Below are positions 1 to 51,969 of a stretch of DNA of 51,969 nucleotides, piece by piece. Numbering within the stretch: the stretch's first letter is position 1; the number at the start of each line of letters is the position of its first letter. The notes under the pieces were generated by a model. It had not been told where the DNA came from. It worked only from the letters and a program-made list of their open reading frames with translations, and ran no database searches. The position numbers were made by a program, and so were the translations under genes. This stretch comes from a virus, in the IMG/VR virus record IMGVR_UViG_3300007513_002219, positions 1 through 51,969 of that record. One strand, written 5' to 3'.

Positions 1-112
1 ATACTCCGCAGGTTTCTCATCTATCAATCTTCTAAACCGACTGGACGGCAAAACCAGTGGCGGATACATTGAGAACTATGAAGACCTTCTTTCAGAAATG
101 AAGGCGATTTAA
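1..112 (+). CDS. C-terminal end of an unidentified protein (partial)
   Basis: The reading frame is already open at the left edge (first full codon at base 2) and stops at TAA 110-112, leaving 36 residues that end in LLSEMKAI. The fragment is soluble and mixed in charge, with no motif I recognise. It shares its last bases with the stop codon of the convergent minus-strand gene, so there is no room for a terminator between them. No function can be assigned from this piece; the rest of the gene lies left of the window. Confidence 0.6.
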   Translation, partial: YSAGFSSINLLNRLDGKTSGGYIENYEDLLSEMKAI

Positions 113-792
113 GGAGAATGAGCGATAACCGCTTTTAGTTTAAATCCAAGCTGATCGGTTATTCTCTTTTCAACAATTTCCCTATTAAGGCCGCTTGAGT
201 GGAACCAAATCCACTCGGCGGTTTGTTTTATGTTTAAAATAGATTGATCAAGTTCTTTGTTTTTCCGGTTCAGCCAACTTATTTCCTTGTCCTTATCCAC
301 CTTGAACTGAACAGACAATTCATAGGCAATCTCCAGAAGTGAAGCTCCATCCCCGCTCTTAACTGCATTCGCAGCTTCCTTATATAAATTTATTTTATAT
401 TCTCTTTCGCTACCATCTACATCTTTTAGTTTATCAGGGTGTGTCTTAATAGCTATTTTTTTAAATAATTCCCTGAGATCTTTATCTCTTCCGAAAATTT
501 CTTCTTCGTTATCCCAAATTTCTTTTTCTATTTTTGGAATTTCTTTTTCTGCCCGGTGTCCTCGTTCTTGACCTTTCATCATTTCTGTTGAATCACACTG
601 CGCCATGGGTTCAATTATTTTCTTCGGTTCTCTCCCGGTGTCAAATCTTTGATTAAAATCTTCTATTGCATCATCGAGTATTATTTCTGTTTCAAAAAGT
701 TCAGCTTTCTTGAGTTGAAAGCTGAGTCTTATTTTTTTGATTTTAGCCTCTTCTCTTTTTTTAGATAAAGGCGTTTTTGCTTTGCGGACCAT
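109..792 (-). CDS. J-domain (DnaJ-like) protein
   Basis: This is a 227-residue, charged, helical protein. A short J-domain sits in the middle: helix II reads LRELFKKIAIKTHPDK, with the diagnostic HPD tripeptide at residues 118-120, followed by a helix III-like stretch ending near residue 165. Long coiled-coil-like segments flank it at residues 10-50 and 80-100. There is no Gly/Phe region, zinc centre or client-binding domain, so it is not a full DnaJ. J-domains stimulate the ATPase of Hsp70 (DnaK), so the likely role is recruiting host DnaK; that is inference. It starts at ATG 792 with a GGGG-type ribosome site upstream and lies 15 bases after the lipoprotein protease gene on the same strand, so the two are probably co-transcribed from the divergent region near 1504-1610. 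Confidence 0.75.
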   Translation of the reverse strand: MVRKAKTPLSKKREEAKIKKIRLSFQLKKAELFETEIILDDAIEDFNQRFDTGREPKKIIEPMAQCDSTEMMKGQERGHRAEKEIPKIEKEIWDNEEEIFGRDKDLRELFKKIAIKTHPDKLKDVDGSEREYKINLYKEAANAVKSGDGASLLEIAYELSVQFKVDKDKEISWLNRKNKELDQSILNIKQTAEWIWFHSSGLNREIVEKRITDQLGFKLKAVIAHSP

Positions 793-807
793 TTCTAACC
801 CCAGGTG

Positions 808-1503
808 TTATTTTTTGGGCAAAACAGAATTTATAAATTTTTTCATTTTATCAAAAGGGACAGATAGTGTGATATGATGAAATCTTGAGTGTATGGCCCA
901 GACCATCCCCACGAGCTTTCCTCTTGAATTTATAATAGGTGAACCAGAGCTACCTGGATTTGCCGGCAGAGAATATATATCAGCGTCGGGATTGTGCATT
1001 CCATCCCCCTTCAAGACTCCGGAATAAAACCCCTCAAAGAGCATCACGAGGTCTTCCCCAAAGACACCTTGTGGCGCAGCGAGGTTGTAAACCTTCTCAC
1101 CAATTTCTGGTTTTGATAAAGCTATGCTGATAGCCCTCTCTGGTAGTTTATCTGATTCCAAGATGCATGCATCAATATCATTACTTTTTTTGATTACCTT
1201 AGTTTCCACCGTTATTGCCTTTTGGGTATGTGCGTTAATTACGTCGATAAAATCAGCCCCCTCCTCATCGCAAAAGTGTCTTGCTGTCAGGATATAAGTT
1301 TTTCCATTGTGGTGTCCAATGATTGCGCCAGACGCAGATGACATTCCAACCATCTGTTTATTTGGGTTAAAAATGAACTTTGTGAGCCCCACAAAGGATT
1401 TTCTTTTCTGATCTAAAAGGTTCTTTGTAAAGAGGTTTGTAAAGGCACAGCTAGAAATTAAAAAAAGTGCACTCAACAAAGGGATCAGGAATAGCTTTTT
1501 CAT
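808..1503 (-). CDS. Secreted lipoprotein, trypsin-like serine protease
   Basis: The 231-residue protein opens with a classical lipoprotein signal: MKK, a hydrophobic core, then the lipobox LISSC with Cys19 as the predicted lipidation site. A trypsin-like (PF13365-type) fold follows, with the catalytic triad visible: His76 in TARHFC, Asp109 or Asp111 in NDIDAC, and Ser186 in GSSGSP. The C-terminal VGMVWAIHS stretch is the usual strand after the active-site serine. Longer starts exist (TTG at 1530, ATG at 1518), but ATG 1503 puts the signal peptide at the N-terminus as the family requires. The mature enzyme should sit in the periplasm or on an outer membrane, which is unusual for a phage gene product. 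It could protect the infected cell, process surface proteins or cause exclusion; the sequence does not say which. It is followed closely by the J-domain gene. Confidence 0.85.
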   Translation of the reverse strand: MKKLFLIPLLSALFLISSCAFTNLFTKNLLDQKRKSFVGLTKFIFNPNKQMVGMSSASGAIIGHHNGKTYILTARHFCDEEGADFIDVINAHTQKAITVETKVIKKSNDIDACILESDKLPERAISIALSKPEIGEKVYNLAAPQGVFGEDLVMLFEGFYSGVLKGDGMHNPDADIYSLPANPGSSGSPIINSRGKLVGMVWAIHSRFHHITLSVPFDKMKKFINSVLPKK

Positions 1504-1564
1504 ATTAGTAATTACCATTAATTCACACAAAAAGCAAAACTTATTCAGAAATAGTTATGGAAAA

Positions 1565-1577
1565 CTATTTAAAATAG
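1565..1577 (+). promoter_or_regulatory. 13-base motif CTATTTAAAATAG, candidate late promoter
   Basis: It lies in the only divergent intergenic region (1504-1610) and ends 33 bases before the phoH start codon. It differs by a single base from the motifs at 32729-32741 and 39977-39989, which also sit in gene-free gaps just upstream of start codons. It is nearly palindromic, so it could also act on the leftward protease/J-domain unit. It is AT-rich like the T4 late -10 box (TATAAATA) but not identical. The promoter role is inferred from position and recurrence. Confidence 0.4.
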
Positions 1578-1610
1578 AAGGTTTAAAAGAGATATCGAAA
1601 GAAAGAATTT

Positions 1611-2921
1611 ATGAAAAAATGCACCTACGTTCTCGATACAAGTGTTTTTCTGACAAATGCCAACTCTGTTTATGGATATGGAACAAGTGATATTATTGTT
1701 CCAATGAAAGTTTTGGAAGAGATCGACAAACACAAGAAGAGGCAAGATTCGGTAGGATCGAACGCCCGAACTATTATCCGTATATTTGATGATATGCGAG
1801 AGATAGGATCTCTATACAAAGGAGTCAGGATCCAAAAGGGAAAAGGAATCTTGCGAGTGCGCCCAAGTGCCATTGATGTACACGCCTATTTGCCTGACGA
1901 TCTTTCACCTGATATTCCCGATCATAAGATTATAGCCACAGCAATGCAAGAGAGAGAAAACCGTCCCAAGGTTAATGTTATTTTAGTTTCTCGCGATGTT
2001 AATATGAGAGTAATCTGTGATGCCCTTGGCCTACCAACAGAAGACTACAACCCAGACCAAGTTCTTAAATCTGGCGAAGAGGTATACAGTGGTTTCTCGG
2101 AGAAGATAATAACTGACGAGGATATAGATAAATTCTATGCCGGTAATAAATTTAAATTTAAGTGTGATGATATTCACCCCAATCAATTTCTTTTATTGAG
2201 GTCGGAAAGCAACAAAGCGAAAACAGCACTTGCCCGGTTTATAAATAAAAACGAACCTCTTAGGAAACTCTTTAACAAAAAAAGCACTTACGGAATCCAA
2301 CCGCGTAACAAAGAACAGCAATTTGCGATGGATATACTTCTAGATAAAAAAGTGCCAGTTGTTAGTCTACTTGGGTCAGCAGGCACTGGTAAAACACTAT
2401 GTGCCTTATCTGCGGGTCTTGAGCAAGTCCTAGATTCCGGAGATTACACGCGCTTAATTGTTTCGAGGCCAATACAACCACTTGGAAAAGATATTGGATT
2501 CTTGCCCGGAACGATGGAAGAAAAGATGGCTCCTTGGCTCACACCGATTCAAGACAATCTTCAGTTTCTTATGGGAAATGATAAATTAATGTTGCAAGAA
2601 TACTTAGATCGTGGTACAATAGAGATGGAAGCTATCACTTATATTCGTGGAAGATCTATATCGAAGGCGTTTATTGTCATCGATGAGGCTCAAAATTTAA
2701 CAAGACACGAATTAAAGACTATAATAACAAGGGTGGGAGAAGATTCTAAATTGGTATTAACGGGAGACATCGAGCAGATAGATAACGCCTATGTGGATGA
2801 GACCTCAAACGGACTTACGCATGCTATCGAGAAATTTAAAGAATATAGCTTAGGAGGCCATGTATCTTTCAAGAAAGGTGAGCGTAGCGAAGTGGCTACG
2901 CTAGCGGCTAAAATATTATGA
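1611..2921 (+). CDS. phoH: PhoH-like protein with N-terminal PIN domain
   Basis: 436 residues in two domains. Residues 1-150 form a PIN-type ribonuclease domain with the expected acidic positions: Asp9 in VLDTS, Glu36/37, Asp101/104 and Asp129 in VSRD. Residues 230-436 form the PhoH ATPase, with Walker A GSAGTGKT at 255-262 and Walker B AFIVIDEAQ at 353-361, followed by the sensor-like LVLTGDIEQID. This PIN-PhoH order matches the PhoH2 family, reported as an RNA helicase/ribonuclease in mycobacteria; many phage PhoH proteins carry only the ATPase. A likely role is RNA unwinding and cleavage during takeover of host metabolism. It starts at ATG 1611 behind an AAAGAAAGA purine stretch and heads the long rightward gene series. 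Its stop overlaps the next start as ATGA, implying translational coupling to the metallopeptidase. Confidence 0.92.
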   Translation: MKKCTYVLDTSVFLTNANSVYGYGTSDIIVPMKVLEEIDKHKKRQDSVGSNARTIIRIFDDMREIGSLYKGVRIQKGKGILRVRPSAIDVHAYLPDDLSPDIPDHKIIATAMQERENRPKVNVILVSRDVNMRVICDALGLPTEDYNPDQVLKSGEEVYSGFSEKIITDEDIDKFYAGNKFKFKCDDIHPNQFLLLRSESNKAKTALARFINKNEPLRKLFNKKSTYGIQPRNKEQQFAMDILLDKKVPVVSLLGSAGTGKTLCALSAGLEQVLDSGDYTRLIVSRPIQPLGKDIGFLPGTMEEKMAPWLTPIQDNLQFLMGNDKLMLQEYLDRGTIEMEAITYIRGRSISKAFIVIDEAQNLTRHELKTIITRVGEDSKLVLTGDIEQIDNAYVDETSNGLTHAIEKFKEYSLGGHVSFKKGERSEVATLAAKIL

Positions 2922-3571
2922 TAGTTAACAGAGAACAAAAAGAATTTTTACTATATAATAGAATCCCGGTGATTGCTCAAGATAAGCCATCTTTCGATTT
3001 GCCAGCTGTTTTGCAGGCCGTACAGAAGAGTATTCCCCAGCCACTCACCAAAGATTTGGACTATATTCTCGTAAGTAATTCTGATTACCTAAAAGATAGA
3101 GAAGTAGACTCCGTATATCAGGATGGCATTATTTATATGTCTGCTCGCATTGAAGATGAAGAGACAGCTGTCCTTAGCGTCGTCCATGAGATAGCTCATG
3201 CCATAGAAGAACAATTCCCTTACATTTATGAGGATGAGACAATTGAAACAGAATTTCTGGGGAAAAGAACAAAGCTTTATGAAATTTTATCAGCACATGG
3301 CTTTGATTTAAGTGGTTTAGACTTCTTAAATGCAGAATATTCGGAAAAGTTTGATGATTTCCTCTATTTAGATATTGGATATCCACTATTAAGAAATTTT
3401 GCTTCTGGTCTTTTCCTGTCGCCCTATGCGGCCACGTCAGTCAGGGAATATTTTGCCACCGCGTTCGAGGAGTATTTTATGAGAGAAGCAAAGTATGTAA
3501 AATTGTTTAGCCCAGCTGTTTATATTAAGATTGAAGAGCTGCTAGACGATCTGGGAGAGAATTTCGCATGA
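2918..3571 (+). CDS. Zinc metallopeptidase, anthrax lethal-factor-like (ATLF) type
   Basis: 217 residues. The zinc motif HEIAH is at residues 90-94, inside a helix preceded by the strand IIYMSAR. A second helix, TSVREYFATAFEEYF (173-187), supplies Glu177 or Glu184 as the likely third ligand. That spacing and the YFA.AFEEYF pattern resemble the ATLF-like peptidases rather than thermolysin. It has no signal peptide, so it probably acts in the cytoplasm of the infected cell. Start and stop overlap both neighbours by ATGA, tying it to phoH upstream and a small basic protein downstream. The substrate is unknown; a host protein or phage prohead processing is possible, but no prohead genes are nearby. 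The motif is clear; the exact family is my judgement. Confidence 0.75.
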   Translation: MIVNREQKEFLLYNRIPVIAQDKPSFDLPAVLQAVQKSIPQPLTKDLDYILVSNSDYLKDREVDSVYQDGIIYMSARIEDEETAVLSVVHEIAHAIEEQFPYIYEDETIETEFLGKRTKLYEILSAHGFDLSGLDFLNAEYSEKFDDFLYLDIGYPLLRNFASGLFLSPYAATSVREYFATAFEEYFMREAKYVKLFSPAVYIKIEELLDDLGENFA

Positions 3572-3906
3572 AGAAAGAAATATCTTTGAATGAAGATAAA
3601 ACGGAAGTGACAATTTGTTTGTCACTTACAAAAAGGTCCATGGCAAGACACCCTCGTATGACGGTGACAACAAAAATGGTGCACACAATGCTTGAAAACG
3701 ACAATTTTAAGCTTGACAAATGTCTTTTATATGATACAATAGATAATAATAATGAAAACTCAAAGCACGATGGAAGGTGGGTTTTTTCGTTGTTTGTAGA
3801 AAAAGCACAGAAGTTGGGCCTCAAAAAAGAGGCTACTTTGACCAAGAAACCTGAATTGTCTTCGCCAAGGAATAAAAAGAAGGCACAAAAAAAGAAAGAG
3901 AGCTAA
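3568..3906 (+). CDS. Small basic protein of unknown function
   Basis: 112 residues with ATG inside the previous stop (ATGA). The N-terminal 90 residues look folded (alternating strand and helix, with a VFSLFVEKAQKLGL helix). The last 25 are almost all Lys, Glu, Ser and Pro, a flexible basic tail such as nucleic-acid-binding proteins often carry. I do not recognise a family. The purine-rich end of this gene (AAAGAAAGAGAG) also serves as the ribosome site for the nuclease that starts three bases after the stop, so the two are expressed together. Confidence 0.7.
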   Translation: MKKEISLNEDKTEVTICLSLTKRSMARHPRMTVTTKMVHTMLENDNFKLDKCLLYDTIDNNNENSKHDGRWVFSLFVEKAQKLGLKKEATLTKKPELSSPRNKKKAQKKKES

Positions 3907-3908
3907 TT

Positions 3909-4691
3909 TTGCCACATGTATCATTTTCCGCTATTAAAGACTGGAAATTTTGCCCCTTTTACCACAAATTAACGAGAATAGATAAATTAAAAGTTTTCCA
4001 AGGAAATGTTTATACTGCCTTTGGGAAAGCCATTCACAACGTCTGTGAATCTATGCTTATTAGTCGCCAAATTAAAAAATCCTTTGAACCAGAGGAATAT
4101 TTTAAGAAGCAGTTGGTGGAAGAATTAAAGGCTTTACCTCCCGACGTTGCACCCTCGATGAACGAGGCCAAGGCGTTTTTAGAGCAAGGGAGGGAAATTA
4201 TACCTCACATATTACCAGCCCTTAAAGAATATTTTGGAGAGTTCGATCTTGTTTCCTCCGAAGAAGAAATAAATGAAAAATTAGGGTTGGATACAGATGA
4301 CCAATACTCGTTTAAGGGATATGTCGACTGTATCATCAAAACTCCAGACGGGAAGTTTCACGTTATTGATTGGAAGTCCTGCAGTTGGGGCTGGGATATG
4401 CGTAAGCGTACAGATCCCATGGTGACGTATCAGCTTACTTACTACAAACATTTCATTTCAGAAAAACGAGGAATTCCAAAAGAAAATATTGAGACTTATT
4501 TTGCCCTTCTCAAGAGAACGGGAAAAAAAGATAGGGTTGAATTATTCCGAGTTACATCGGGAGAAAAAAAGACAAATAATGCCCTTAAACTTTTGGAACA
4601 ATCGGTTTATAATATTGATAGGCAAAACTATGTTAAGAATCGTCTGTCCTGTAATCGATGTGAATTTAAGGGGACGACACATTGCCCGTAG
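3909..4691 (+). CDS. Cas4/RecB-like PD-(D/E)XK nuclease with Fe-S cysteines
   Basis: 260 residues. The pattern is that of Cas4/AddB-type exonucleases: FSAIKDWKFCPF with Cys15 near the N-terminus, His43 in the GKAIH helix, Asp140 in GYVDC, Asp154-x-Lys156 in VIDWKS, the YQLTYY helix (174-179, QxxxY motif), and a C-terminal C-x2-C-x7-C at 248, 251 and 259. Together with Cys15 these can hold a [4Fe-4S] cluster. Such enzymes trim DNA ends; marine T4-like phages often carry one near replication genes. It starts at TTG 3909, the only in-frame start close to the upstream gene, with a GAGAG purine site 5' of it. There are no CRISPR repeats or other cas genes here, so a phage recombination or end-processing role is more likely than spacer acquisition. 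Confidence 0.85.
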   Translation: MPHVSFSAIKDWKFCPFYHKLTRIDKLKVFQGNVYTAFGKAIHNVCESMLISRQIKKSFEPEEYFKKQLVEELKALPPDVAPSMNEAKAFLEQGREIIPHILPALKEYFGEFDLVSSEEEINEKLGLDTDDQYSFKGYVDCIIKTPDGKFHVIDWKSCSWGWDMRKRTDPMVTYQLTYYKHFISEKRGIPKENIETYFALLKRTGKKDRVELFRVTSGEKKTNNALKLLEQSVYNIDRQNYVKNRLSCNRCEFKGTTHCP

Positions 4692-4699
4692 GGGAAACT

Positions 4700-5962
4700 A
4701 TGACAAAGAAAAATATTTTAACAATCGGTGATCACCCGTTTTCACCGAGCGGCGTTGGGACTCAAACAAAATACGTTATCGAAGCTCTGTTAAAGACAGG
4801 AAATTATAAAGTTATTTCGTTGGGTGGTGCAATAAAACACCAAAATTACCAACCTACCAAAACAGAAGAGTATGGCGAGGATTGGGTAACACACCCTGTC
4901 GATGGATACGGCACCCACGACTTGGTTCGGTCTATCATTCGAACTGAGAAAATAGATATGGTTTGGATTATGACCGACCCAAGATTCTGGGGTTGGCTTT
5001 GGGAGATCGACGATGAGGTTCGATCACTCTGTCCTCTCGTTTATTATCACGTTTGGGATAACTATCCCTACCCAACCTTCAATAGATCACATTATTTATC
5101 AAACGATGTGATTGCCACGATTTCGAAAGTAACCGACGACATTGTTCGAACAGTTGCACCGGAGGTCGAGTGCCACTATGTCCCACACGCAGTAGCTCAG
5201 GACATTTTCAAGCCACTCCCCGATGACGAAATTCAAGAATATAAAAAATTGTCTATGGGCCCAGCACAAGGCGATGATAAATTTATATTTTTTTGGAACA
5301 ATAGAAATGCCCGACGGAAACAGAGCGGTTCGCTATTGTTTTGGTATAAAGACCTGCTAGACAGGATTGGCCACGACAAGACGTGCCTGATCATGCACAC
5401 TGATGTTAAGGATCCTCACGGACAGGATCTAGAAAGAATCATCCAGGAATTTAATATGGTCCGTGGAGAGGTAATGTTTTCCACCAAAAAGCTCCCACCA
5501 CAGGAGCTTGCAAAATTATATAACATGGCCGATTGCACAATAAACATTTCAGATGCAGAAGGCTTCGGATTGGCAACTCTTGAATCTTTATCATGTGGAA
5601 CTCCGATCATTGCCACCACCACCGGCGGCTTGAAGGAACAAGTCACCGACGGCGAGAATACTTTTGGGATTGCAATTGATCCATCTTCGAAAGCAATTAT
5701 AGGATCTCAGGACATTCCATGGATTTATGAAGATAGACTTAGCGGTAAAGATGTCACGGACGCCATGCAAAAGATGGTTGAAATGCCGCCAGAAGAAAGA
5801 AAGCGCCTTGGTCAACTTGGGAAAGAGCATGTAGACAAAAATTATAGCTTTGAAAATTTCCAGGAAAGCTGGACTACCCTTGTTAAGAATGTGATGGAAG
5901 ATCATGGCTCTTGGGGAGATCGAAAGAAATATAATAAATGGACTCTGACGGAGATATTATGA
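4700..5962 (+). CDS. GT4-type glycosyltransferase (first gene of the glycan cluster)
   Basis: 420 residues from ATG 4700, chosen over an upstream TTG (4682) because AGGGG at 4690-4694 is well spaced for it. The N-terminus has ILTIGDHPFSPSGVGTQ, the glycine-rich first strand and loop of a GT-B fold. The C-terminal half carries SDAEGFGLATLESLSCGTPIIATTTGG in several consecutive motifs, including the E-x7-E signature (EGFGLATLE) that binds the donor nucleotide sugar. No membrane segment is present, so it acts in the cytoplasm on a soluble or membrane-bound acceptor. Its stop overlaps the next transferase (ATGA). Donor and acceptor cannot be read from sequence. Confidence 0.88.
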   Translation: MTKKNILTIGDHPFSPSGVGTQTKYVIEALLKTGNYKVISLGGAIKHQNYQPTKTEEYGEDWVTHPVDGYGTHDLVRSIIRTEKIDMVWIMTDPRFWGWLWEIDDEVRSLCPLVYYHVWDNYPYPTFNRSHYLSNDVIATISKVTDDIVRTVAPEVECHYVPHAVAQDIFKPLPDDEIQEYKKLSMGPAQGDDKFIFFWNNRNARRKQSGSLLFWYKDLLDRIGHDKTCLIMHTDVKDPHGQDLERIIQEFNMVRGEVMFSTKKLPPQELAKLYNMADCTINISDAEGFGLATLESLSCGTPIIATTTGGLKEQVTDGENTFGIAIDPSSKAIIGSQDIPWIYEDRLSGKDVTDAMQKMVEMPPEERKRLGQLGKEHVDKNYSFENFQESWTTLVKNVMEDHGSWGDRKKYNKWTLTEIL

Positions 5963-7221
5963 AGAAAAAAGTAATTGTAAAAGGCCCAGCACTAAGTGCT
6001 TCTGGGTATGGTGAACACGCTCGCTTTGTTTTGCGAGCCCTTCGAAAGAGGGAAGATATTTTTGATATATATTTCCATAACCTTAACTGGGGCAAAACAG
6101 GTTGGATCTTTGAAGATTCCGAAGAACGAGCATGGATTGATTTCTTAATCGCTAAAACGGTAAACCACATTAGGGAGAATCAAAATAATTTGAGTTTTGA
6201 TTTTTCTTTACAAGTTACCATTCCAAATGAGTTTGAAAAAATGGCCAATGTAAATATCGGTGTCACCGCAGGAATTGAAACTACAAAGTTGGCCCCTGTT
6301 TGGCTCCAAAAGGCTAACGAAATGGATAAAGTTATTGTTGTTTCTAATCATGCAAAATATGGTTTTGAAAATACCAAATATCCCCTCATGAATGAGAACA
6401 AGGAGCATGTTGCTGATTTGACATGCAACGTCCCCGTTGAAGTCGTCGGTTATCCCGTTAAAAAGTATGAACCAGCGGATATTGACTTTGAATTTGATAC
6501 TGAATTTAATTTTTTAGCAGTGGCACTTTGGGGACAGAGGAAAAACATCGTTAAGACAATTGAGAACTTCGTTGAAGAATTTAAGGACGACCAAGATGTT
6601 GGCCTTGTTGTCAAAACTGCTCTTCGGGGAGGTTCCACCTATGATCGGATAGGAACCGAGTCGGTAATTAAAAATGTATTAAAAAAATATCCTGATAGAA
6701 AATGTAAAGTCTATCTCTTACATGGGCGATTATCCGAAGAGGAAATGACAACACTTTATCAGCATGATAAAATCAAGTGCATGGTTTCTTTGGCTCACGG
6801 AGAAGGTTTTGGCCTTCCTCTGTTCGAGGCTGCGTATAATGGTTTACCAATTGTGGCCACCGATTGGAGCGGACATGTTGATTTCTTATACGCCCCACAG
6901 AAAGACAAAAAAGGTAAGACAAAATTAAGAGGTCTCTTTGGAAAAGTTGCTTACGACTTGAACAAGGTTCAAAAAGAGTCAGTTTGGGAAGGGGTCATTG
7001 TCCCCGACGCATTATGGGCCTACCCATCAGATCGTTCGGCAAAAACCAAAATGAGAGAAGTATATAAAGATTATCAATTGGCTTTAAACAAAGCAAAGAA
7101 GCTGAAGAAGCACGTCGAAGAAAAATTTGAAGCAGAGAAGATGCTAGACAAGGTGGTCTCAACTTTTTATTACGATCCTCTTGACACTGGTCAGGTTGAC
7201 TTGGAAGAGCTATTGTCATGA
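5959..7221 (+). CDS. GT4-type glycosyltransferase
   Basis: 420 residues, starting at ATG 5959 inside the ATGA overlap with the previous gene, with GGAG just upstream. It begins VIVKGPALSASGYGEHARF, a GT-B N-terminal glycine loop, and has HGEGFGLPLFEAAYNGLPIVA with the E-x7-E donor-binding signature (EGFGLPLFE) and a following WSGH acceptor-side loop. The middle of the protein is more diverged from the first transferase than the C-terminal part, so it probably uses a different acceptor. A Lys-rich helical C-terminus ends in VDLEELLS. The three consecutive transferases (4700-8354) look like successive steps in building one oligosaccharide. Exact specificity is unknown. Confidence 0.85.
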   Translation: MKKKVIVKGPALSASGYGEHARFVLRALRKREDIFDIYFHNLNWGKTGWIFEDSEERAWIDFLIAKTVNHIRENQNNLSFDFSLQVTIPNEFEKMANVNIGVTAGIETTKLAPVWLQKANEMDKVIVVSNHAKYGFENTKYPLMNENKEHVADLTCNVPVEVVGYPVKKYEPADIDFEFDTEFNFLAVALWGQRKNIVKTIENFVEEFKDDQDVGLVVKTALRGGSTYDRIGTESVIKNVLKKYPDRKCKVYLLHGRLSEEEMTTLYQHDKIKCMVSLAHGEGFGLPLFEAAYNGLPIVATDWSGHVDFLYAPQKDKKGKTKLRGLFGKVAYDLNKVQKESVWEGVIVPDALWAYPSDRSAKTKMREVYKDYQLALNKAKKLKKHVEEKFEAEKMLDKVVSTFYYDPLDTGQVDLEELLS

Positions 7222-8354
7222 TTGGTATGGTTTGCGATTTTTATCACCCCTCTATTGGTGGTACTCAAAAGTTGTGCCAATCGGTTGCAGAAATTTTCCA
7301 TGACTCCGATTACTCAGTGGAGGTGATCACGACGCTTGACCACAACCGCCGCGCCAGCGATTTCGATTATCCTGTTGTTGAGTTCTCAAATTTAAATTTT
7401 GCAAACAATCCTTTGTTTTTTTCTAAGCACTATAAGAGCGTTTTTGTTTTTGCGGACTTGTTTTCTCCGTCCTTCCATACAATACAACTAGAGACCATAA
7501 ACCATGCGACTCTTGTTCTGAATTTGGATGAGAATGTTTATAGGTGGATTCAAAATGAGGAGATGGGCCTTACAAAAGAAGTGGTATCTAGGCTTGTTGA
7601 GAAGATAAAGAATTTTGATAATGTCGTCTCCTTCTGTAAAGAAGCGCCAATTAATAAATTTCTTGAAGAAAATGATATAGAATATACTTTTATTCCAAAT
7701 TTTAGCAGAGATGTTCAAAAGACGGAAAGAAGAGATTTTGACTTACACGCAACCCTTGGGCTCGATGAACGCAAGAAGGTGATATTCAATCACGGACTTT
7801 TCGAAACAAGAAAGAATCAATTATATTTGCTAGAGAGCTTTTATAGGGCCGATTTACATAAAGATTATTCTCTTATTTTCCTCGGAAACCCAAGAGGAGC
7901 CAACGACGTTCCTTATTTCCAGAAGTGTAAAGAATTTGTTGAGGAAAACAACCTTGAAGAGAGTGTTAAATTTGTGAAAGGGACAAACAATGTTTCATTA
8001 ATTGATTCTCTTTTGTTGAAGTCGGATATTTACGTCTTACCTTCCACCGCCGAGGGATTGCCGCTGGTATTAATAGAAGCAATGAGTGCAGATCTTCCAT
8101 GGGTCTCAACTCCTGTCGGCGGCGTTCCCGCACTTATGGGTTCACTTGCGGGAGGAACAGTTTTATCTAATATAGGCTTCACACCAGAAGAGCTTAGAGA
8201 AGCAATAACCTCAGTATCAAAAAAGAAGAGCCGCGCCGATTGGGAAAACAACTTTTCAAGAGAGATTGCAGCAGCGAATTATTTAAAATTAATAGAAAAT
8301 ATTGAGAAAGACTTAAAAGAAAAAGAACAGGAAGCAAGAAATGTCTTTATGTGA
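7218..8354 (+). CDS. GT4-type glycosyltransferase
   Basis: 378 residues, coupled to the previous gene by ATGA. The N-terminal GMVCDFYHPSIGGTQ is the hallmark first loop of GT4 enzymes (the phosphatidylinositol mannosyltransferase type). KVIFNHGLFETRKNQ supplies the Lys/Arg pair that contacts the donor diphosphate, and PSTAEGLPLVLIEAMSADLPWVST carries the E-x7-E signature (EGLPLVLIE). Length and order are normal for the family. It overlaps the next gene by 14 bases, so translation is tightly linked. It is probably the third committed transferase of the same glycan; the sugar donor is unknown. Confidence 0.88.
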   Translation: MIGMVCDFYHPSIGGTQKLCQSVAEIFHDSDYSVEVITTLDHNRRASDFDYPVVEFSNLNFANNPLFFSKHYKSVFVFADLFSPSFHTIQLETINHATLVLNLDENVYRWIQNEEMGLTKEVVSRLVEKIKNFDNVVSFCKEAPINKFLEENDIEYTFIPNFSRDVQKTERRDFDLHATLGLDERKKVIFNHGLFETRKNQLYLLESFYRADLHKDYSLIFLGNPRGANDVPYFQKCKEFVEENNLEESVKFVKGTNNVSLIDSLLLKSDIYVLPSTAEGLPLVLIEAMSADLPWVSTPVGGVPALMGSLAGGTVLSNIGFTPEELREAITSVSKKKSRADWENNFSREIAAANYLKLIENIEKDLKEKEQEARNVFM

Positions 8355-9072
8355 TCGCGTTCGTTCTGCCAAAGTGTTTAAAGAAAAAGAGGGGATACTG
8401 GAAGACTGTTTTGCCGGTAAAGATTGTCTTATTTTATCCTGCGGGCCATCCTTTAATGAGAACGACGAAAACAAACTGAGAGATTTTGCAAAAGGAAAGA
8501 AAGTCGCCTGTATTAAGCAGGCGCAAATAAGATATTCAAAAATTACAGATTTTCACTTTCTAAACGACAACAATCTGCTAAAGTATCACCATAGTCCAGA
8601 AACTTTAAAATTTTGTTGCTCTGGGTTTTTAGATGAAGGGCGATATGAAACTTTTGCAGGTATATCTCCAGATGTTTTTTTCAAAATTGATGAGCACTCT
8701 GGTGACACCATATCGGATTGCAATTTTGATGATTTTGAGTTTTCTCAAACTCGGCGCCTTGGCCCTGGAATTATGTATGAGACTGTTTTACCGACATTAC
8801 TCCATATGGGCTTTAAGACACTTTATGTGATTGGGTGGGATTACACCACCGCAAAAGACGGTACGCTTAAACACTTTTATAACGAGAGTATTGCTAAAAA
8901 AGTTTTAAGGAACACTGGTGAGAAAATCGCCGAACTCGCCTATAAAGAAAAGGAACATCTCATCGAATCGACAGATAAACTCAGTGACTACCTAGAAGAT
9001 AGAGGTATAAAAATGTATCTAATATCGAAGGTGTCTGAGCTTTCTAAAAAATTAGAGAGAATTGAGATATGA
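8341..9072 (+). CDS. GT42/DUF115-like protein, candidate sialyltransferase
   Basis: 243 residues. The N-terminal CLILSCGPSFNEN (residues 29-41) is the nucleotide-binding loop shared by GT42 sialyltransferases (CstII type: GNGPSL) and the DUF115/MptE-like family. The RRLGPGIMYETVLPTLLHMGFKTLYVIGWDY region (about 138-168, shown here in outline) matches the CstII pattern of a Ser/Thr-Gly helix, then GYKEIYLSGIDF. A later DYLEDRGIKMYLIS resembles the end of the same fold. Its ATGA overlap with a CMP-sialate-type cytidylyltransferase makes a CMP-nonulosonate donor plausible. The fold assignment comes from reading motifs, and the sialyltransferase activity is inference; a DUF115 protein of other function remains possible. 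Confidence 0.55.
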   Translation: MSLCDRVRSAKVFKEKEGILEDCFAGKDCLILSCGPSFNENDENKLRDFAKGKKVACIKQAQIRYSKITDFHFLNDNNLLKYHHSPETLKFCCSGFLDEGRYETFAGISPDVFFKIDEHSGDTISDCNFDDFEFSQTRRLGPGIMYETVLPTLLHMGFKTLYVIGWDYTTAKDGTLKHFYNESIAKKVLRNTGEKIAELAYKEKEHLIESTDKLSDYLEDRGIKMYLISKVSELSKKLERIEI

Positions 9073-9695
9073 AGATTTTAATTCCGGCAAGAAAGGGCTC
9101 AAAGGGATTTCCACTTAAAAACAGAAAATTATTAAAATACACTTTGAAAACAATACCAAAGGAATTTTATTCAGATGTTTTTGTTTCGACGGATGACGAA
9201 CATATAAAAGAGGCCCTTCCTAGTGGAGTAACTGTCCACCACAGGAGCGACGAGGTTTCTTCGGATACCTCGTCCACCCATTCAACTGTAAGTGAGTTTG
9301 TTGAGTCTTTTGATGTTGCTGGTGAAGATATTATCATGCTTTATTTAACCTATCCCGATAGAAAGTGGGAGCACGTTCAAGACGCATACAACAAGTATAA
9401 ATTACTAAGGGCATCGTCTCTCTTGTGTAAGAAGAGCGTGGATGTTCATCCTTTTTTGATGATGTATGAATTGGATGAGAATAGGGGAAGGCAGATTGCT
9501 GAACACAACTTGTATAGGCGCCAAGACTATCCCGCATGTTTTGAGATAAGCCACTACATCTCCATATTCAAGGAAGAAGAGCTTAAAAAACTAAACAACA
9601 GCATGTATAATAAAAATACATATTTCTATGAAATAGGGGACGTCATTGATGTTGACTACGAGGAAGACTTAAAGAAGGTTTCATTGTGGCTGTGA
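9069..9695 (+). CDS. neuA: CMP-sialic acid synthetase-like cytidylyltransferase
   Basis: 208 residues. The N-terminal IPARKGSKGFPLKN (5-18) is the signature CTP-binding loop of NeuA/KdsB-type enzymes (IPARxGSKGxxxKN in NeuA). VSTDDEHI, LYLTYPDR (the usual LQPTSPLR position), YRRQDYP and the C-terminal IDVDYEEDL complete the family pattern in order. NeuA activates a nonulosonic acid with CTP to give the CMP-sugar used by sialyltransferases. It is slightly shorter than most bacterial NeuA proteins (about 220-230) but nothing catalytic looks missing. ATGA couples it to the GT42/DUF115-like gene, and its stop overlaps a GTG that begins a vestigial neuB, the gene that usually pairs with it. Which nonulosonic acid is used cannot be told. 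Confidence 0.85.
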   Translation: MKILIPARKGSKGFPLKNRKLLKYTLKTIPKEFYSDVFVSTDDEHIKEALPSGVTVHHRSDEVSSDTSSTHSTVSEFVESFDVAGEDIIMLYLTYPDRKWEHVQDAYNKYKLLRASSLLCKKSVDVHPFLMMYELDENRGRQIAEHNLYRRQDYPACFEISHYISIFKEEELKKLNNSMYNKNTYFYEIGDVIDVDYEEDLKKVSLWL

Positions 9696-9808
9696 CAAAG
9701 ATTATTACCGAAATAGGAATCAGCCACAACGGCTCGGTGTTTTATAAACTACCAAATAGAAAGATCGATGTGGTTCATAGAGAGGATTATCTAAAATGGA
9801 TAAAATAG
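9692..9808 (+). pseudogene. Vestigial neuB: N-terminal stub of a NulO synthase
   Basis: A 38-codon frame starts with GTG overlapping the neuA stop (GTGA) and ends at TAG 9806-9808. Its first residues, TKIITEIGISHNGS, are the N-terminal strand of NeuB-type synthases (the intact gene at 10380 has TIAEIGINHNGD). Directly after the NG motif the sequence switches to VFYKLPNRKIDVV and a DYLKWIK end that does not match NeuB. The simplest reading is a deletion or replacement that removed nearly all of an earlier neuB once coupled to neuA. DNA identity to the intact neuB start is only moderate over the shared stretch, so this is not a fresh duplicate. It overlaps the methyltransferase start by 13 bases and may now act only as a coupling peptide. 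Confidence 0.65.
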
Positions 9809-10392
9809 CAGATGAAAGATTTACCCCTAGAGAATTTTGTATACCACTTGACCCCTTCATTCGTCATTTTGAAAGATATTTTCAATGTATAAAGATCTTA
9901 AAAAGAGTCGGGCCCAAAGAGAAATGGTTAGATTGTGCATGCGGCAGCGGTTACGGGACAAATTTTTTAACGAATTTTGCTGAGTTTGTTGTCGGGTATG
10001 ATATCGATAAGGCTGCAGTAGAACATGGTAACAAAAACTATAAGAATCGTCACTGTACTTTCGTTTCTGATATTCAACACTATAGTGCTGAGTTTGATGT
10101 AGTAATATCTGTTGAAACCATAGAGCATATGCCCAAGAAAGATGCTAAAGTATTTTTAGAAACGCTCAAGGCTACCCTAAAGCCGGGCGGTATTTTGGTT
10201 ATTACAACACCGATTGTTTCTATAACAAATGAAAACCCAGTTAATAAGTTTCACTATATTGAATATTCTCATAATGACTTTATCAATTTATTACACAGCT
10301 CAGGTCTAAGAGTAGAAAGCCATCATATGATTGCAACATTATTTACCGACGGAGAATTAAAGGATCAGGGGTACTATAAATGTCAAGCGTAA
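9796..10392 (+). CDS. Class I SAM-dependent methyltransferase
   Basis: 198 residues with the canonical SAM-binding motif I, WLDCACGSGYG (44-54), the acidic end of strand 2 (GYDIDKAAV), and VISVETIEHMPKK as the motif IV/catalytic loop. LKPGGILVITTP follows as the usual post-motif strand. It resembles UbiG/Methyltransf_11 sugar or small-molecule methylases. The gene lies between neuA and neuB, overlapping the neuB stub by 13 bases upstream and intact neuB by 13 bases downstream, which suggests it was inserted between them and methylates a sugar of the same glycan. It is rather short at the C-terminus (no extra acceptor-binding domain). Substrate unknown. Confidence 0.85.
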   Translation: MDKIADERFTPREFCIPLDPFIRHFERYFQCIKILKRVGPKEKWLDCACGSGYGTNFLTNFAEFVVGYDIDKAAVEHGNKNYKNRHCTFVSDIQHYSAEFDVVISVETIEHMPKKDAKVFLETLKATLKPGGILVITTPIVSITNENPVNKFHYIEYSHNDFINLLHSSGLRVESHHMIATLFTDGELKDQGYYKCQA

Positions 10393-11204
10393 AAACAATA
10401 GCTGAGATTGGGATTAACCACAACGGCGATACCTGGATTGCTAAAAGGCTAATCGATGTCGCTACAGTTGCCGGTTGCGATTATGTCAAATTTCAGAAAA
10501 GAACACCAGATATATGCGTTCCGGAAGCACAAAAAAACAAAATGCGAAGCACACCATGGGGTGAAATGAAGTATATCGACTATAAGAAAAGAGTTGAGTT
10601 TGAAAAAGCAGAGTATGATGAGCTATATGACTATGTAAAAGAAAAGCCAATTGAGTTGTTTGCATCCGTTTGGGACAAACCATCCGTCGATTTCATGTCA
10701 GGATATACAGGTATCACAAAAATCCCTTCAGCACTAATTACAAATTTAGAGCTTTGTAGATATGCCAGAGATAACTCAGAGACGTTAATTATTTCTACTG
10801 GTATGAGCACAGAAGAGGAAATTGGGACCTGTATAAGTGTATGTAATCCGGATATTATTATGCATACAAATTCGTCCTATCCATCTAAAATAGAAGAGCT
10901 GAATTTATCTTACATTCATCATCTTAAGAAAAAGTATCCCAACAAAGAGATAGGTTATAGTGGTCATGAATACGGCCTCGTTACAACTTTTGCAACTGTT
11001 GCTATGGGTGTTACCTGGGTAGAGAGACATATCACGTTGGATCGATCTATGTGGGGGTCTGATCAGCTTGCGTCTGTTGAACCAATTGGGTTAATGAAAC
11101 TCACGAAAGGAATAAGGGACATTGAGAAATCAATTGGAGTCACCGGCCCCAGAGAAGTTTTAGGCTCGGAGTTAGATAAGAGAAAAAGTCTACGAGGAGA
11201 GTGA
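10380..11204 (+). CDS. neuB: NeuB-family nonulosonic acid synthase, lacking the SAF domain
   Basis: 274 residues forming the TIM-barrel half of NeuB. It has AEIGINHNGD (8-17), DYVKFQKRTPD, FASVWDKPSVDFM, the KIPSALITN region with the catalytic Lys position, LIISTGMS, IGYSGHEYG and the ERHITLDRSMWGSDQLAS loop. This class condenses phosphoenolpyruvate with an N-acetylhexosamine to give a nonulosonic acid. The protein stops at KRKSLRGE, precisely where the linker to the C-terminal antifreeze-like SAF domain normally begins (usual length about 345). In the meningococcal enzyme that domain contributes an Arg to the partner active site. SAF-less members exist, so it may well be functional. With neuA it supplies a CMP-NulO donor. 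It overlaps the flanking genes on both sides. Confidence 0.85.
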   Translation: MSSVKTIAEIGINHNGDTWIAKRLIDVATVAGCDYVKFQKRTPDICVPEAQKNKMRSTPWGEMKYIDYKKRVEFEKAEYDELYDYVKEKPIELFASVWDKPSVDFMSGYTGITKIPSALITNLELCRYARDNSETLIISTGMSTEEEIGTCISVCNPDIIMHTNSSYPSKIEELNLSYIHHLKKKYPNKEIGYSGHEYGLVTTFATVAMGVTWVERHITLDRSMWGSDQLASVEPIGLMKLTKGIRDIEKSIGVTGPREVLGSELDKRKSLRGE

Positions 11205-12106
11205 TGATAGTAGTAGAAAAGCCAGAAATAAATTTCCTAAAACCAGAGGAGAGAGAAGATGGGATTTCTGCTTTTATGCGGATCAGGAACGGCGAAGACT
11301 ATCTGGAGCACACTATCATGTCCGTTGTCGACGACGTTGATGAGATAGTGTGTGTTTATAATGGTTGTTTGGATGGTACCGAAAATATCTTGAGAGAATT
11401 GGAGAATAAAAATCAAAAAATTAAAGCATATAAGTATTGTCCGGTAGTTCACGCACCCGGTACAGAAGGGTTTAGAAATTCTGCGCCTGACTCCCCAAAT
11501 TCTTTTTCTTATTACTCTAATTATGCGATGTCCAAAACAACCAAATCTCACTTAATTAAGCTTGATGATGATGAGTTGTTTTTACCCGGCATTTTCACTG
11601 GCCTCAAAAGGTTTCTTAGAGGGAAGGACAACGATTCTTGTGTTGGCATCCGGGGAATCAACCTTTTTGATTACGATTCAGAATTGTATGTTGATTTAAA
11701 CGATCCAGTAACAGCGGGAACAGATACACTATTCTTTAAATATGAGGTGGGAGATCTTTTTCACCAAACTCAAACAAATGAGTTTTTTAGAACAAACAAG
11801 AGGATTACCTGCGTTATTGATTGCTTCTATCATACAAAGTGTTGCAAGAAAGATCGAGGACTAAACAATTACGATCTAAAAAATAACGAACAGAGTAGGT
11901 ATGTTAGTCTTTATTTAAAGAAATTTGACAACCTACGTTTAATTCCGCTGGAAGAATTTGATGAAAATAATATATTTCTAGATCCTTTTTCATTAGGGTT
12001 TAAATTTATCACTGAAAGTAGTAAAACATACAATGATGAATTTTTCAAAAAGTTGGAAAGAAGCGTTGGTGGGAAAATTGAAAGAAGGGCCCACCGCTGT
12101 GCATAA
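11204..12106 (+). CDS. GT2-like (GT-A fold) glycosyltransferase
   Basis: 300 residues from ATG 11204 (a GTG at 11201 is also possible); TGATG overlap with neuB and a GAGGAG ribosome site. ISAFMRIRNGEDYLEHTIMS is the first strand and helix of a GT-A fold, followed by IVCVYNGCLDGT for the nucleotide loop and HLIKLDDDELFLPG carrying the DxD metal/donor motif. The remainder is Cys-, Asp- and Asn-rich and unlike standard GT2 C-termini (DCFYHTKCCKKDRGL). No membrane helix is present. The donor is unknown, but its position straight after neuB places it in the nonulosonate/fucose glycan pathway. Alternative: a galactosyltransferase-like family with the same core. Confidence 0.7.
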   Translation: MIVVEKPEINFLKPEEREDGISAFMRIRNGEDYLEHTIMSVVDDVDEIVCVYNGCLDGTENILRELENKNQKIKAYKYCPVVHAPGTEGFRNSAPDSPNSFSYYSNYAMSKTTKSHLIKLDDDELFLPGIFTGLKRFLRGKDNDSCVGIRGINLFDYDSELYVDLNDPVTAGTDTLFFKYEVGDLFHQTQTNEFFRTNKRITCVIDCFYHTKCCKKDRGLNNYDLKNNEQSRYVSLYLKKFDNLRLIPLEEFDENNIFLDPFSLGFKFITESSKTYNDEFFKKLERSVGGKIERRAHRCA

Positions 12107-12842
12107 TTTAAAAATAGTAGTCCCTTTTTATAATGTAGAAAAATGGATTAAACAATGCATTGAATCTATTAAATCTCAAAACTATAAAAATTTTTCATGT
12201 GTAGTGATTGATGACGTATCAACCGATGATAGTTATGAAAAGTGTATAAGTGCAGTAGGAGACGATAAGAGGTTCGTGGTTGTGAAGAATGAAGAAAAAA
12301 AATATGCCTTGAAAAATATCGTCGATGGCATTAATCTTTTAAATCCAAATGATGATGATATTATCATAACGGTAGATGGGGATGATTGGGTTTATGATGA
12401 GAGTGTGTTTGGCAAAGTTAATGAGCGATATATGGATAGTGGCTGTTTAATAACTTATGGAAATTACGAAAGATATCCTGATGGAAAGCTGGGGCATTGC
12501 ACGAGATACCCGGATAGTATTATAAAAAATAATATGTTTAGGAACGATCATTGGCGAGCCTCTCATTTACGAACTTTTAAATATTTATTATGGAAGAATA
12601 TAAAGAATGAAGATTTTTTAAATAATGAGGGTGAATATCTGGATGTTGTATATGATCATGCAATTATGTTCCCCATGTTAGAGATGGCATCTGAGAGGCA
12701 AGAATATTTTAGAGAACCTCTTTACGTTTATAATACGTCAAATCCCGCTAATAATTTTAAAATTAAATTACAAAAACAACGCAGGTATGACACCATGATT
12801 AGATCGAGAAATAAGTATAAGAGATTATATGTATGTAATTAG
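12099..12842 (+). CDS. GT2 family glycosyltransferase
   Basis: 247 residues from GTG 12099, preferred over an ATG at 12033 because the GT2 core begins immediately (HNLKIVVPFYNVEKWIKQC) and the overlap with the previous gene then shrinks to 8 bases. Key motifs are CIESIKSQNYKNFSCVVIDDVSTDDS (nucleotide-binding loop, in pieces) and IITVDGDDWVY, the DxD-type metal site. A DHAIMFPMLEMA stretch matches the acceptor-side catalytic base region of GT2 enzymes. The gene is strikingly AT-rich: the line 12601-12660 has 16 G/C in 60 bases. This points to recent acquisition of this part of the cluster. Confidence 0.82.
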   Translation: MHNLKIVVPFYNVEKWIKQCIESIKSQNYKNFSCVVIDDVSTDDSYEKCISAVGDDKRFVVVKNEEKKYALKNIVDGINLLNPNDDDIIITVDGDDWVYDESVFGKVNERYMDSGCLITYGNYERYPDGKLGHCTRYPDSIIKNNMFRNDHWRASHLRTFKYLLWKNIKNEDFLNNEGEYLDVVYDHAIMFPMLEMASERQEYFREPLYVYNTSNPANNFKIKLQKQRRYDTMIRSRNKYKRLYVCN

Positions 12843-13647
12843 TGAAATCATCGGCCCAAGCCCAGCAAACAGCGGCCTGGGAAATCAATTGTTTTGCGTT
12901 TCTGCAGCAGTTGCATATTCCTTGCGGCTTGATAAGCATTTATTTTTCCCACAACTTTTCACTGATCCGTCGATTTCTCGATACAGGGAGGTATTTTATA
13001 ATAACTTAAGGTGTAGTCCAGACCCTATGTTTGCCACCACTGCTGAATCTACTAATACACCAGTTATATATAGGGAGTATAATTGTCCCCCGTTCTCTTA
13101 TACCGAGATTCCCCATTTTGATGGGAGTGTGAAGCTGAGGGGATACTTTATGTCGGAGAAATATTTTGCTGATCATAAGAAAGAATTATTTGAAATTTTG
13201 GGAATCTCACCCTTAAGGAGAGAAATAAAAAAGAAATATGGAGATTTCTCCGACCATGTTTCTGTTCACGTCCGTCGAGGTGATTATTTACATCTGAAAG
13301 ATTATCATACAAATTTGGGAATGGATTATTACAAGAAGGCGATAGAGGCGGTGGGAGAACATTCTAAATTTTTAGTCTTTTCGGATGACTTGGGCTGGTG
13401 CAAAGAAAACCTCACTTTCCTAAAAAATGTGGAATACTCCCCATGCGACGAGGACTATGAGGATTTAATTCTTATGTCAACATGCAAGCACAACATTATA
13501 GCAAATTCAACATTTTCTTGGTGGGGAGCTTATTTCAACGAAAGAAAAGAAAAGATGGTTATTTTCCCGCGTGATTGGTTCGGACCTAAAAAAAGACACC
13601 AGAGAAGCCTGGAAGATATAGTCCCATCAGAGTGGGTGGGCGCATGA
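12829..13647 (+). CDS. GT11 alpha-1,2-fucosyltransferase
   Basis: 272 residues. SGLGNQLF (15-22) opens the GT11 GT-B fold, and HVRRGDY (147-153) is the diagnostic GDP-fucose-binding motif. NSTFSWWGAYF near residue 230 is the third conserved block, and DLGWCKENL precedes it in the normal order. GT11 enzymes move L-fucose from GDP-fucose to a galactose 2-OH. The neighbouring GT10 enzyme and the gmd gene 4 kb downstream fit a GDP-fucose (or similar 6-deoxyhexose) donor. It starts inside the last 14 bases of the previous gene and ends in an ATGA overlap with the GT10 gene. All hallmark residues are intact. Acceptor unknown. Confidence 0.92.
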   Translation: MYVISEIIGPSPANSGLGNQLFCVSAAVAYSLRLDKHLFFPQLFTDPSISRYREVFYNNLRCSPDPMFATTAESTNTPVIYREYNCPPFSYTEIPHFDGSVKLRGYFMSEKYFADHKKELFEILGISPLRREIKKKYGDFSDHVSVHVRRGDYLHLKDYHTNLGMDYYKKAIEAVGEHSKFLVFSDDLGWCKENLTFLKNVEYSPCDEDYEDLILMSTCKHNIIANSTFSWWGAYFNERKEKMVIFPRDWFGPKKRHQRSLEDIVPSEWVGA

Positions 13648-14522
13648 TAGAGAATATTGACTACACAACTGTTAATATTGTGGGTTACGACAATTGGTAT
13701 TCTGATTTTCCATGGACACGACACAATGGAAAATTAGAAAAGCTGAAAATCACATACAACAATTTAAATGACAAAGGTATTAGTTATTTTATTAAAGATG
13801 GCATCTATGAGGTGGAAAAAGATTATCAATCGAAAATCAAAGTGGCCCTTTTAACTGAGTGTCGTCTCTTTGACCCCCGACGGCATGCATTTATAGAAGA
13901 TCATATTGACAACTTTGACTACATAGTCACTTACGATGATATGTTAATAGAGAAATTTAAAGAAAAGGCGATAGTCGTCCCATATGGTGGAAGTTGGATA
14001 TCGTGCCCTCAAATCCACTCTAAAACAAAATTATGCTCATATATGGTCTCCACGAAACAAATGACAGAGAAACAAAGAATGAGGGTTGCATTGTTGGGTT
14101 TTTTCCGTCAAAATTTACATATAAATATATCTCTTTTTGGCCGTGGCCACAATCCGCTATGCGAAGATCATACCAACCAAAGAGATGGAAAATTAGAAGC
14201 GTATAGGGATTTCGCCTTTTCTTTGGCGATAGAAAATCACAATCAACAAAACTACTTCTCAGAAAAACTTTTAGATTGTTTGTTGACTGGCACTATTCCT
14301 ATTTATTCTGGGTGTTTGGATATAGGTAGATATTTTAATGTTGACGGTATAATTCTGTTCGACACCGCAGAAGAGGCAAAAAATATAATAAGTAACTTAA
14401 ACTTAGGAGAATATAGTGGTAAAATAGATGCAGTGCGGGAGAATTTTGAACTGGCAAAAAAGTATGTTGACTCCCTTAGTCGGTCTTACACTCTCCTTGA
14501 AAATAGGAAGGCATTTAAATAA
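13644..14522 (+). CDS. GT10-type alpha-1,3/4-fucosyltransferase
   Basis: 292 residues from ATG 13644 (ATGA overlap with the GT11 gene; an upstream in-frame ATG at 13632 would overlap more). The GT10 donor-binding block is clear near residues 190-225: FAFSLAIENHNQQNYFSEKL, then LTGTIPIYSG, matching the family pattern of IENs...YvTEKl...l.G.vPiy.G. An N-terminal EDHIDNFDYIVTYDD and a middle FGRGHNP follow the family order. GT10 enzymes add fucose in alpha-1,3 or alpha-1,4 linkage, as in Lewis-type antigens. Together with GT11 this phage could make a doubly fucosylated epitope. No membrane-anchoring heptad tail is visible at the C-terminus, unlike the Helicobacter enzymes. Confidence 0.88.
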   Translation: MIENIDYTTVNIVGYDNWYSDFPWTRHNGKLEKLKITYNNLNDKGISYFIKDGIYEVEKDYQSKIKVALLTECRLFDPRRHAFIEDHIDNFDYIVTYDDMLIEKFKEKAIVVPYGGSWISCPQIHSKTKLCSYMVSTKQMTEKQRMRVALLGFFRQNLHINISLFGRGHNPLCEDHTNQRDGKLEAYRDFAFSLAIENHNQQNYFSEKLLDCLLTGTIPIYSGCLDIGRYFNVDGIILFDTAEEAKNIISNLNLGEYSGKIDAVRENFELAKKYVDSLSRSYTLLENRKAFK

Positions 14523-14930
14523 TTGGAGAAAATTTATTCAAAGACAAACCCCGGTATCCTACTTCATGTGGTGAACAGACTAAGCGACATTGTGGAGAGA
14601 ACTGACATTGCCCCAGCCAAAGAGTTTATTCAATTAGCTACACTGAGGATGCAGAAGGGCAAAACCTTTAAACCACACAAGCATATATGGAAGCCCGGAG
14701 AAAAGACGGTAATTGCACAGGAATCATGGGTGGTAATTTCCGGCCGCGTCAGGTGTCTACTTTATGATCTAGATGATGAATTAATCGCTTCACCAATCAT
14801 TGGCCCCGGAGACTGTTCGATGACCTTTGAGGGAGGACATACTTATGAGATTCTTGAAGAAGATACTATCGTGTATGAGTATAAGACGGGCCCTTATAGG
14901 GGGCAAATGAAAGACAAGGAATTTATATAG
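14523..14930 (+). CDS. Cupin-fold protein, possible sugar-modifying enzyme
   Basis: 135 residues beginning at TTG directly after the GT10 stop; AGGAAGG 12 bases upstream can serve as ribosome site. The double-strand cupin motifs are visible: PHKHI (His52, His54) with Glu67 in ESWVVISG, then GPGDCSMTFEGGHTYEI with His106. These four residues form the usual metal site. Cupins in glycan clusters include dTDP-sugar isomerases/epimerases (FdtA, WxcM) and WbuC; this one is closest in outline to that group, but I cannot assign a reaction. Being sandwiched between a fucosyltransferase and DUF268 supports a role in sugar modification. Confidence 0.7.
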   Translation: MEKIYSKTNPGILLHVVNRLSDIVERTDIAPAKEFIQLATLRMQKGKTFKPHKHIWKPGEKTVIAQESWVVISGRVRCLLYDLDDELIASPIIGPGDCSMTFEGGHTYEILEEDTIVYEYKTGPYRGQMKDKEFI

Positions 14931-14941
14931 AGGAATAAATA

Positions 14942-15703
14942 ATGGGAAGAAGAATACAAGGACAAAACACACCGGTCGAATATACTCAACTTACGGAAGA
15001 AGAAAAATATTTATTTAGTATGGGCCACACCATACCTACATTGCATTGGTTTATAGATGGAATGTCTTCAGCCGCAATCGCCGAAAATAATTTTTGGGAT
15101 AAAGGCTATGTTGAAAAATTAATTGAAAGGGCCAAAAGAAAAGAAACAAACTATTATGGACGTACTGACACATTTTTATACAATTGTTTAGATAGGAATA
15201 ATATTGAACAAAAGTCAGTAGCTATATTAGGGTCGGTTGCACCACAATATGAAGCTGTAACAATTTCATATGGGGGGAAACCAACTACCATTGAATATAA
15301 CAAACTATATACCAATGATGATAGATTAAATTTGATGACTGTAGACGAATACAATAAAAATCCTGTAAAATTTGATGTAGCAATATCGATTTCCTCATTT
15401 GAACACGATGGCCTGGGTAGATACGGCGACCCTATAAACCCAGAAGGTGATTTTGAAGCCATGAAAAATGTTAGGGAAAATATTTTAGCGCCCGGTGGCA
15501 TTTTGTTTTTATCTGTTCCCATCGGGCTGGATAAGTGCGTTTGGAATGCTCATCGAATTTATGGCAAAAAAAGATGGCCAAAATTGATAGAAGGCTTTGA
15601 AATGGTTGACCAAGAAGGAATTGGGGATGGATCATTTTTTAACAACGACACAGGCAAAGGCGCCGCCCACCAACCGGTTGCTGTATTAAAAAATCAAGGA
15701 TAA
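14942..15703 (+). CDS. DUF268-type protein (methyltransferase-like)
   Basis: 253 residues with AGAGG 8 bases before ATG 14942. The core has VAILGSVAPQYEAVTISYGG as a Rossmann-like first motif, then the DUF268 signature AISISSFEHDGLGRYGDPINPEGD, followed by LAPGGILFLSVPIG. The last two elements mirror motif IV and the post-motif strand of class I methyltransferases, so DUF268 is likely a methyltransferase relative, although its activity is not settled as far as I know. It belongs to many O-antigen and capsule clusters. A 21-base gap with GAGGA separates it from the next methyltransferase. Confidence 0.78.
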   Translation: MGRRIQGQNTPVEYTQLTEEEKYLFSMGHTIPTLHWFIDGMSSAAIAENNFWDKGYVEKLIERAKRKETNYYGRTDTFLYNCLDRNNIEQKSVAILGSVAPQYEAVTISYGGKPTTIEYNKLYTNDDRLNLMTVDEYNKNPVKFDVAISISSFEHDGLGRYGDPINPEGDFEAMKNVRENILAPGGILFLSVPIGLDKCVWNAHRIYGKKRWPKLIEGFEMVDQEGIGDGSFFNNDTGKGAAHQPVAVLKNQG

Positions 15704-15724
15704 GGAATTTATCGAGGAACAACT

Positions 15725-16369
15725 ATGAACGTTTTAGCGGAGATTATAAATAAATATGGGCCCAACGTAACCGCACTTAATCGCGGAACGGGGAAGAAAA
15801 ACACAGGCGGCGACGCAGCATATTCAGGATACACAGATAAATACGTGGAATTATTTGAGTCGATTAGAGATAAGAAGATAAACTTCTTAGAGATAGGAGT
15901 ATTTCAGGGAAGATCTTTGGCTATGTGGTCTGATTACTTTAGTGGTGGAAATATTTATGGTGCAGATATAAGTGTTGTTGAATTTGGTCTGATGAAAGAA
16001 GAGCTCCAGTCTCTAGGAGCATTTTCCAACAATAACTTGCGAGAAGTTATAGAGGGCAATTCAACCAATCTATCAACCTTTGGAAAGTCTATAGATTCGT
16101 TTCCTACATTTGACGTCATCATAGACGACGGAGAGCACACCCACGCCGCCCAGCTGCAGACATTTAAAAATTTTTACCCCCGCTTAAATTCGGGAGGCTT
16201 TTATATTATTGAAGATATGCACAATCACTGGAAATATGCCCTCAAGGAAGACATATGGCGCTTGAATAGCGACTACGAAGATATAAGATCGGTAGACATC
16301 GTAGAGTGCATAAGGGATTCACGAATAATTGTTGTGAGGAAAAACACTAACAGTGCGGACTTATCATAA
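15725..16369 (+). CDS. SAM-dependent methyltransferase, cephalosporin-hydroxylase/MycE-like group
   Basis: 214 residues. FLEIGVFQGRSLAMW (54-68) is SAM motif I, IYGADIS the strand-2 acidic residue, and FDVIIDDGEHTHAAQ (129-143) the metal-binding DD/H cluster typical of the sugar O-methyltransferases related to MycE and TylF and of proteins named cephalosporin hydroxylase. GGFYIIEDMHNHW follows as the family's second acidic/His metal site. Such enzymes methylate sugar hydroxyls in a metal-dependent way. GAGGA at 15713-15717 is the ribosome site. It is the second of three classical methyltransferases in the cluster, so the glycan is probably heavily methylated. Confidence 0.83.
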   Translation: MNVLAEIINKYGPNVTALNRGTGKKNTGGDAAYSGYTDKYVELFESIRDKKINFLEIGVFQGRSLAMWSDYFSGGNIYGADISVVEFGLMKEELQSLGAFSNNNLREVIEGNSTNLSTFGKSIDSFPTFDVIIDDGEHTHAAQLQTFKNFYPRLNSGGFYIIEDMHNHWKYALKEDIWRLNSDYEDIRSVDIVECIRDSRIIVVRKNTNSADLS

Positions 16370-16386
16370 TCACAATAGGAGATAAA

Positions 16387-16638
16387 ATGAAACTTAAATA
16401 TGAATTGTGGGATATGACCATGTATGGCCATGCCGAAGAAGCTACCCCCTTTACCAAATTAGAGAGTGGTGATAACTTTGTTGAGATTTACCGCAGCTTT
16501 TTAAAAACAATCAAGGAGAGACCCTGCGTAATTATAGTAAACTCCCATCAACCAAAGATCTACGAGTCACCAGATGGCGGAGAGACTGTCTACGAGAGAG
16601 ACTTCGGGGACTATGAAAACCGAAAGAGAATAAAGTGA
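16387..16638 (+). CDS. Small protein of unknown function
   Basis: 83 residues, with AGGAG 7 bases before ATG 16387. It is an acidic, aromatic-rich protein with a central CVIIVNSHQPKIY strand and no membrane segment or metal motif. I recognise no family. Its stop is overlapped by the GTG of the next methyltransferase (GTGA), so it belongs to the same translational chain and may be a partner of one of the flanking methyltransferases; that is inference from position only. Confidence 0.65.
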   Translation: MKLKYELWDMTMYGHAEEATPFTKLESGDNFVEIYRSFLKTIKERPCVIIVNSHQPKIYESPDGGETVYERDFGDYENRKRIK

Positions 16639-17174
16639 TTAAAATAAACATAGGATGCGGCTGGAGAAATTTCGGCCCAGAGTGGATCCACATTGACGGG
16701 GGAGATTACCCCCACTTAGATTCTAAAGATATTATGAATCTTTCCCAGGGCAACGAAGAGGTGGACTTGATTTACGCCTCGCATGTGTTGGAATATTTCG
16801 ACAGGGAAGAAGTGAAAACTCTTCTCAAGGAGTGGCACCGTGTCCTCAAGCCCCGCGCAACCTTGAGGTTGGCGGTTCCAAATTTTGAATCTATAGTAGA
16901 AGCGTATGGGAAAGAAGAATATTCTTTAGATAATTTTTTAGGGCCACTCTATGGAAAAATGTCAATGGGGAGAGAAACCATTTATCATAAAACTGTCTAT
17001 GATTTTAAAAGTTTGGCGCAACTGCTGAGTGAAAGTGGGTTTGTGGATGTAAGGCTTTTTGATTGGCGCAAAACTGAACATGCCCACTTCGACGACCACT
17101 CTCAAGCCTATTTGCCCCACATGGACAAAGAATCAGGGATGTTGATGAGCTTAAACGTGGAGTGCACTCGATGA
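16635..17174 (+). CDS. Class I SAM methyltransferase (type 11)
   Basis: 179 residues starting at GTG 16635. KINIGCGWRNF (3-13) is motif I, EWIHIDGGDYP gives the acidic end of strand 2, LIYASHVLEYFDREEV is motif IV, and EWHRVLKPRATLRLAVPNFE is the characteristic type 11 post-motif. It is compact; after LPHMDKESGMLMSLNVECTR there is no extra domain. Proteins of this short form are frequent in O-antigen clusters as sugar or lipid-linked oligosaccharide methylases. It is coupled on both sides (GTGA upstream, ATGA downstream to the miniature DegT gene). Confidence 0.83.
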   Translation: MIKINIGCGWRNFGPEWIHIDGGDYPHLDSKDIMNLSQGNEEVDLIYASHVLEYFDREEVKTLLKEWHRVLKPRATLRLAVPNFESIVEAYGKEEYSLDNFLGPLYGKMSMGRETIYHKTVYDFKSLAQLLSESGFVDVRLFDWRKTEHAHFDDHSQAYLPHMDKESGMLMSLNVECTR

Positions 17175-17758
17175 GTTTTGAGGTTGTAAGTGAATTCGAG
17201 AGTGAACTATCTAATTTTTTCGGAGCGCCATATGGAGTTGCCGTAGACTGCTGTACTCATGGGTTAGAGTTGTGTCTAAGGCACACTCATGCATCTTCAA
17301 TTTCGGTCCCCAAGAACACATATATATCTGTACCGTTTCTGGCCAACAAGTTGGATATTCAACTGAATTGGCGCGAGGAAGATTGGCTTGATTATTATTT
17401 TTTGACCCCCGAAGTGGTAGACGCAGCTGTGCTTTGGAGAGAGGGCAGCTACGTTCCCGATACTTTTATGTGTTTAAGTTTTCAATTCCAAAAACACCTA
17501 AGTCTTGGTCGAGGTGGGATGATCTTAACTGATAATAAAAAAGCATATGAATCCTTAAAGAAGATGTCATATGATGGTAGAATACAGGATGTGCCATGGA
17601 GAGAGCAGAATATAACTTCGATGGGGTACCACTATTATATGACCCCGGAAACAGCCCAAGCGGGCCTAACAAAGATGCCAGATGCCATCAAGACCAAACC
17701 AAAACAGTGGACAATTTCAGATTGGCCAGATTTAACACAAATGGAGGTGTTTAAATGA
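17171..17758 (+). CDS. Miniature DegT/DnrJ/EryC1-like PLP protein
   Basis: 195 residues from ATG 17171. Recognisable pieces of the DegT sugar aminotransferase fold are kept in order: the N-terminal FESELSNFFGAPYGVAVDCC with the cofactor-binding helix, VVDAAVLWREGSY at the VIEDAA position (Asp84), and LSFQFQKHLSLGRGGMILTD with Lys108 at the PLP-lysine position. The MTPETAQAGL helix follows. The family is usually about 370 residues; here roughly 60-70 residues are missing between the first two motifs and the entire C-terminal small domain is absent. It may be a shrunken active enzyme, a dead regulatory relative or a degraded gene. The open frame and ATGA overlaps at both ends argue it is translated. 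Its neighbour gmd makes the keto-sugar such aminotransferases use (as in perosamine synthesis). Confidence 0.65.
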   Translation: MSFEVVSEFESELSNFFGAPYGVAVDCCTHGLELCLRHTHASSISVPKNTYISVPFLANKLDIQLNWREEDWLDYYFLTPEVVDAAVLWREGSYVPDTFMCLSFQFQKHLSLGRGGMILTDNKKAYESLKKMSYDGRIQDVPWREQNITSMGYHYYMTPETAQAGLTKMPDAIKTKPKQWTISDWPDLTQMEVFK

Positions 17759-18726
17759 AAAAAGCACTTATAACTGGCATTACTGGCCAGGACGGAAGCT
17801 ACTTAACAGAGTTTTTACTTTCAAAGGGATATGAGGTGCATGGCGTTGTGCGAAGACACTCAGTTGCCGAAAACCAAGATGCCAGAATACGACACTTGGA
17901 AGGGGAGAATGTCCACACTCACTATGGAGATTTGTTGGACTATCCGTCTCTATATAGAATTGTGTCTGAGGTGATGCCTGATGAGATTTACAATCTTGGC
18001 GCAATGAGTCATGTGAGAATTAGTTTTGATTTACCTTCCTTCACTATACAAACTAACGCCTTGGGCGTTTTGAATATTCTTGAAATATATAGGACGATTT
18101 GTCCAAATGCTAAATTTTATCAAGCCAGTTCCTCGGAAATGTTTGGCAACTCTGTGGATGAGGACGGGATGCAAAGGCTGACAACGCCAATGAATCCCGT
18201 AAGTCCATACGGGTGTGCAAAGGTTTTGGGGTTTAATTTGGTGAAACATTATCGACATGCATATAAGTTACACGCCTGTAATGGCATATTGTTTAACCAC
18301 GAAAGCCCGCGACGCGGTTCCAACTTCGTAACAAATAAAGTTGTAAAACACGCAGTGGAAATTAAAAAAGGGCTTCGAGATAAATTAGAGTTGGGGAACT
18401 TGGACTCTTATAGGGACTGGGGCCACTCAAAAGATTATGTTAGGGCGATGCATGCAATTATAAATCACGAAACTCCGGAGGATTTTATTGTCTCTACACA
18501 AGAGACTCACTCCGTCAGGGATTTGTGTGAAACAGTGTTCAGCAAACTAAACATGGACTACAAAGATTATGTTGTCCAAAGCGAAGCGTTCATGAGACCA
18601 GAGGAATTGAAATACCTCAAAGGAGACTCTTCAGGGACTAGGGACTGCTTGGGTTGGTCGCCCGAATATACTTTTGATACAATGATAGATGAAATGATTG
18701 AAAGCTGGATGTCAAAATTAAATTAA
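17755..18726 (+). CDS. gmd: GDP-mannose 4,6-dehydratase
   Basis: 323 residues of the extended short-chain dehydrogenase family. GITGQDG (8-14) is the NADP-binding GxxGxxG, HGVVRRHS the specificity loop, YQASSSEMFG carries the catalytic Ser/Thr-Glu, SPYGCAKVLG the Tyr-x3-Lys, and FNHESPRRGSNFVTNK the GDP-mannose-binding block characteristic of Gmd. It converts GDP-mannose to GDP-4-keto-6-deoxymannose, precursor of GDP-fucose, GDP-rhamnose and GDP-perosamine. The epimerase/reductase (WcaG) needed for GDP-fucose is not in the window. ATGA overlap couples it to the miniature DegT gene. It ends somewhat shorter than usual, and a single-base change in the AAA at 18720-18722 would add about 21 residues. 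Confidence 0.93.
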   Translation: MKKALITGITGQDGSYLTEFLLSKGYEVHGVVRRHSVAENQDARIRHLEGENVHTHYGDLLDYPSLYRIVSEVMPDEIYNLGAMSHVRISFDLPSFTIQTNALGVLNILEIYRTICPNAKFYQASSSEMFGNSVDEDGMQRLTTPMNPVSPYGCAKVLGFNLVKHYRHAYKLHACNGILFNHESPRRGSNFVTNKVVKHAVEIKKGLRDKLELGNLDSYRDWGHSKDYVRAMHAIINHETPEDFIVSTQETHSVRDLCETVFSKLNMDYKDYVVQSEAFMRPEELKYLKGDSSGTRDCLGWSPEYTFDTMIDEMIESWMSKLN

Positions 18727-18784
18727 GTGGAAAGAAAACGTTGATGAATCGATCCATGATAAGATTGTCGAATATTTAAAGTAA
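18722..18784 (+). pseudogene. Orphan C-terminal tail after gmd (frameshifted or remnant)
   Basis: The 57-base gap after gmd holds an open frame, ATT at 18722 to TAA 18782-18784, reading KWKENVDESIHDKIVEYLK, which looks like a genuine helical protein C-terminus. It has no start codon of its own, and its stop overlaps the next ATG as TAATG, the junction style of real gene pairs in this genome. Removing one A from 18720-18722 would fuse it to gmd. It is therefore either a frameshifted gmd tail (natural or an assembly error) or the last scrap of a deleted gene. Confidence 0.4.
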
Positions 18785-19101
18785 TGATTATCTACGTTGA
18801 CATCGATGAAACGATTTGTATTTCTCCGGAAAGCAGAGATTATTCTAAGGCTATCCCCATAAAGAAAAATATTAACAAAATAAACAAAATGTATGATAAT
18901 GGAGATACGATAATTTATTGGACGGCAAGAGGAACTGGAACTGGAATAAACTGGAGAGAAGTAACAGAAAGACAATTCGAAAATTGGGGTGTTCAATACC
19001 ACGAATTGAAATTTGGAAAACCTCAATATGACCTCTTTATAGATGATAAAAACATGAACACAGAAGATTTTTTTGGCAAACCTACAGGAGTTAGCAAATG
19101 A
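18784..19101 (+). CDS. HAD-superfamily phosphatase of capsule-biosynthesis type
   Basis: 105 residues. VDIDETI places the nucleophile/acid pair at Asp6 and Asp8 (DxDxT motif). YWTARG is motif II with the Thr, and LKFGKPQYDLFIDDKNMN provides the motif III Lys and the motif IV acidic pair. It is a capless minimal HAD domain like the small phosphatases in bacterial capsule and O-antigen clusters, which dephosphorylate sugar phosphates. Here it could serve after NeuB-type or hexose-phosphate steps. TAATG upstream and ATGA with glutamine synthetase downstream place it firmly in the operon. Confidence 0.85.
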   Translation: MIIYVDIDETICISPESRDYSKAIPIKKNINKINKMYDNGDTIIYWTARGTGTGINWREVTERQFENWGVQYHELKFGKPQYDLFIDDKNMNTEDFFGKPTGVSK

Positions 19102-20099
19102 CCAAATTAGAATATATATGGGTAGATGGCACACAGCCTACCCCGACACTGAGAAGCAAAACAAAAGTTGTTGAAAGCCTCGGCAGACACTGGGAAGACC
19201 TTGCTCTTCTGGATGACTGCCCAATTTGGGGGTTTGATGGATCATCAACAAACCAAGCAGAAGGAAATAATTCAGATTGTGCTTTAAAGCCAGTTAGGAT
19301 ATACGAGAACCCCCTCAACCATTCGGGATATTTGGTTTTGTGCGAGGTGCGGAATGTCGATGATACTCCCCACGAGACCAATACTCGCCAGCTTTTAGAG
19401 TCTTTCGTGGCATCAGATACCAACGAGCCTTGGTTCGGCGTTGAGCAGGAGTATACTTTCTATAAAGATGGCCAACCTCTTGGGTGGCACAACGGTGAGC
19501 CACCCCCTCAAGGTGATTATTATTGCGGAAGAAACATTGGCGACGGAATTGCTCATTACCATCTGGATATGTGCATTGAGTGTGGCATCAAGATCTGCGG
19601 CATCAATTCTGAGGTAATGCTTGGCCAATGGGAATACCAAATCGGAGCTGCAGACCCTCTTCGTGTATCTGATGATTTGTGGGTGGCCCGATGGCTTATG
19701 GAAAAGATTTGTGCCAAAAAGGGATTGACTGTATCTCTCGACCCTAAACCCGTCGAAGGTGACTGGAACGGTGCAGGCTGCCACACTAATTTTTCAACTA
19801 AAGAAATGCGTGAAGAGGGTGGAATCAAATTCATTCATGAGGCAATCGACAAGTTGGGAAAAGTACACAAGGAACATATTTCCATGTATGGCAACGGAAA
19901 CGAAAACCGACTGACAGGCGATCATGAAACTTGCGACATTGACACCTTCAGAGCAGGAGTCTCAGATCGAGGTGCATCAATTAGGATTCCATGGCAGGTG
20001 AATAAAGACGGAAAGGGCTACTTAGAAGATAGACGCCCCGCCTCCAACTGCGATCCGTATTTGGTTTGCTGGCGCGTTTTAAAAACTGTATTGGAATAG
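19098..20099 (+). CDS. glnII: Glutamine synthetase, type II (GSII, eukaryote-like)
   Basis: 333 residues, full length for GSII. In order: WGFDGSSTNQAEG (44-56, the ammonia-site latch Asp), GVEQEYT (114-120, metal Glu116/118), NSEVMLGQWEYQIG (Glu172, Glu179), GDWNGAGCHTNFST (His229), GNGNENRLTG (Arg271) and YLEDRRPASNCDPY (Glu310, Arg312/313). All catalytic residues are present, so it should make glutamine from glutamate, ammonia and ATP. GSII lacks the adenylylation loop of host GSI and so would escape that host control. It is coupled by ATGA to the HAD gene at the end of the glycan cluster. The role could be nitrogen supply during infection or glutamine as amine donor for amino sugars; sequence alone does not choose. 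Confidence 0.95.
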   Translation: MTKLEYIWVDGTQPTPTLRSKTKVVESLGRHWEDLALLDDCPIWGFDGSSTNQAEGNNSDCALKPVRIYENPLNHSGYLVLCEVRNVDDTPHETNTRQLLESFVASDTNEPWFGVEQEYTFYKDGQPLGWHNGEPPPQGDYYCGRNIGDGIAHYHLDMCIECGIKICGINSEVMLGQWEYQIGAADPLRVSDDLWVARWLMEKICAKKGLTVSLDPKPVEGDWNGAGCHTNFSTKEMREEGGIKFIHEAIDKLGKVHKEHISMYGNGNENRLTGDHETCDIDTFRAGVSDRGASIRIPWQVNKDGKGYLEDRRPASNCDPYLVCWRVLKTVLE

Positions 20100-20108
20100 G
20101 AGAATAAC

Positions 20109-20708
20109 ATGGAAAACAAAATACATGAAAACTGGAAACAATTTTTGAATGAGTCCTCTTTGTCGAGGGTGTATTCTCATATGCTGGAGCACGATACTGG
20201 TATTATAACAAGCTTTCGCGGCAACAAGAAGAAAAAAGAAAATTATGAAAGTAATGGAATCTTAAAAGCGCGCCTTCTGGAAAGAGGCTATGGGGTCACG
20301 ACGGTGAAAGGTTCGTATATAGAAAATTTTACGCAACCCACTGCGATGGAGGTATCCGAAGAGAGCTTCTTTGTTGTAAACCTCCCCGATGATCCGGGAT
20401 TTGAAACAATGCTGTTTGTTCTCTCGGAGGAGTATGAGCAGGACTCTTTTCTCTTTATTCCGGAAGGGGCAGCTGGGGCTTACCTTTTTGGCACAAGCGA
20501 AACCAATACTTTTCCTCCTTACGGCGACAAGCACGATGTTGGCGATTTGAAGATGGGCAAGGAAGATCAATTTATGACAAGAGTTAAAAACCGGCCTTTC
20601 ACATTTAAGGAAAAGCCCCTCAAAGAAGAATTGGAAACTTACGCCAAACTTTCTCGAAATTCAAAATGGGTGGTAAAATCCATCGCCCAAAAATTTAAAA
20701 AATCATAA
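20109..20708 (+). CDS. Phage protein of unknown function, DUF3293-like outline
   Basis: 199 residues with AGGAG before ATG 20109. The order ITSFRGNKKKKENYESNGILKARLLERGYG, then EESFFVV, then LSEEYEQDSFLFI recalls DUF3293 proteins (short domain with an N-terminal SxRG/N...N..L..L pattern and a later yxQxsf). The C-terminal third is basic and helical. It has no signal peptide or membrane helix. It marks the switch from the glycan cluster to small conserved phage genes. The function is unknown and the family match is only by outline. Confidence 0.7.
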   Translation: MENKIHENWKQFLNESSLSRVYSHMLEHDTGIITSFRGNKKKKENYESNGILKARLLERGYGVTTVKGSYIENFTQPTAMEVSEESFFVVNLPDDPGFETMLFVLSEEYEQDSFLFIPEGAAGAYLFGTSETNTFPPYGDKHDVGDLKMGKEDQFMTRVKNRPFTFKEKPLKEELETYAKLSRNSKWVVKSIAQKFKKS

Positions 20709-20717
20709 GGAGATATT

Positions 20718-20915
20718 ATGAAATTATCAAACCAATCAATTGGAACATTAATGATGGTATTGCAAAAGTGCCTGATGGAGCAGAGCGACATTGTGCCTAT
20801 GCTAAAAGACCTGAATTTCGTGGCCGATGGCGACGAGATTTCGGTAGTAAACCCACCGACAATTCATGTTGACAACGACAAATTAGACGACGACTTGGTA
20901 GAAACGAGTGCCTAA
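20718..20915 (+). CDS. Small acidic phage protein, unknown function
   Basis: 65 residues behind a perfect AAGGAGATATT ribosome site. The N-terminal half is a Met/Leu-rich amphipathic helix (SIGTLMMVLQKCLMEQ). The C-terminal half is strongly acidic (DNDKLDDDLVE). I recognise no family. It overlaps the zinc-ribbon gene by 8 bases, and the two are probably made together just ahead of the late sigma factor genes. Confidence 0.7.
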   Translation: MKLSNQSIGTLMMVLQKCLMEQSDIVPMLKDLNFVADGDEISVVNPPTIHVDNDKLDDDLVETSA

Positions 20916-21168
20916 ATACGTCTACGAGTGCAAAGAGTGCGGATTTATTAAAGAAAGTGTCCACTCAATGCAAGAAAAACTTAAAGATTGTTCCGAGTGT
21001 GATACAATAGACTCACTCATGCGGATACCTTCGTTTAATTTTCTCCGAATGGACATTGTTGATAATAGCAATTCTGGCGGGAGAGTAAAAGAATTTATCG
21101 AAGATACTCGCGAGGAATTAAAACAGGAAAGAAGAAGTCTTGTGAATCGGGAGCATAGTAATGATTGA
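20908..21168 (+). CDS. FmdB-like zinc-ribbon protein
   Basis: 86 residues from GTG 20908. MPKYVYECKECGF gives the first knuckle (Cys8, Cys11) and DCSECD the second (Cys28, Cys31), the arrangement of the FmdB putative regulatory zinc ribbon. A polar helical tail, VKEFIEDTREELKQERRSL, follows. Small FmdB-like proteins recur in marine T4-like phages near late transcription genes, so nucleic-acid or RNA polymerase binding is plausible but unproven. It overlaps both neighbours by 8 bases. Confidence 0.8.
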   Translation: MPKYVYECKECGFIKESVHSMQEKLKDCSECDTIDSLMRIPSFNFLRMDIVDNSNSGGRVKEFIEDTREELKQERRSLVNREHSND

Positions 21169-21499
21169 GTTAATTTTAGTTTTATCTATTTTATTAAACA
21201 TTTTTCTTGGATGGTACGGATATCTTCTTTTACGGAAGGTATTATTTGCCTCCGATAACACATCAGACATTCTGACAGAAGTTGAGAGGTTTAAAGAACA
21301 CCTAAACAATGTTTATGAACTAGAGACGTTTTATGGAGATGAAACCCTCCAGGGTCTGCTTGATCATACCAGTAATTTATCAACTTTTCTGACAGAGTGC
21401 GAGAATGCATACGCATTAACTGAAAGAGAGTTTGAAGAATATGTCCAAAACAACCAAGAAGAAGGCCAAGCGCCGGAGAATGAGCAGGGGCGGCGGTAA
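21161..21499 (+). CDS. Single-pass membrane-anchored conserved phage protein
   Basis: 112 residues. The first 24 (MIELILVLSILLNIFLGWYGYLLL) are a single membrane helix with almost no residues before it, followed by a cytoplasmic helical region containing VERFKEHLNNVYELETFYGDETL, a stretch I know from uncharacterised proteins encoded beside gp55 in marine T4-like phages. The C-terminus is Glu/Gln-rich and disordered and is encoded in the region that also holds the sigma factor start (59-base overlap). Function unknown. Confidence 0.78.
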   Translation: MIELILVLSILLNIFLGWYGYLLLRKVLFASDNTSDILTEVERFKEHLNNVYELETFYGDETLQGLLDHTSNLSTFLTECENAYALTEREFEEYVQNNQEEGQAPENEQGRR

Positions 21500-22160
21500 A
21501 GCCTACTTTACCAAAGTTCACGAAGATGCGATTGTTCAATATGCCCTTTCCGATTCGCGGGAAGTAAAGACAAAACTGTATGTAGATCTCATCAATCCAG
21601 CCTTCAATGAGATGGTTGACAAAATTGTTTACACATATAAATTCACAAACCTCCCAAATATCGATGACCTCAAGGCCGAATGTAAAGTTTGGCTAACCAC
21701 AATTTTAGATAAGTTTGATCCGTCAAAAGGATCAAAAGCGTTTTCCTATTTTTCCGTTATCACAAAAAATTGGTTCATTCACAAAGTAAAGAGAACAGCC
21801 CTCCAAAATCGCAGAGAGGTGTATTATGACGACATGCCAAAAGACATGGAGCAGATGCACCTTTCCACCACAAATATGTATTTTGAGATAAGGGAAGGCC
21901 ATGAGTTTTGGCAATCTTTATGGGGAGAAATTGAAGAATGGGACAAGTTGGCCAACAAGGTAAACGAGAAGAAAGTAATTGATGCAATTAGAATTCTCCT
22001 TTCTGAGCCAGATGCTATTGAAATTTTCAATAAGAAAGCTATTTACTTTTATATAAGAGAGATAACAGGTCTCAATACAAAACAGGTTGTTAGCAGTCTT
22101 AATAAGGTGCGAACAAGATATAAAAACTTTAAGGCCAAATGGGACGAGGGAAAAATCTGA
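21441..22160 (+). CDS. Late-transcription sigma factor, T4 gp55-like
   Basis: 239 residues from ATG 21441; a TTG three codons earlier is less likely. After a basic N-terminus (KKKAKRRRMSRGGGKAYFT) comes the sigma region 2-like core: INPAFNEMVDKIVYTYKF, DDLKAECKVWLTTILDKFDPSKGSKAFSYF (in pieces), and ITKNWFIHKVKR, the pattern of gp55 relatives in marine T4-like phages. It directs host RNA polymerase to late promoters and so would switch on the virion genes downstream. The last 60 residues form a helical region ahead of KWDEGKI. It overlaps the previous gene by 59 bases and the next by one (TGATG). Confidence 0.85.
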   Translation: MSKTTKKKAKRRRMSRGGGKAYFTKVHEDAIVQYALSDSREVKTKLYVDLINPAFNEMVDKIVYTYKFTNLPNIDDLKAECKVWLTTILDKFDPSKGSKAFSYFSVITKNWFIHKVKRTALQNRREVYYDDMPKDMEQMHLSTTNMYFEIREGHEFWQSLWGEIEEWDKLANKVNEKKVIDAIRILLSEPDAIEIFNKKAIYFYIREITGLNTKQVVSSLNKVRTRYKNFKAKWDEGKI

Positions 22161-22453
22161 TGTCAAGAAACTTAGATGAACAAATTGAACAAGCGTTGGA
22201 AAATGTCACGGAAGACCGCGACGTCACCAAACGTCTTCTTAATGACCTCATTGATTATATTTCCGTATCTAATGATCGCCACGTAGAGGCAGGCACAATT
22301 GCTGCCAAGTATGTGGAAACCCTGCAGCGTTCAAATGAGCAGGTTGTTAAAATCGCCGGCATCATTCAAAGAGCGAATGCAAACGCCGGGCCCGAAGGAT
22401 TATCGAGAGAGGAGAAGGAAGATCTGTTTGAGTTAATTCAGGGGGCCGAGTAG
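22160..22453 (+). CDS. Conserved small helical phage protein next to the late sigma factor
   Basis: 97 residues from ATG 22160 with GAGGG upstream. It is all-helical, with a middle signature GTIAAKYVETLQRSNEQVVKI that I associate with an uncharacterised family in marine T4-like phages, and ends LSREEKEDLFELIQGAE, an acidic amphipathic tail. T4 gp33, the late coactivator, has a similar acidic clamp-binding end and works with gp55, so a coactivator role is conceivable; a small terminase or other helper is also possible. I cannot choose. It is followed without a gap by the hub peptidase gene. Confidence 0.7.
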   Translation: MSRNLDEQIEQALENVTEDRDVTKRLLNDLIDYISVSNDRHVEAGTIAAKYVETLQRSNEQVVKIAGIIQRANANAGPEGLSREEKEDLFELIQGAE

Positions 22454-23554
22454 ATGACTTCTCAAGTTAAAACAAGAAAATCAACTAAAAAGCAAAGTAT
22501 CTTGCAAGGCATGGTCAATGACGCACAGGCCGATCATGGCCGAGCCGGATTTGTAGACCTTAGTCGAAAATACGTAGCCCTGGTTGTAAAACGCTGCAAG
22601 CGCCCAGACGGCAGTTTCGTCACACAGCCAGGCAGCGGCAAAGATCCAGAAGCCGTATTTTATTTTTATAAAATAAGAATTATGGAAAAGCTTGACGCAC
22701 AATCATATGGTCAGCTGGCACTACCAGAGATGGAAGATGAATTAGATCTTGGCTATAGTAAAGAGGAAACTCAAAATGTTCTATTGAGCTTATATCCCGA
22801 TGGTGTTTATAAGAAAGCTTCTTCATCCGGCGGCCAAGCCCCCCGCGAAGGAGATTATGTTATAGCGATGCACGACCATATTCAGGGAAGATTTTTAATC
22901 TTTAAAGACTCAAAACCTAATTCCAGAAATGAAAAGCCCCCAGGCTCTGTGCCAGACTATAGCACCCTCCCTGGAAATGACGAACTCTTTAAGAACGGAA
23001 AACCAGTACCTATTAACACCACACCCAAAGGCTTGCCCCAAGGCCCCAAAGCGGGCCGTATTGAACTCACAAGCAACCGAGTCAATTTTGAATGCCTCCA
23101 CTCCGATTTGAAAAAAGACGCTCAAGATATAGCCGACGAGTTCGCTAGTCTACAGACACCGCCGTTCCCAACGGGTGCCCCTGCACCTCTTTATATATCT
23201 TCAGCTTATCGAAGCACTGCCGACAATACCAGGGTTTATAAAGCCCTGGGTGAGTCAGAAAATAGGGGTAGCTGGCACAAAGTCGGTGCCGCATTTGATA
23301 TCGACCCGAACAATTATTCTCCCATAGAGAGAGCCGCGCTCAAAAATGCCATCGCAGCCGTAAAAAAGAACCGCGACGGCGAACTTTGGCATTATCCCCA
23401 CGGTAATCACCACCACATGTCGAGGGAAAAAGGTACCAACGGCCGAAAACATTACGAAGCTGCAGTTGATCAAGATAAGTGCTCGGACGAAAATTTGGAT
23501 AAGTTTACCGAAAATTCATCCACCGGAACCCCAATCACCGAGGATGAAAAATAG
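22454..23554 (+). CDS. Baseplate hub-like protein with M15-type peptidoglycan peptidase domain
   Basis: 366 residues starting on the base after the previous stop. Residues 40-150 are beta-rich and include EGDYVIAMHDHIQGRFLIF, like the OB-type hub domain. Residues 245-325 have the zinc-dependent M15 (D-Ala-D-Ala peptidase/VanY-like) pattern: ISSAYRS (248-254), SWHKVGAAFDID (273-284, His275 and Asp282) and LWHYPHGNHHH (311-321). T4 gp5 carries a lysozyme in the same position; here the cell-wall cutting activity would be a peptidase. Its place just before the spike-like and giant baseplate genes supports a puncturing-device role. A disordered tail ends the protein. Confidence 0.75.
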   Translation: MTSQVKTRKSTKKQSILQGMVNDAQADHGRAGFVDLSRKYVALVVKRCKRPDGSFVTQPGSGKDPEAVFYFYKIRIMEKLDAQSYGQLALPEMEDELDLGYSKEETQNVLLSLYPDGVYKKASSSGGQAPREGDYVIAMHDHIQGRFLIFKDSKPNSRNEKPPGSVPDYSTLPGNDELFKNGKPVPINTTPKGLPQGPKAGRIELTSNRVNFECLHSDLKKDAQDIADEFASLQTPPFPTGAPAPLYISSAYRSTADNTRVYKALGESENRGSWHKVGAAFDIDPNNYSPIERAALKNAIAAVKKNRDGELWHYPHGNHHHMSREKGTNGRKHYEAAVDQDKCSDENLDKFTENSSTGTPITEDEK

Positions 23555-24496
23555 ATGGCGTCTACGTGCATTAAAACAACAGATCAATCTTTAATACCCT
23601 CCAGCATCAAGGGAACTTCAAGTGAACATGCTAACGAGTATGCTTCGGAGATAGTGCCCCTTGTTACTCCCGTTTCTAAGGCGTGGGATACAATTGTTGA
23701 GGGAGAGAACAATGCTAGTATTGTTCTTGGGAGGAAATATAATTCTCCCACCGTAGACACTAGGGTTGGAATGATTGACATGTGCGTTGGCCGAGTGGAA
23801 GATCCCTCCCTAAGCAAAGATAACCCAAACCAGGAAGTTAAATATTCCTATGGAATTTCCCCCAAAGACTCCGCCAGAATTTATATGTGCCAGAATGACG
23901 ACGTGGACAGCACGTTCGGATTACCAACCTCAGCACCATCGAGGAGGTCAGCCATTTGCCTTAAAGCAGATGCAATAAGAATTGTATCCAGAGATTCAGC
24001 GGGAGGCGTAAAAATAATGGTACAGCAAGATCCCGATGGCCAAAATTCTCTCACTGGAGATTCTATTGGCACAGCCGGCGTTGAACTTATTGCCGGAGGC
24101 CCAATGGAGCCCATGGTCAAAGCCGATGCCCTAGCCGACAGCCTATATCAGATTGTTGATTTTGTGAAACGACTGCAGAACATGTTTACTAATTTTCATG
24201 CATCCCAAGATGCTTACAACCAGCAGATTGCCACAGAGTTAAAAATCTCTCCGTTTTATGGCGCCCCCGTGATACAAGATCCGGCAACCCCCGCACAGTG
24301 TGCCAAAACCTGCATAGACGGCTTCAATTGGGTAACATGCGAAGGTCGTTACTTGAGAACCTTAATGTCTAAGTATGAGATGACAAACCTTGGCGTCACT
24401 GCTGCTACGCAATCTCTAGTCGGCGCAGGAAAAGATAAGCCCACGGAAAAGCTTTTTAATGCAAAGTTTGCGAGCCCACATCACAAACTCGACTAG
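23555..24496 (+). CDS. Virion protein, probable baseplate spike/hub component
   Basis: 313 residues, beginning directly after the previous stop (TAGATG). The middle shows short beta strands of the type seen in spike needles (RRSAICLKADAIRIVSRDSAGG, then VKIMVQQDPDG), then a helical part (VDFVKRLQNMFTNFHASQDAYNQQI) and a Cys-containing end (CAKTCIDGFNWVTC). The pattern 'LKADAIRIV...GGVKI' recurs in phage central-spike proteins. It is probably the partner of the upstream hub peptidase. I cannot name a T4 homologue with confidence. Confidence 0.6.
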   Translation: MASTCIKTTDQSLIPSSIKGTSSEHANEYASEIVPLVTPVSKAWDTIVEGENNASIVLGRKYNSPTVDTRVGMIDMCVGRVEDPSLSKDNPNQEVKYSYGISPKDSARIYMCQNDDVDSTFGLPTSAPSRRSAICLKADAIRIVSRDSAGGVKIMVQQDPDGQNSLTGDSIGTAGVELIAGGPMEPMVKADALADSLYQIVDFVKRLQNMFTNFHASQDAYNQQIATELKISPFYGAPVIQDPATPAQCAKTCIDGFNWVTCEGRYLRTLMSKYEMTNLGVTAATQSLVGAGKDKPTEKLFNAKFASPHHKLD

Positions 24497-24511
24497 AGAG
24501 TAATTACTAAT

Positions 24512-27500
24512 ATGGAAGAACAACTAGAACTTTTATATCAGAAGTGGAAAGACCCCTACCAAAACCGCACAGCGCGGGCGATGACGTTTCCAGTCTATGC
24601 CACCTTCGTCCCCGATATCCTTGACGATCCCATCCCTCCTACATTTTACATTAACGGGATACCACTTGATGAATTTGAGTGTGAATATATTTACGGCCGG
24701 GCCGTCACAGACGACTCAGATTATTTTATTAGCTTCTATGAAACAGATGCCGGCCAAATGCGTTTGCAATATGATGAATATGTTCTTGAGGAACAGAATC
24801 GTCAACTAGAAATTTCGCTAGAAAATGAACGCCGCCGCCGAGACGACCAAAAAGCTGCAGACGCTCAAACCAGTCTCACACTCAGTGACTATGAAGCCGG
24901 CCAGAAAAGGCTGTGGGAAAGAACCAACAGCAACACCCCTGCCGCAATAAAAAAACTAAAAGAAGATCTTCTATATATCCGACCATATTTCCAAAGAAAG
25001 GAAATAGCCACCCCCTCAAACATAGCGGCCCAAGAAGCGTCCGACGCCGGTGAGGTATACTTTCTCGCCAACCCAATTGGCCCTGATGGATATACTGGGA
25101 TGAACACAGATATCGGACCACTTAAGGACAAGGTATTTGAAGCGATCACCGCCCATTACGAATCCGCCAATGCACCCACCCTCTTTAATCCCCCGTTGAA
25201 AGCTGCCATCCGCGTCCTGCGGGAATATTTTGGCCTCCGGCGCGCAGACTATCCCAACCCCACTTTCTATATTGAGCTGGAAAGGATAAAGACTGAAGTG
25301 GCTACGTATTTTGGCCGACCACTAAATCAGGAAATTTATGAGCCCCGCGACCTTGTTACTCCCACTTCTGATCCTTTCCTTTCTCAAAAAATGACAATGG
25401 CGCCAATTTTCACGGAGGAGGAAATAGAGGAGTTGGAGTTAATAAATTTAAACCCAATCCTGCCAGAAGATCTCTTGGACGACAAAAAGAGGATCTTAGA
25501 TCCTAACTTTAAATTATGGTCATCCTCCCCCGATGGACAACCAAATGAAGATTTTCCAAGCATAGATGGAAAACGCGTCAAGGCTGCAGATGGTGAATTT
25601 AGTATCGCAGGCACCAAGGCTGAAGGTCAAATTAAAAATTTCTATGATGTGTATGCGAGCTCTACTCAATCCTTGAGGTGGCTCTTTGAAATGCATCAGA
25701 AAACCCTAGAAGACACCCTAGCAAATGATCCGACCTCTATAAGTGCAAACGGCAATGATTTTGAATTGGATTTTGAGAATCTTGAACTTGTCATGCGCGC
25801 AATAGAAATAATCAAGACCGAGAATACCTTCGCCGCGAAAATGCCCATTTCGGAGCAAGAATTCGACACTCTGTCAAAATTCCAAGCAACTCTGGCAGTA
25901 ACAAAGGGAGACTCAGCGGTAGTAAGAGCTATATTTATATATTATTTTGATAAAGATTTTCAGGACTACGAGGCTACTCCCTTTCGAGAACCCGTAATCA
26001 AAACTATTGCCGTAAAGAACGGAAATCCGGATCTTCCTCCCCCCTTCCCCGATTACATGTCCGGCAACACTGTAAGATATCTCAGCAAGATTCGTGACCT
26101 TGAAGAAGCAGCATATGAAATTTTTGGAGAAGATTATATCAATGAAATGCAGTATCAGAGAGATTCTCAAGCCAAAATGCAAGCGGCTACCAAAAAGCTT
26201 GAAAAGAGATATAACGGTTGTTTTAGTCCCGATTCGTGGTATGCCAACATTCACGCTGGAATGGAGAAACTTCTCACACACAAATATGCTGATATATTTA
26301 AGTTTTCAAAAGAATTTCAAAAACCACCGATAACCAAAAAAGCCGGGACAGAAGAAGAGAAGAATAAAGACCGGGCCAAGAATAACACCGAAGACGTTTC
26401 TGCATTTAAGAAAATAATGACAGGAACAAAAAAAGATATCGAGAAGACGGTAAAGGATATAGCTATCAACGCAACAGCGGAGGACTATACGGTCAGAGAG
26501 GGTGACAAAATTGAGATATCTGTAGATCCCAATGCTAGCATGGAATTTAATCGTATCGGCGACGAAGCCGATTCGGTATTGAAGGACTTGCGCTTGCAGA
26601 TAGTTGGCCACCCTCGACAACAAACGTCCGATTGGGATTATCTTCGTGCGCCAGGGTCATTAGCGGATCTTGCCGTGACAAGAAACTTTCCCCCCACTGA
26701 GGATTGGTTTTACAAACTGAACCCCTCCTTCATGCCAACTACCGTCGGCCCCGAAACCAAAAACGTTCCTCTCAAGGCCGGCCAAATAATAAAGATCCCC
26801 AAAGCCGGTGGTTTTGATCCAGGCGCGATGCAAGCCGCCGGCGCATCAATGTTCTCCGGCATCACAGAAGACATCGGAGTCGAAGAGTGGCCAAAGTTCT
26901 TTAAGGAGGCCCTTCTAGATCCCCTTATTTTAAAAATCTGCCCAGAGACTCTTCCTTCGAGAATTGTTGAGTGTTTGTTGCCATCAAACTGCAGGGAACT
27001 TATAAAATATGTTGGCCTATGGCGGGCCCGCCAGCTTCTGGAATATATCGTTCAATTTGATGTATTTGAATTTAGAGATTCCCGCCCTGGCATCCAAAAA
27101 GCTCTCGACGAATGGGATGAGCTCATTTCCGATAGGTATAACTTTAAAGCAGTCACCTTTAACGGAGATGGTTTCCTAAAGTCGGGCCCAATAGACGGGA
27201 ACATCCTTTACCCAGCGGGAGCAGACAAGGTTTCCGTATCACTCCTCGTCAGAATTACTGCGGAAGACAATTCAGCAAACGGAATACCAAACCAGAGGAA
27301 AATTAATGGGGAGCGCCAAAAATGTATCTTAACCCAGAAGGGGACATTCTCAATAAGAACCAAAAAGGGGAATATAAGTATCTTTCTAACGTCTGCAGAT
27401 GGCAAAGAAGTTGAATATACCCTGACCGGATCAGATAAATTCCATGATGGTAAATTCCATCAGGTGGGCTTTTCATGGCTGGGAGCAATAGGAGAATTGG

Positions 27501-30500
27501 TGGCCATAATTGACGGCCAGGAAATCCCCACAATACTTATAGATGGAGAAAAGTTTCGAGGGCCACTGGCAGTCGAAGAGAAAAGTAGTGCCACCCCGTC
27601 CTCAACTGGAACATCGGAAATTATAGTGGCATCTGCAAACTCAGAAAAGAGCGTAAAAGGATTCGCAGGTCAAATAGATGAGATATGTATTTTTAATAAA
27701 GTCTTATCACCTCAAGATTGGGTGAAGCTGGCTAAGGTACAAAGTGATCAAAACTTGTCGACTAAAGGACTCTCGCGCTATGCATCTGCTTGGTGGAGAA
27801 TGGGAGATACAGTTGGTGACGCACTAACATCCAGATCTATCCAGTATAATAAGGGAGAAATAGTTGATCGCATATCTTCTATAAATTTATCACCTGTCAC
27901 TCAACCGGATGGCGGCGTTAGAGAAGATGATCCTCGCTCTCCGGGAAAAGCATGGGCATCCTTTGAGAAAGGTTCCCAATTTATTGTCGTGACGAGACTC
28001 TTTAAACCGAGTGACGAAGACGAGTTTCTTTCAATAATTGATCGGAATGTCGATTTGGTGAGGTTGTGCGATTATTTCGTTAAACAAATAAAAGATGTTT
28101 TGGCCTTCGCTGCCGACCCGGAAAAAATAATTGATGATATTGAGGCCATGCTTAAGATACCTGAGTTCCCAAAAGATCCCCACTTTGAGATTGAGGTCTT
28201 TATAAAGAAGGCGGTCTTTGAGCAGTTGATAAAACAGTTTTCTCAATTTTTATTAGACCTCGTTGAAGAATACATATTAAATTGCGAGAACTGGAGAGGA
28301 CTTGTTCAGGCTTTAGTAAAGGGAACCCTCTCTGGTGGTGACGTCGGTGCTGCATGGAAAGATGCCTTTGGGGACAATATGAACCAAAATCCTCTTATGC
28401 AGCTTTTGGGAGGCAACGTAACTTTTGAGGATATGTTTAAAGCGGCCGCTCCTGCCATAGCCAACTCAATAGAGTCTGTTATTTCCTCCACTGGGTTTCA
28501 ATATTCTGCCGATGGTCAGACACCTACGTCTCTCGGCCTCGGTACCGTATTGTTTTCAAACAGAGCCCAACTCGCTGCTGACATTTATGATATGCCGGGG
28601 AGCACCGGAGCCTCTAGTTTTCAGGTGGCCATCCAAAACGGGAACATGGAAACAGCAGCTACTATAGAATTAATTAAAAAGACAACTGAAGAAATCCGCC
28701 CGGATGAAGCATTGGAACTCTTCTCTGGAAACGCCTCCGCTCAAACGTTGGAAAAAGTCAAGCAGGTCGTGAGAGATAATTTTTCTGACTCATCAGTCAT
28801 CAATGTAGAAACGGTGCCTATCCTTTTTGCCTCTTTTGCCGAGGCCATCGGCGCCGGTAATTCAATAAACCAATTTCAGGTCATGTCACAGTTTCTTATG
28901 AATAATTTCCCCCCCTCTGGAGATCCCTGCGATCCCGGAAGCACATTTAGAGATAAGATTGGCCAAGGGCTTGATAGGATGCAAGATCAGCGAGGAAAAG
29001 ATCTTATCGACAAGGGTCTTGATTTGGGCCAAGAACGGCCCCCCAACAATTGCCCCCTTGCAATCCCGTTAACGGCCTATGAACGCCGAGCACTCAGAAA
29101 CACCATCACCACAACCTATACTCCTGTTTTGTCTGCCTACGATAATGACCTTAACTTGTATCGAGTTGGCCTGACTTCTGTGGGGAAAACAGAAGAGAAG
29201 ATTCGAAAAATATACTGGAAGGGTGAAACTATAACGCAGAAAGTTTTTGATGGCAACGCAGGGGTCGAGGAAAAAGCAATAGAAATTGAAAAAACCCAGG
29301 TGAACCCCACCTTTAAGGTTTTGATTGAGCAGGGGTATATTCCCATGACAAGCAAGGGAGAAGTCGATGGGACTGAGTATGGCGGTGTTGTTAAGACCCA
29401 GTGGAACCCCTTCAAGGATAATTGGCTTGGCGAAAAAAGACCGCCTGAATCCTTGGTTGCAAAGCAGCCTGCCACTGAGGATGATGACGTCGAGCAACCA
29501 GATATTGATATCGGAGATTTACATAAGAGCTTGGGCCCATATACTGATTATGATGACAGCGAAGAAGTAGGAGGAAGTGCATATGCGGCAGTTCAAACCC
29601 CATCTGTGAAGTTGGGAGGTAAGTCTATTGAGGCCCTATCAATGACGAACGCCAAATTCTCAATGTCCGACGAAGAGTCAGAAGAAAGAGCTTATTACTT
29701 CAAATCGCGCAAGGAAGCAGAATCATGGCGGGGATATAAAAATATAATATCCTCCAACGAATCGAGCATATACGGATCAGGAATGTTGGACGAAAACTAT
29801 GCAGGAGATACAAATAGTCGCTCTACCATGGTTTATCAGACCAAATATGGAACGGAGCTAGCCGGCAAGAAGAAAATCTCCTACATCAAGAAAACCCCCA
29901 CAGGATCTAATATTTATAATTTTGATGCCAATTTAGATTTTAAACTTTCATCCGACTTGAGGCAGAAAATTTTAGATTCTGGGTTTCAAGACGCTGAACC
30001 CTCCGAAGAGGTCTGCGATGACGCGTCATCAGCCACCACCGCAATGCCGGAGGAACTAAAGTATACTCCACAAGAAAACGTTTTTGAGTTTGTGGTTAAT
30101 AATGAAAATTCTAACTTGCAAGTTGGCGCGGATGAAATAAAAACCTCCGTATATGATTCGGTCTACAGAGAAACACTAACAGCGATGATGATGAAGGTGG
30201 CTGACTCTCCCCTTTTAAAGACTGTGCCAGGAACTACCGACGGTGGCAACGCTGGCCTCGTGGGGCTGAACTTTCTGAATTTAAATCAAACTCCACGCCT
30301 CATTGATATGGAATCGTTTGCGCTGCAGGTGTCTGAGGACTATGCTTCATTGTTAGCCTGCCCCGATGAGTCGACGGAAGCTCCTATCTATCGAGCCCTC
30401 AAAATGTCAGTGACAAGAATGCTTGCTAGAATTTGTTTGGTTGATTTTATGTTGAGAGGGATAATACCATTTTCACAACTAGCTTTTAGCAAAAAAGATC

Positions 30501-32254
30501 CGGTCATAAAGAAATTCATTATACAGAAGTTGGAAGTAGATTTAAATGTATTTACGACTGCAACTAACCGCCTCTCCAAGTCGGAGGTTTTGGATGGAAT
30601 TCATGGAAAGATTGTCGAAGAATTCAACACCCAGGCCGCCAGCGGAGACATTGATGAAGACCTCCTCGATGTCGCTATGTTTCGCGAGAACTGGCGAGAT
30701 GCAATAGATTACTACATAGAAGATGAGTTTGATTTTATTTTAAATAGAATAAAAGAAACTGTCCACGGTGGATGCATTGAAGAGGAATCAGAATCACCCG
30801 ATGGTATCACCAAAGATATGTACCGCGCCATCTTAAAGTATGCAAACGGAAGAGAGGGAAATCTCAGGACAGAAAAATATACAGTTTCTAAATCTGGACA
30901 AAAGAAAACAGATTACTTTGTAGATTCCAATGAGGCTCAAGCGAACTTATCTAAGGTTGGGATATCCTTGTTTTACTCACACAACAATAAGAAAATTGTC
31001 CTATGTACTGTTGAAAAAGATTATGACGAAGTTAAGGAAACACTTCAGATTCCCGACATCATTGGCGAAGTGGATTGCGATGATCGCTCTCTATATTCCC
31101 CCGAAGGGGAAACAACCAAGAACCATGATCATTCTCATGGCTACGAGATTGATGCAAATGGAAATGGGAGAACAACTACAACAATCGGCTCCAGTGTCCC
31201 CCACACTCATCCGATAAATAGATATACGGTGGTTCCGAAGATTGCATCGGACGGAACGGTAGAGCACGTTCACTCGCTTCCGAAGAATCCTAGCGAAGCT
31301 CAAGTCGCAGCTGGCAGCCTGAAAGTAAAAATTGAAGATTATATGGAAGAGTTACTAATCGAGGAGGACAACTTTAAGATAATGTTTGATTATTGTTTTG
31401 ATCTTAAAGAAGTGTCTTCTCTTGTTTTGGTCTATTCTGTCATCTCTGCTGAGAACCAAATTATGCTTAATTGTTTTAACGGAACCAAGAAAGCGATTAT
31501 TGACATGTATGGTTGGCTTTGGCAGGAGGGCCCAACGACAGATCCTTGTAGTAGTGATATTTCTAAGCCCTTCGCCCCTGACTTTGGAGACCTCCTGCCC
31601 GATTTTGGAGATTTCATGGACAACCCACAGGCTCTTCTAATGTTTATCCTGGCCCCTCTTTTAACATTTCGTGGCTGGACGAAGACAGCCGATCCCCACG
31701 TATTCGTGACGACAACCATCATGGATGTCTTTAATATGCCCATAAACCCAAAATGGTCCAAGAAAAATATACAGGTTAACCCCCTCGATCCAACCGATGT
31801 TGAGTGCATGTGTTGGCCCTCGTGGCCCGGCACCAGACCAATGGATGATATAACTATCGCTACACACTTTGCCATCAATGGCCTCACTCTCGAAGCAGCA
31901 GTCGCGCTGGGCGTTACATGGGCCCCAGTGCCCATCACCGGAGTCCCCTTTACACCAACCCCATTTGGAATGTGGTATTATTTTCTTGTAATGCCACTTA
32001 TTTGGCTCATAAGAGACCTACCGAGACTCGTTGATATGTACCAGCAGACCGATCAGGGCGTCCAAGCTTTAGCTAGTATTGGAATGGGAACCGGTGAGAT
32101 AGTCTGTGATCCAGAGGATCCAACACAGTCGAATGCTAATGCTAACCAATCAAGCGGTGAAGAGGATTGCCCATCGCTGACACAGCCCACTGACTGCCCA
32201 CCACTTAAACCAATGGCAGAAACAATTATAGATGTTTCTTCTTCAGAGTGTTAA
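24512..32254 (+). CDS. Giant (2580-residue) baseplate/tail protein with LysM-like, LamG and HxH regions
   Basis: A single 7.7 kb frame between the spike and gp25 genes, so almost certainly a virion protein. Visible parts: helical N-terminus (1-640); a LysM-like stretch near 657-750 (YTVREGDKIEIS ... YKLNPSF ... LKAGQIIKIPK); a LamG/concanavalin-like domain near 878-1060 (AVTFNGDGFLKS, KFHQVGFSWLG, LVAIIDGQ, GQIDEICIFNK); a long mixed region; a His cluster near 2203-2255 (HDHSHG, HTH, HVH), like HxH metal sites of phage fibres and spikes; and a hydrophobic C-terminal part (2460-2510, MWYYFLVMPLIWLI). LamG points to carbohydrate binding and LysM to peptidoglycan. It may combine several baseplate proteins that are separate in T4. 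Exact role unknown. Confidence 0.75.
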   Translation: MEEQLELLYQKWKDPYQNRTARAMTFPVYATFVPDILDDPIPPTFYINGIPLDEFECEYIYGRAVTDDSDYFISFYETDAGQMRLQYDEYVLEEQNRQLEISLENERRRRDDQKAADAQTSLTLSDYEAGQKRLWERTNSNTPAAIKKLKEDLLYIRPYFQRKEIATPSNIAAQEASDAGEVYFLANPIGPDGYTGMNTDIGPLKDKVFEAITAHYESANAPTLFNPPLKAAIRVLREYFGLRRADYPNPTFYIELERIKTEVATYFGRPLNQEIYEPRDLVTPTSDPFLSQKMTMAPIFTEEEIEELELINLNPILPEDLLDDKKRILDPNFKLWSSSPDGQPNEDFPSIDGKRVKAADGEFSIAGTKAEGQIKNFYDVYASSTQSLRWLFEMHQKTLEDTLANDPTSISANGNDFELDFENLELVMRAIEIIKTENTFAAKMPISEQEFDTLSKFQATLAVTKGDSAVVRAIFIYYFDKDFQDYEATPFREPVIKTIAVKNGNPDLPPPFPDYMSGNTVRYLSKIRDLEEAAYEIFGEDYINEMQYQRDSQAKMQAATKKLEKRYNGCFSPDSWYANIHAGMEKLLTHKYADIFKFSKEFQKPPITKKAGTEEEKNKDRAKNNTEDVSAFKKIMTGTKKDIEKTVKDIAINATAEDYTVREGDKIEISVDPNASMEFNRIGDEADSVLKDLRLQIVGHPRQQTSDWDYLRAPGSLADLAVTRNFPPTEDWFYKLNPSFMPTTVGPETKNVPLKAGQIIKIPKAGGFDPGAMQAAGASMFSGITEDIGVEEWPKFFKEALLDPLILKICPETLPSRIVECLLPSNCRELIKYVGLWRARQLLEYIVQFDVFEFRDSRPGIQKALDEWDELISDRYNFKAVTFNGDGFLKSGPIDGNILYPAGADKVSVSLLVRITAEDNSANGIPNQRKINGERQKCILTQKGTFSIRTKKGNISIFLTSADGKEVEYTLTGSDKFHDGKFHQVGFSWLGAIGELVAIIDGQEIPTILIDGEKFRGPLAVEEKSSATPSSTGTSEIIVASANSEKSVKGFAGQIDEICIFNKVLSPQDWVKLAKVQSDQNLSTKGLSRYASAWWRMGDTVGDALTSRSIQYNKGEIVDRISSINLSPVTQPDGGVREDDPRSPGKAWASFEKGSQFIVVTRLFKPSDEDEFLSIIDRNVDLVRLCDYFVKQIKDVLAFAADPEKIIDDIEAMLKIPEFPKDPHFEIEVFIKKAVFEQLIKQFSQFLLDLVEEYILNCENWRGLVQALVKGTLSGGDVGAAWKDAFGDNMNQNPLMQLLGGNVTFEDMFKAAAPAIANSIESVISSTGFQYSADGQTPTSLGLGTVLFSNRAQLAADIYDMPGSTGASSFQVAIQNGNMETAATIELIKKTTEEIRPDEALELFSGNASAQTLEKVKQVVRDNFSDSSVINVETVPILFASFAEAIGAGNSINQFQVMSQFLMNNFPPSGDPCDPGSTFRDKIGQGLDRMQDQRGKDLIDKGLDLGQERPPNNCPLAIPLTAYERRALRNTITTTYTPVLSAYDNDLNLYRVGLTSVGKTEEKIRKIYWKGETITQKVFDGNAGVEEKAIEIEKTQVNPTFKVLIEQGYIPMTSKGEVDGTEYGGVVKTQWNPFKDNWLGEKRPPESLVAKQPATEDDDVEQPDIDIGDLHKSLGPYTDYDDSEEVGGSAYAAVQTPSVKLGGKSIEALSMTNAKFSMSDEESEERAYYFKSRKEAESWRGYKNIISSNESSIYGSGMLDENYAGDTNSRSTMVYQTKYGTELAGKKKISYIKKTPTGSNIYNFDANLDFKLSSDLRQKILDSGFQDAEPSEEVCDDASSATTAMPEELKYTPQENVFEFVVNNENSNLQVGADEIKTSVYDSVYRETLTAMMMKVADSPLLKTVPGTTDGGNAGLVGLNFLNLNQTPRLIDMESFALQVSEDYASLLACPDESTEAPIYRALKMSVTRMLARICLVDFMLRGIIPFSQLAFSKKDPVIKKFIIQKLEVDLNVFTTATNRLSKSEVLDGIHGKIVEEFNTQAASGDIDEDLLDVAMFRENWRDAIDYYIEDEFDFILNRIKETVHGGCIEEESESPDGITKDMYRAILKYANGREGNLRTEKYTVSKSGQKKTDYFVDSNEAQANLSKVGISLFYSHNNKKIVLCTVEKDYDEVKETLQIPDIIGEVDCDDRSLYSPEGETTKNHDHSHGYEIDANGNGRTTTTIGSSVPHTHPINRYTVVPKIASDGTVEHVHSLPKNPSEAQVAAGSLKVKIEDYMEELLIEEDNFKIMFDYCFDLKEVSSLVLVYSVISAENQIMLNCFNGTKKAIIDMYGWLWQEGPTTDPCSSDISKPFAPDFGDLLPDFGDFMDNPQALLMFILAPLLTFRGWTKTADPHVFVTTTIMDVFNMPINPKWSKKNIQVNPLDPTDVECMCWPSWPGTRPMDDITIATHFAINGLTLEAAVALGVTWAPVPITGVPFTPTPFGMWYYFLVMPLIWLIRDLPRLVDMYQQTDQGVQALASIGMGTGEIVCDPEDPTQSNANANQSSGEEDCPSLTQPTDCPPLKPMAETIIDVSSSEC

Positions 32255-32264
32255 TATATATTAA
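32251..32264. repeat. 14-base perfect AT palindrome over the stop codon
   Basis: TTAATATATATTAA reads the same on both strands and includes the TAA of the giant gene (32252-32254). It ends where the AAAGGAGGT ribosome site of gp25 begins. It could be a weak hairpin, a binding site or chance in AT-rich sequence. Confidence 0.35.
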
Positions 32265-32271
32265 AGGAGGT
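32263..32271 (+). promoter_or_regulatory. Near-perfect ribosome binding site for gp25
   Basis: AAAGGAGGT sits 8 bases before ATG 32279 and is the best Shine-Dalgarno match in the window. It decides the gp25 start and suggests high, independent translation after the giant gene. Confidence 0.8.
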
Positions 32272-32278
32272 ATTTCAC

Positions 32279-32704
32279 ATGGCGACCAAACAAAGAAAAA
32301 TCTTAACTCCATTTCTTCCTCTCGTTGAAAGTGGGGAACTAGAGTATAAACATATAGATAATAATGGCGACCTCATAAGGCAGAACTTCAAGAACCTGAT
32401 TTTAACAATCCCAGGGGAGAGAATGATGGATCCAGATTTCGGTGTCGGAATCCAAAGGTTCTTATTTGAAAATGCCATTGCCGCATCTTCTGGAATCCAA
32501 ACAGAAGTAGCTAGACAAGTTAGTAAATATATGCCATTTATTAGTATTAGAAACGTTCTCGTCGAGCCGTCTGCAGAGGAAGCCACTCTTATTGTGAGGA
32601 TCTTTTATTCTGTTCCGACTTTGGCTATTGAAGAATATATTAATTTATCTTTTGATGCCAATGGTCGCTGGTTATACGATAGTTGGGAAACATCGATAAG
32701 TTAA
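32279..32704 (+). CDS. Baseplate wedge protein, T4 gp25-like
   Basis: 141 residues, normal for the family. LILTIPGERMMDPDFGVG in the middle is the gp25/GPW signature (L.T.pGER.m.p.fG), followed by RFLFENAIAASSG and the helix leading to RNVLVEPSAEEATLIVRIFY. gp25 is a lysozyme-fold wedge protein that joins the baseplate to the sheath in contractile tails, and its presence shows the phage is a myovirus. The strong ribosome site upstream fixes the start. The gp6-like gene follows after a 53-base gap. Confidence 0.93.
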   Translation: MATKQRKILTPFLPLVESGELEYKHIDNNGDLIRQNFKNLILTIPGERMMDPDFGVGIQRFLFENAIAASSGIQTEVARQVSKYMPFISIRNVLVEPSAEEATLIVRIFYSVPTLAIEEYINLSFDANGRWLYDSWETSIS

Positions 32705-32728
32705 TGATGTGAAACTTTTAGTTTTCAA

Positions 32729-32741
32729 CTATTTAAAACAG
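32729..32741 (+). promoter_or_regulatory. 13-base motif CTATTTAAAACAG, candidate late promoter
   Basis: It lies in the 53-base gap before the gp6-like gene, ending 16 bases before its ATG and just 5' of the AGGAG ribosome site. It matches the motif at 1565-1577 in 12 of 13 positions. A transcript starting just after it would have a very short leader, as T4 late messages do. The role is inferred. Confidence 0.45.
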
Positions 32742-32757
32742 GTAGGAGAACCATTAA

Positions 32758-34551
32758 ATGACAAAACTCAAAAATGTCCCCATAAATTATACCAGTCGAG
32801 ATTTCGAAACAATCAAACAAGACTTGGTAGATCATGCAAAAAGATATTACCCGGATACCTTCCAAGATTTCAATGAAGCCGGCTTTGGTTCTCTAATGCT
32901 TGATACAGTTGCATACGTTGGCGACATTCTTTCTTTTTATGCAGACTACCAAGCAAGCGAGAGTTTTATCGACACGGCCTCTGAGTTTAATAACCTCATT
33001 AGTCTTGGAAAACAAACGGGATTTAAGTTAAAGAGGAATACAGCATCGCAAGGGATTGCAACGTTTTTTATTATGGTTCCCGCTAACTCTTCTGGCACCG
33101 CGCCAGACACCAGATATATACCAATTTTGAAGAAGGAAACTTCGATGACCTCGACCTCAAACGCAAGATTTGTCCTAAACGAAGATGTTAATTTTTTGTC
33201 TGGCGACACCGTTGTTGCAAGAACCGACCCCGACACCGGCGCCCCAACCTATTTTGCTGTGAAGAATTATGGCGCCATTTCTTCAGGAGAGCTCGTCTCG
33301 GCCGCTATTACGGTCGGAACTTTTAAGAAGTACAGAGAAATTTCTGTTGAGGATCCATTTATTACAAATATCGTATCTATTGTCGATTCAGATGGTCACG
33401 ACTATTATGAGGTTGACTACCTAACTCAGAATGTTATTTTTCGGTCTATAGCAAATCGAGATGCAACAACGAGAGAACTGGCCCCAGAGATTCTTAAACC
33501 ATTGGTAGTTCCGCGCCGATTTGTAACTGAACACAATGCCGGAGGAATAAAAATACAATTTGGATCAGGACTTGAAGAGACGAATGCCAATGATAGAGTT
33601 CTAGACCCATCCTCAGTATCCATGAAAATGTATGCGAAACCATATATATCAGATGTCGAAATGGATCCAAGCAAACTCCTCTCATCCGACACCCTTGGGG
33701 TCTCCCCAGCAAACACTCAACTAACAATAACTTACCTCAGAAACACCAGAAGTGATGTGAATATAAGTGCAAATTCCCTGACAAAAGTAGACAGGAATAT
33801 AATGGAATTTCAGGATGTAAACTCTTTAGACCCCTCCCAAGTTGGCATCGTTCGAGCTTCTGTTGAGGTTACGAACGGGAGCCCCATTGTTGGTTCGATT
33901 TCTGACACGGACGTAGATGAGTTGAGAAGGAGAATTTCTAATTCCTTTTCCAACCAGCGCCGCGCTGTGACACTCAAGGACTATGAAACTATGGCCTACG
34001 CTATGCCCTCTAAATTCGGAGCCCTCAAAAGAATCAGGGCGATAAAAAACCCAAACCCACGACGTGGGAATCTCAACATCGCCGTAATCGCGGAAGATGC
34101 CTCTGGTTATCTTACAGAATCAAATTTAGTTTTGAAAGACAACCTTCGAACGTGGCTCGACAAGGGCCGAATGGTGAGCGATGTTGTTGAAATAACGGAT
34201 GCAAAGATTATTAATTTGGGCATAAACTTTACAGCCATCGGCGACTTAGATAAAAACCGAAGCGCCATATTGCAAGATTGCATAGAGGCGATTGCAATCC
34301 TGTATAGCAACAAAGCTGAAATCGGGGAAGCCTTTTATATAACTGATGTGTATAAGACACTTAAAGATGTCGATGGCGTCATTGACGTGGTTGATGTAGG
34401 TGTCGTTACTAAGAATGGCTCCAATTATAGTAGCATCTCATTTGACATAAATGATAATCTGTCCGAAGATGGAAGGTCTATTGTGATGCCCCGAAACGTA
34501 ATTTATGAAATCAAATATCCCACCTTGGATATCAAGGGGGCAATTAAATAA
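32758..34551 (+). CDS. Baseplate wedge protein, T4 gp6-like (baseplate J family)
   Basis: 597 residues. The N-terminus (INYTSRDFETIKQDLVDHAKRYYPDTFQDFNE, in part) and the following GSLMLDTVAYVGDILSFYADYQ are the hallmark first block of gp6 in marine T4-like phages. The middle has strand-rich domains with FGSGLEETNANDRV, and the C-terminal half has RRAVTLKDYETMAYAMPSKFG, the baseplate J core. gp6 dimers form the inner iris of the baseplate. AGGAG at 32743-32747 gives the ribosome site. It ends in a TAATG overlap with the next structural gene. Confidence 0.92.
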   Translation: MTKLKNVPINYTSRDFETIKQDLVDHAKRYYPDTFQDFNEAGFGSLMLDTVAYVGDILSFYADYQASESFIDTASEFNNLISLGKQTGFKLKRNTASQGIATFFIMVPANSSGTAPDTRYIPILKKETSMTSTSNARFVLNEDVNFLSGDTVVARTDPDTGAPTYFAVKNYGAISSGELVSAAITVGTFKKYREISVEDPFITNIVSIVDSDGHDYYEVDYLTQNVIFRSIANRDATTRELAPEILKPLVVPRRFVTEHNAGGIKIQFGSGLEETNANDRVLDPSSVSMKMYAKPYISDVEMDPSKLLSSDTLGVSPANTQLTITYLRNTRSDVNISANSLTKVDRNIMEFQDVNSLDPSQVGIVRASVEVTNGSPIVGSISDTDVDELRRRISNSFSNQRRAVTLKDYETMAYAMPSKFGALKRIRAIKNPNPRRGNLNIAVIAEDASGYLTESNLVLKDNLRTWLDKGRMVSDVVEITDAKIINLGINFTAIGDLDKNRSAILQDCIEAIAILYSNKAEIGEAFYITDVYKTLKDVDGVIDVVDVGVVTKNGSNYSSISFDINDNLSEDGRSIVMPRNVIYEIKYPTLDIKGAIK

Positions 34552-36389
34552 TGGCAATTAAAAGATACACAGCAGACGCAGACAACACTATTACAAACGC
34601 CTTCGAGTCTAACTTAGAGACTCGCGGAACAGACGCCAACATGGGACTCTCAGATATTATCGAGACATTTGTTATTTATGGTCAAGCATCAAGCTCTTCG
34701 CTAGAAGAGTCTAGAATTTTAGTTAAATTTCCAGTTGACGAAATACAGGAAGATAGAGATGCCTTAAATGTTCCAGCGTCTGGAAACGTAGACTTCTACC
34801 TCCGTGTGCACAATGCACCGCATGGCCAGACATTGCCAAAAGATTATAGCTTAAAAATCTTACCAGTCTCCGGAGCTTGGGAAGAGGGTTACGGACTTGA
34901 TATGGAATCCTACTCTGACAAGGGTGAGTCCAATTGGGAACAAGCCACAACCAGTCGAGATTGGGTTTGGGATGGTGGAGATTTTCATACCACCCCAGAA
35001 TTTACTCAAGCTATGCCACTTGGCACAGAAGATATAGAAATTAATATAACTGACTTGGTGGAGGATTGGCTCTCTGATGACGGAATCGCCAATGACGGAT
35101 TGGGGATAAACATCTCTTCCAGCGTTATCGATCCGTTTTCGGTTAATGCCAGCTTCAGTAACGTGAGTTTGGGCAACCAGGACGCGGTGTTGACTGTGCC
35201 AAAACAATGGACAGGCATGACTGCCGCCGAAACAGCATCTTTTGATAATAGCACTTCAACATGTTATGACTTTGTTTCTGGCACCGGTGCGCCATCTCCA
35301 GCCCCAGATCCGTATGCTGCATGGCTAACTGTCGACATCGGTGCCCAAAACGCTTCCTATGTTGATACCGAGCGAACGAGCTCGATACTTCTTTTCCCTA
35401 CCGACTCTGGAGAGTCTCTCTGGGGCGACGTTAATTCTGATTGCACTTATTTGACAGGGAGCACTGTTGTCTTTCTTTTTTCTAGTGGCTCGGTTTTCCC
35501 CCACCACAGAAACGTGATGGACTTGACATTGCAGCTGCCCTCAAACATAGCTCGCTTCGATCGCTCTTATTATATTAAGAAATTCTTTGCACGAGGTTCA
35601 GAGCATTTTTATTTGCGCCCCAAAATCGAAGCAAGATGGGACTCTTCAAAGAAGGATAGGAGAAATTCTTTTTATGCTTCTAGTTCTCTGGTCCCGGCTG
35701 CAGACAATCTAAACACACTATACATTTATAATAGGGTTCGAGGACAACTCCAAAACATTCCAGCCATCGGCACCGGCAGTATTCTTGTTAGCCTATATTC
35801 CGGCACAACAGAGCCATCGGGTTCCAAAGTATCTTTGTGCGGAGGCGCCACCAACGCGACAGGATCGTGGGTAACTACTGGCATATACTCTGCACAGTTG
35901 TGCACAACCTCCAGCGGCCCCTACCTGTATGATGTCTGGCATTCAGCATCGGTTGAGTATGTTACGGGAAGCAGAATATCTGTTAGAAGTTTTGCTACCG
36001 ACACCTCTGTTGATACGGGCGAATACGTTTCAAATATAACTAATTTAAAAGAGAGTTATGCTCAAACTGAAAGCCCAAGATTGAGAATGTTTGTGAGGGA
36101 TAAAGATTGGAGCCCAACAATTTACACAGTTGCAACAACCAACATTGAGACGAAAGTAATTGAAGATGCTTATTTCAAAGTTTATAGGGTTGCAGATGGC
36201 TTTGACGTAATATCCTACGGAACGGGCAGTTCAAATTGTACGAGGATGTCTTATGATAAAGATGGAAACTATTTTGATATTGACATGTCCATGTTTGAGT
36301 CAGACTATTCATATGGAATTAAGGTTGCCTATAAAGTAAATGATAGATATGAGGAACAGCCAGAACTTTTTAAATTTAGGGTTGAATAA
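34551..36389 (+). CDS. Virion structural protein with DNRLRE-like N-terminal region
   Basis: 612 residues. The N-terminal AIKRYTADADNTITNAFESN followed by TRGTDANMGLSDIIETFVIYGQ and SRILVKFPVDEI matches the DNRLRE-type beta-sandwich found in secreted and virion proteins (disaggregatase-related, often linked to carbohydrate surfaces). The FYLRVHNAPHGQTLP and VSGAWEEGYGLDMESY parts continue that domain to about residue 210. The rest is Ser/Thr/Gly-rich beta structure. Position directly after gp6 and TAATG coupling on both sides suggest a wedge or baseplate periphery protein, roughly where gp7/gp8 lie in T4. No direct T4 homologue was recognised. Confidence 0.7.
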   Translation: MAIKRYTADADNTITNAFESNLETRGTDANMGLSDIIETFVIYGQASSSSLEESRILVKFPVDEIQEDRDALNVPASGNVDFYLRVHNAPHGQTLPKDYSLKILPVSGAWEEGYGLDMESYSDKGESNWEQATTSRDWVWDGGDFHTTPEFTQAMPLGTEDIEINITDLVEDWLSDDGIANDGLGINISSSVIDPFSVNASFSNVSLGNQDAVLTVPKQWTGMTAAETASFDNSTSTCYDFVSGTGAPSPAPDPYAAWLTVDIGAQNASYVDTERTSSILLFPTDSGESLWGDVNSDCTYLTGSTVVFLFSSGSVFPHHRNVMDLTLQLPSNIARFDRSYYIKKFFARGSEHFYLRPKIEARWDSSKKDRRNSFYASSSLVPAADNLNTLYIYNRVRGQLQNIPAIGTGSILVSLYSGTTEPSGSKVSLCGGATNATGSWVTTGIYSAQLCTTSSGPYLYDVWHSASVEYVTGSRISVRSFATDTSVDTGEYVSNITNLKESYAQTESPRLRMFVRDKDWSPTIYTVATTNIETKVIEDAYFKVYRVADGFDVISYGTGSSNCTRMSYDKDGNYFDIDMSMFESDYSYGIKVAYKVNDRYEEQPELFKFRVE

Positions 36390-39300
36390 TGAGTGACGCC
36401 AACAGGAGAGCAACGGCCGCAAAGACCGAAGCGGATTTGCAAGAAGATAACTTGGAGTCCTCCAAGTTAATAACCTCCGAGACAAAACTAGAAAACATAA
36501 TCGACCCAAGGCTCGACTACTCAGATCCATCAACATTTGTAACTTATGGCCTTGCAGAAAAATACTATGTAGCTGCAGTTGAGAATATAACCAACATTTA
36601 TCCTTACGATGGATCAAAGCTCGAGAAGACTGAGTGGCACATTTCTGGCTCTGGTCTTGATAATTATGTTTTTGATAACACATACCCTCGAACAAACGGA
36701 AGTATTACTTTATCTTATGGCGGCTGGGGAGATACAGCCGCATCGTTGGACGAATATGAACTTCCTGTCGATAAAGAATATATCACCGTTTACGGTGGCC
36801 CAAATGCCGACAGCATGGCAACCAACCTATCTTCACTCTTTCCGTCTGCTGGCGGCAAAGCAAATGTTATCAACGCCCTCGAAAACCAAGAGGCAAACCT
36901 TACAATTGGTGGTGGCAATACTGTTGAATTTTGGATGAAGAAACCTACTTTTGAAAAAGCTCATGAAGTGGTTCTCGATGTTATGCCAAATCAGCTTGTA
37001 TCCGATGATAGGTTTTGTATATACTTATCGTCATCTGGCCACATCGGCCTGAAATACAAAGCATCATCTTCCGAAGTGTCTGGCGAATTTCCGGTCACTG
37101 GCTTGGACGATGACAATTGGCACCATTATGCGATCTCTATTACGCCCTCTGGTGCAGCCACTCTTTATATCGACGGCGCAGCCTCGGATGATGAAGTCAC
37201 CGGCGACGCCACCACGAAAGTTGAAACACCACTTGTTGCGACACTAGGATCTTACGCTGGCCCCAAGGCCGCCGATGGCACCACATTACCAACTGATACT
37301 CCAGGTTGGTGTAAGCTGGACGCCTCCCTTGATGAATTTCGATTTTGGAAAACAGATCGTTCCGGGATTGAAATAGGAATTAACTGGAATACGCAGGTTT
37401 ATGGTGGCACAAATACAGACACAGCAAATACTGACTTGGGCGTTTACTTTAAATTTAATGAAGGCATCCTTGGAACATCTCAAGATGCCACGGTCTTAGA
37501 TTTCTCAGGCAGGATTTCGAATGGAGCCTGGACTGGATATTCTCCAGGCGCAAGAAGCTTGACTTCTGCAATGGTAGAGTCTGGCGCTTCTGTTTCGGAG
37601 TTTAAAGATCCCATCATTTACTCTACTCATCCCGATGTGAAAGCCCTCAAAGAACGCCTCCGCGTCGATGGTCTCTTATATGATCAGCAAAACAACGCAT
37701 CATTATATAATTCTGTACCATCTTGGATTAGAGAGGAAGACACCGGCACCCAGAATACTATGAAGTTAATGCAGATTATGTCATCCTATCTCGACACGCT
37801 TCAAAATCAACTCACAGAAATTAACCAGATTAAAAATATATCTTATCCTAGCGGCTCCCAAAAGCCGTATAACATTATAAACAGGAATCTTAGAAACCTT
37901 GGGTTTGAAACAGAAGATTTCTTTATTGATGCTACTTTGCTAGAGAGGTTCATGGATCGAAACAATCAAGGAGATCTCGAACTTAAAATTACAGATACGA
38001 AGAATTTAATCTATCAGAACATTTACAATAACTTAACTTACATTATGTCTTCCAAGGGAACTGAAAAGTCTTTTAGGAACTTGGTTAGATGCTTCGGGGT
38101 CGATGAGAGACTTGTGAAGCTAAATGTCTATAGTAACGGAGAAATATACACACTCGAAGACAGGTATGCAACTTCGGTATTTAAAAAGAGGATGATCTCT
38201 TTCGATGATACTACGAGGTTTGAGGCAACCATTTTTCAAACTTCAAGTGCCACAACTCCAAGCTTAGGGTACATATCTTCATCTGGTGATTTTGCAAATC
38301 TCAATGGAGTAACCTTGGAAGCAGACATCCTATTTCCAAGTCAGGCCCCGATATCCTCTCCGGATTATTATAACATTCCCTTTAAGAAAGCTTCGCTGTT
38401 CGGCATGAAAGAAACAGACGGCACCACTTATGATTGGCTCCCGACAGACAATGCAGACCTGCAGGTTTATGCTGTGCGGGAACAAAAGAATGGTGAAAGC
38501 GCGTATTTTCAACTGACCTCCTCACAGCTCGGCATCGATCTTAAAACAGATGTATATGGAGGCGTTTATGATAACGAACGGTGGATCTTCGCTGCAAAGG
38601 TTAAAAACCCCGCCATCGACACCGACGAAGATTATGTAATAGAATTTCAGGGCTCAAACGCCAACAATGGAATCATTCAAAATTCTTTTACTCTTACTGC
38701 CAGCCTTGACAACACAGAGGCTCTGGCCCTTCTTGGTGCAGACAAGAGATTGTTTGCTGGAGCGTATAAGACAAACTTCTCAGGATCAACTGTCGAGAAG
38801 ACAAATGTTTTATTTTCAGCCTTAAGATACTGGGGAAAATACCTCAATGAAGATGAAATCACAAGCCACGCAAAGGATGCCAGAAACTTTGGCCTAAAAG
38901 ACCCGAATAGACCTGTATTTAACGCAGAAAATGATATGCCCGCCATTGACACGCTAAAATTGCATTGGGATTTTGAGCTGGTTAACTCGTCTTCTACGGG
39001 GGGAGAATTTGATGTTTTAGATTTCTCTGGTGGCAACGGCTTATATGGAGATTTTGGAAATATTCACAACGGCAAAGGGTATGGCTTTCCGGCTAGTTCT
39101 ACTGAGGTTGTGGATGTTGAATATGTCAATACTTTGACGAGAGTGAACCCCGACGTGGCCAACGGATCAGACATGGTTGATGTCTTAACTCCAGCAGAGC
39201 AAATAAAAGAAGAGTTTTCCCAACCAACAAATCTTGTGTTCGCCATCGAAAAAAGCTTATACCAGACACTATCAGATGAAATGATTAGGTCTTTTTCCAC

Positions 39301-39961
39301 TATAAAGGACTTTGCCTCTCTCTACAATAGTGCTGCAGACAAATATAGAAACAAACACGCAGAGATGGAAATAATGAGAAGAAATTTCTTTTCTAAGATG
39401 GAAAACTCTCCCGATGTTAACAAATTTTATGAATATTTTAAATGGATTGATGACGCTGTGGTCCGCATGCTCCGGCAAGTCTTGCCAGCTGGTGCTGAAG
39501 TTACGGAGGGATCAATCAATATAATTGAAGGCCATATTTTAGAAAGAAACAAGTTTGTTCATAAGACACCGACATATGCGGTGGATAAAGAAATAAACAC
39601 GATTGCCGTTGTTGTTAACGTTGCAACAAATGGCGGCGGGAGTGGTATCGGCGCAGCTGCGGACTATAGCGACCCCTTTTGGGATGGAAGACCTTTTTAT
39701 GAATTGCCGTACTCTATGGAATCTGGAGATGTGCACGTTGATGCTGACAGATTGAGAATATTAAATAACCTACACAGCGGCCGCCGTAAGATTTCTCAGG
39801 TAGAGTCAACAATACCAGATGGTGTGTGGCTGGAAGAAAAATCTACAGCCTCTCATATCCCCGCAAACGAAGAATCCGAGATGTCCTCAACCGGCCTTGT
39901 TGAGCAGGTTATACGGAATGGGAAAACTAAAATCTTTGGTAAGATTGTCAAACTTGGATAA
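36389..39961 (+). CDS. Large (1190-residue) LamG-containing baseplate/tail protein
   Basis: Starts in a TAATG overlap. Two LamG/concanavalin-like regions are visible: about residues 172-370 (NTVEFWMKKPTF, WHHYAISITPSG, AATLYIDG, SLDEFRFWK) and about 630-890 (VTLEADILFPSQ through ALRYWGKYLNEDEI). Between them, near 556-590, SKGTEKSFRNLVRCFGVDERL is a tail-protein motif (a GTxxAxxNLxxxxG-type block seen in phage tail protein I relatives). The C-terminal 250 residues are helical (EEFSQPTNLVFAIEKSL). LamG domains typically bind glycans, so this may combine a baseplate structural part with sugar-binding lobes. Possibly analogous in place to T4 gp7. A 53-base gap follows. Confidence 0.78.
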   Translation: MSDANRRATAAKTEADLQEDNLESSKLITSETKLENIIDPRLDYSDPSTFVTYGLAEKYYVAAVENITNIYPYDGSKLEKTEWHISGSGLDNYVFDNTYPRTNGSITLSYGGWGDTAASLDEYELPVDKEYITVYGGPNADSMATNLSSLFPSAGGKANVINALENQEANLTIGGGNTVEFWMKKPTFEKAHEVVLDVMPNQLVSDDRFCIYLSSSGHIGLKYKASSSEVSGEFPVTGLDDDNWHHYAISITPSGAATLYIDGAASDDEVTGDATTKVETPLVATLGSYAGPKAADGTTLPTDTPGWCKLDASLDEFRFWKTDRSGIEIGINWNTQVYGGTNTDTANTDLGVYFKFNEGILGTSQDATVLDFSGRISNGAWTGYSPGARSLTSAMVESGASVSEFKDPIIYSTHPDVKALKERLRVDGLLYDQQNNASLYNSVPSWIREEDTGTQNTMKLMQIMSSYLDTLQNQLTEINQIKNISYPSGSQKPYNIINRNLRNLGFETEDFFIDATLLERFMDRNNQGDLELKITDTKNLIYQNIYNNLTYIMSSKGTEKSFRNLVRCFGVDERLVKLNVYSNGEIYTLEDRYATSVFKKRMISFDDTTRFEATIFQTSSATTPSLGYISSSGDFANLNGVTLEADILFPSQAPISSPDYYNIPFKKASLFGMKETDGTTYDWLPTDNADLQVYAVREQKNGESAYFQLTSSQLGIDLKTDVYGGVYDNERWIFAAKVKNPAIDTDEDYVIEFQGSNANNGIIQNSFTLTASLDNTEALALLGADKRLFAGAYKTNFSGSTVEKTNVLFSALRYWGKYLNEDEITSHAKDARNFGLKDPNRPVFNAENDMPAIDTLKLHWDFELVNSSSTGGEFDVLDFSGGNGLYGDFGNIHNGKGYGFPASSTEVVDVEYVNTLTRVNPDVANGSDMVDVLTPAEQIKEEFSQPTNLVFAIEKSLYQTLSDEMIRSFSTIKDFASLYNSAADKYRNKHAEMEIMRRNFFSKMENSPDVNKFYEYFKWIDDAVVRMLRQVLPAGAEVTEGSINIIEGHILERNKFVHKTPTYAVDKEINTIAVVVNVATNGGGSGIGAAADYSDPFWDGRPFYELPYSMESGDVHVDADRLRILNNLHSGRRKISQVESTIPDGVWLEEKSTASHIPANEESEMSSTGLVEQVIRNGKTKIFGKIVKLG

Positions 39962-39976
39962 AACGTTGAAAAGAAC

Positions 39977-39989
39977 CTATTTAGAATAG
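39977..39989 (+). promoter_or_regulatory. 13-base motif CTATTTAGAATAG, candidate late promoter
   Basis: It lies in the gap between the LamG protein and the tail fibre, ending 25 bases before ATG 40015 and 5' of the CCGGAGG ribosome site. It matches the motif at 1565-1577 in 12 of 13 positions. The role is inferred. Confidence 0.45.
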
Positions 39990-40014
39990 TAAAAAGGATT
40001 CCGGAGGAAATAAG

Positions 40015-42420
40015 ATGTCAACAAAAAATATCGTGCCAAGAACAGGAAGTGATGGCGGAAAAATTGGAACTGATTCAAAGCATTGGAGTGAGGGCCATTT
40101 TGATAGTATCACTGGTTCGCTTCTTGGCGACGTTGTTGGTAACATAACCGGTGATATCTCCGGGGATGCAGACACTGTTGACAGCAAGCATGCAACAGAC
40201 TTTACTTTAGATTATGTTACAGACAACGATAATACCACAACAAATGAGATTACGGCATCCGCAATAGCTCTCAATATCATTGGTGATGCAGCCGGCGATC
40301 AAAGAATTTATCTAAATGTAACTCCGGACGTCAACGCAACTGTGATAAAAACCCCCGTCGGGACTAACAGATTAAAAATCTCCGATGGCGGCAGTACCTT
40401 TTTATATGACAACGGCGGAAACACAAGAATTAACATTGGCAACAGCGCCGATCTTATCCTAAACTCTGAAGGTGGGGATAATGTACAAATAACTGGTTCA
40501 CTTTTTGTCTCCGGGTCTTCCCGCTTCGGAAACGAATTAACTGATACGCACCAATTTACAGGCTCTTTTTTACAAACTGGTTCTGGCGGAACAAGCGTTT
40601 TCAATGATCGCGTTGAGGTGGTAGGTACTTTATCTGCCTCATACTTCGAAGGAATCAACCTCACAGCCTCCGGTCACGTCTCTGCCTCCGCCTTTTATGG
40701 CGATTTCTTTGGCGACGGCTCTGGCATCACTGGCGTAACAGGCGATTGGGACGGGCAACATGATGGCGACGCGGGAATTACGGGTTCTCTAGAGCTTTCC
40801 GGCTCAAACGCAAAACTTATGATTGACGCAACTTCTTCTGGTGTAAGTTTAGCAATTGGCGGTGACTTAGGCTTAACAGACGCAAGCAACATAAAAAGAA
40901 TCTCTGTTGTCTCTACTGATGCCGCTTTCGCTGGTTTCGGGAACGATAATGATAACAGAGGTTATATTGGATGGGATTCTGGCACTTTAGGCGGCCTACC
41001 GTATTTGGAGATAGGAACGGTACAGGATGGCGTATCATACCCAGACACGATAATTGTCGACGAAGGTCAGGTAGAGGTATCTGGCTCCCTCACAGTCGCC
41101 AACTCCGTTTACGCCTACGGAACCATCACTTCCCCTTCAAAGGGATTCCACGCGGGATCTTCATATGGACCTCTTGCCAATGAATACTTGTTCATGGGCC
41201 CCAAAAACTCATTGGGCCCGACAATAGACTTTGGCCAACACAACAACGGACTCCCAGCCGCCCGAATCTTTTCTGAATCCGGCTCCTCTAACACCGGCCA
41301 TTTATATATATCGGCCAGCAATCACATGTATTTCAAGCTGCCCGGTAACGACCAAATCATAATCTACAACGAAGGTTCTGATTTCGTCCCACCATCAAAC
41401 GGCGGAACTCTACTTGTTCATGGTGAAGATAACGTTTCGGAATATATAGCAATGGGTGTTATGAGCCAATCTTCTGGGTTGGGACTACCCACTATCACTG
41501 GCGGAGGCATTGGAACAACGCCTGCCTCACTAGCTTTCAGAACAGCCGACGCAGGAGTCGAAGCAGTTCGAATGCTGATCGACACAACGGGCTCTGTTGG
41601 CATTGGAACAGCAACCCCCGACCACACCCTTACAGTTGTTGGCGATATCTCTGCCTCCCTCAGTATCTCTGCCTCCGCCTTCTATGGCGACGGGCAATAT
41701 CTTACTAATCTTCCTGGCGGATCGCCGGGAGGACAAGAGACTTATATTCAATATAACTCTGGCAGCGCGTTTACTGGCTCTAGCAAACTTTATTTTAACG
41801 ACACAAACAATAATGTGTGCTCTGGTGCAATGCTTAATACTCGATATGCGAATATTACTATTACTAATGGCTATTGCCCCGAATCAGCTGGACTTTATTC
41901 CATGGACCCAGCAATAAACTTCCGTGTCCTTGGTCCCGCCGGCACCCCAGTTGGGGACGATTCTTGGATCATAGGCGGCAATGGCCAGTTCACGTTTAAT
42001 GGCACAGGATCTTTCACCGACGAGCTTCGTGTCACAGGTCTTCTGGAGTGTTACAATAATATCAGCCTCGGCGGCGGCCAACTCTGGGATAGCGGCCACG
42101 ACCTTACCACAAAAACAGCTAACTTTGACATTGACTGGGATGACGGCATGACACAGGAAGTGATTCTGTCAGGCACGACGGCGACCACCTTAACTGCATC
42201 TTTTAGTAATATCAGACCTTACGCAACATATCAATTCATAAACAAAATCGGGAAAGACAATATGGAATTAGAATTTAATCAGAGTATCTTCTGGCCCGGA
42301 GGAGTAAGACCAACCCTTAGTAATGTTTCCGGTTCCCGCGATGTTATTACATTTACCACGGACGGCGACTCCAACATGTATGGAGTGGCCCAATTTAATT
42401 TTAGCGCATCGGTGGGTTAA
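40015..42420 (+). CDS. Tail fibre protein
   Basis: 801 residues with GGAGG 6 bases upstream. The N-terminus IVPRTGSDGGKIGTDSKHWSEGHFDSITG is the standard attachment segment of marine T4-like phage fibres. Gly/Ser/Thr/Asp-rich short beta repeats follow throughout (GDVVGNITGDISGDADTVD, LSASYFEGINLTAS, SASAFYGDFFGDGSGITG and again SASAFYGDGQYLTNL). GSVGIGTATPDHTLTVVGDIS is the strand-turn repeat known from fibre and endosialidase-like stalks. The C-terminal 90 residues (TLTASFSNIRPYATYQFIN ... YGVAQFNFS) form a globular tip. No endosialidase-type autoprotease chaperone domain is seen. Likely the trimeric fibre that contacts host glycans. Confidence 0.85.
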   Translation: MSTKNIVPRTGSDGGKIGTDSKHWSEGHFDSITGSLLGDVVGNITGDISGDADTVDSKHATDFTLDYVTDNDNTTTNEITASAIALNIIGDAAGDQRIYLNVTPDVNATVIKTPVGTNRLKISDGGSTFLYDNGGNTRINIGNSADLILNSEGGDNVQITGSLFVSGSSRFGNELTDTHQFTGSFLQTGSGGTSVFNDRVEVVGTLSASYFEGINLTASGHVSASAFYGDFFGDGSGITGVTGDWDGQHDGDAGITGSLELSGSNAKLMIDATSSGVSLAIGGDLGLTDASNIKRISVVSTDAAFAGFGNDNDNRGYIGWDSGTLGGLPYLEIGTVQDGVSYPDTIIVDEGQVEVSGSLTVANSVYAYGTITSPSKGFHAGSSYGPLANEYLFMGPKNSLGPTIDFGQHNNGLPAARIFSESGSSNTGHLYISASNHMYFKLPGNDQIIIYNEGSDFVPPSNGGTLLVHGEDNVSEYIAMGVMSQSSGLGLPTITGGGIGTTPASLAFRTADAGVEAVRMLIDTTGSVGIGTATPDHTLTVVGDISASLSISASAFYGDGQYLTNLPGGSPGGQETYIQYNSGSAFTGSSKLYFNDTNNNVCSGAMLNTRYANITITNGYCPESAGLYSMDPAINFRVLGPAGTPVGDDSWIIGGNGQFTFNGTGSFTDELRVTGLLECYNNISLGGGQLWDSGHDLTTKTANFDIDWDDGMTQEVILSGTTATTLTASFSNIRPYATYQFINKIGKDNMELEFNQSIFWPGGVRPTLSNVSGSRDVITFTTDGDSNMYGVAQFNFSASVG
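40680..40703 (+). repeat. 24-base direct repeat in the fibre gene, copy 1
   Basis: This segment (starting CTCTGCCTCCGCC) recurs at 41667-41690 with one T/C difference and encodes SASAFYG in both places. It marks duplicated stalk modules that could recombine. Confidence 0.7.
41667..41690 (+). repeat. 24-base direct repeat in the fibre gene, copy 2
   Basis: Second copy of the segment at 40680-40703, 987 bases downstream, in the same reading frame. Recombination between the copies would delete 987 bases (329 codons) without a frameshift. Confidence 0.7.
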
Positions 42421-42423
42421 ATA

Positions 42424-45400
42424 ATGTCAAATTACGGGCAGCAAAAATATCTCAGCTCTTCGGTGATTGTCTCAGGCTTAGATAAACCAAAGGGCATCCA
42501 CGTACCCAAAAAGGGTGAAACGTATGATGGAGAGATCTATTGGTCAGAGCTTGGCTCTACCGAAGAAGATATTTTACCCAGCGACCGCGAGTCAAAAAAG
42601 AATACTGAAACCTTTTTTCATACGCCGGGCTCCCTAACGGAAAGCTGCTCTAAAAGCACCCTTGGGGTAATAAAAAGAGGAAATCTAAATGGCCTCGGCC
42701 AAATCTATGATATAGAAACGATTCAGACAGGAAACATTTACGGTGACGGAGTTTGTGCGCCCTTTCTCGGAAATTCCTTATATATCGACGCCACCACCGG
42801 ATCTGCGCTCTGCTGGACAGATGTTCTAGGGGGCAGATATGATGTAAAAGGAGGTTATTATGGATTTGTGGGTCACTCTCGATTAAATGAGTCCGGCACA
42901 GAGGCCACCACTTATCCCTATTTTTATTGGGGTTCAGACGAACCCGGAATTAACCAAGCCGGCTGTACTTGGATTACTGGCAGTCATCACAGCGCCGGCC
43001 AAACGCCGGGAATACTCTGGGCTTCACAACGAGAAGGTGCCACCGGACTTTGTTATAAATCGTCTTCTTTGAGCCCAAACTCGGCATCAATGCAGATATG
43101 GTCCTCCTCTCTCGCACAACCCAACGGTCCCGGACAATTCCCCTATTCTGTGGCGTATGATGAATCTGAAAATTATGTTTATTGGACAACTTTGGGTTCA
43201 TCGGAGGGAGATGGCACCGCTGGAAATAACAGAAACTTCTCAGGAAGCGATGGGAAGATTTGGCGTGGCAACTTGGACTTAACAAATTTAACCATGAGCA
43301 ATGTAGAGGTTTTGGTGGAGGGTTTTTATCCGACGGCATTAACACCCTCATACCAACCCGCCGGGCACTCTTGCACAAATTATCCAATTGCCTTATCTTT
43401 GGATCTAGATAGTCGCTACATATATTGGTCTGCCGGAAAACTCCAAACGGAAATGGGCGAACAGTGCTTTCCGCTCATAGCGTTTCAAAACTATGAAGGC
43501 GGCCCACAGCGAAGCATTTATCGCTGCTCGATGGACGGCACACATCAGACTTTTAAAACTGGATTAGGAAACCCCTATGGCGTCGCCGTTGATAGTAAGA
43601 ACAGAAAGCTGTATTGGGCAGACCAGTCTGGCGACGAGATTAAGAGAGCCGATCTTGCACCCGGTTCAGCTGCCGATACCATCATATCTAGTGGTGAAGG
43701 CTCCGCAGACGGAGTTTATGATCTCGCCCTCGATGTTGATGCTGACAAGCTATTCTACATAACAAAGGATTCGATTTTAAAAATATTCTCTTCTAGCTTA
43801 GATGGTTCCGGAGGTGGCACACTTATAGACAGTTACAGTTCCTCCACTCCCCGTGGCATTGCCCTCGATACGTCTGCTCAAAAAATCTACTGGACAGACT
43901 CAAGCAGACACTGGGTTCAACGTATGGACTATGACGGCTCGAACAAAGAGACACTGGTTGATGATACGGGAACACACCCAATCGAAAACCCTGGCGGAAT
44001 TACCCTAGATACGGCTGCCGGACAGATGTATTTTACAGAGTTTTACAACGGCGCCGAGGCAATTTTAAGGGCCCCAATGGACGGAACATCATCAGCCCCC
44101 GTCGAGACTTTAGTGCATTCATCTTCGGTGTTTCCCATGAATTTTCCATGTGGAATTGATTTAGATATCCCCAACCGGCTAATGTATTGGGTAGACGGGA
44201 CGACCGACACCACCGTACCTTATGATGGTGTCTGGCGAGCGTCCATGGATGGAACAGCCTCATACAGAGGAGCCCCAGAAATGCTTATAAATCTGTCCCC
44301 CGACGGAGGATCGGGGGTTATAACGAGGTATATTTCTCTCGACCGGCCCGGAAAGAAAATGTATTGGAGCGACTCGGAGACGGACATAATCCAATATGCC
44401 GACATGTCTCCGGTTCAAGAGGTTGTATCGAATTTAAATATGCCAATGGCAACTTCCATTGCAGATGGCCACCTATATTGGACAGATATGGTTGATGGAA
44501 CAATATCTCGTCGACCTCTTGTGGGCACCGGATATTATGCGCCTGTAGGAACACAGCCGATGGACAGAGATGTTTGGTATAGTAAGTTCCAACAAGTAAA
44601 GAACTTGCCGGAATCTTCAGAAATTAAAGATTCTTCCATAGACCAGATAAACAAGAAGATATATTGGCTAGCGTCCGGATATACAGAATCTTTTGAACAA
44701 GAGCATCCTGGATATTCAGCTACAAGCAGTGCAGACCCCGCCGATTCGTATGTGGGGAATTTTAGTTCCAGTGGAAACTGGTATAACGGATACCAGGGGG
44801 CATCCCCGGATGGAACAGATGCAAAACCCTACGCATTTTTGTGGAGGAAGGGAACAACCCCATCTGGAAATACCGGGCCCACAAACGCCTACAGGGGGGA
44901 TTACTATGCCTATTGCGAAGCATCCGACAATCCCGCCAACGACGGCCCCCAAGGCCCCGGAACCAACTACAAGATTTTTGAAATGTCTAGGTCATTTGGG
45001 ACAGCACACACTGTTAAAGAGATGTCGTTTTGGTATCACATGTTCGGCGCCGCCATGGGCACCTTGGAGGTTTCGAGAAGCACAAATGGTACAGATTGGA
45101 ACGGACTTACGTTTTATGCCGATGGTATATCCACCACCTCATTGTCTGGACAGCAACAAACCGCCAGTGCAGATCCGTGGCGCGAAGCCACCGTCAATCT
45201 TTCGGCCATGGCCGGCTCATCATTTTATGTAAAAATACGATCCATTACGGGTGATAATTACACAGGGGATCTATCAATTGATTATATTCAATTTGACCCA
45301 TCAATAAAAAGATCAGATCTCGACGGCGGAAGCGTCGAAGATATCCTTACGGGCTCTGTAGCCGACGGCGCAGCCCGTATCGCAGTTTCGCCGGAGAATG

Positions 45401-47142
45401 ATAGATTCTATTGGGCTGACAACGATCTTAATACTTTAAATTCCGGAAGCATCACTACCACCTCATCTTATGGGGCAATCACCTCAAGTCTTCCCTCCTC
45501 TGTTGGCGGCTTGGCATATAATTACTTGGATGATGTAATTTATTTCTCTTCGGGCTCTTCTGTTTATGCGGTGACGGGAACTTCTGGAGACTCAAACCTC
45601 TTGTATGAGGTGGGCATTGCAAGCGAGATCCTAGATATCAGGTATGACCCAAGAGGGATCGAAAAATATAGCGGCCTCCAGGGTCGCATATATATGCTGA
45701 CTAGGTATGACGATGCCCCCTACAACGGCATGCATATTACTTCATTCATGGACAAGCATGGCAAAAATGATGAAACTGTTTGCTATAACGATTGGGAAAA
45801 TTATACGACCGTTGACTATCCCTCTCCTACATCGATGGAGCTCGATTTGGATAGGAGAGACGCATATTTTCTTAATCACGGAGAGGAATTTGCAATTGTC
45901 ACAAAGTGCCCGATGGCAGAACCCATCGCCACCTACCCGCCATCAGCAATGCCGCCATTCCCTCCCATTGCTCGCTACCCCATCGCAGGAACAACGGGAT
46001 CTGAAAACTTACCAACAATACTTTCAACGAATAGGTCAGGCTACCCAGACTATTACGATATCGACAACCTCAGCGTCCCAGATGCCGTTCTTAGGACAAT
46101 TTTCTATACGGACGGGAATAACACTGACATTCTAAAGAGGGATAAGTCGGGCCTCTATTTCGGGTCTCAAATTTTGGTCCACGAGACATATGAAAATGCA
46201 AATGGCTGCGCTGTAGACTATTACAATAAGAAAGTTTATTATACTAAATATGGCGGCGGCGAAGCATATGTTCAATCCTCTAGTTTTGATGGATCGAATT
46301 GGGGCACCGTTGCTGGCACTTTCGGTGCAGCGGGTGTCACTATTCGTGGTATTGCAGCTGCCCCCAAGCTTGGTAAAATATTCTGGTGCCGTCGCAACGG
46401 TTCGGATCCTGCAGACAACACAATTTATAGCGCATCACTACACGGCGAAAACATCGGAGTTGTCCTATCGGGCCTCCAAGATCCTTATGATGTTGTGATT
46501 GATCAGGAAAATAACAAACTTTACTACGTAGATGGCGCCAACGGAGCCCCCGGCGGATACTGGACAAACCAAGTATTTAGTGCCAGCGTCGACGGATCAA
46601 ATCACGGCCCACTTAACAGCGAGATACAAACTCTCCTCCAGACTGATGTTAATGATAGCTGGGGCAACCCAGCTATAGATTTAGACCGCCTCAGTCAAAC
46701 TTTATACTTTGTCGGCCGCTATACCGGAACCCCAACAGACACCAGAGTCCACAAGTGTGATATCTACGGAAAGAATGCATCTCTTATCCTAAGAGACCAG
46801 CAGCCAGACTCTATAAACCCAATTGACATTTTGGTGGACCCATGGGCAGACAGACTTTATTATATGTTTAATGACACTCCTGATTATTGCATGTCTAGTA
46901 GCTTATCCAACCCCGGTACTGGCTCTGAGAATTTATCTGGAGTGGCGTGGATACCGACGGGAAGCGGTGGTCCATCCTTATTAAAAATGTCTTTTTACTT
47001 TGAAGGTCGTGGGAAGAATGTAAATAGGTACTCCGGACCAGACCTGTATACGATTACCAACTCTGGCTCAAATGGCGATATTTCCAGAACCTCATCACCA
47101 CTCGTAATTCTAGGAACCAACAGTGAGCCAAACAAGACATAA
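42424..47142 (+). CDS. Giant YWTD beta-propeller tail protein with nested MAM-like domain
   Basis: 1572 residues, directly after the tail fibre. Roughly twenty repeats follow the LDL-receptor class B (YWTD) pattern, for example RKLYWADQSGDEIKRADL (43604), QKIYWTDSSRHWVQRMDYDG (43879), KKMYWSDSETDIIQYADM (44354), GHLYWTDMVDGTISRRPL (44466), KKVYYTKYGGG and NKLYYVDGANG. Six such blades form one propeller, so two or three propellers are expected. Between KKIYWLASGY (44653) and IKRSDLDGG (45306) lies a jelly-roll of about 200 residues with MAM features: SFEQEHPG, GPTNAYRGDYYAY, MSFWYHMFGAAMGTLEV, and DLSIDYIQFD at the end. No signal peptide is present. It is probably a receptor-binding or adhesive component of the virion; LDLR-B and MAM domains are best known from animal extracellular proteins. 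Confidence 0.8.
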   Translation: MSNYGQQKYLSSSVIVSGLDKPKGIHVPKKGETYDGEIYWSELGSTEEDILPSDRESKKNTETFFHTPGSLTESCSKSTLGVIKRGNLNGLGQIYDIETIQTGNIYGDGVCAPFLGNSLYIDATTGSALCWTDVLGGRYDVKGGYYGFVGHSRLNESGTEATTYPYFYWGSDEPGINQAGCTWITGSHHSAGQTPGILWASQREGATGLCYKSSSLSPNSASMQIWSSSLAQPNGPGQFPYSVAYDESENYVYWTTLGSSEGDGTAGNNRNFSGSDGKIWRGNLDLTNLTMSNVEVLVEGFYPTALTPSYQPAGHSCTNYPIALSLDLDSRYIYWSAGKLQTEMGEQCFPLIAFQNYEGGPQRSIYRCSMDGTHQTFKTGLGNPYGVAVDSKNRKLYWADQSGDEIKRADLAPGSAADTIISSGEGSADGVYDLALDVDADKLFYITKDSILKIFSSSLDGSGGGTLIDSYSSSTPRGIALDTSAQKIYWTDSSRHWVQRMDYDGSNKETLVDDTGTHPIENPGGITLDTAAGQMYFTEFYNGAEAILRAPMDGTSSAPVETLVHSSSVFPMNFPCGIDLDIPNRLMYWVDGTTDTTVPYDGVWRASMDGTASYRGAPEMLINLSPDGGSGVITRYISLDRPGKKMYWSDSETDIIQYADMSPVQEVVSNLNMPMATSIADGHLYWTDMVDGTISRRPLVGTGYYAPVGTQPMDRDVWYSKFQQVKNLPESSEIKDSSIDQINKKIYWLASGYTESFEQEHPGYSATSSADPADSYVGNFSSSGNWYNGYQGASPDGTDAKPYAFLWRKGTTPSGNTGPTNAYRGDYYAYCEASDNPANDGPQGPGTNYKIFEMSRSFGTAHTVKEMSFWYHMFGAAMGTLEVSRSTNGTDWNGLTFYADGISTTSLSGQQQTASADPWREATVNLSAMAGSSFYVKIRSITGDNYTGDLSIDYIQFDPSIKRSDLDGGSVEDILTGSVADGAARIAVSPENDRFYWADNDLNTLNSGSITTTSSYGAITSSLPSSVGGLAYNYLDDVIYFSSGSSVYAVTGTSGDSNLLYEVGIASEILDIRYDPRGIEKYSGLQGRIYMLTRYDDAPYNGMHITSFMDKHGKNDETVCYNDWENYTTVDYPSPTSMELDLDRRDAYFLNHGEEFAIVTKCPMAEPIATYPPSAMPPFPPIARYPIAGTTGSENLPTILSTNRSGYPDYYDIDNLSVPDAVLRTIFYTDGNNTDILKRDKSGLYFGSQILVHETYENANGCAVDYYNKKVYYTKYGGGEAYVQSSSFDGSNWGTVAGTFGAAGVTIRGIAAAPKLGKIFWCRRNGSDPADNTIYSASLHGENIGVVLSGLQDPYDVVIDQENNKLYYVDGANGAPGGYWTNQVFSASVDGSNHGPLNSEIQTLLQTDVNDSWGNPAIDLDRLSQTLYFVGRYTGTPTDTRVHKCDIYGKNASLILRDQQPDSINPIDILVDPWADRLYYMFNDTPDYCMSSSLSNPGTGSENLSGVAWIPTGSGGPSLLKMSFYFEGRGKNVNRYSGPDLYTITNSGSNGDISRTSSPLVILGTNSEPNKT

Positions 47143-47210
47143 AACCACCATTTACGCAATAAACCACATATCAGCATATTTATTAATGTTAAGAAGAATA
47201 TAAGGTATTT
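47143..47210. other. Intergenic gap before the last giant gene
   Basis: 68 AT-rich bases without a gene. Contains CATATTTATTAATG (47175-47188), a loose relative of the 13-base motif of other gaps, and AAGG (47202-47205) as the ribosome site for ATG 47211. A weak AAATAAA/TTTATT inverted repeat is present but has no GC stem, so I do not call a terminator. Confidence 0.4.
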
Positions 47211-50200
47211 ATGAGCAACGACGGAAACAAATCAGCAAGAAGAGTCCCATTCACAATGTTCAGTTCCTCCGCAACAGGAGGGTACTTAACAGACCTACAT
47301 GCAAACTTCACTTCCAGCATAGAAATAAACAACATGCACACGGATACTTATGGAGATTTCCGGCATCCTCCGATGCAAGGTCCGTTTACTGAGCAACACG
47401 TTGGCGGAATGCCCCACCGACACACCAAGATTCTTTTGTCGGGAGACATGGAGTATATTACCACAAACGTTGATGGGCCAGATGGTTATTGGGATGAGAC
47501 GCCCCTCTATGTGACTCCTTTGGATTCCCCCGTCAGCACAGATACAGTTTGGCAATTGGACGGCAGCGGTGATTTAACTCCGCTAACGGGAGCATTGATT
47601 TCAAACAATACTATATGGGAATTGGTGGATGCCGATACTGCCCTCTCACCCGGCGAGCCCGACGAGGAGAGTTATTGGCGAATCTATAAAACGGACTGCA
47701 AACCAGAGGGATTCTATATTATTCCCCTTGCCGGCAATTTAAATGTATATGGCGCAGATTATGGAACAGCCCCTCGCTCTTGGCTTTATCGAGACGAGTT
47801 TGCAAAACGGCCATTGAACATTAGAAATATCAAAAGTGGAGACGCATGCACTGTTGTGGGCAATTTTAGCATGGAATACGAAGTTGTTCAGATCGCAGGA
47901 AGAACAATAAATCCTAGACATTATGCAGAATATCCAGAACAATATACAGCCGAATTCCCTCTCCATCGGGGAACAGAAGGAAGGGTTTTAAATACCCTCA
48001 ACGAAGACGGCCAACCAGCCACAGGAACCCTTCCCGATTACACTCTTCCCGACAATACAGGCTCTCTTAACAACTTCATCTTTGTAAGCAAATTCTCAGC
48101 CCCCGGCGACAGATACACAATGTCTCGTGGATTTTTAAATCCAATTGGCGAGGAGCTGTCGGCCTACAATGCGAGTCCATTTAGAAACTTGACAGCCAAA
48201 GCTGAATTATCTGAAGACTTGGCAACGCATACGCCGAAAGCAACCGATATCCCGCCTCTATCTGGCACCCTCTACCACACAACAAACCGGAATACGAGAT
48301 TATATAAAGAATTATCTGGCTCTTCTTCTGATGTTGTTATAGATAAACTTGTGTATGACGACGGATATGTAACTCACGCCATACCTCAGAGTACATTGCA
48401 ATATAGTTGGGTTACTGCCTCGGCCGTTACAACCCGCAGCGAATTTCCAGGGTATGCCACCGGAAGTGATATCGCCTTCTATTCAAATAGCGTCGGCTTT
48501 GATTCCCCAATGAACAATGTTTATATTGATCCGGTTAATGCTACACAATCTTTTGATTCCTCCGGCTCCGTATATGGATATAACAGTTGGAAGGAAATCC
48601 GAGGAGGAGAAAGAAGACTCTCCAGGTATTACAGGGAACACAATATTCTCCCCGTCACCAACGAGGTCTCTGAAAAGACAACTCAATATATTGAACCACC
48701 AGTTGTGGCAAAACACCTGCCAATGGAACATGAGTTGGCAATTGATGCGACAGGAACCCCATTCCTCCTCTCAAGTGTTTATGGAAACAAACTAACTCGT
48801 TATTCAAACAACGCAATTAATGTACTTTATAATTTTTGGGTATCGGATGCGAATACTAAATATGCGGAGCTAAAAAGTTTATATATCAACAGTTCAGTGC
48901 CAGCAGCAAACAATCCAGTTAAAGCATTTTATTCTTTGACTTATGGACAAACCTTGTGGCCCAAGGACGAAAACGCCTTTATGAAAAAGGTAAGAGTAAG
49001 AGGAAATTACCAAGAAGTGCCGGGGACAGGCTTGCGAGGATACGACAGATTATACGGAACTCAGAACAAAATGAATAGCCCCAATCTGATGAGAGATCCA
49101 ACCGCTCTAAATTCACAAGGAGTTGCTAACGCATCTTTGGCTTTCGATCCGATGAAGACCGACGGCGCCAACTCCTTTCCAAATCTTGGCACCGGCGTAA
49201 CGCCTGGAGTTTTCTCCGGCGATGTGGGAGAGCTTAATTTTGATACTGACAGATCTTTCACATCAAGCGCCTCTCCAATATCTTCTTTAGACTTTTTTGA
49301 AACGAACTACCTCCGTGTTGACTTGACGAGCAGCGACTACAATGAGAGACTTATCGAGCAAATGTCAGGAAAAAACAGATGGTATGACAACTATGATGAT
49401 TATGAGGAAAACATGAGAGGCATGAAAAAGGAAACCTCAATCCTCCCAGAGTTTAGAATTTCGGAACACATGGATTATTATATTAATGAGGCAGCAGGAA
49501 ATTTCCGGGCAGAGAATAAGAACTTTCTCACTCTCCTCGGAGCAAACTACACCTCCTCAGCCGAGACACAAACTTCTACAACCTTCAATGTGGATTTTGA
49601 TAATACCTATTTATCATCCGAGGAATTTGATCGCTTGAAGCAAATTAGAGACGATCACCTCACCTATGCGAAGCCAAAGAAAATAACCCTCAAAGCAACG
49701 GGGGTAAAGAAGCTGCTTCCCTATAACGGGTTCTACCCGGATACGAGGACAGTTCAGCTTGGCAACTTACTTAGCGAATCATTGTCGGCGGATATTGTGG
49801 GGTATAAAGCAGATCCTACAAATCCCGACATTGAGGAGACTTTTTTGGAAAGATCTGATGAACATGGATACGAGGCTTTCTTAAAATCCCTTGCTTCTCC
49901 GGGACTTTTGTATAATACTATGAAGGCTGGCATCGCAGTTAGTTATCCTGTTTATAGTCAGATCCCTGCAACATCATCTGTTCCGTTTGAGCCTCCGTTT
50001 GAAGTTGGATCAAATGCTCGCCTTATAAACCCAACTGCCGAAATGGCCCTTTCTTCTAGCGTAACGTCTAATTTCACTCTTCCCTTCGAGGCGCTTGTTA
50101 ACTTAAATGAAAACTTACCAAAGGGAGAGAGGGTTCATTTAGTGAGTTCAAATCCGGCCCAACTTGAGGAGGGTTCTTTTGCTACGAGTTCTCTATATTA

Positions 50201-51969
50201 TGGAAAGTGGGGAGGCTCGAAGAAACCAAATTTTGAAATAGCTGCACATAATTATCTGGCCGAAAGTGTTAATTTCTTTTTAAAGAAATCACAACTTAAC
50301 ACATTTTTATCGGCCCCCCAAGTTGAGTTCGCGGATGTGGAACCAGACAAGAAATACTATATGGATGTGGTCTTGAGGGACGATGCGGAGATGAATAAGT
50401 TCGCTGAATATGGCGGTGTAACTGCTTCCTGGCCAGTCTTTGAAGATGTGAGTGAAGATATTCTACAAAGCGCGCCCAACTTAGGAGCAGGAACAATTGT
50501 TAAATCTGCAATTATTGAAGATGGTTCCGGTGGCGCATATTCCCTTTGGGCAACTTCAAGGACCGTATGTGATAGCACTAATTCTTCCGATGTTTATTTT
50601 GTTCATACCTCTGATATTGGATATTCGAGACTCCTTCAAACAATTCCATCCCCAAATACAAATGATGCCTTTGGGTATTCGATGGATATTTGTTCTGGCA
50701 CAGTCGGTCGAACCTCCTCCGACATATTATTCACTGTTAGTGATAATTCGATGCTTGACGATGGGACGCAATATTTTGTCTTATCCACTGGTTCGGCCGG
50801 CGAAACATATAAATTTGTTTGCACATCGTCGGTGACAGGGGACATAGCTCCCAACATTTTTGAATTCGAAAAAGACATCAACGCAAAGGAGAGTGCCACA
50901 AATCTCGCAGCCGTGATCAACTTATCAGCATCAGAGTTCACTGCGACCGCCTTTAACCCAGACTCGGTGAATAATTATTATTATATCAGAATTTCTTCTT
51001 CTGTTGCTGAAGCCACCGCCAACGCCTACAACCTTACATCAACCTTGTCTAATACCACGCCCACCGACTCTTTACTCAGCGGAGGGTCTGACGGAGAACA
51101 GGGCAACTTTTTTATAATCGGTGCACCATGCACCGCCCCAGAAGATCTTTTAGACTGGGAAGACACCTCTTTTGGTAATTGCTCTGAAAACGACGTTTAT
51201 GCATATCCGCATGGCCAGGGACAATACAGCGAACTGCCCGCTGCCCGAATGCAAACTGGCAGTGCTTATCTTTATTCCCACGTCCCTAGTTCGAACAAGC
51301 TTACGCTGGAAGAAACAATTAGTCCTCTATGGCTGTTTTATAAAGGCGGGATGTCGGGTCCTGATCCATGCGTTCCTTATGGAAACAGTGAAACACCAAG
51401 GCATTGTAGTGGTGTCGGCAAAGCCGTCGCAATTTGTAATGATAATCAATACCACGATCAGGCCATCAATGGCATTCATTGGGCTGTGGCAGCAAACTAC
51501 GTTAACTCCTCCATCGGCACCAGCGGAGATCTCTATTATCCAATGCAGGGCGTAGCACTTTGGATGAACTATCAAAGGGCCGGCGATTTTGACCAATACT
51601 CTGACCCTTTAGAAACCGGCCCTGCTTATCTTTTAGATGGCTGGTACCCTACATTCCCTGGGTCAAACCCTGGAGACGAACAAGCAACGTTGTCCCTTTC
51701 GATAGGCGCCGACAATACAGGCAAAGTAAGGGCCGTCATAGCCGCATCGGATATTTCTGCATCCACGACTGGCAATGTTGCCTGGGCAACGTTTGAAGAG
51801 GGCCCCTCTAAAAGTGCACCATGCCCCGTTCTAACTGGCCCACCATCCCCCTCACCCGGCGTTACGGGCTCAATAATACATAATGCATCCACAACGGAAG
51901 ACTCTTGCAGGGTCGCGGTGTCAGCAATAAAGAACGCCCCGGATGCTGATTTTCATTATGCCATATCGT
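47211..51969 (+). CDS. Giant virion structural protein, truncated by the right edge
   Basis: An open frame runs from ATG 47211 (N-terminus MSNDGNKSARRVPFTMFSSS) to the end of the window without a stop, at least 1586 residues. I checked the frame at several points (49260, 50040, 51000). The N-terminal 150 residues contain PHRHTKILLSGD and acidic turns. The middle is beta-rich with HTPKATDIPPLSGTLYHTT, YNFWVSDANTKYAELKSLYI and YDNYDDYEENMRGMKKETS. The last 400 residues are Ser/Thr/Asp-rich with repeated short strands and a Cys-containing part (CVPYGNSETPRHCSGVG). It follows the YWTD gene and looks like another large tail or fibre-associated protein. No named domain was recognised. Confidence 0.8.
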   Translation, partial: MSNDGNKSARRVPFTMFSSSATGGYLTDLHANFTSSIEINNMHTDTYGDFRHPPMQGPFTEQHVGGMPHRHTKILLSGDMEYITTNVDGPDGYWDETPLYVTPLDSPVSTDTVWQLDGSGDLTPLTGALISNNTIWELVDADTALSPGEPDEESYWRIYKTDCKPEGFYIIPLAGNLNVYGADYGTAPRSWLYRDEFAKRPLNIRNIKSGDACTVVGNFSMEYEVVQIAGRTINPRHYAEYPEQYTAEFPLHRGTEGRVLNTLNEDGQPATGTLPDYTLPDNTGSLNNFIFVSKFSAPGDRYTMSRGFLNPIGEELSAYNASPFRNLTAKAELSEDLATHTPKATDIPPLSGTLYHTTNRNTRLYKELSGSSSDVVIDKLVYDDGYVTHAIPQSTLQYSWVTASAVTTRSEFPGYATGSDIAFYSNSVGFDSPMNNVYIDPVNATQSFDSSGSVYGYNSWKEIRGGERRLSRYYREHNILPVTNEVSEKTTQYIEPPVVAKHLPMEHELAIDATGTPFLLSSVYGNKLTRYSNNAINVLYNFWVSDANTKYAELKSLYINSSVPAANNPVKAFYSLTYGQTLWPKDENAFMKKVRVRGNYQEVPGTGLRGYDRLYGTQNKMNSPNLMRDPTALNSQGVANASLAFDPMKTDGANSFPNLGTGVTPGVFSGDVGELNFDTDRSFTSSASPISSLDFFETNYLRVDLTSSDYNERLIEQMSGKNRWYDNYDDYEENMRGMKKETSILPEFRISEHMDYYINEAAGNFRAENKNFLTLLGANYTSSAETQTSTTFNVDFDNTYLSSEEFDRLKQIRDDHLTYAKPKKITLKATGVKKLLPYNGFYPDTRTVQLGNLLSESLSADIVGYKADPTNPDIEETFLERSDEHGYEAFLKSLASPGLLYNTMKAGIAVSYPVYSQIPATSSVPFEPPFEVGSNARLINPTAEMALSSSVTSNFTLPFEALVNLNENLPKGERVHLVSSNPAQLEEGSFATSSLYYGKWGGSKKPNFEIAAHNYLAESVNFFLKKSQLNTFLSAPQVEFADVEPDKKYYMDVVLRDDAEMNKFAEYGGVTASWPVFEDVSEDILQSAPNLGAGTIVKSAIIEDGSGGAYSLWATSRTVCDSTNSSDVYFVHTSDIGYSRLLQTIPSPNTNDAFGYSMDICSGTVGRTSSDILFTVSDNSMLDDGTQYFVLSTGSAGETYKFVCTSSVTGDIAPNIFEFEKDINAKESATNLAAVINLSASEFTATAFNPDSVNNYYYIRISSSVAEATANAYNLTSTLSNTTPTDSLLSGGSDGEQGNFFIIGAPCTAPEDLLDWEDTSFGNCSENDVYAYPHGQGQYSELPAARMQTGSAYLYSHVPSSNKLTLEETISPLWLFYKGGMSGPDPCVPYGNSETPRHCSGVGKAVAICNDNQYHDQAINGIHWAVAANYVNSSIGTSGDLYYPMQGVALWMNYQRAGDFDQYSDPLETGPAYLLDGWYPTFPGSNPGDEQATLSLSIGADNTGKVRAVIAASDISASTTGNVAWATFEEGPSKSAPCPVLTGPPSPSPGVTGSIIHNASTTEDSCRVAVSAIKNAPDADFHYAIS

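Follow-up and report, generated by a model that had tools for sequence, protein, structure and literature searches.

Exported trypsin-like proteases and J-domain proteins are both already known from phages. The account of the alphaproteobacterial phage cluster N places a trypsin-like serine protease and phoH in the same phages (PMC10783043), and Rki of the T4-related phage RB43 is described as an early-expressed J-domain protein that binds to DnaK and makes sigma-32 more stable (PMC3486835). Among phage lipoproteins, Llp of T5 is described as acting on the receptor from the periplasmic side, and the gene for it adjoins the receptor-binding gene (PMC9586334). Another phage trypsin-like protease, p036 of Rhizobium phage 16-3, is annotated as typically periplasmic. 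We know of no protease activity in T5 Llp or Cor, and the phage lipoproteins known to us to change the host surface all work by binding.

Here we describe a gene from a 51,969-base virus record that was analyzed at its full length (the window). On balance we favor the reading that its product is an exported, lipid-anchored endoprotease of HtrA fold that would cut host envelope proteins to the advantage of the phage, as a separately controlled module. Like Llp and Cor, it is predicted to be a phage-encoded outer-membrane lipoprotein; those are small receptor blockers, whereas the window protein is a protease by sequence. A conserved phage protease in the envelope would serve the ends of the binding lipoproteins, or other ones, by catalysis. 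This clade-wide, lipid-anchored, PDZ-less and separately controlled form, usually inverted beside phoH, appears to be new; no phage lipoprotein protease was found in a literature search by title and abstract start, a search whose coverage leaves out most subscription journals.

The protease and its predicted place in the envelope

The gene lies on the minus strand at positions 808-1503, with its ATG at 1503 and its stop codon at 808-810, and encodes a protein of 231 amino acids. The Pfam Trypsin_2 profile (PF13365) matched over its full length (1-144) at 2.5e-14, with 54.7 bits against a cut-off of 27.6. All three residues of the catalytic triad are present: His76 (codon 1276-1278), Asp111 (1171-1173) and Ser186 (946-948, within GSSGSP). 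The protein begins with a lipoprotein signal peptide (residues 1-18; with the lipidation residue, 1447-1503) that reads MKKLFLIPLLSALFLISSC, having a charged start, a hydrophobic stretch and an I-S-S-C lipobox that ends in Cys19 (codon 1447-1449). The LISSC lipobox and the intact His-Asp-Ser domain of the original prediction were therefore both found. Its term "trypsin-like" held for the fold but not for Lys/Arg specificity: the alignment position that we take to be residue 189 is Asp in just 2 of 42 relatives, and trypsin-type specificity is not supported. A Glu-specific pocket had been considered from the His common at position 202 (29/42), and was dropped because in our numbering this residue lies one place off the known position.

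An AlphaFold2 model built from a 39-sequence alignment had a mean pLDDT of 91.7. When it was compared with solved structures by Foldseek, DegP, Deg1, DegQ, DegS and HtrA1 ranked first. Among the VIA-align matches listed, HtrA1, DegQ, DegP and DegS were the best, with Z scores of 23.0 to 25.8 over 176 to 204 residues; the top one was HtrA1 3nzi (Z 25.8, 202 residues, rmsd 2.9), and identities in the structural alignments listed were 15 to 23%. The protein shares with this group the protease-domain fold, the His-Asp-Ser order and, as predicted, an exported envelope location. It differs in carrying two invariant Cys and a predicted lipid anchor, whereas the HtrA/Deg proteins are transmembrane or soluble, and in having no PDZ domain: Pfam gave no PDZ match up to E 0.1, and the model ends after the protease domain. 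Scores with the NCBIfam models were far under the cut-offs (34.9 vs 416.2 bits for the Do family and 15.7 vs 422.95 bits for DegS). Such a combination suggests that the protein would work like an HtrA protease domain, yet it fails a defining feature of the HtrA family. Across the family as a whole, HtrA domains without PDZ are available in many natural forms.

Weak profile similarities to LmuA (1.7e-8) and RT-Protease (6e-8) bear on a role in counter-defence, in which the protease would destroy an anti-phage system's sensor in the membrane or periplasm. The idea has general plausibility, and trypsin-like proteases themselves occur in defence systems; however, these matches reflect the shared fold and are uninformative on targets, and no linked anti-defence gene was recognised, so that we regard this role as distinctly unlikely.

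Concerning location, the lipidation Cys was aligned in 43 of 44 distinct protease sequences of the family, and the exception (L082) has a Cys that is displaced in the alignment. Of the 44, 35 matched a numerical lipobox pattern, and in the 191-kb relative G001 a strict lipoprotein pattern matched 3 of 204 ORFs, its protease among them. In E. coli an Asp at position +2 keeps a lipoprotein in the inner membrane, and in Bacteroidota an acidic stretch after the Cys is a signal for surface export. None of 43 relatives has Asp directly after the lipidation Cys, and none has two acids within the next five residues or any acidic run. These residues fit a proteobacterial outer membrane and a periplasm-facing protein, although proteobacterial rules may not be those of the host. 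Weak hints to the host are a lipoprotein with MopE repeats in G001 and Bdellovibrio and Myxococcus relatives among the best 80 of 578 bacterial phoH matches. A surface position, implied by the original prediction's comparison with surface lipoproteins, is not supported by the sorting residues. Its exported, membrane-anchored lipoprotein protease is well supported by sequence, with the lipobox, the conserved Cys and the intact triad, and is predicted to be active. The protein would leave the cytoplasm through Sec, receive its lipid at Cys19 and be held by it in the host envelope, most likely in the outer membrane and facing the periplasm.

Conservation and the phoH locus

Relatives were collected in two scans of viral contigs. 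The window protease as query gave seven loci, from which, together with the window protein, a protease HMM was made. The second query was the neighboring PhoH, a PIN-PhoH fusion by its profile matches, which is encoded divergently at 1611-2921 on the plus strand and is a conserved landmark of the locus; here the best 80 of 413 loci were taken. The HMM found a match in 46 of these best 80 loci, the protease gene being divergent from phoH in 45 and on the same strand in one (L038), and no protease adjoining phoH in the other 34. Five of the 80 were contigs of the HMM's own members, and the independent count is 41 of 75. The carriers are an uncultured T4-like clade of large phages. In L073, L074 and L079 a 156-aa protein without a Pfam match, bearing a signal peptide by eye, is encoded between protease and phoH (L074:3421-3891, minus strand).

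The 44 distinct protease sequences, two of which are truncated by contig ends before the Ser, all keep the His and Asp of the triad, and the Ser is present in 42/42 that reach that position. The same invariance (44/44) was seen for two family-specific residues, Cys78 at His+2 (1270-1272, minus strand) and Cys113 at Asp+2 (1165-1167, minus strand), which would form a disulfide and would suit an oxidising compartment. In the one pair used for dN/dS, the window and its nearest relative L001 (92.6% identical), the values were 0.042 for the protease, whose dS was near 1, 0.043 for PhoH and 0.119 for the J-like gene that follows the protease gene. They point to strong purifying selection by which catalysis would be maintained, and since the active site never varies the protease probably cuts host envelope proteins, one or a few of them, to the advantage of the phage. 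That it is a captured host gene devoid of function is highly improbable. Trypsin_2 does occur in 12 of 14 cellular control genomes, but the strength of the selection and the invariant active site argue against this origin, as does the finding that the best 80 of 578 bacterial phoH loci hold no protease of the window family. A single-pattern scan with A3 for a bacterial source likewise gave no relative.

Of 23 larger related records, 15 gave a Trypsin_2 score over the cut-off, with one match in each, and the family HMM added a sixteenth (G011), so that exactly one trypsin-like protease was found in 16/23. A lipobox is present in 15 of these 16 proteases. Records of less than 100 kb may be fragments; of those of at least 100 kb, 13 of 15 have exactly one. 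No protease was found anywhere in G009 or G010, both of at least 100 kb, which look like one lineage by the same gene sizes at phoH. Given these two records and the 34 of the best 80 phoH loci that have no adjoining protease, the enzyme is not essential to all members of the clade. By sequence, 11 of the 16 proteases belong to the phoH-linked kind. A second and distant kind, in G008, G015, G017, G018 and G019, is without the two Cys and lies at another place in the genome, in the same direction as the neighboring genes. By eye four of these have a lipobox and that of G019 has an ordinary-looking signal peptide; the G018 protein carries Asp at +2 and by the E. coli rule would stay in the inner membrane.

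Cultured relatives were sought by tblastn in a phage collection. Three phoH-linked queries produced just two weak matches, both with the window protein and both to Acinetobacter records annotated as degS; no cluster N phage was among the matches of the window protein. Of two second-kind queries, one matched four rhizobial phages and the other none. The 16-3 protein p036 was matched by the second kind, with an identity of 33% over 53-54%, and not by the window protein, from which it also differs in phage type and genome place.

The one exported-looking protease per record (16/23) is compatible with superinfection exclusion or an entry block, in which the enzyme would cleave the phage's own receptor or entry partner. 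Phage lipoproteins do exclude from the periplasmic face, as described for T5 Llp (PMC9586334). However, the protease neighbors are phoH, a nuclease and glycosyltransferases, with no receptor-binding or tail gene; the nearest recognised tail gene among the window ORFs scanned is at 32758, some 31 kb away, whereas the Llp gene is described as lying beside the receptor-binding gene (PMC9586334). There is also no sign of surface exposure of the protease, and we consider this purpose rather unlikely, if still to be taken seriously. As a wider and tentative proposal, which we hold to be unlikely, the clade would rely on one lipid-anchored PDZ-less protease per genome for envelope editing, mainly for catalytic superinfection exclusion, with the second kind replacing the first where that one is missing.

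The J-like gene and the inverted unit

The second gene of the unit, which is lineage-specific, lies at 109-792 on the minus strand, begins 15 bases beyond the stop codon of the protease and encodes a J-like protein of 227 amino acids with an HPD motif at residues 118-120. The predicted two-gene minus-strand unit was borne out in this way, and so was the claim that no other gene pair points left: of the 42 non-overlapping window ORFs with 60 aa or more, 39 lie on the plus strand, and the sole other minus-strand ORF (18718-19134) shares sequence with ORFs of the plus strand and is probably spurious. In G001, 183 of 204 ORFs run opposite to the pair, whose members are the two longest exceptions. 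The Pfam DnaJ match of the J-like protein is under the cut-off (13.8 vs 27.8 bits), and the HPD is kept in 6/6 J-like sequences. A predicted structure of moderate quality (pLDDT 70.6) places it between helices at 103-117 and 127-146. Foldseek gave no match of this model to a solved structure at E 0.001; HscB was listed in the structural comparison, with a Z of 4.4 and an rmsd of 14.1.

The expectation that protease and J-like gene form a conserved pair failed. In the 45 loci with a divergent protease (from the best 80 of 413), the gene after it was a J gene in 7, several of these being near-identical (L013 and L014; L047 and L049), and a gene on the opposite strand in 31; in 5 the contig ended there, and in 2 a short overlapping, probably spurious ORF followed. 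Six of the 23 larger records have a J relative, four together with a protease and two, G009 and G010, in which no protease was detected; the J gene of G009 is once more a lone inverted gene. These counts rule out a fixed pair. The J-like gene is an optional lineage extra, and since the follower genes vary across loci the protease is the steadier fixture. In G011 the protease is 7.4 kb from phoH and still inverted. The place of the J gene is taken there by a gene on the same strand, which overlaps the protease gene at its end and whose product is a lipoprotein that matches von Willebrand A weakly (L186:12412-13437). A Cys-rich 98-aa lipoprotein is encoded convergently with the J gene at L001:9375-9671 (G001 158802-159098), and by eye the window has a different-looking ORF on the left side of its J gene.

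By analogy with Rki, likewise a J-domain protein of a T4-related phage, the window J-like protein may act on host DnaK and would then be an optional cytoplasmic add-on, probably working on DnaK as Rki does. The two differ in layout, the J-domain His mutated in Rki being described as residue 38 (PMC3486835), whereas the HPD of the window protein is in mid-protein. A joint role of both gene products in envelope proteostasis can be imagined, in which the protease would clear misfolded envelope proteins and the J protein would be the cytoplasmic part through DnaK. The closest folds among the matches listed include the quality-control proteases DegP, DegQ and DegS, and the RB43 protein is described as acting on DnaK and the heat-shock factor (PMC3486835); but the protease is without a PDZ domain and a J gene follows it in only 7/45 loci (from the best 80 of 413), and such a role is, in our estimate, unlikely.

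Expression control and neighboring genes

The most enriched 7-mers upstream of G001 genes were CTACTTA and CTATTTA. The corresponding ACTAYTTA occurs at 20 sites in G001, 20/20 on the majority-gene strand, several of them 30-47 bases before starts, and precedes the baseplate gene and phoH, among others; it is by its distribution a strongly directional promoter-like element. In the window it is present as ACTATTTA at 1564-1571 on the plus strand, facing phoH and not the protease. Across the phoH-protease gaps of the 45 loci (from the best 80 of 413), it faces phoH in 24/45 and the protease in 1/45, and a search for motifs before the protease mostly recovered this same phoH-facing element in reverse complement. 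Sigma-70-like promoters before the protease were not above shuffles (mean z of -0.59 in 40 regions), and a scan of the window region found 3 such sites against 4.2 expected; an early sigma-70 promoter was rejected, and early protease expression is thus not supported. A Shine-Dalgarno-like AGGAGG was seen upstream of the protease in 9/39. As the element faces phoH and no sigma-70-like signal exceeds shuffles, expression of the protease is probably under a control separate from that of phoH and of the structural genes, and the protease would be an independent module of the T4-like clade.

The same element is relevant to a role in lysis, by which the protease would loosen the outer membrane late, beside or instead of spanins. 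As a lipoprotein predicted to sit in the outer membrane and face the cell wall, the protease would be well placed for this, but it is without the element that precedes the baseplate gene, and we judge a lysis aid very unlikely. A purpose other than exclusion, proteostasis, counter-defence or lysis is only somewhat unlikely.

Three further observations were made among the neighboring and related genes. A lipoprotein encoded at L091:8836-10800 (G001 28836-30800) has five stretches of Cys-rich, metal-binding repeats of the MopE type (Pfam 1.3e-31) and, towards its C-terminus, what looks by eye like a von Willebrand A motif. The zincin-like metalloprotease at 2918-3571 (plus strand), kept in several relatives, is another protease close to phoH; it shows a HEIAH motif by eye and a weak Peptidase_M90 match (4.5e-4). 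Three consecutive glycosyltransferase genes occupy 4682-8354 on the plus strand, and related ones recur in the relatives.
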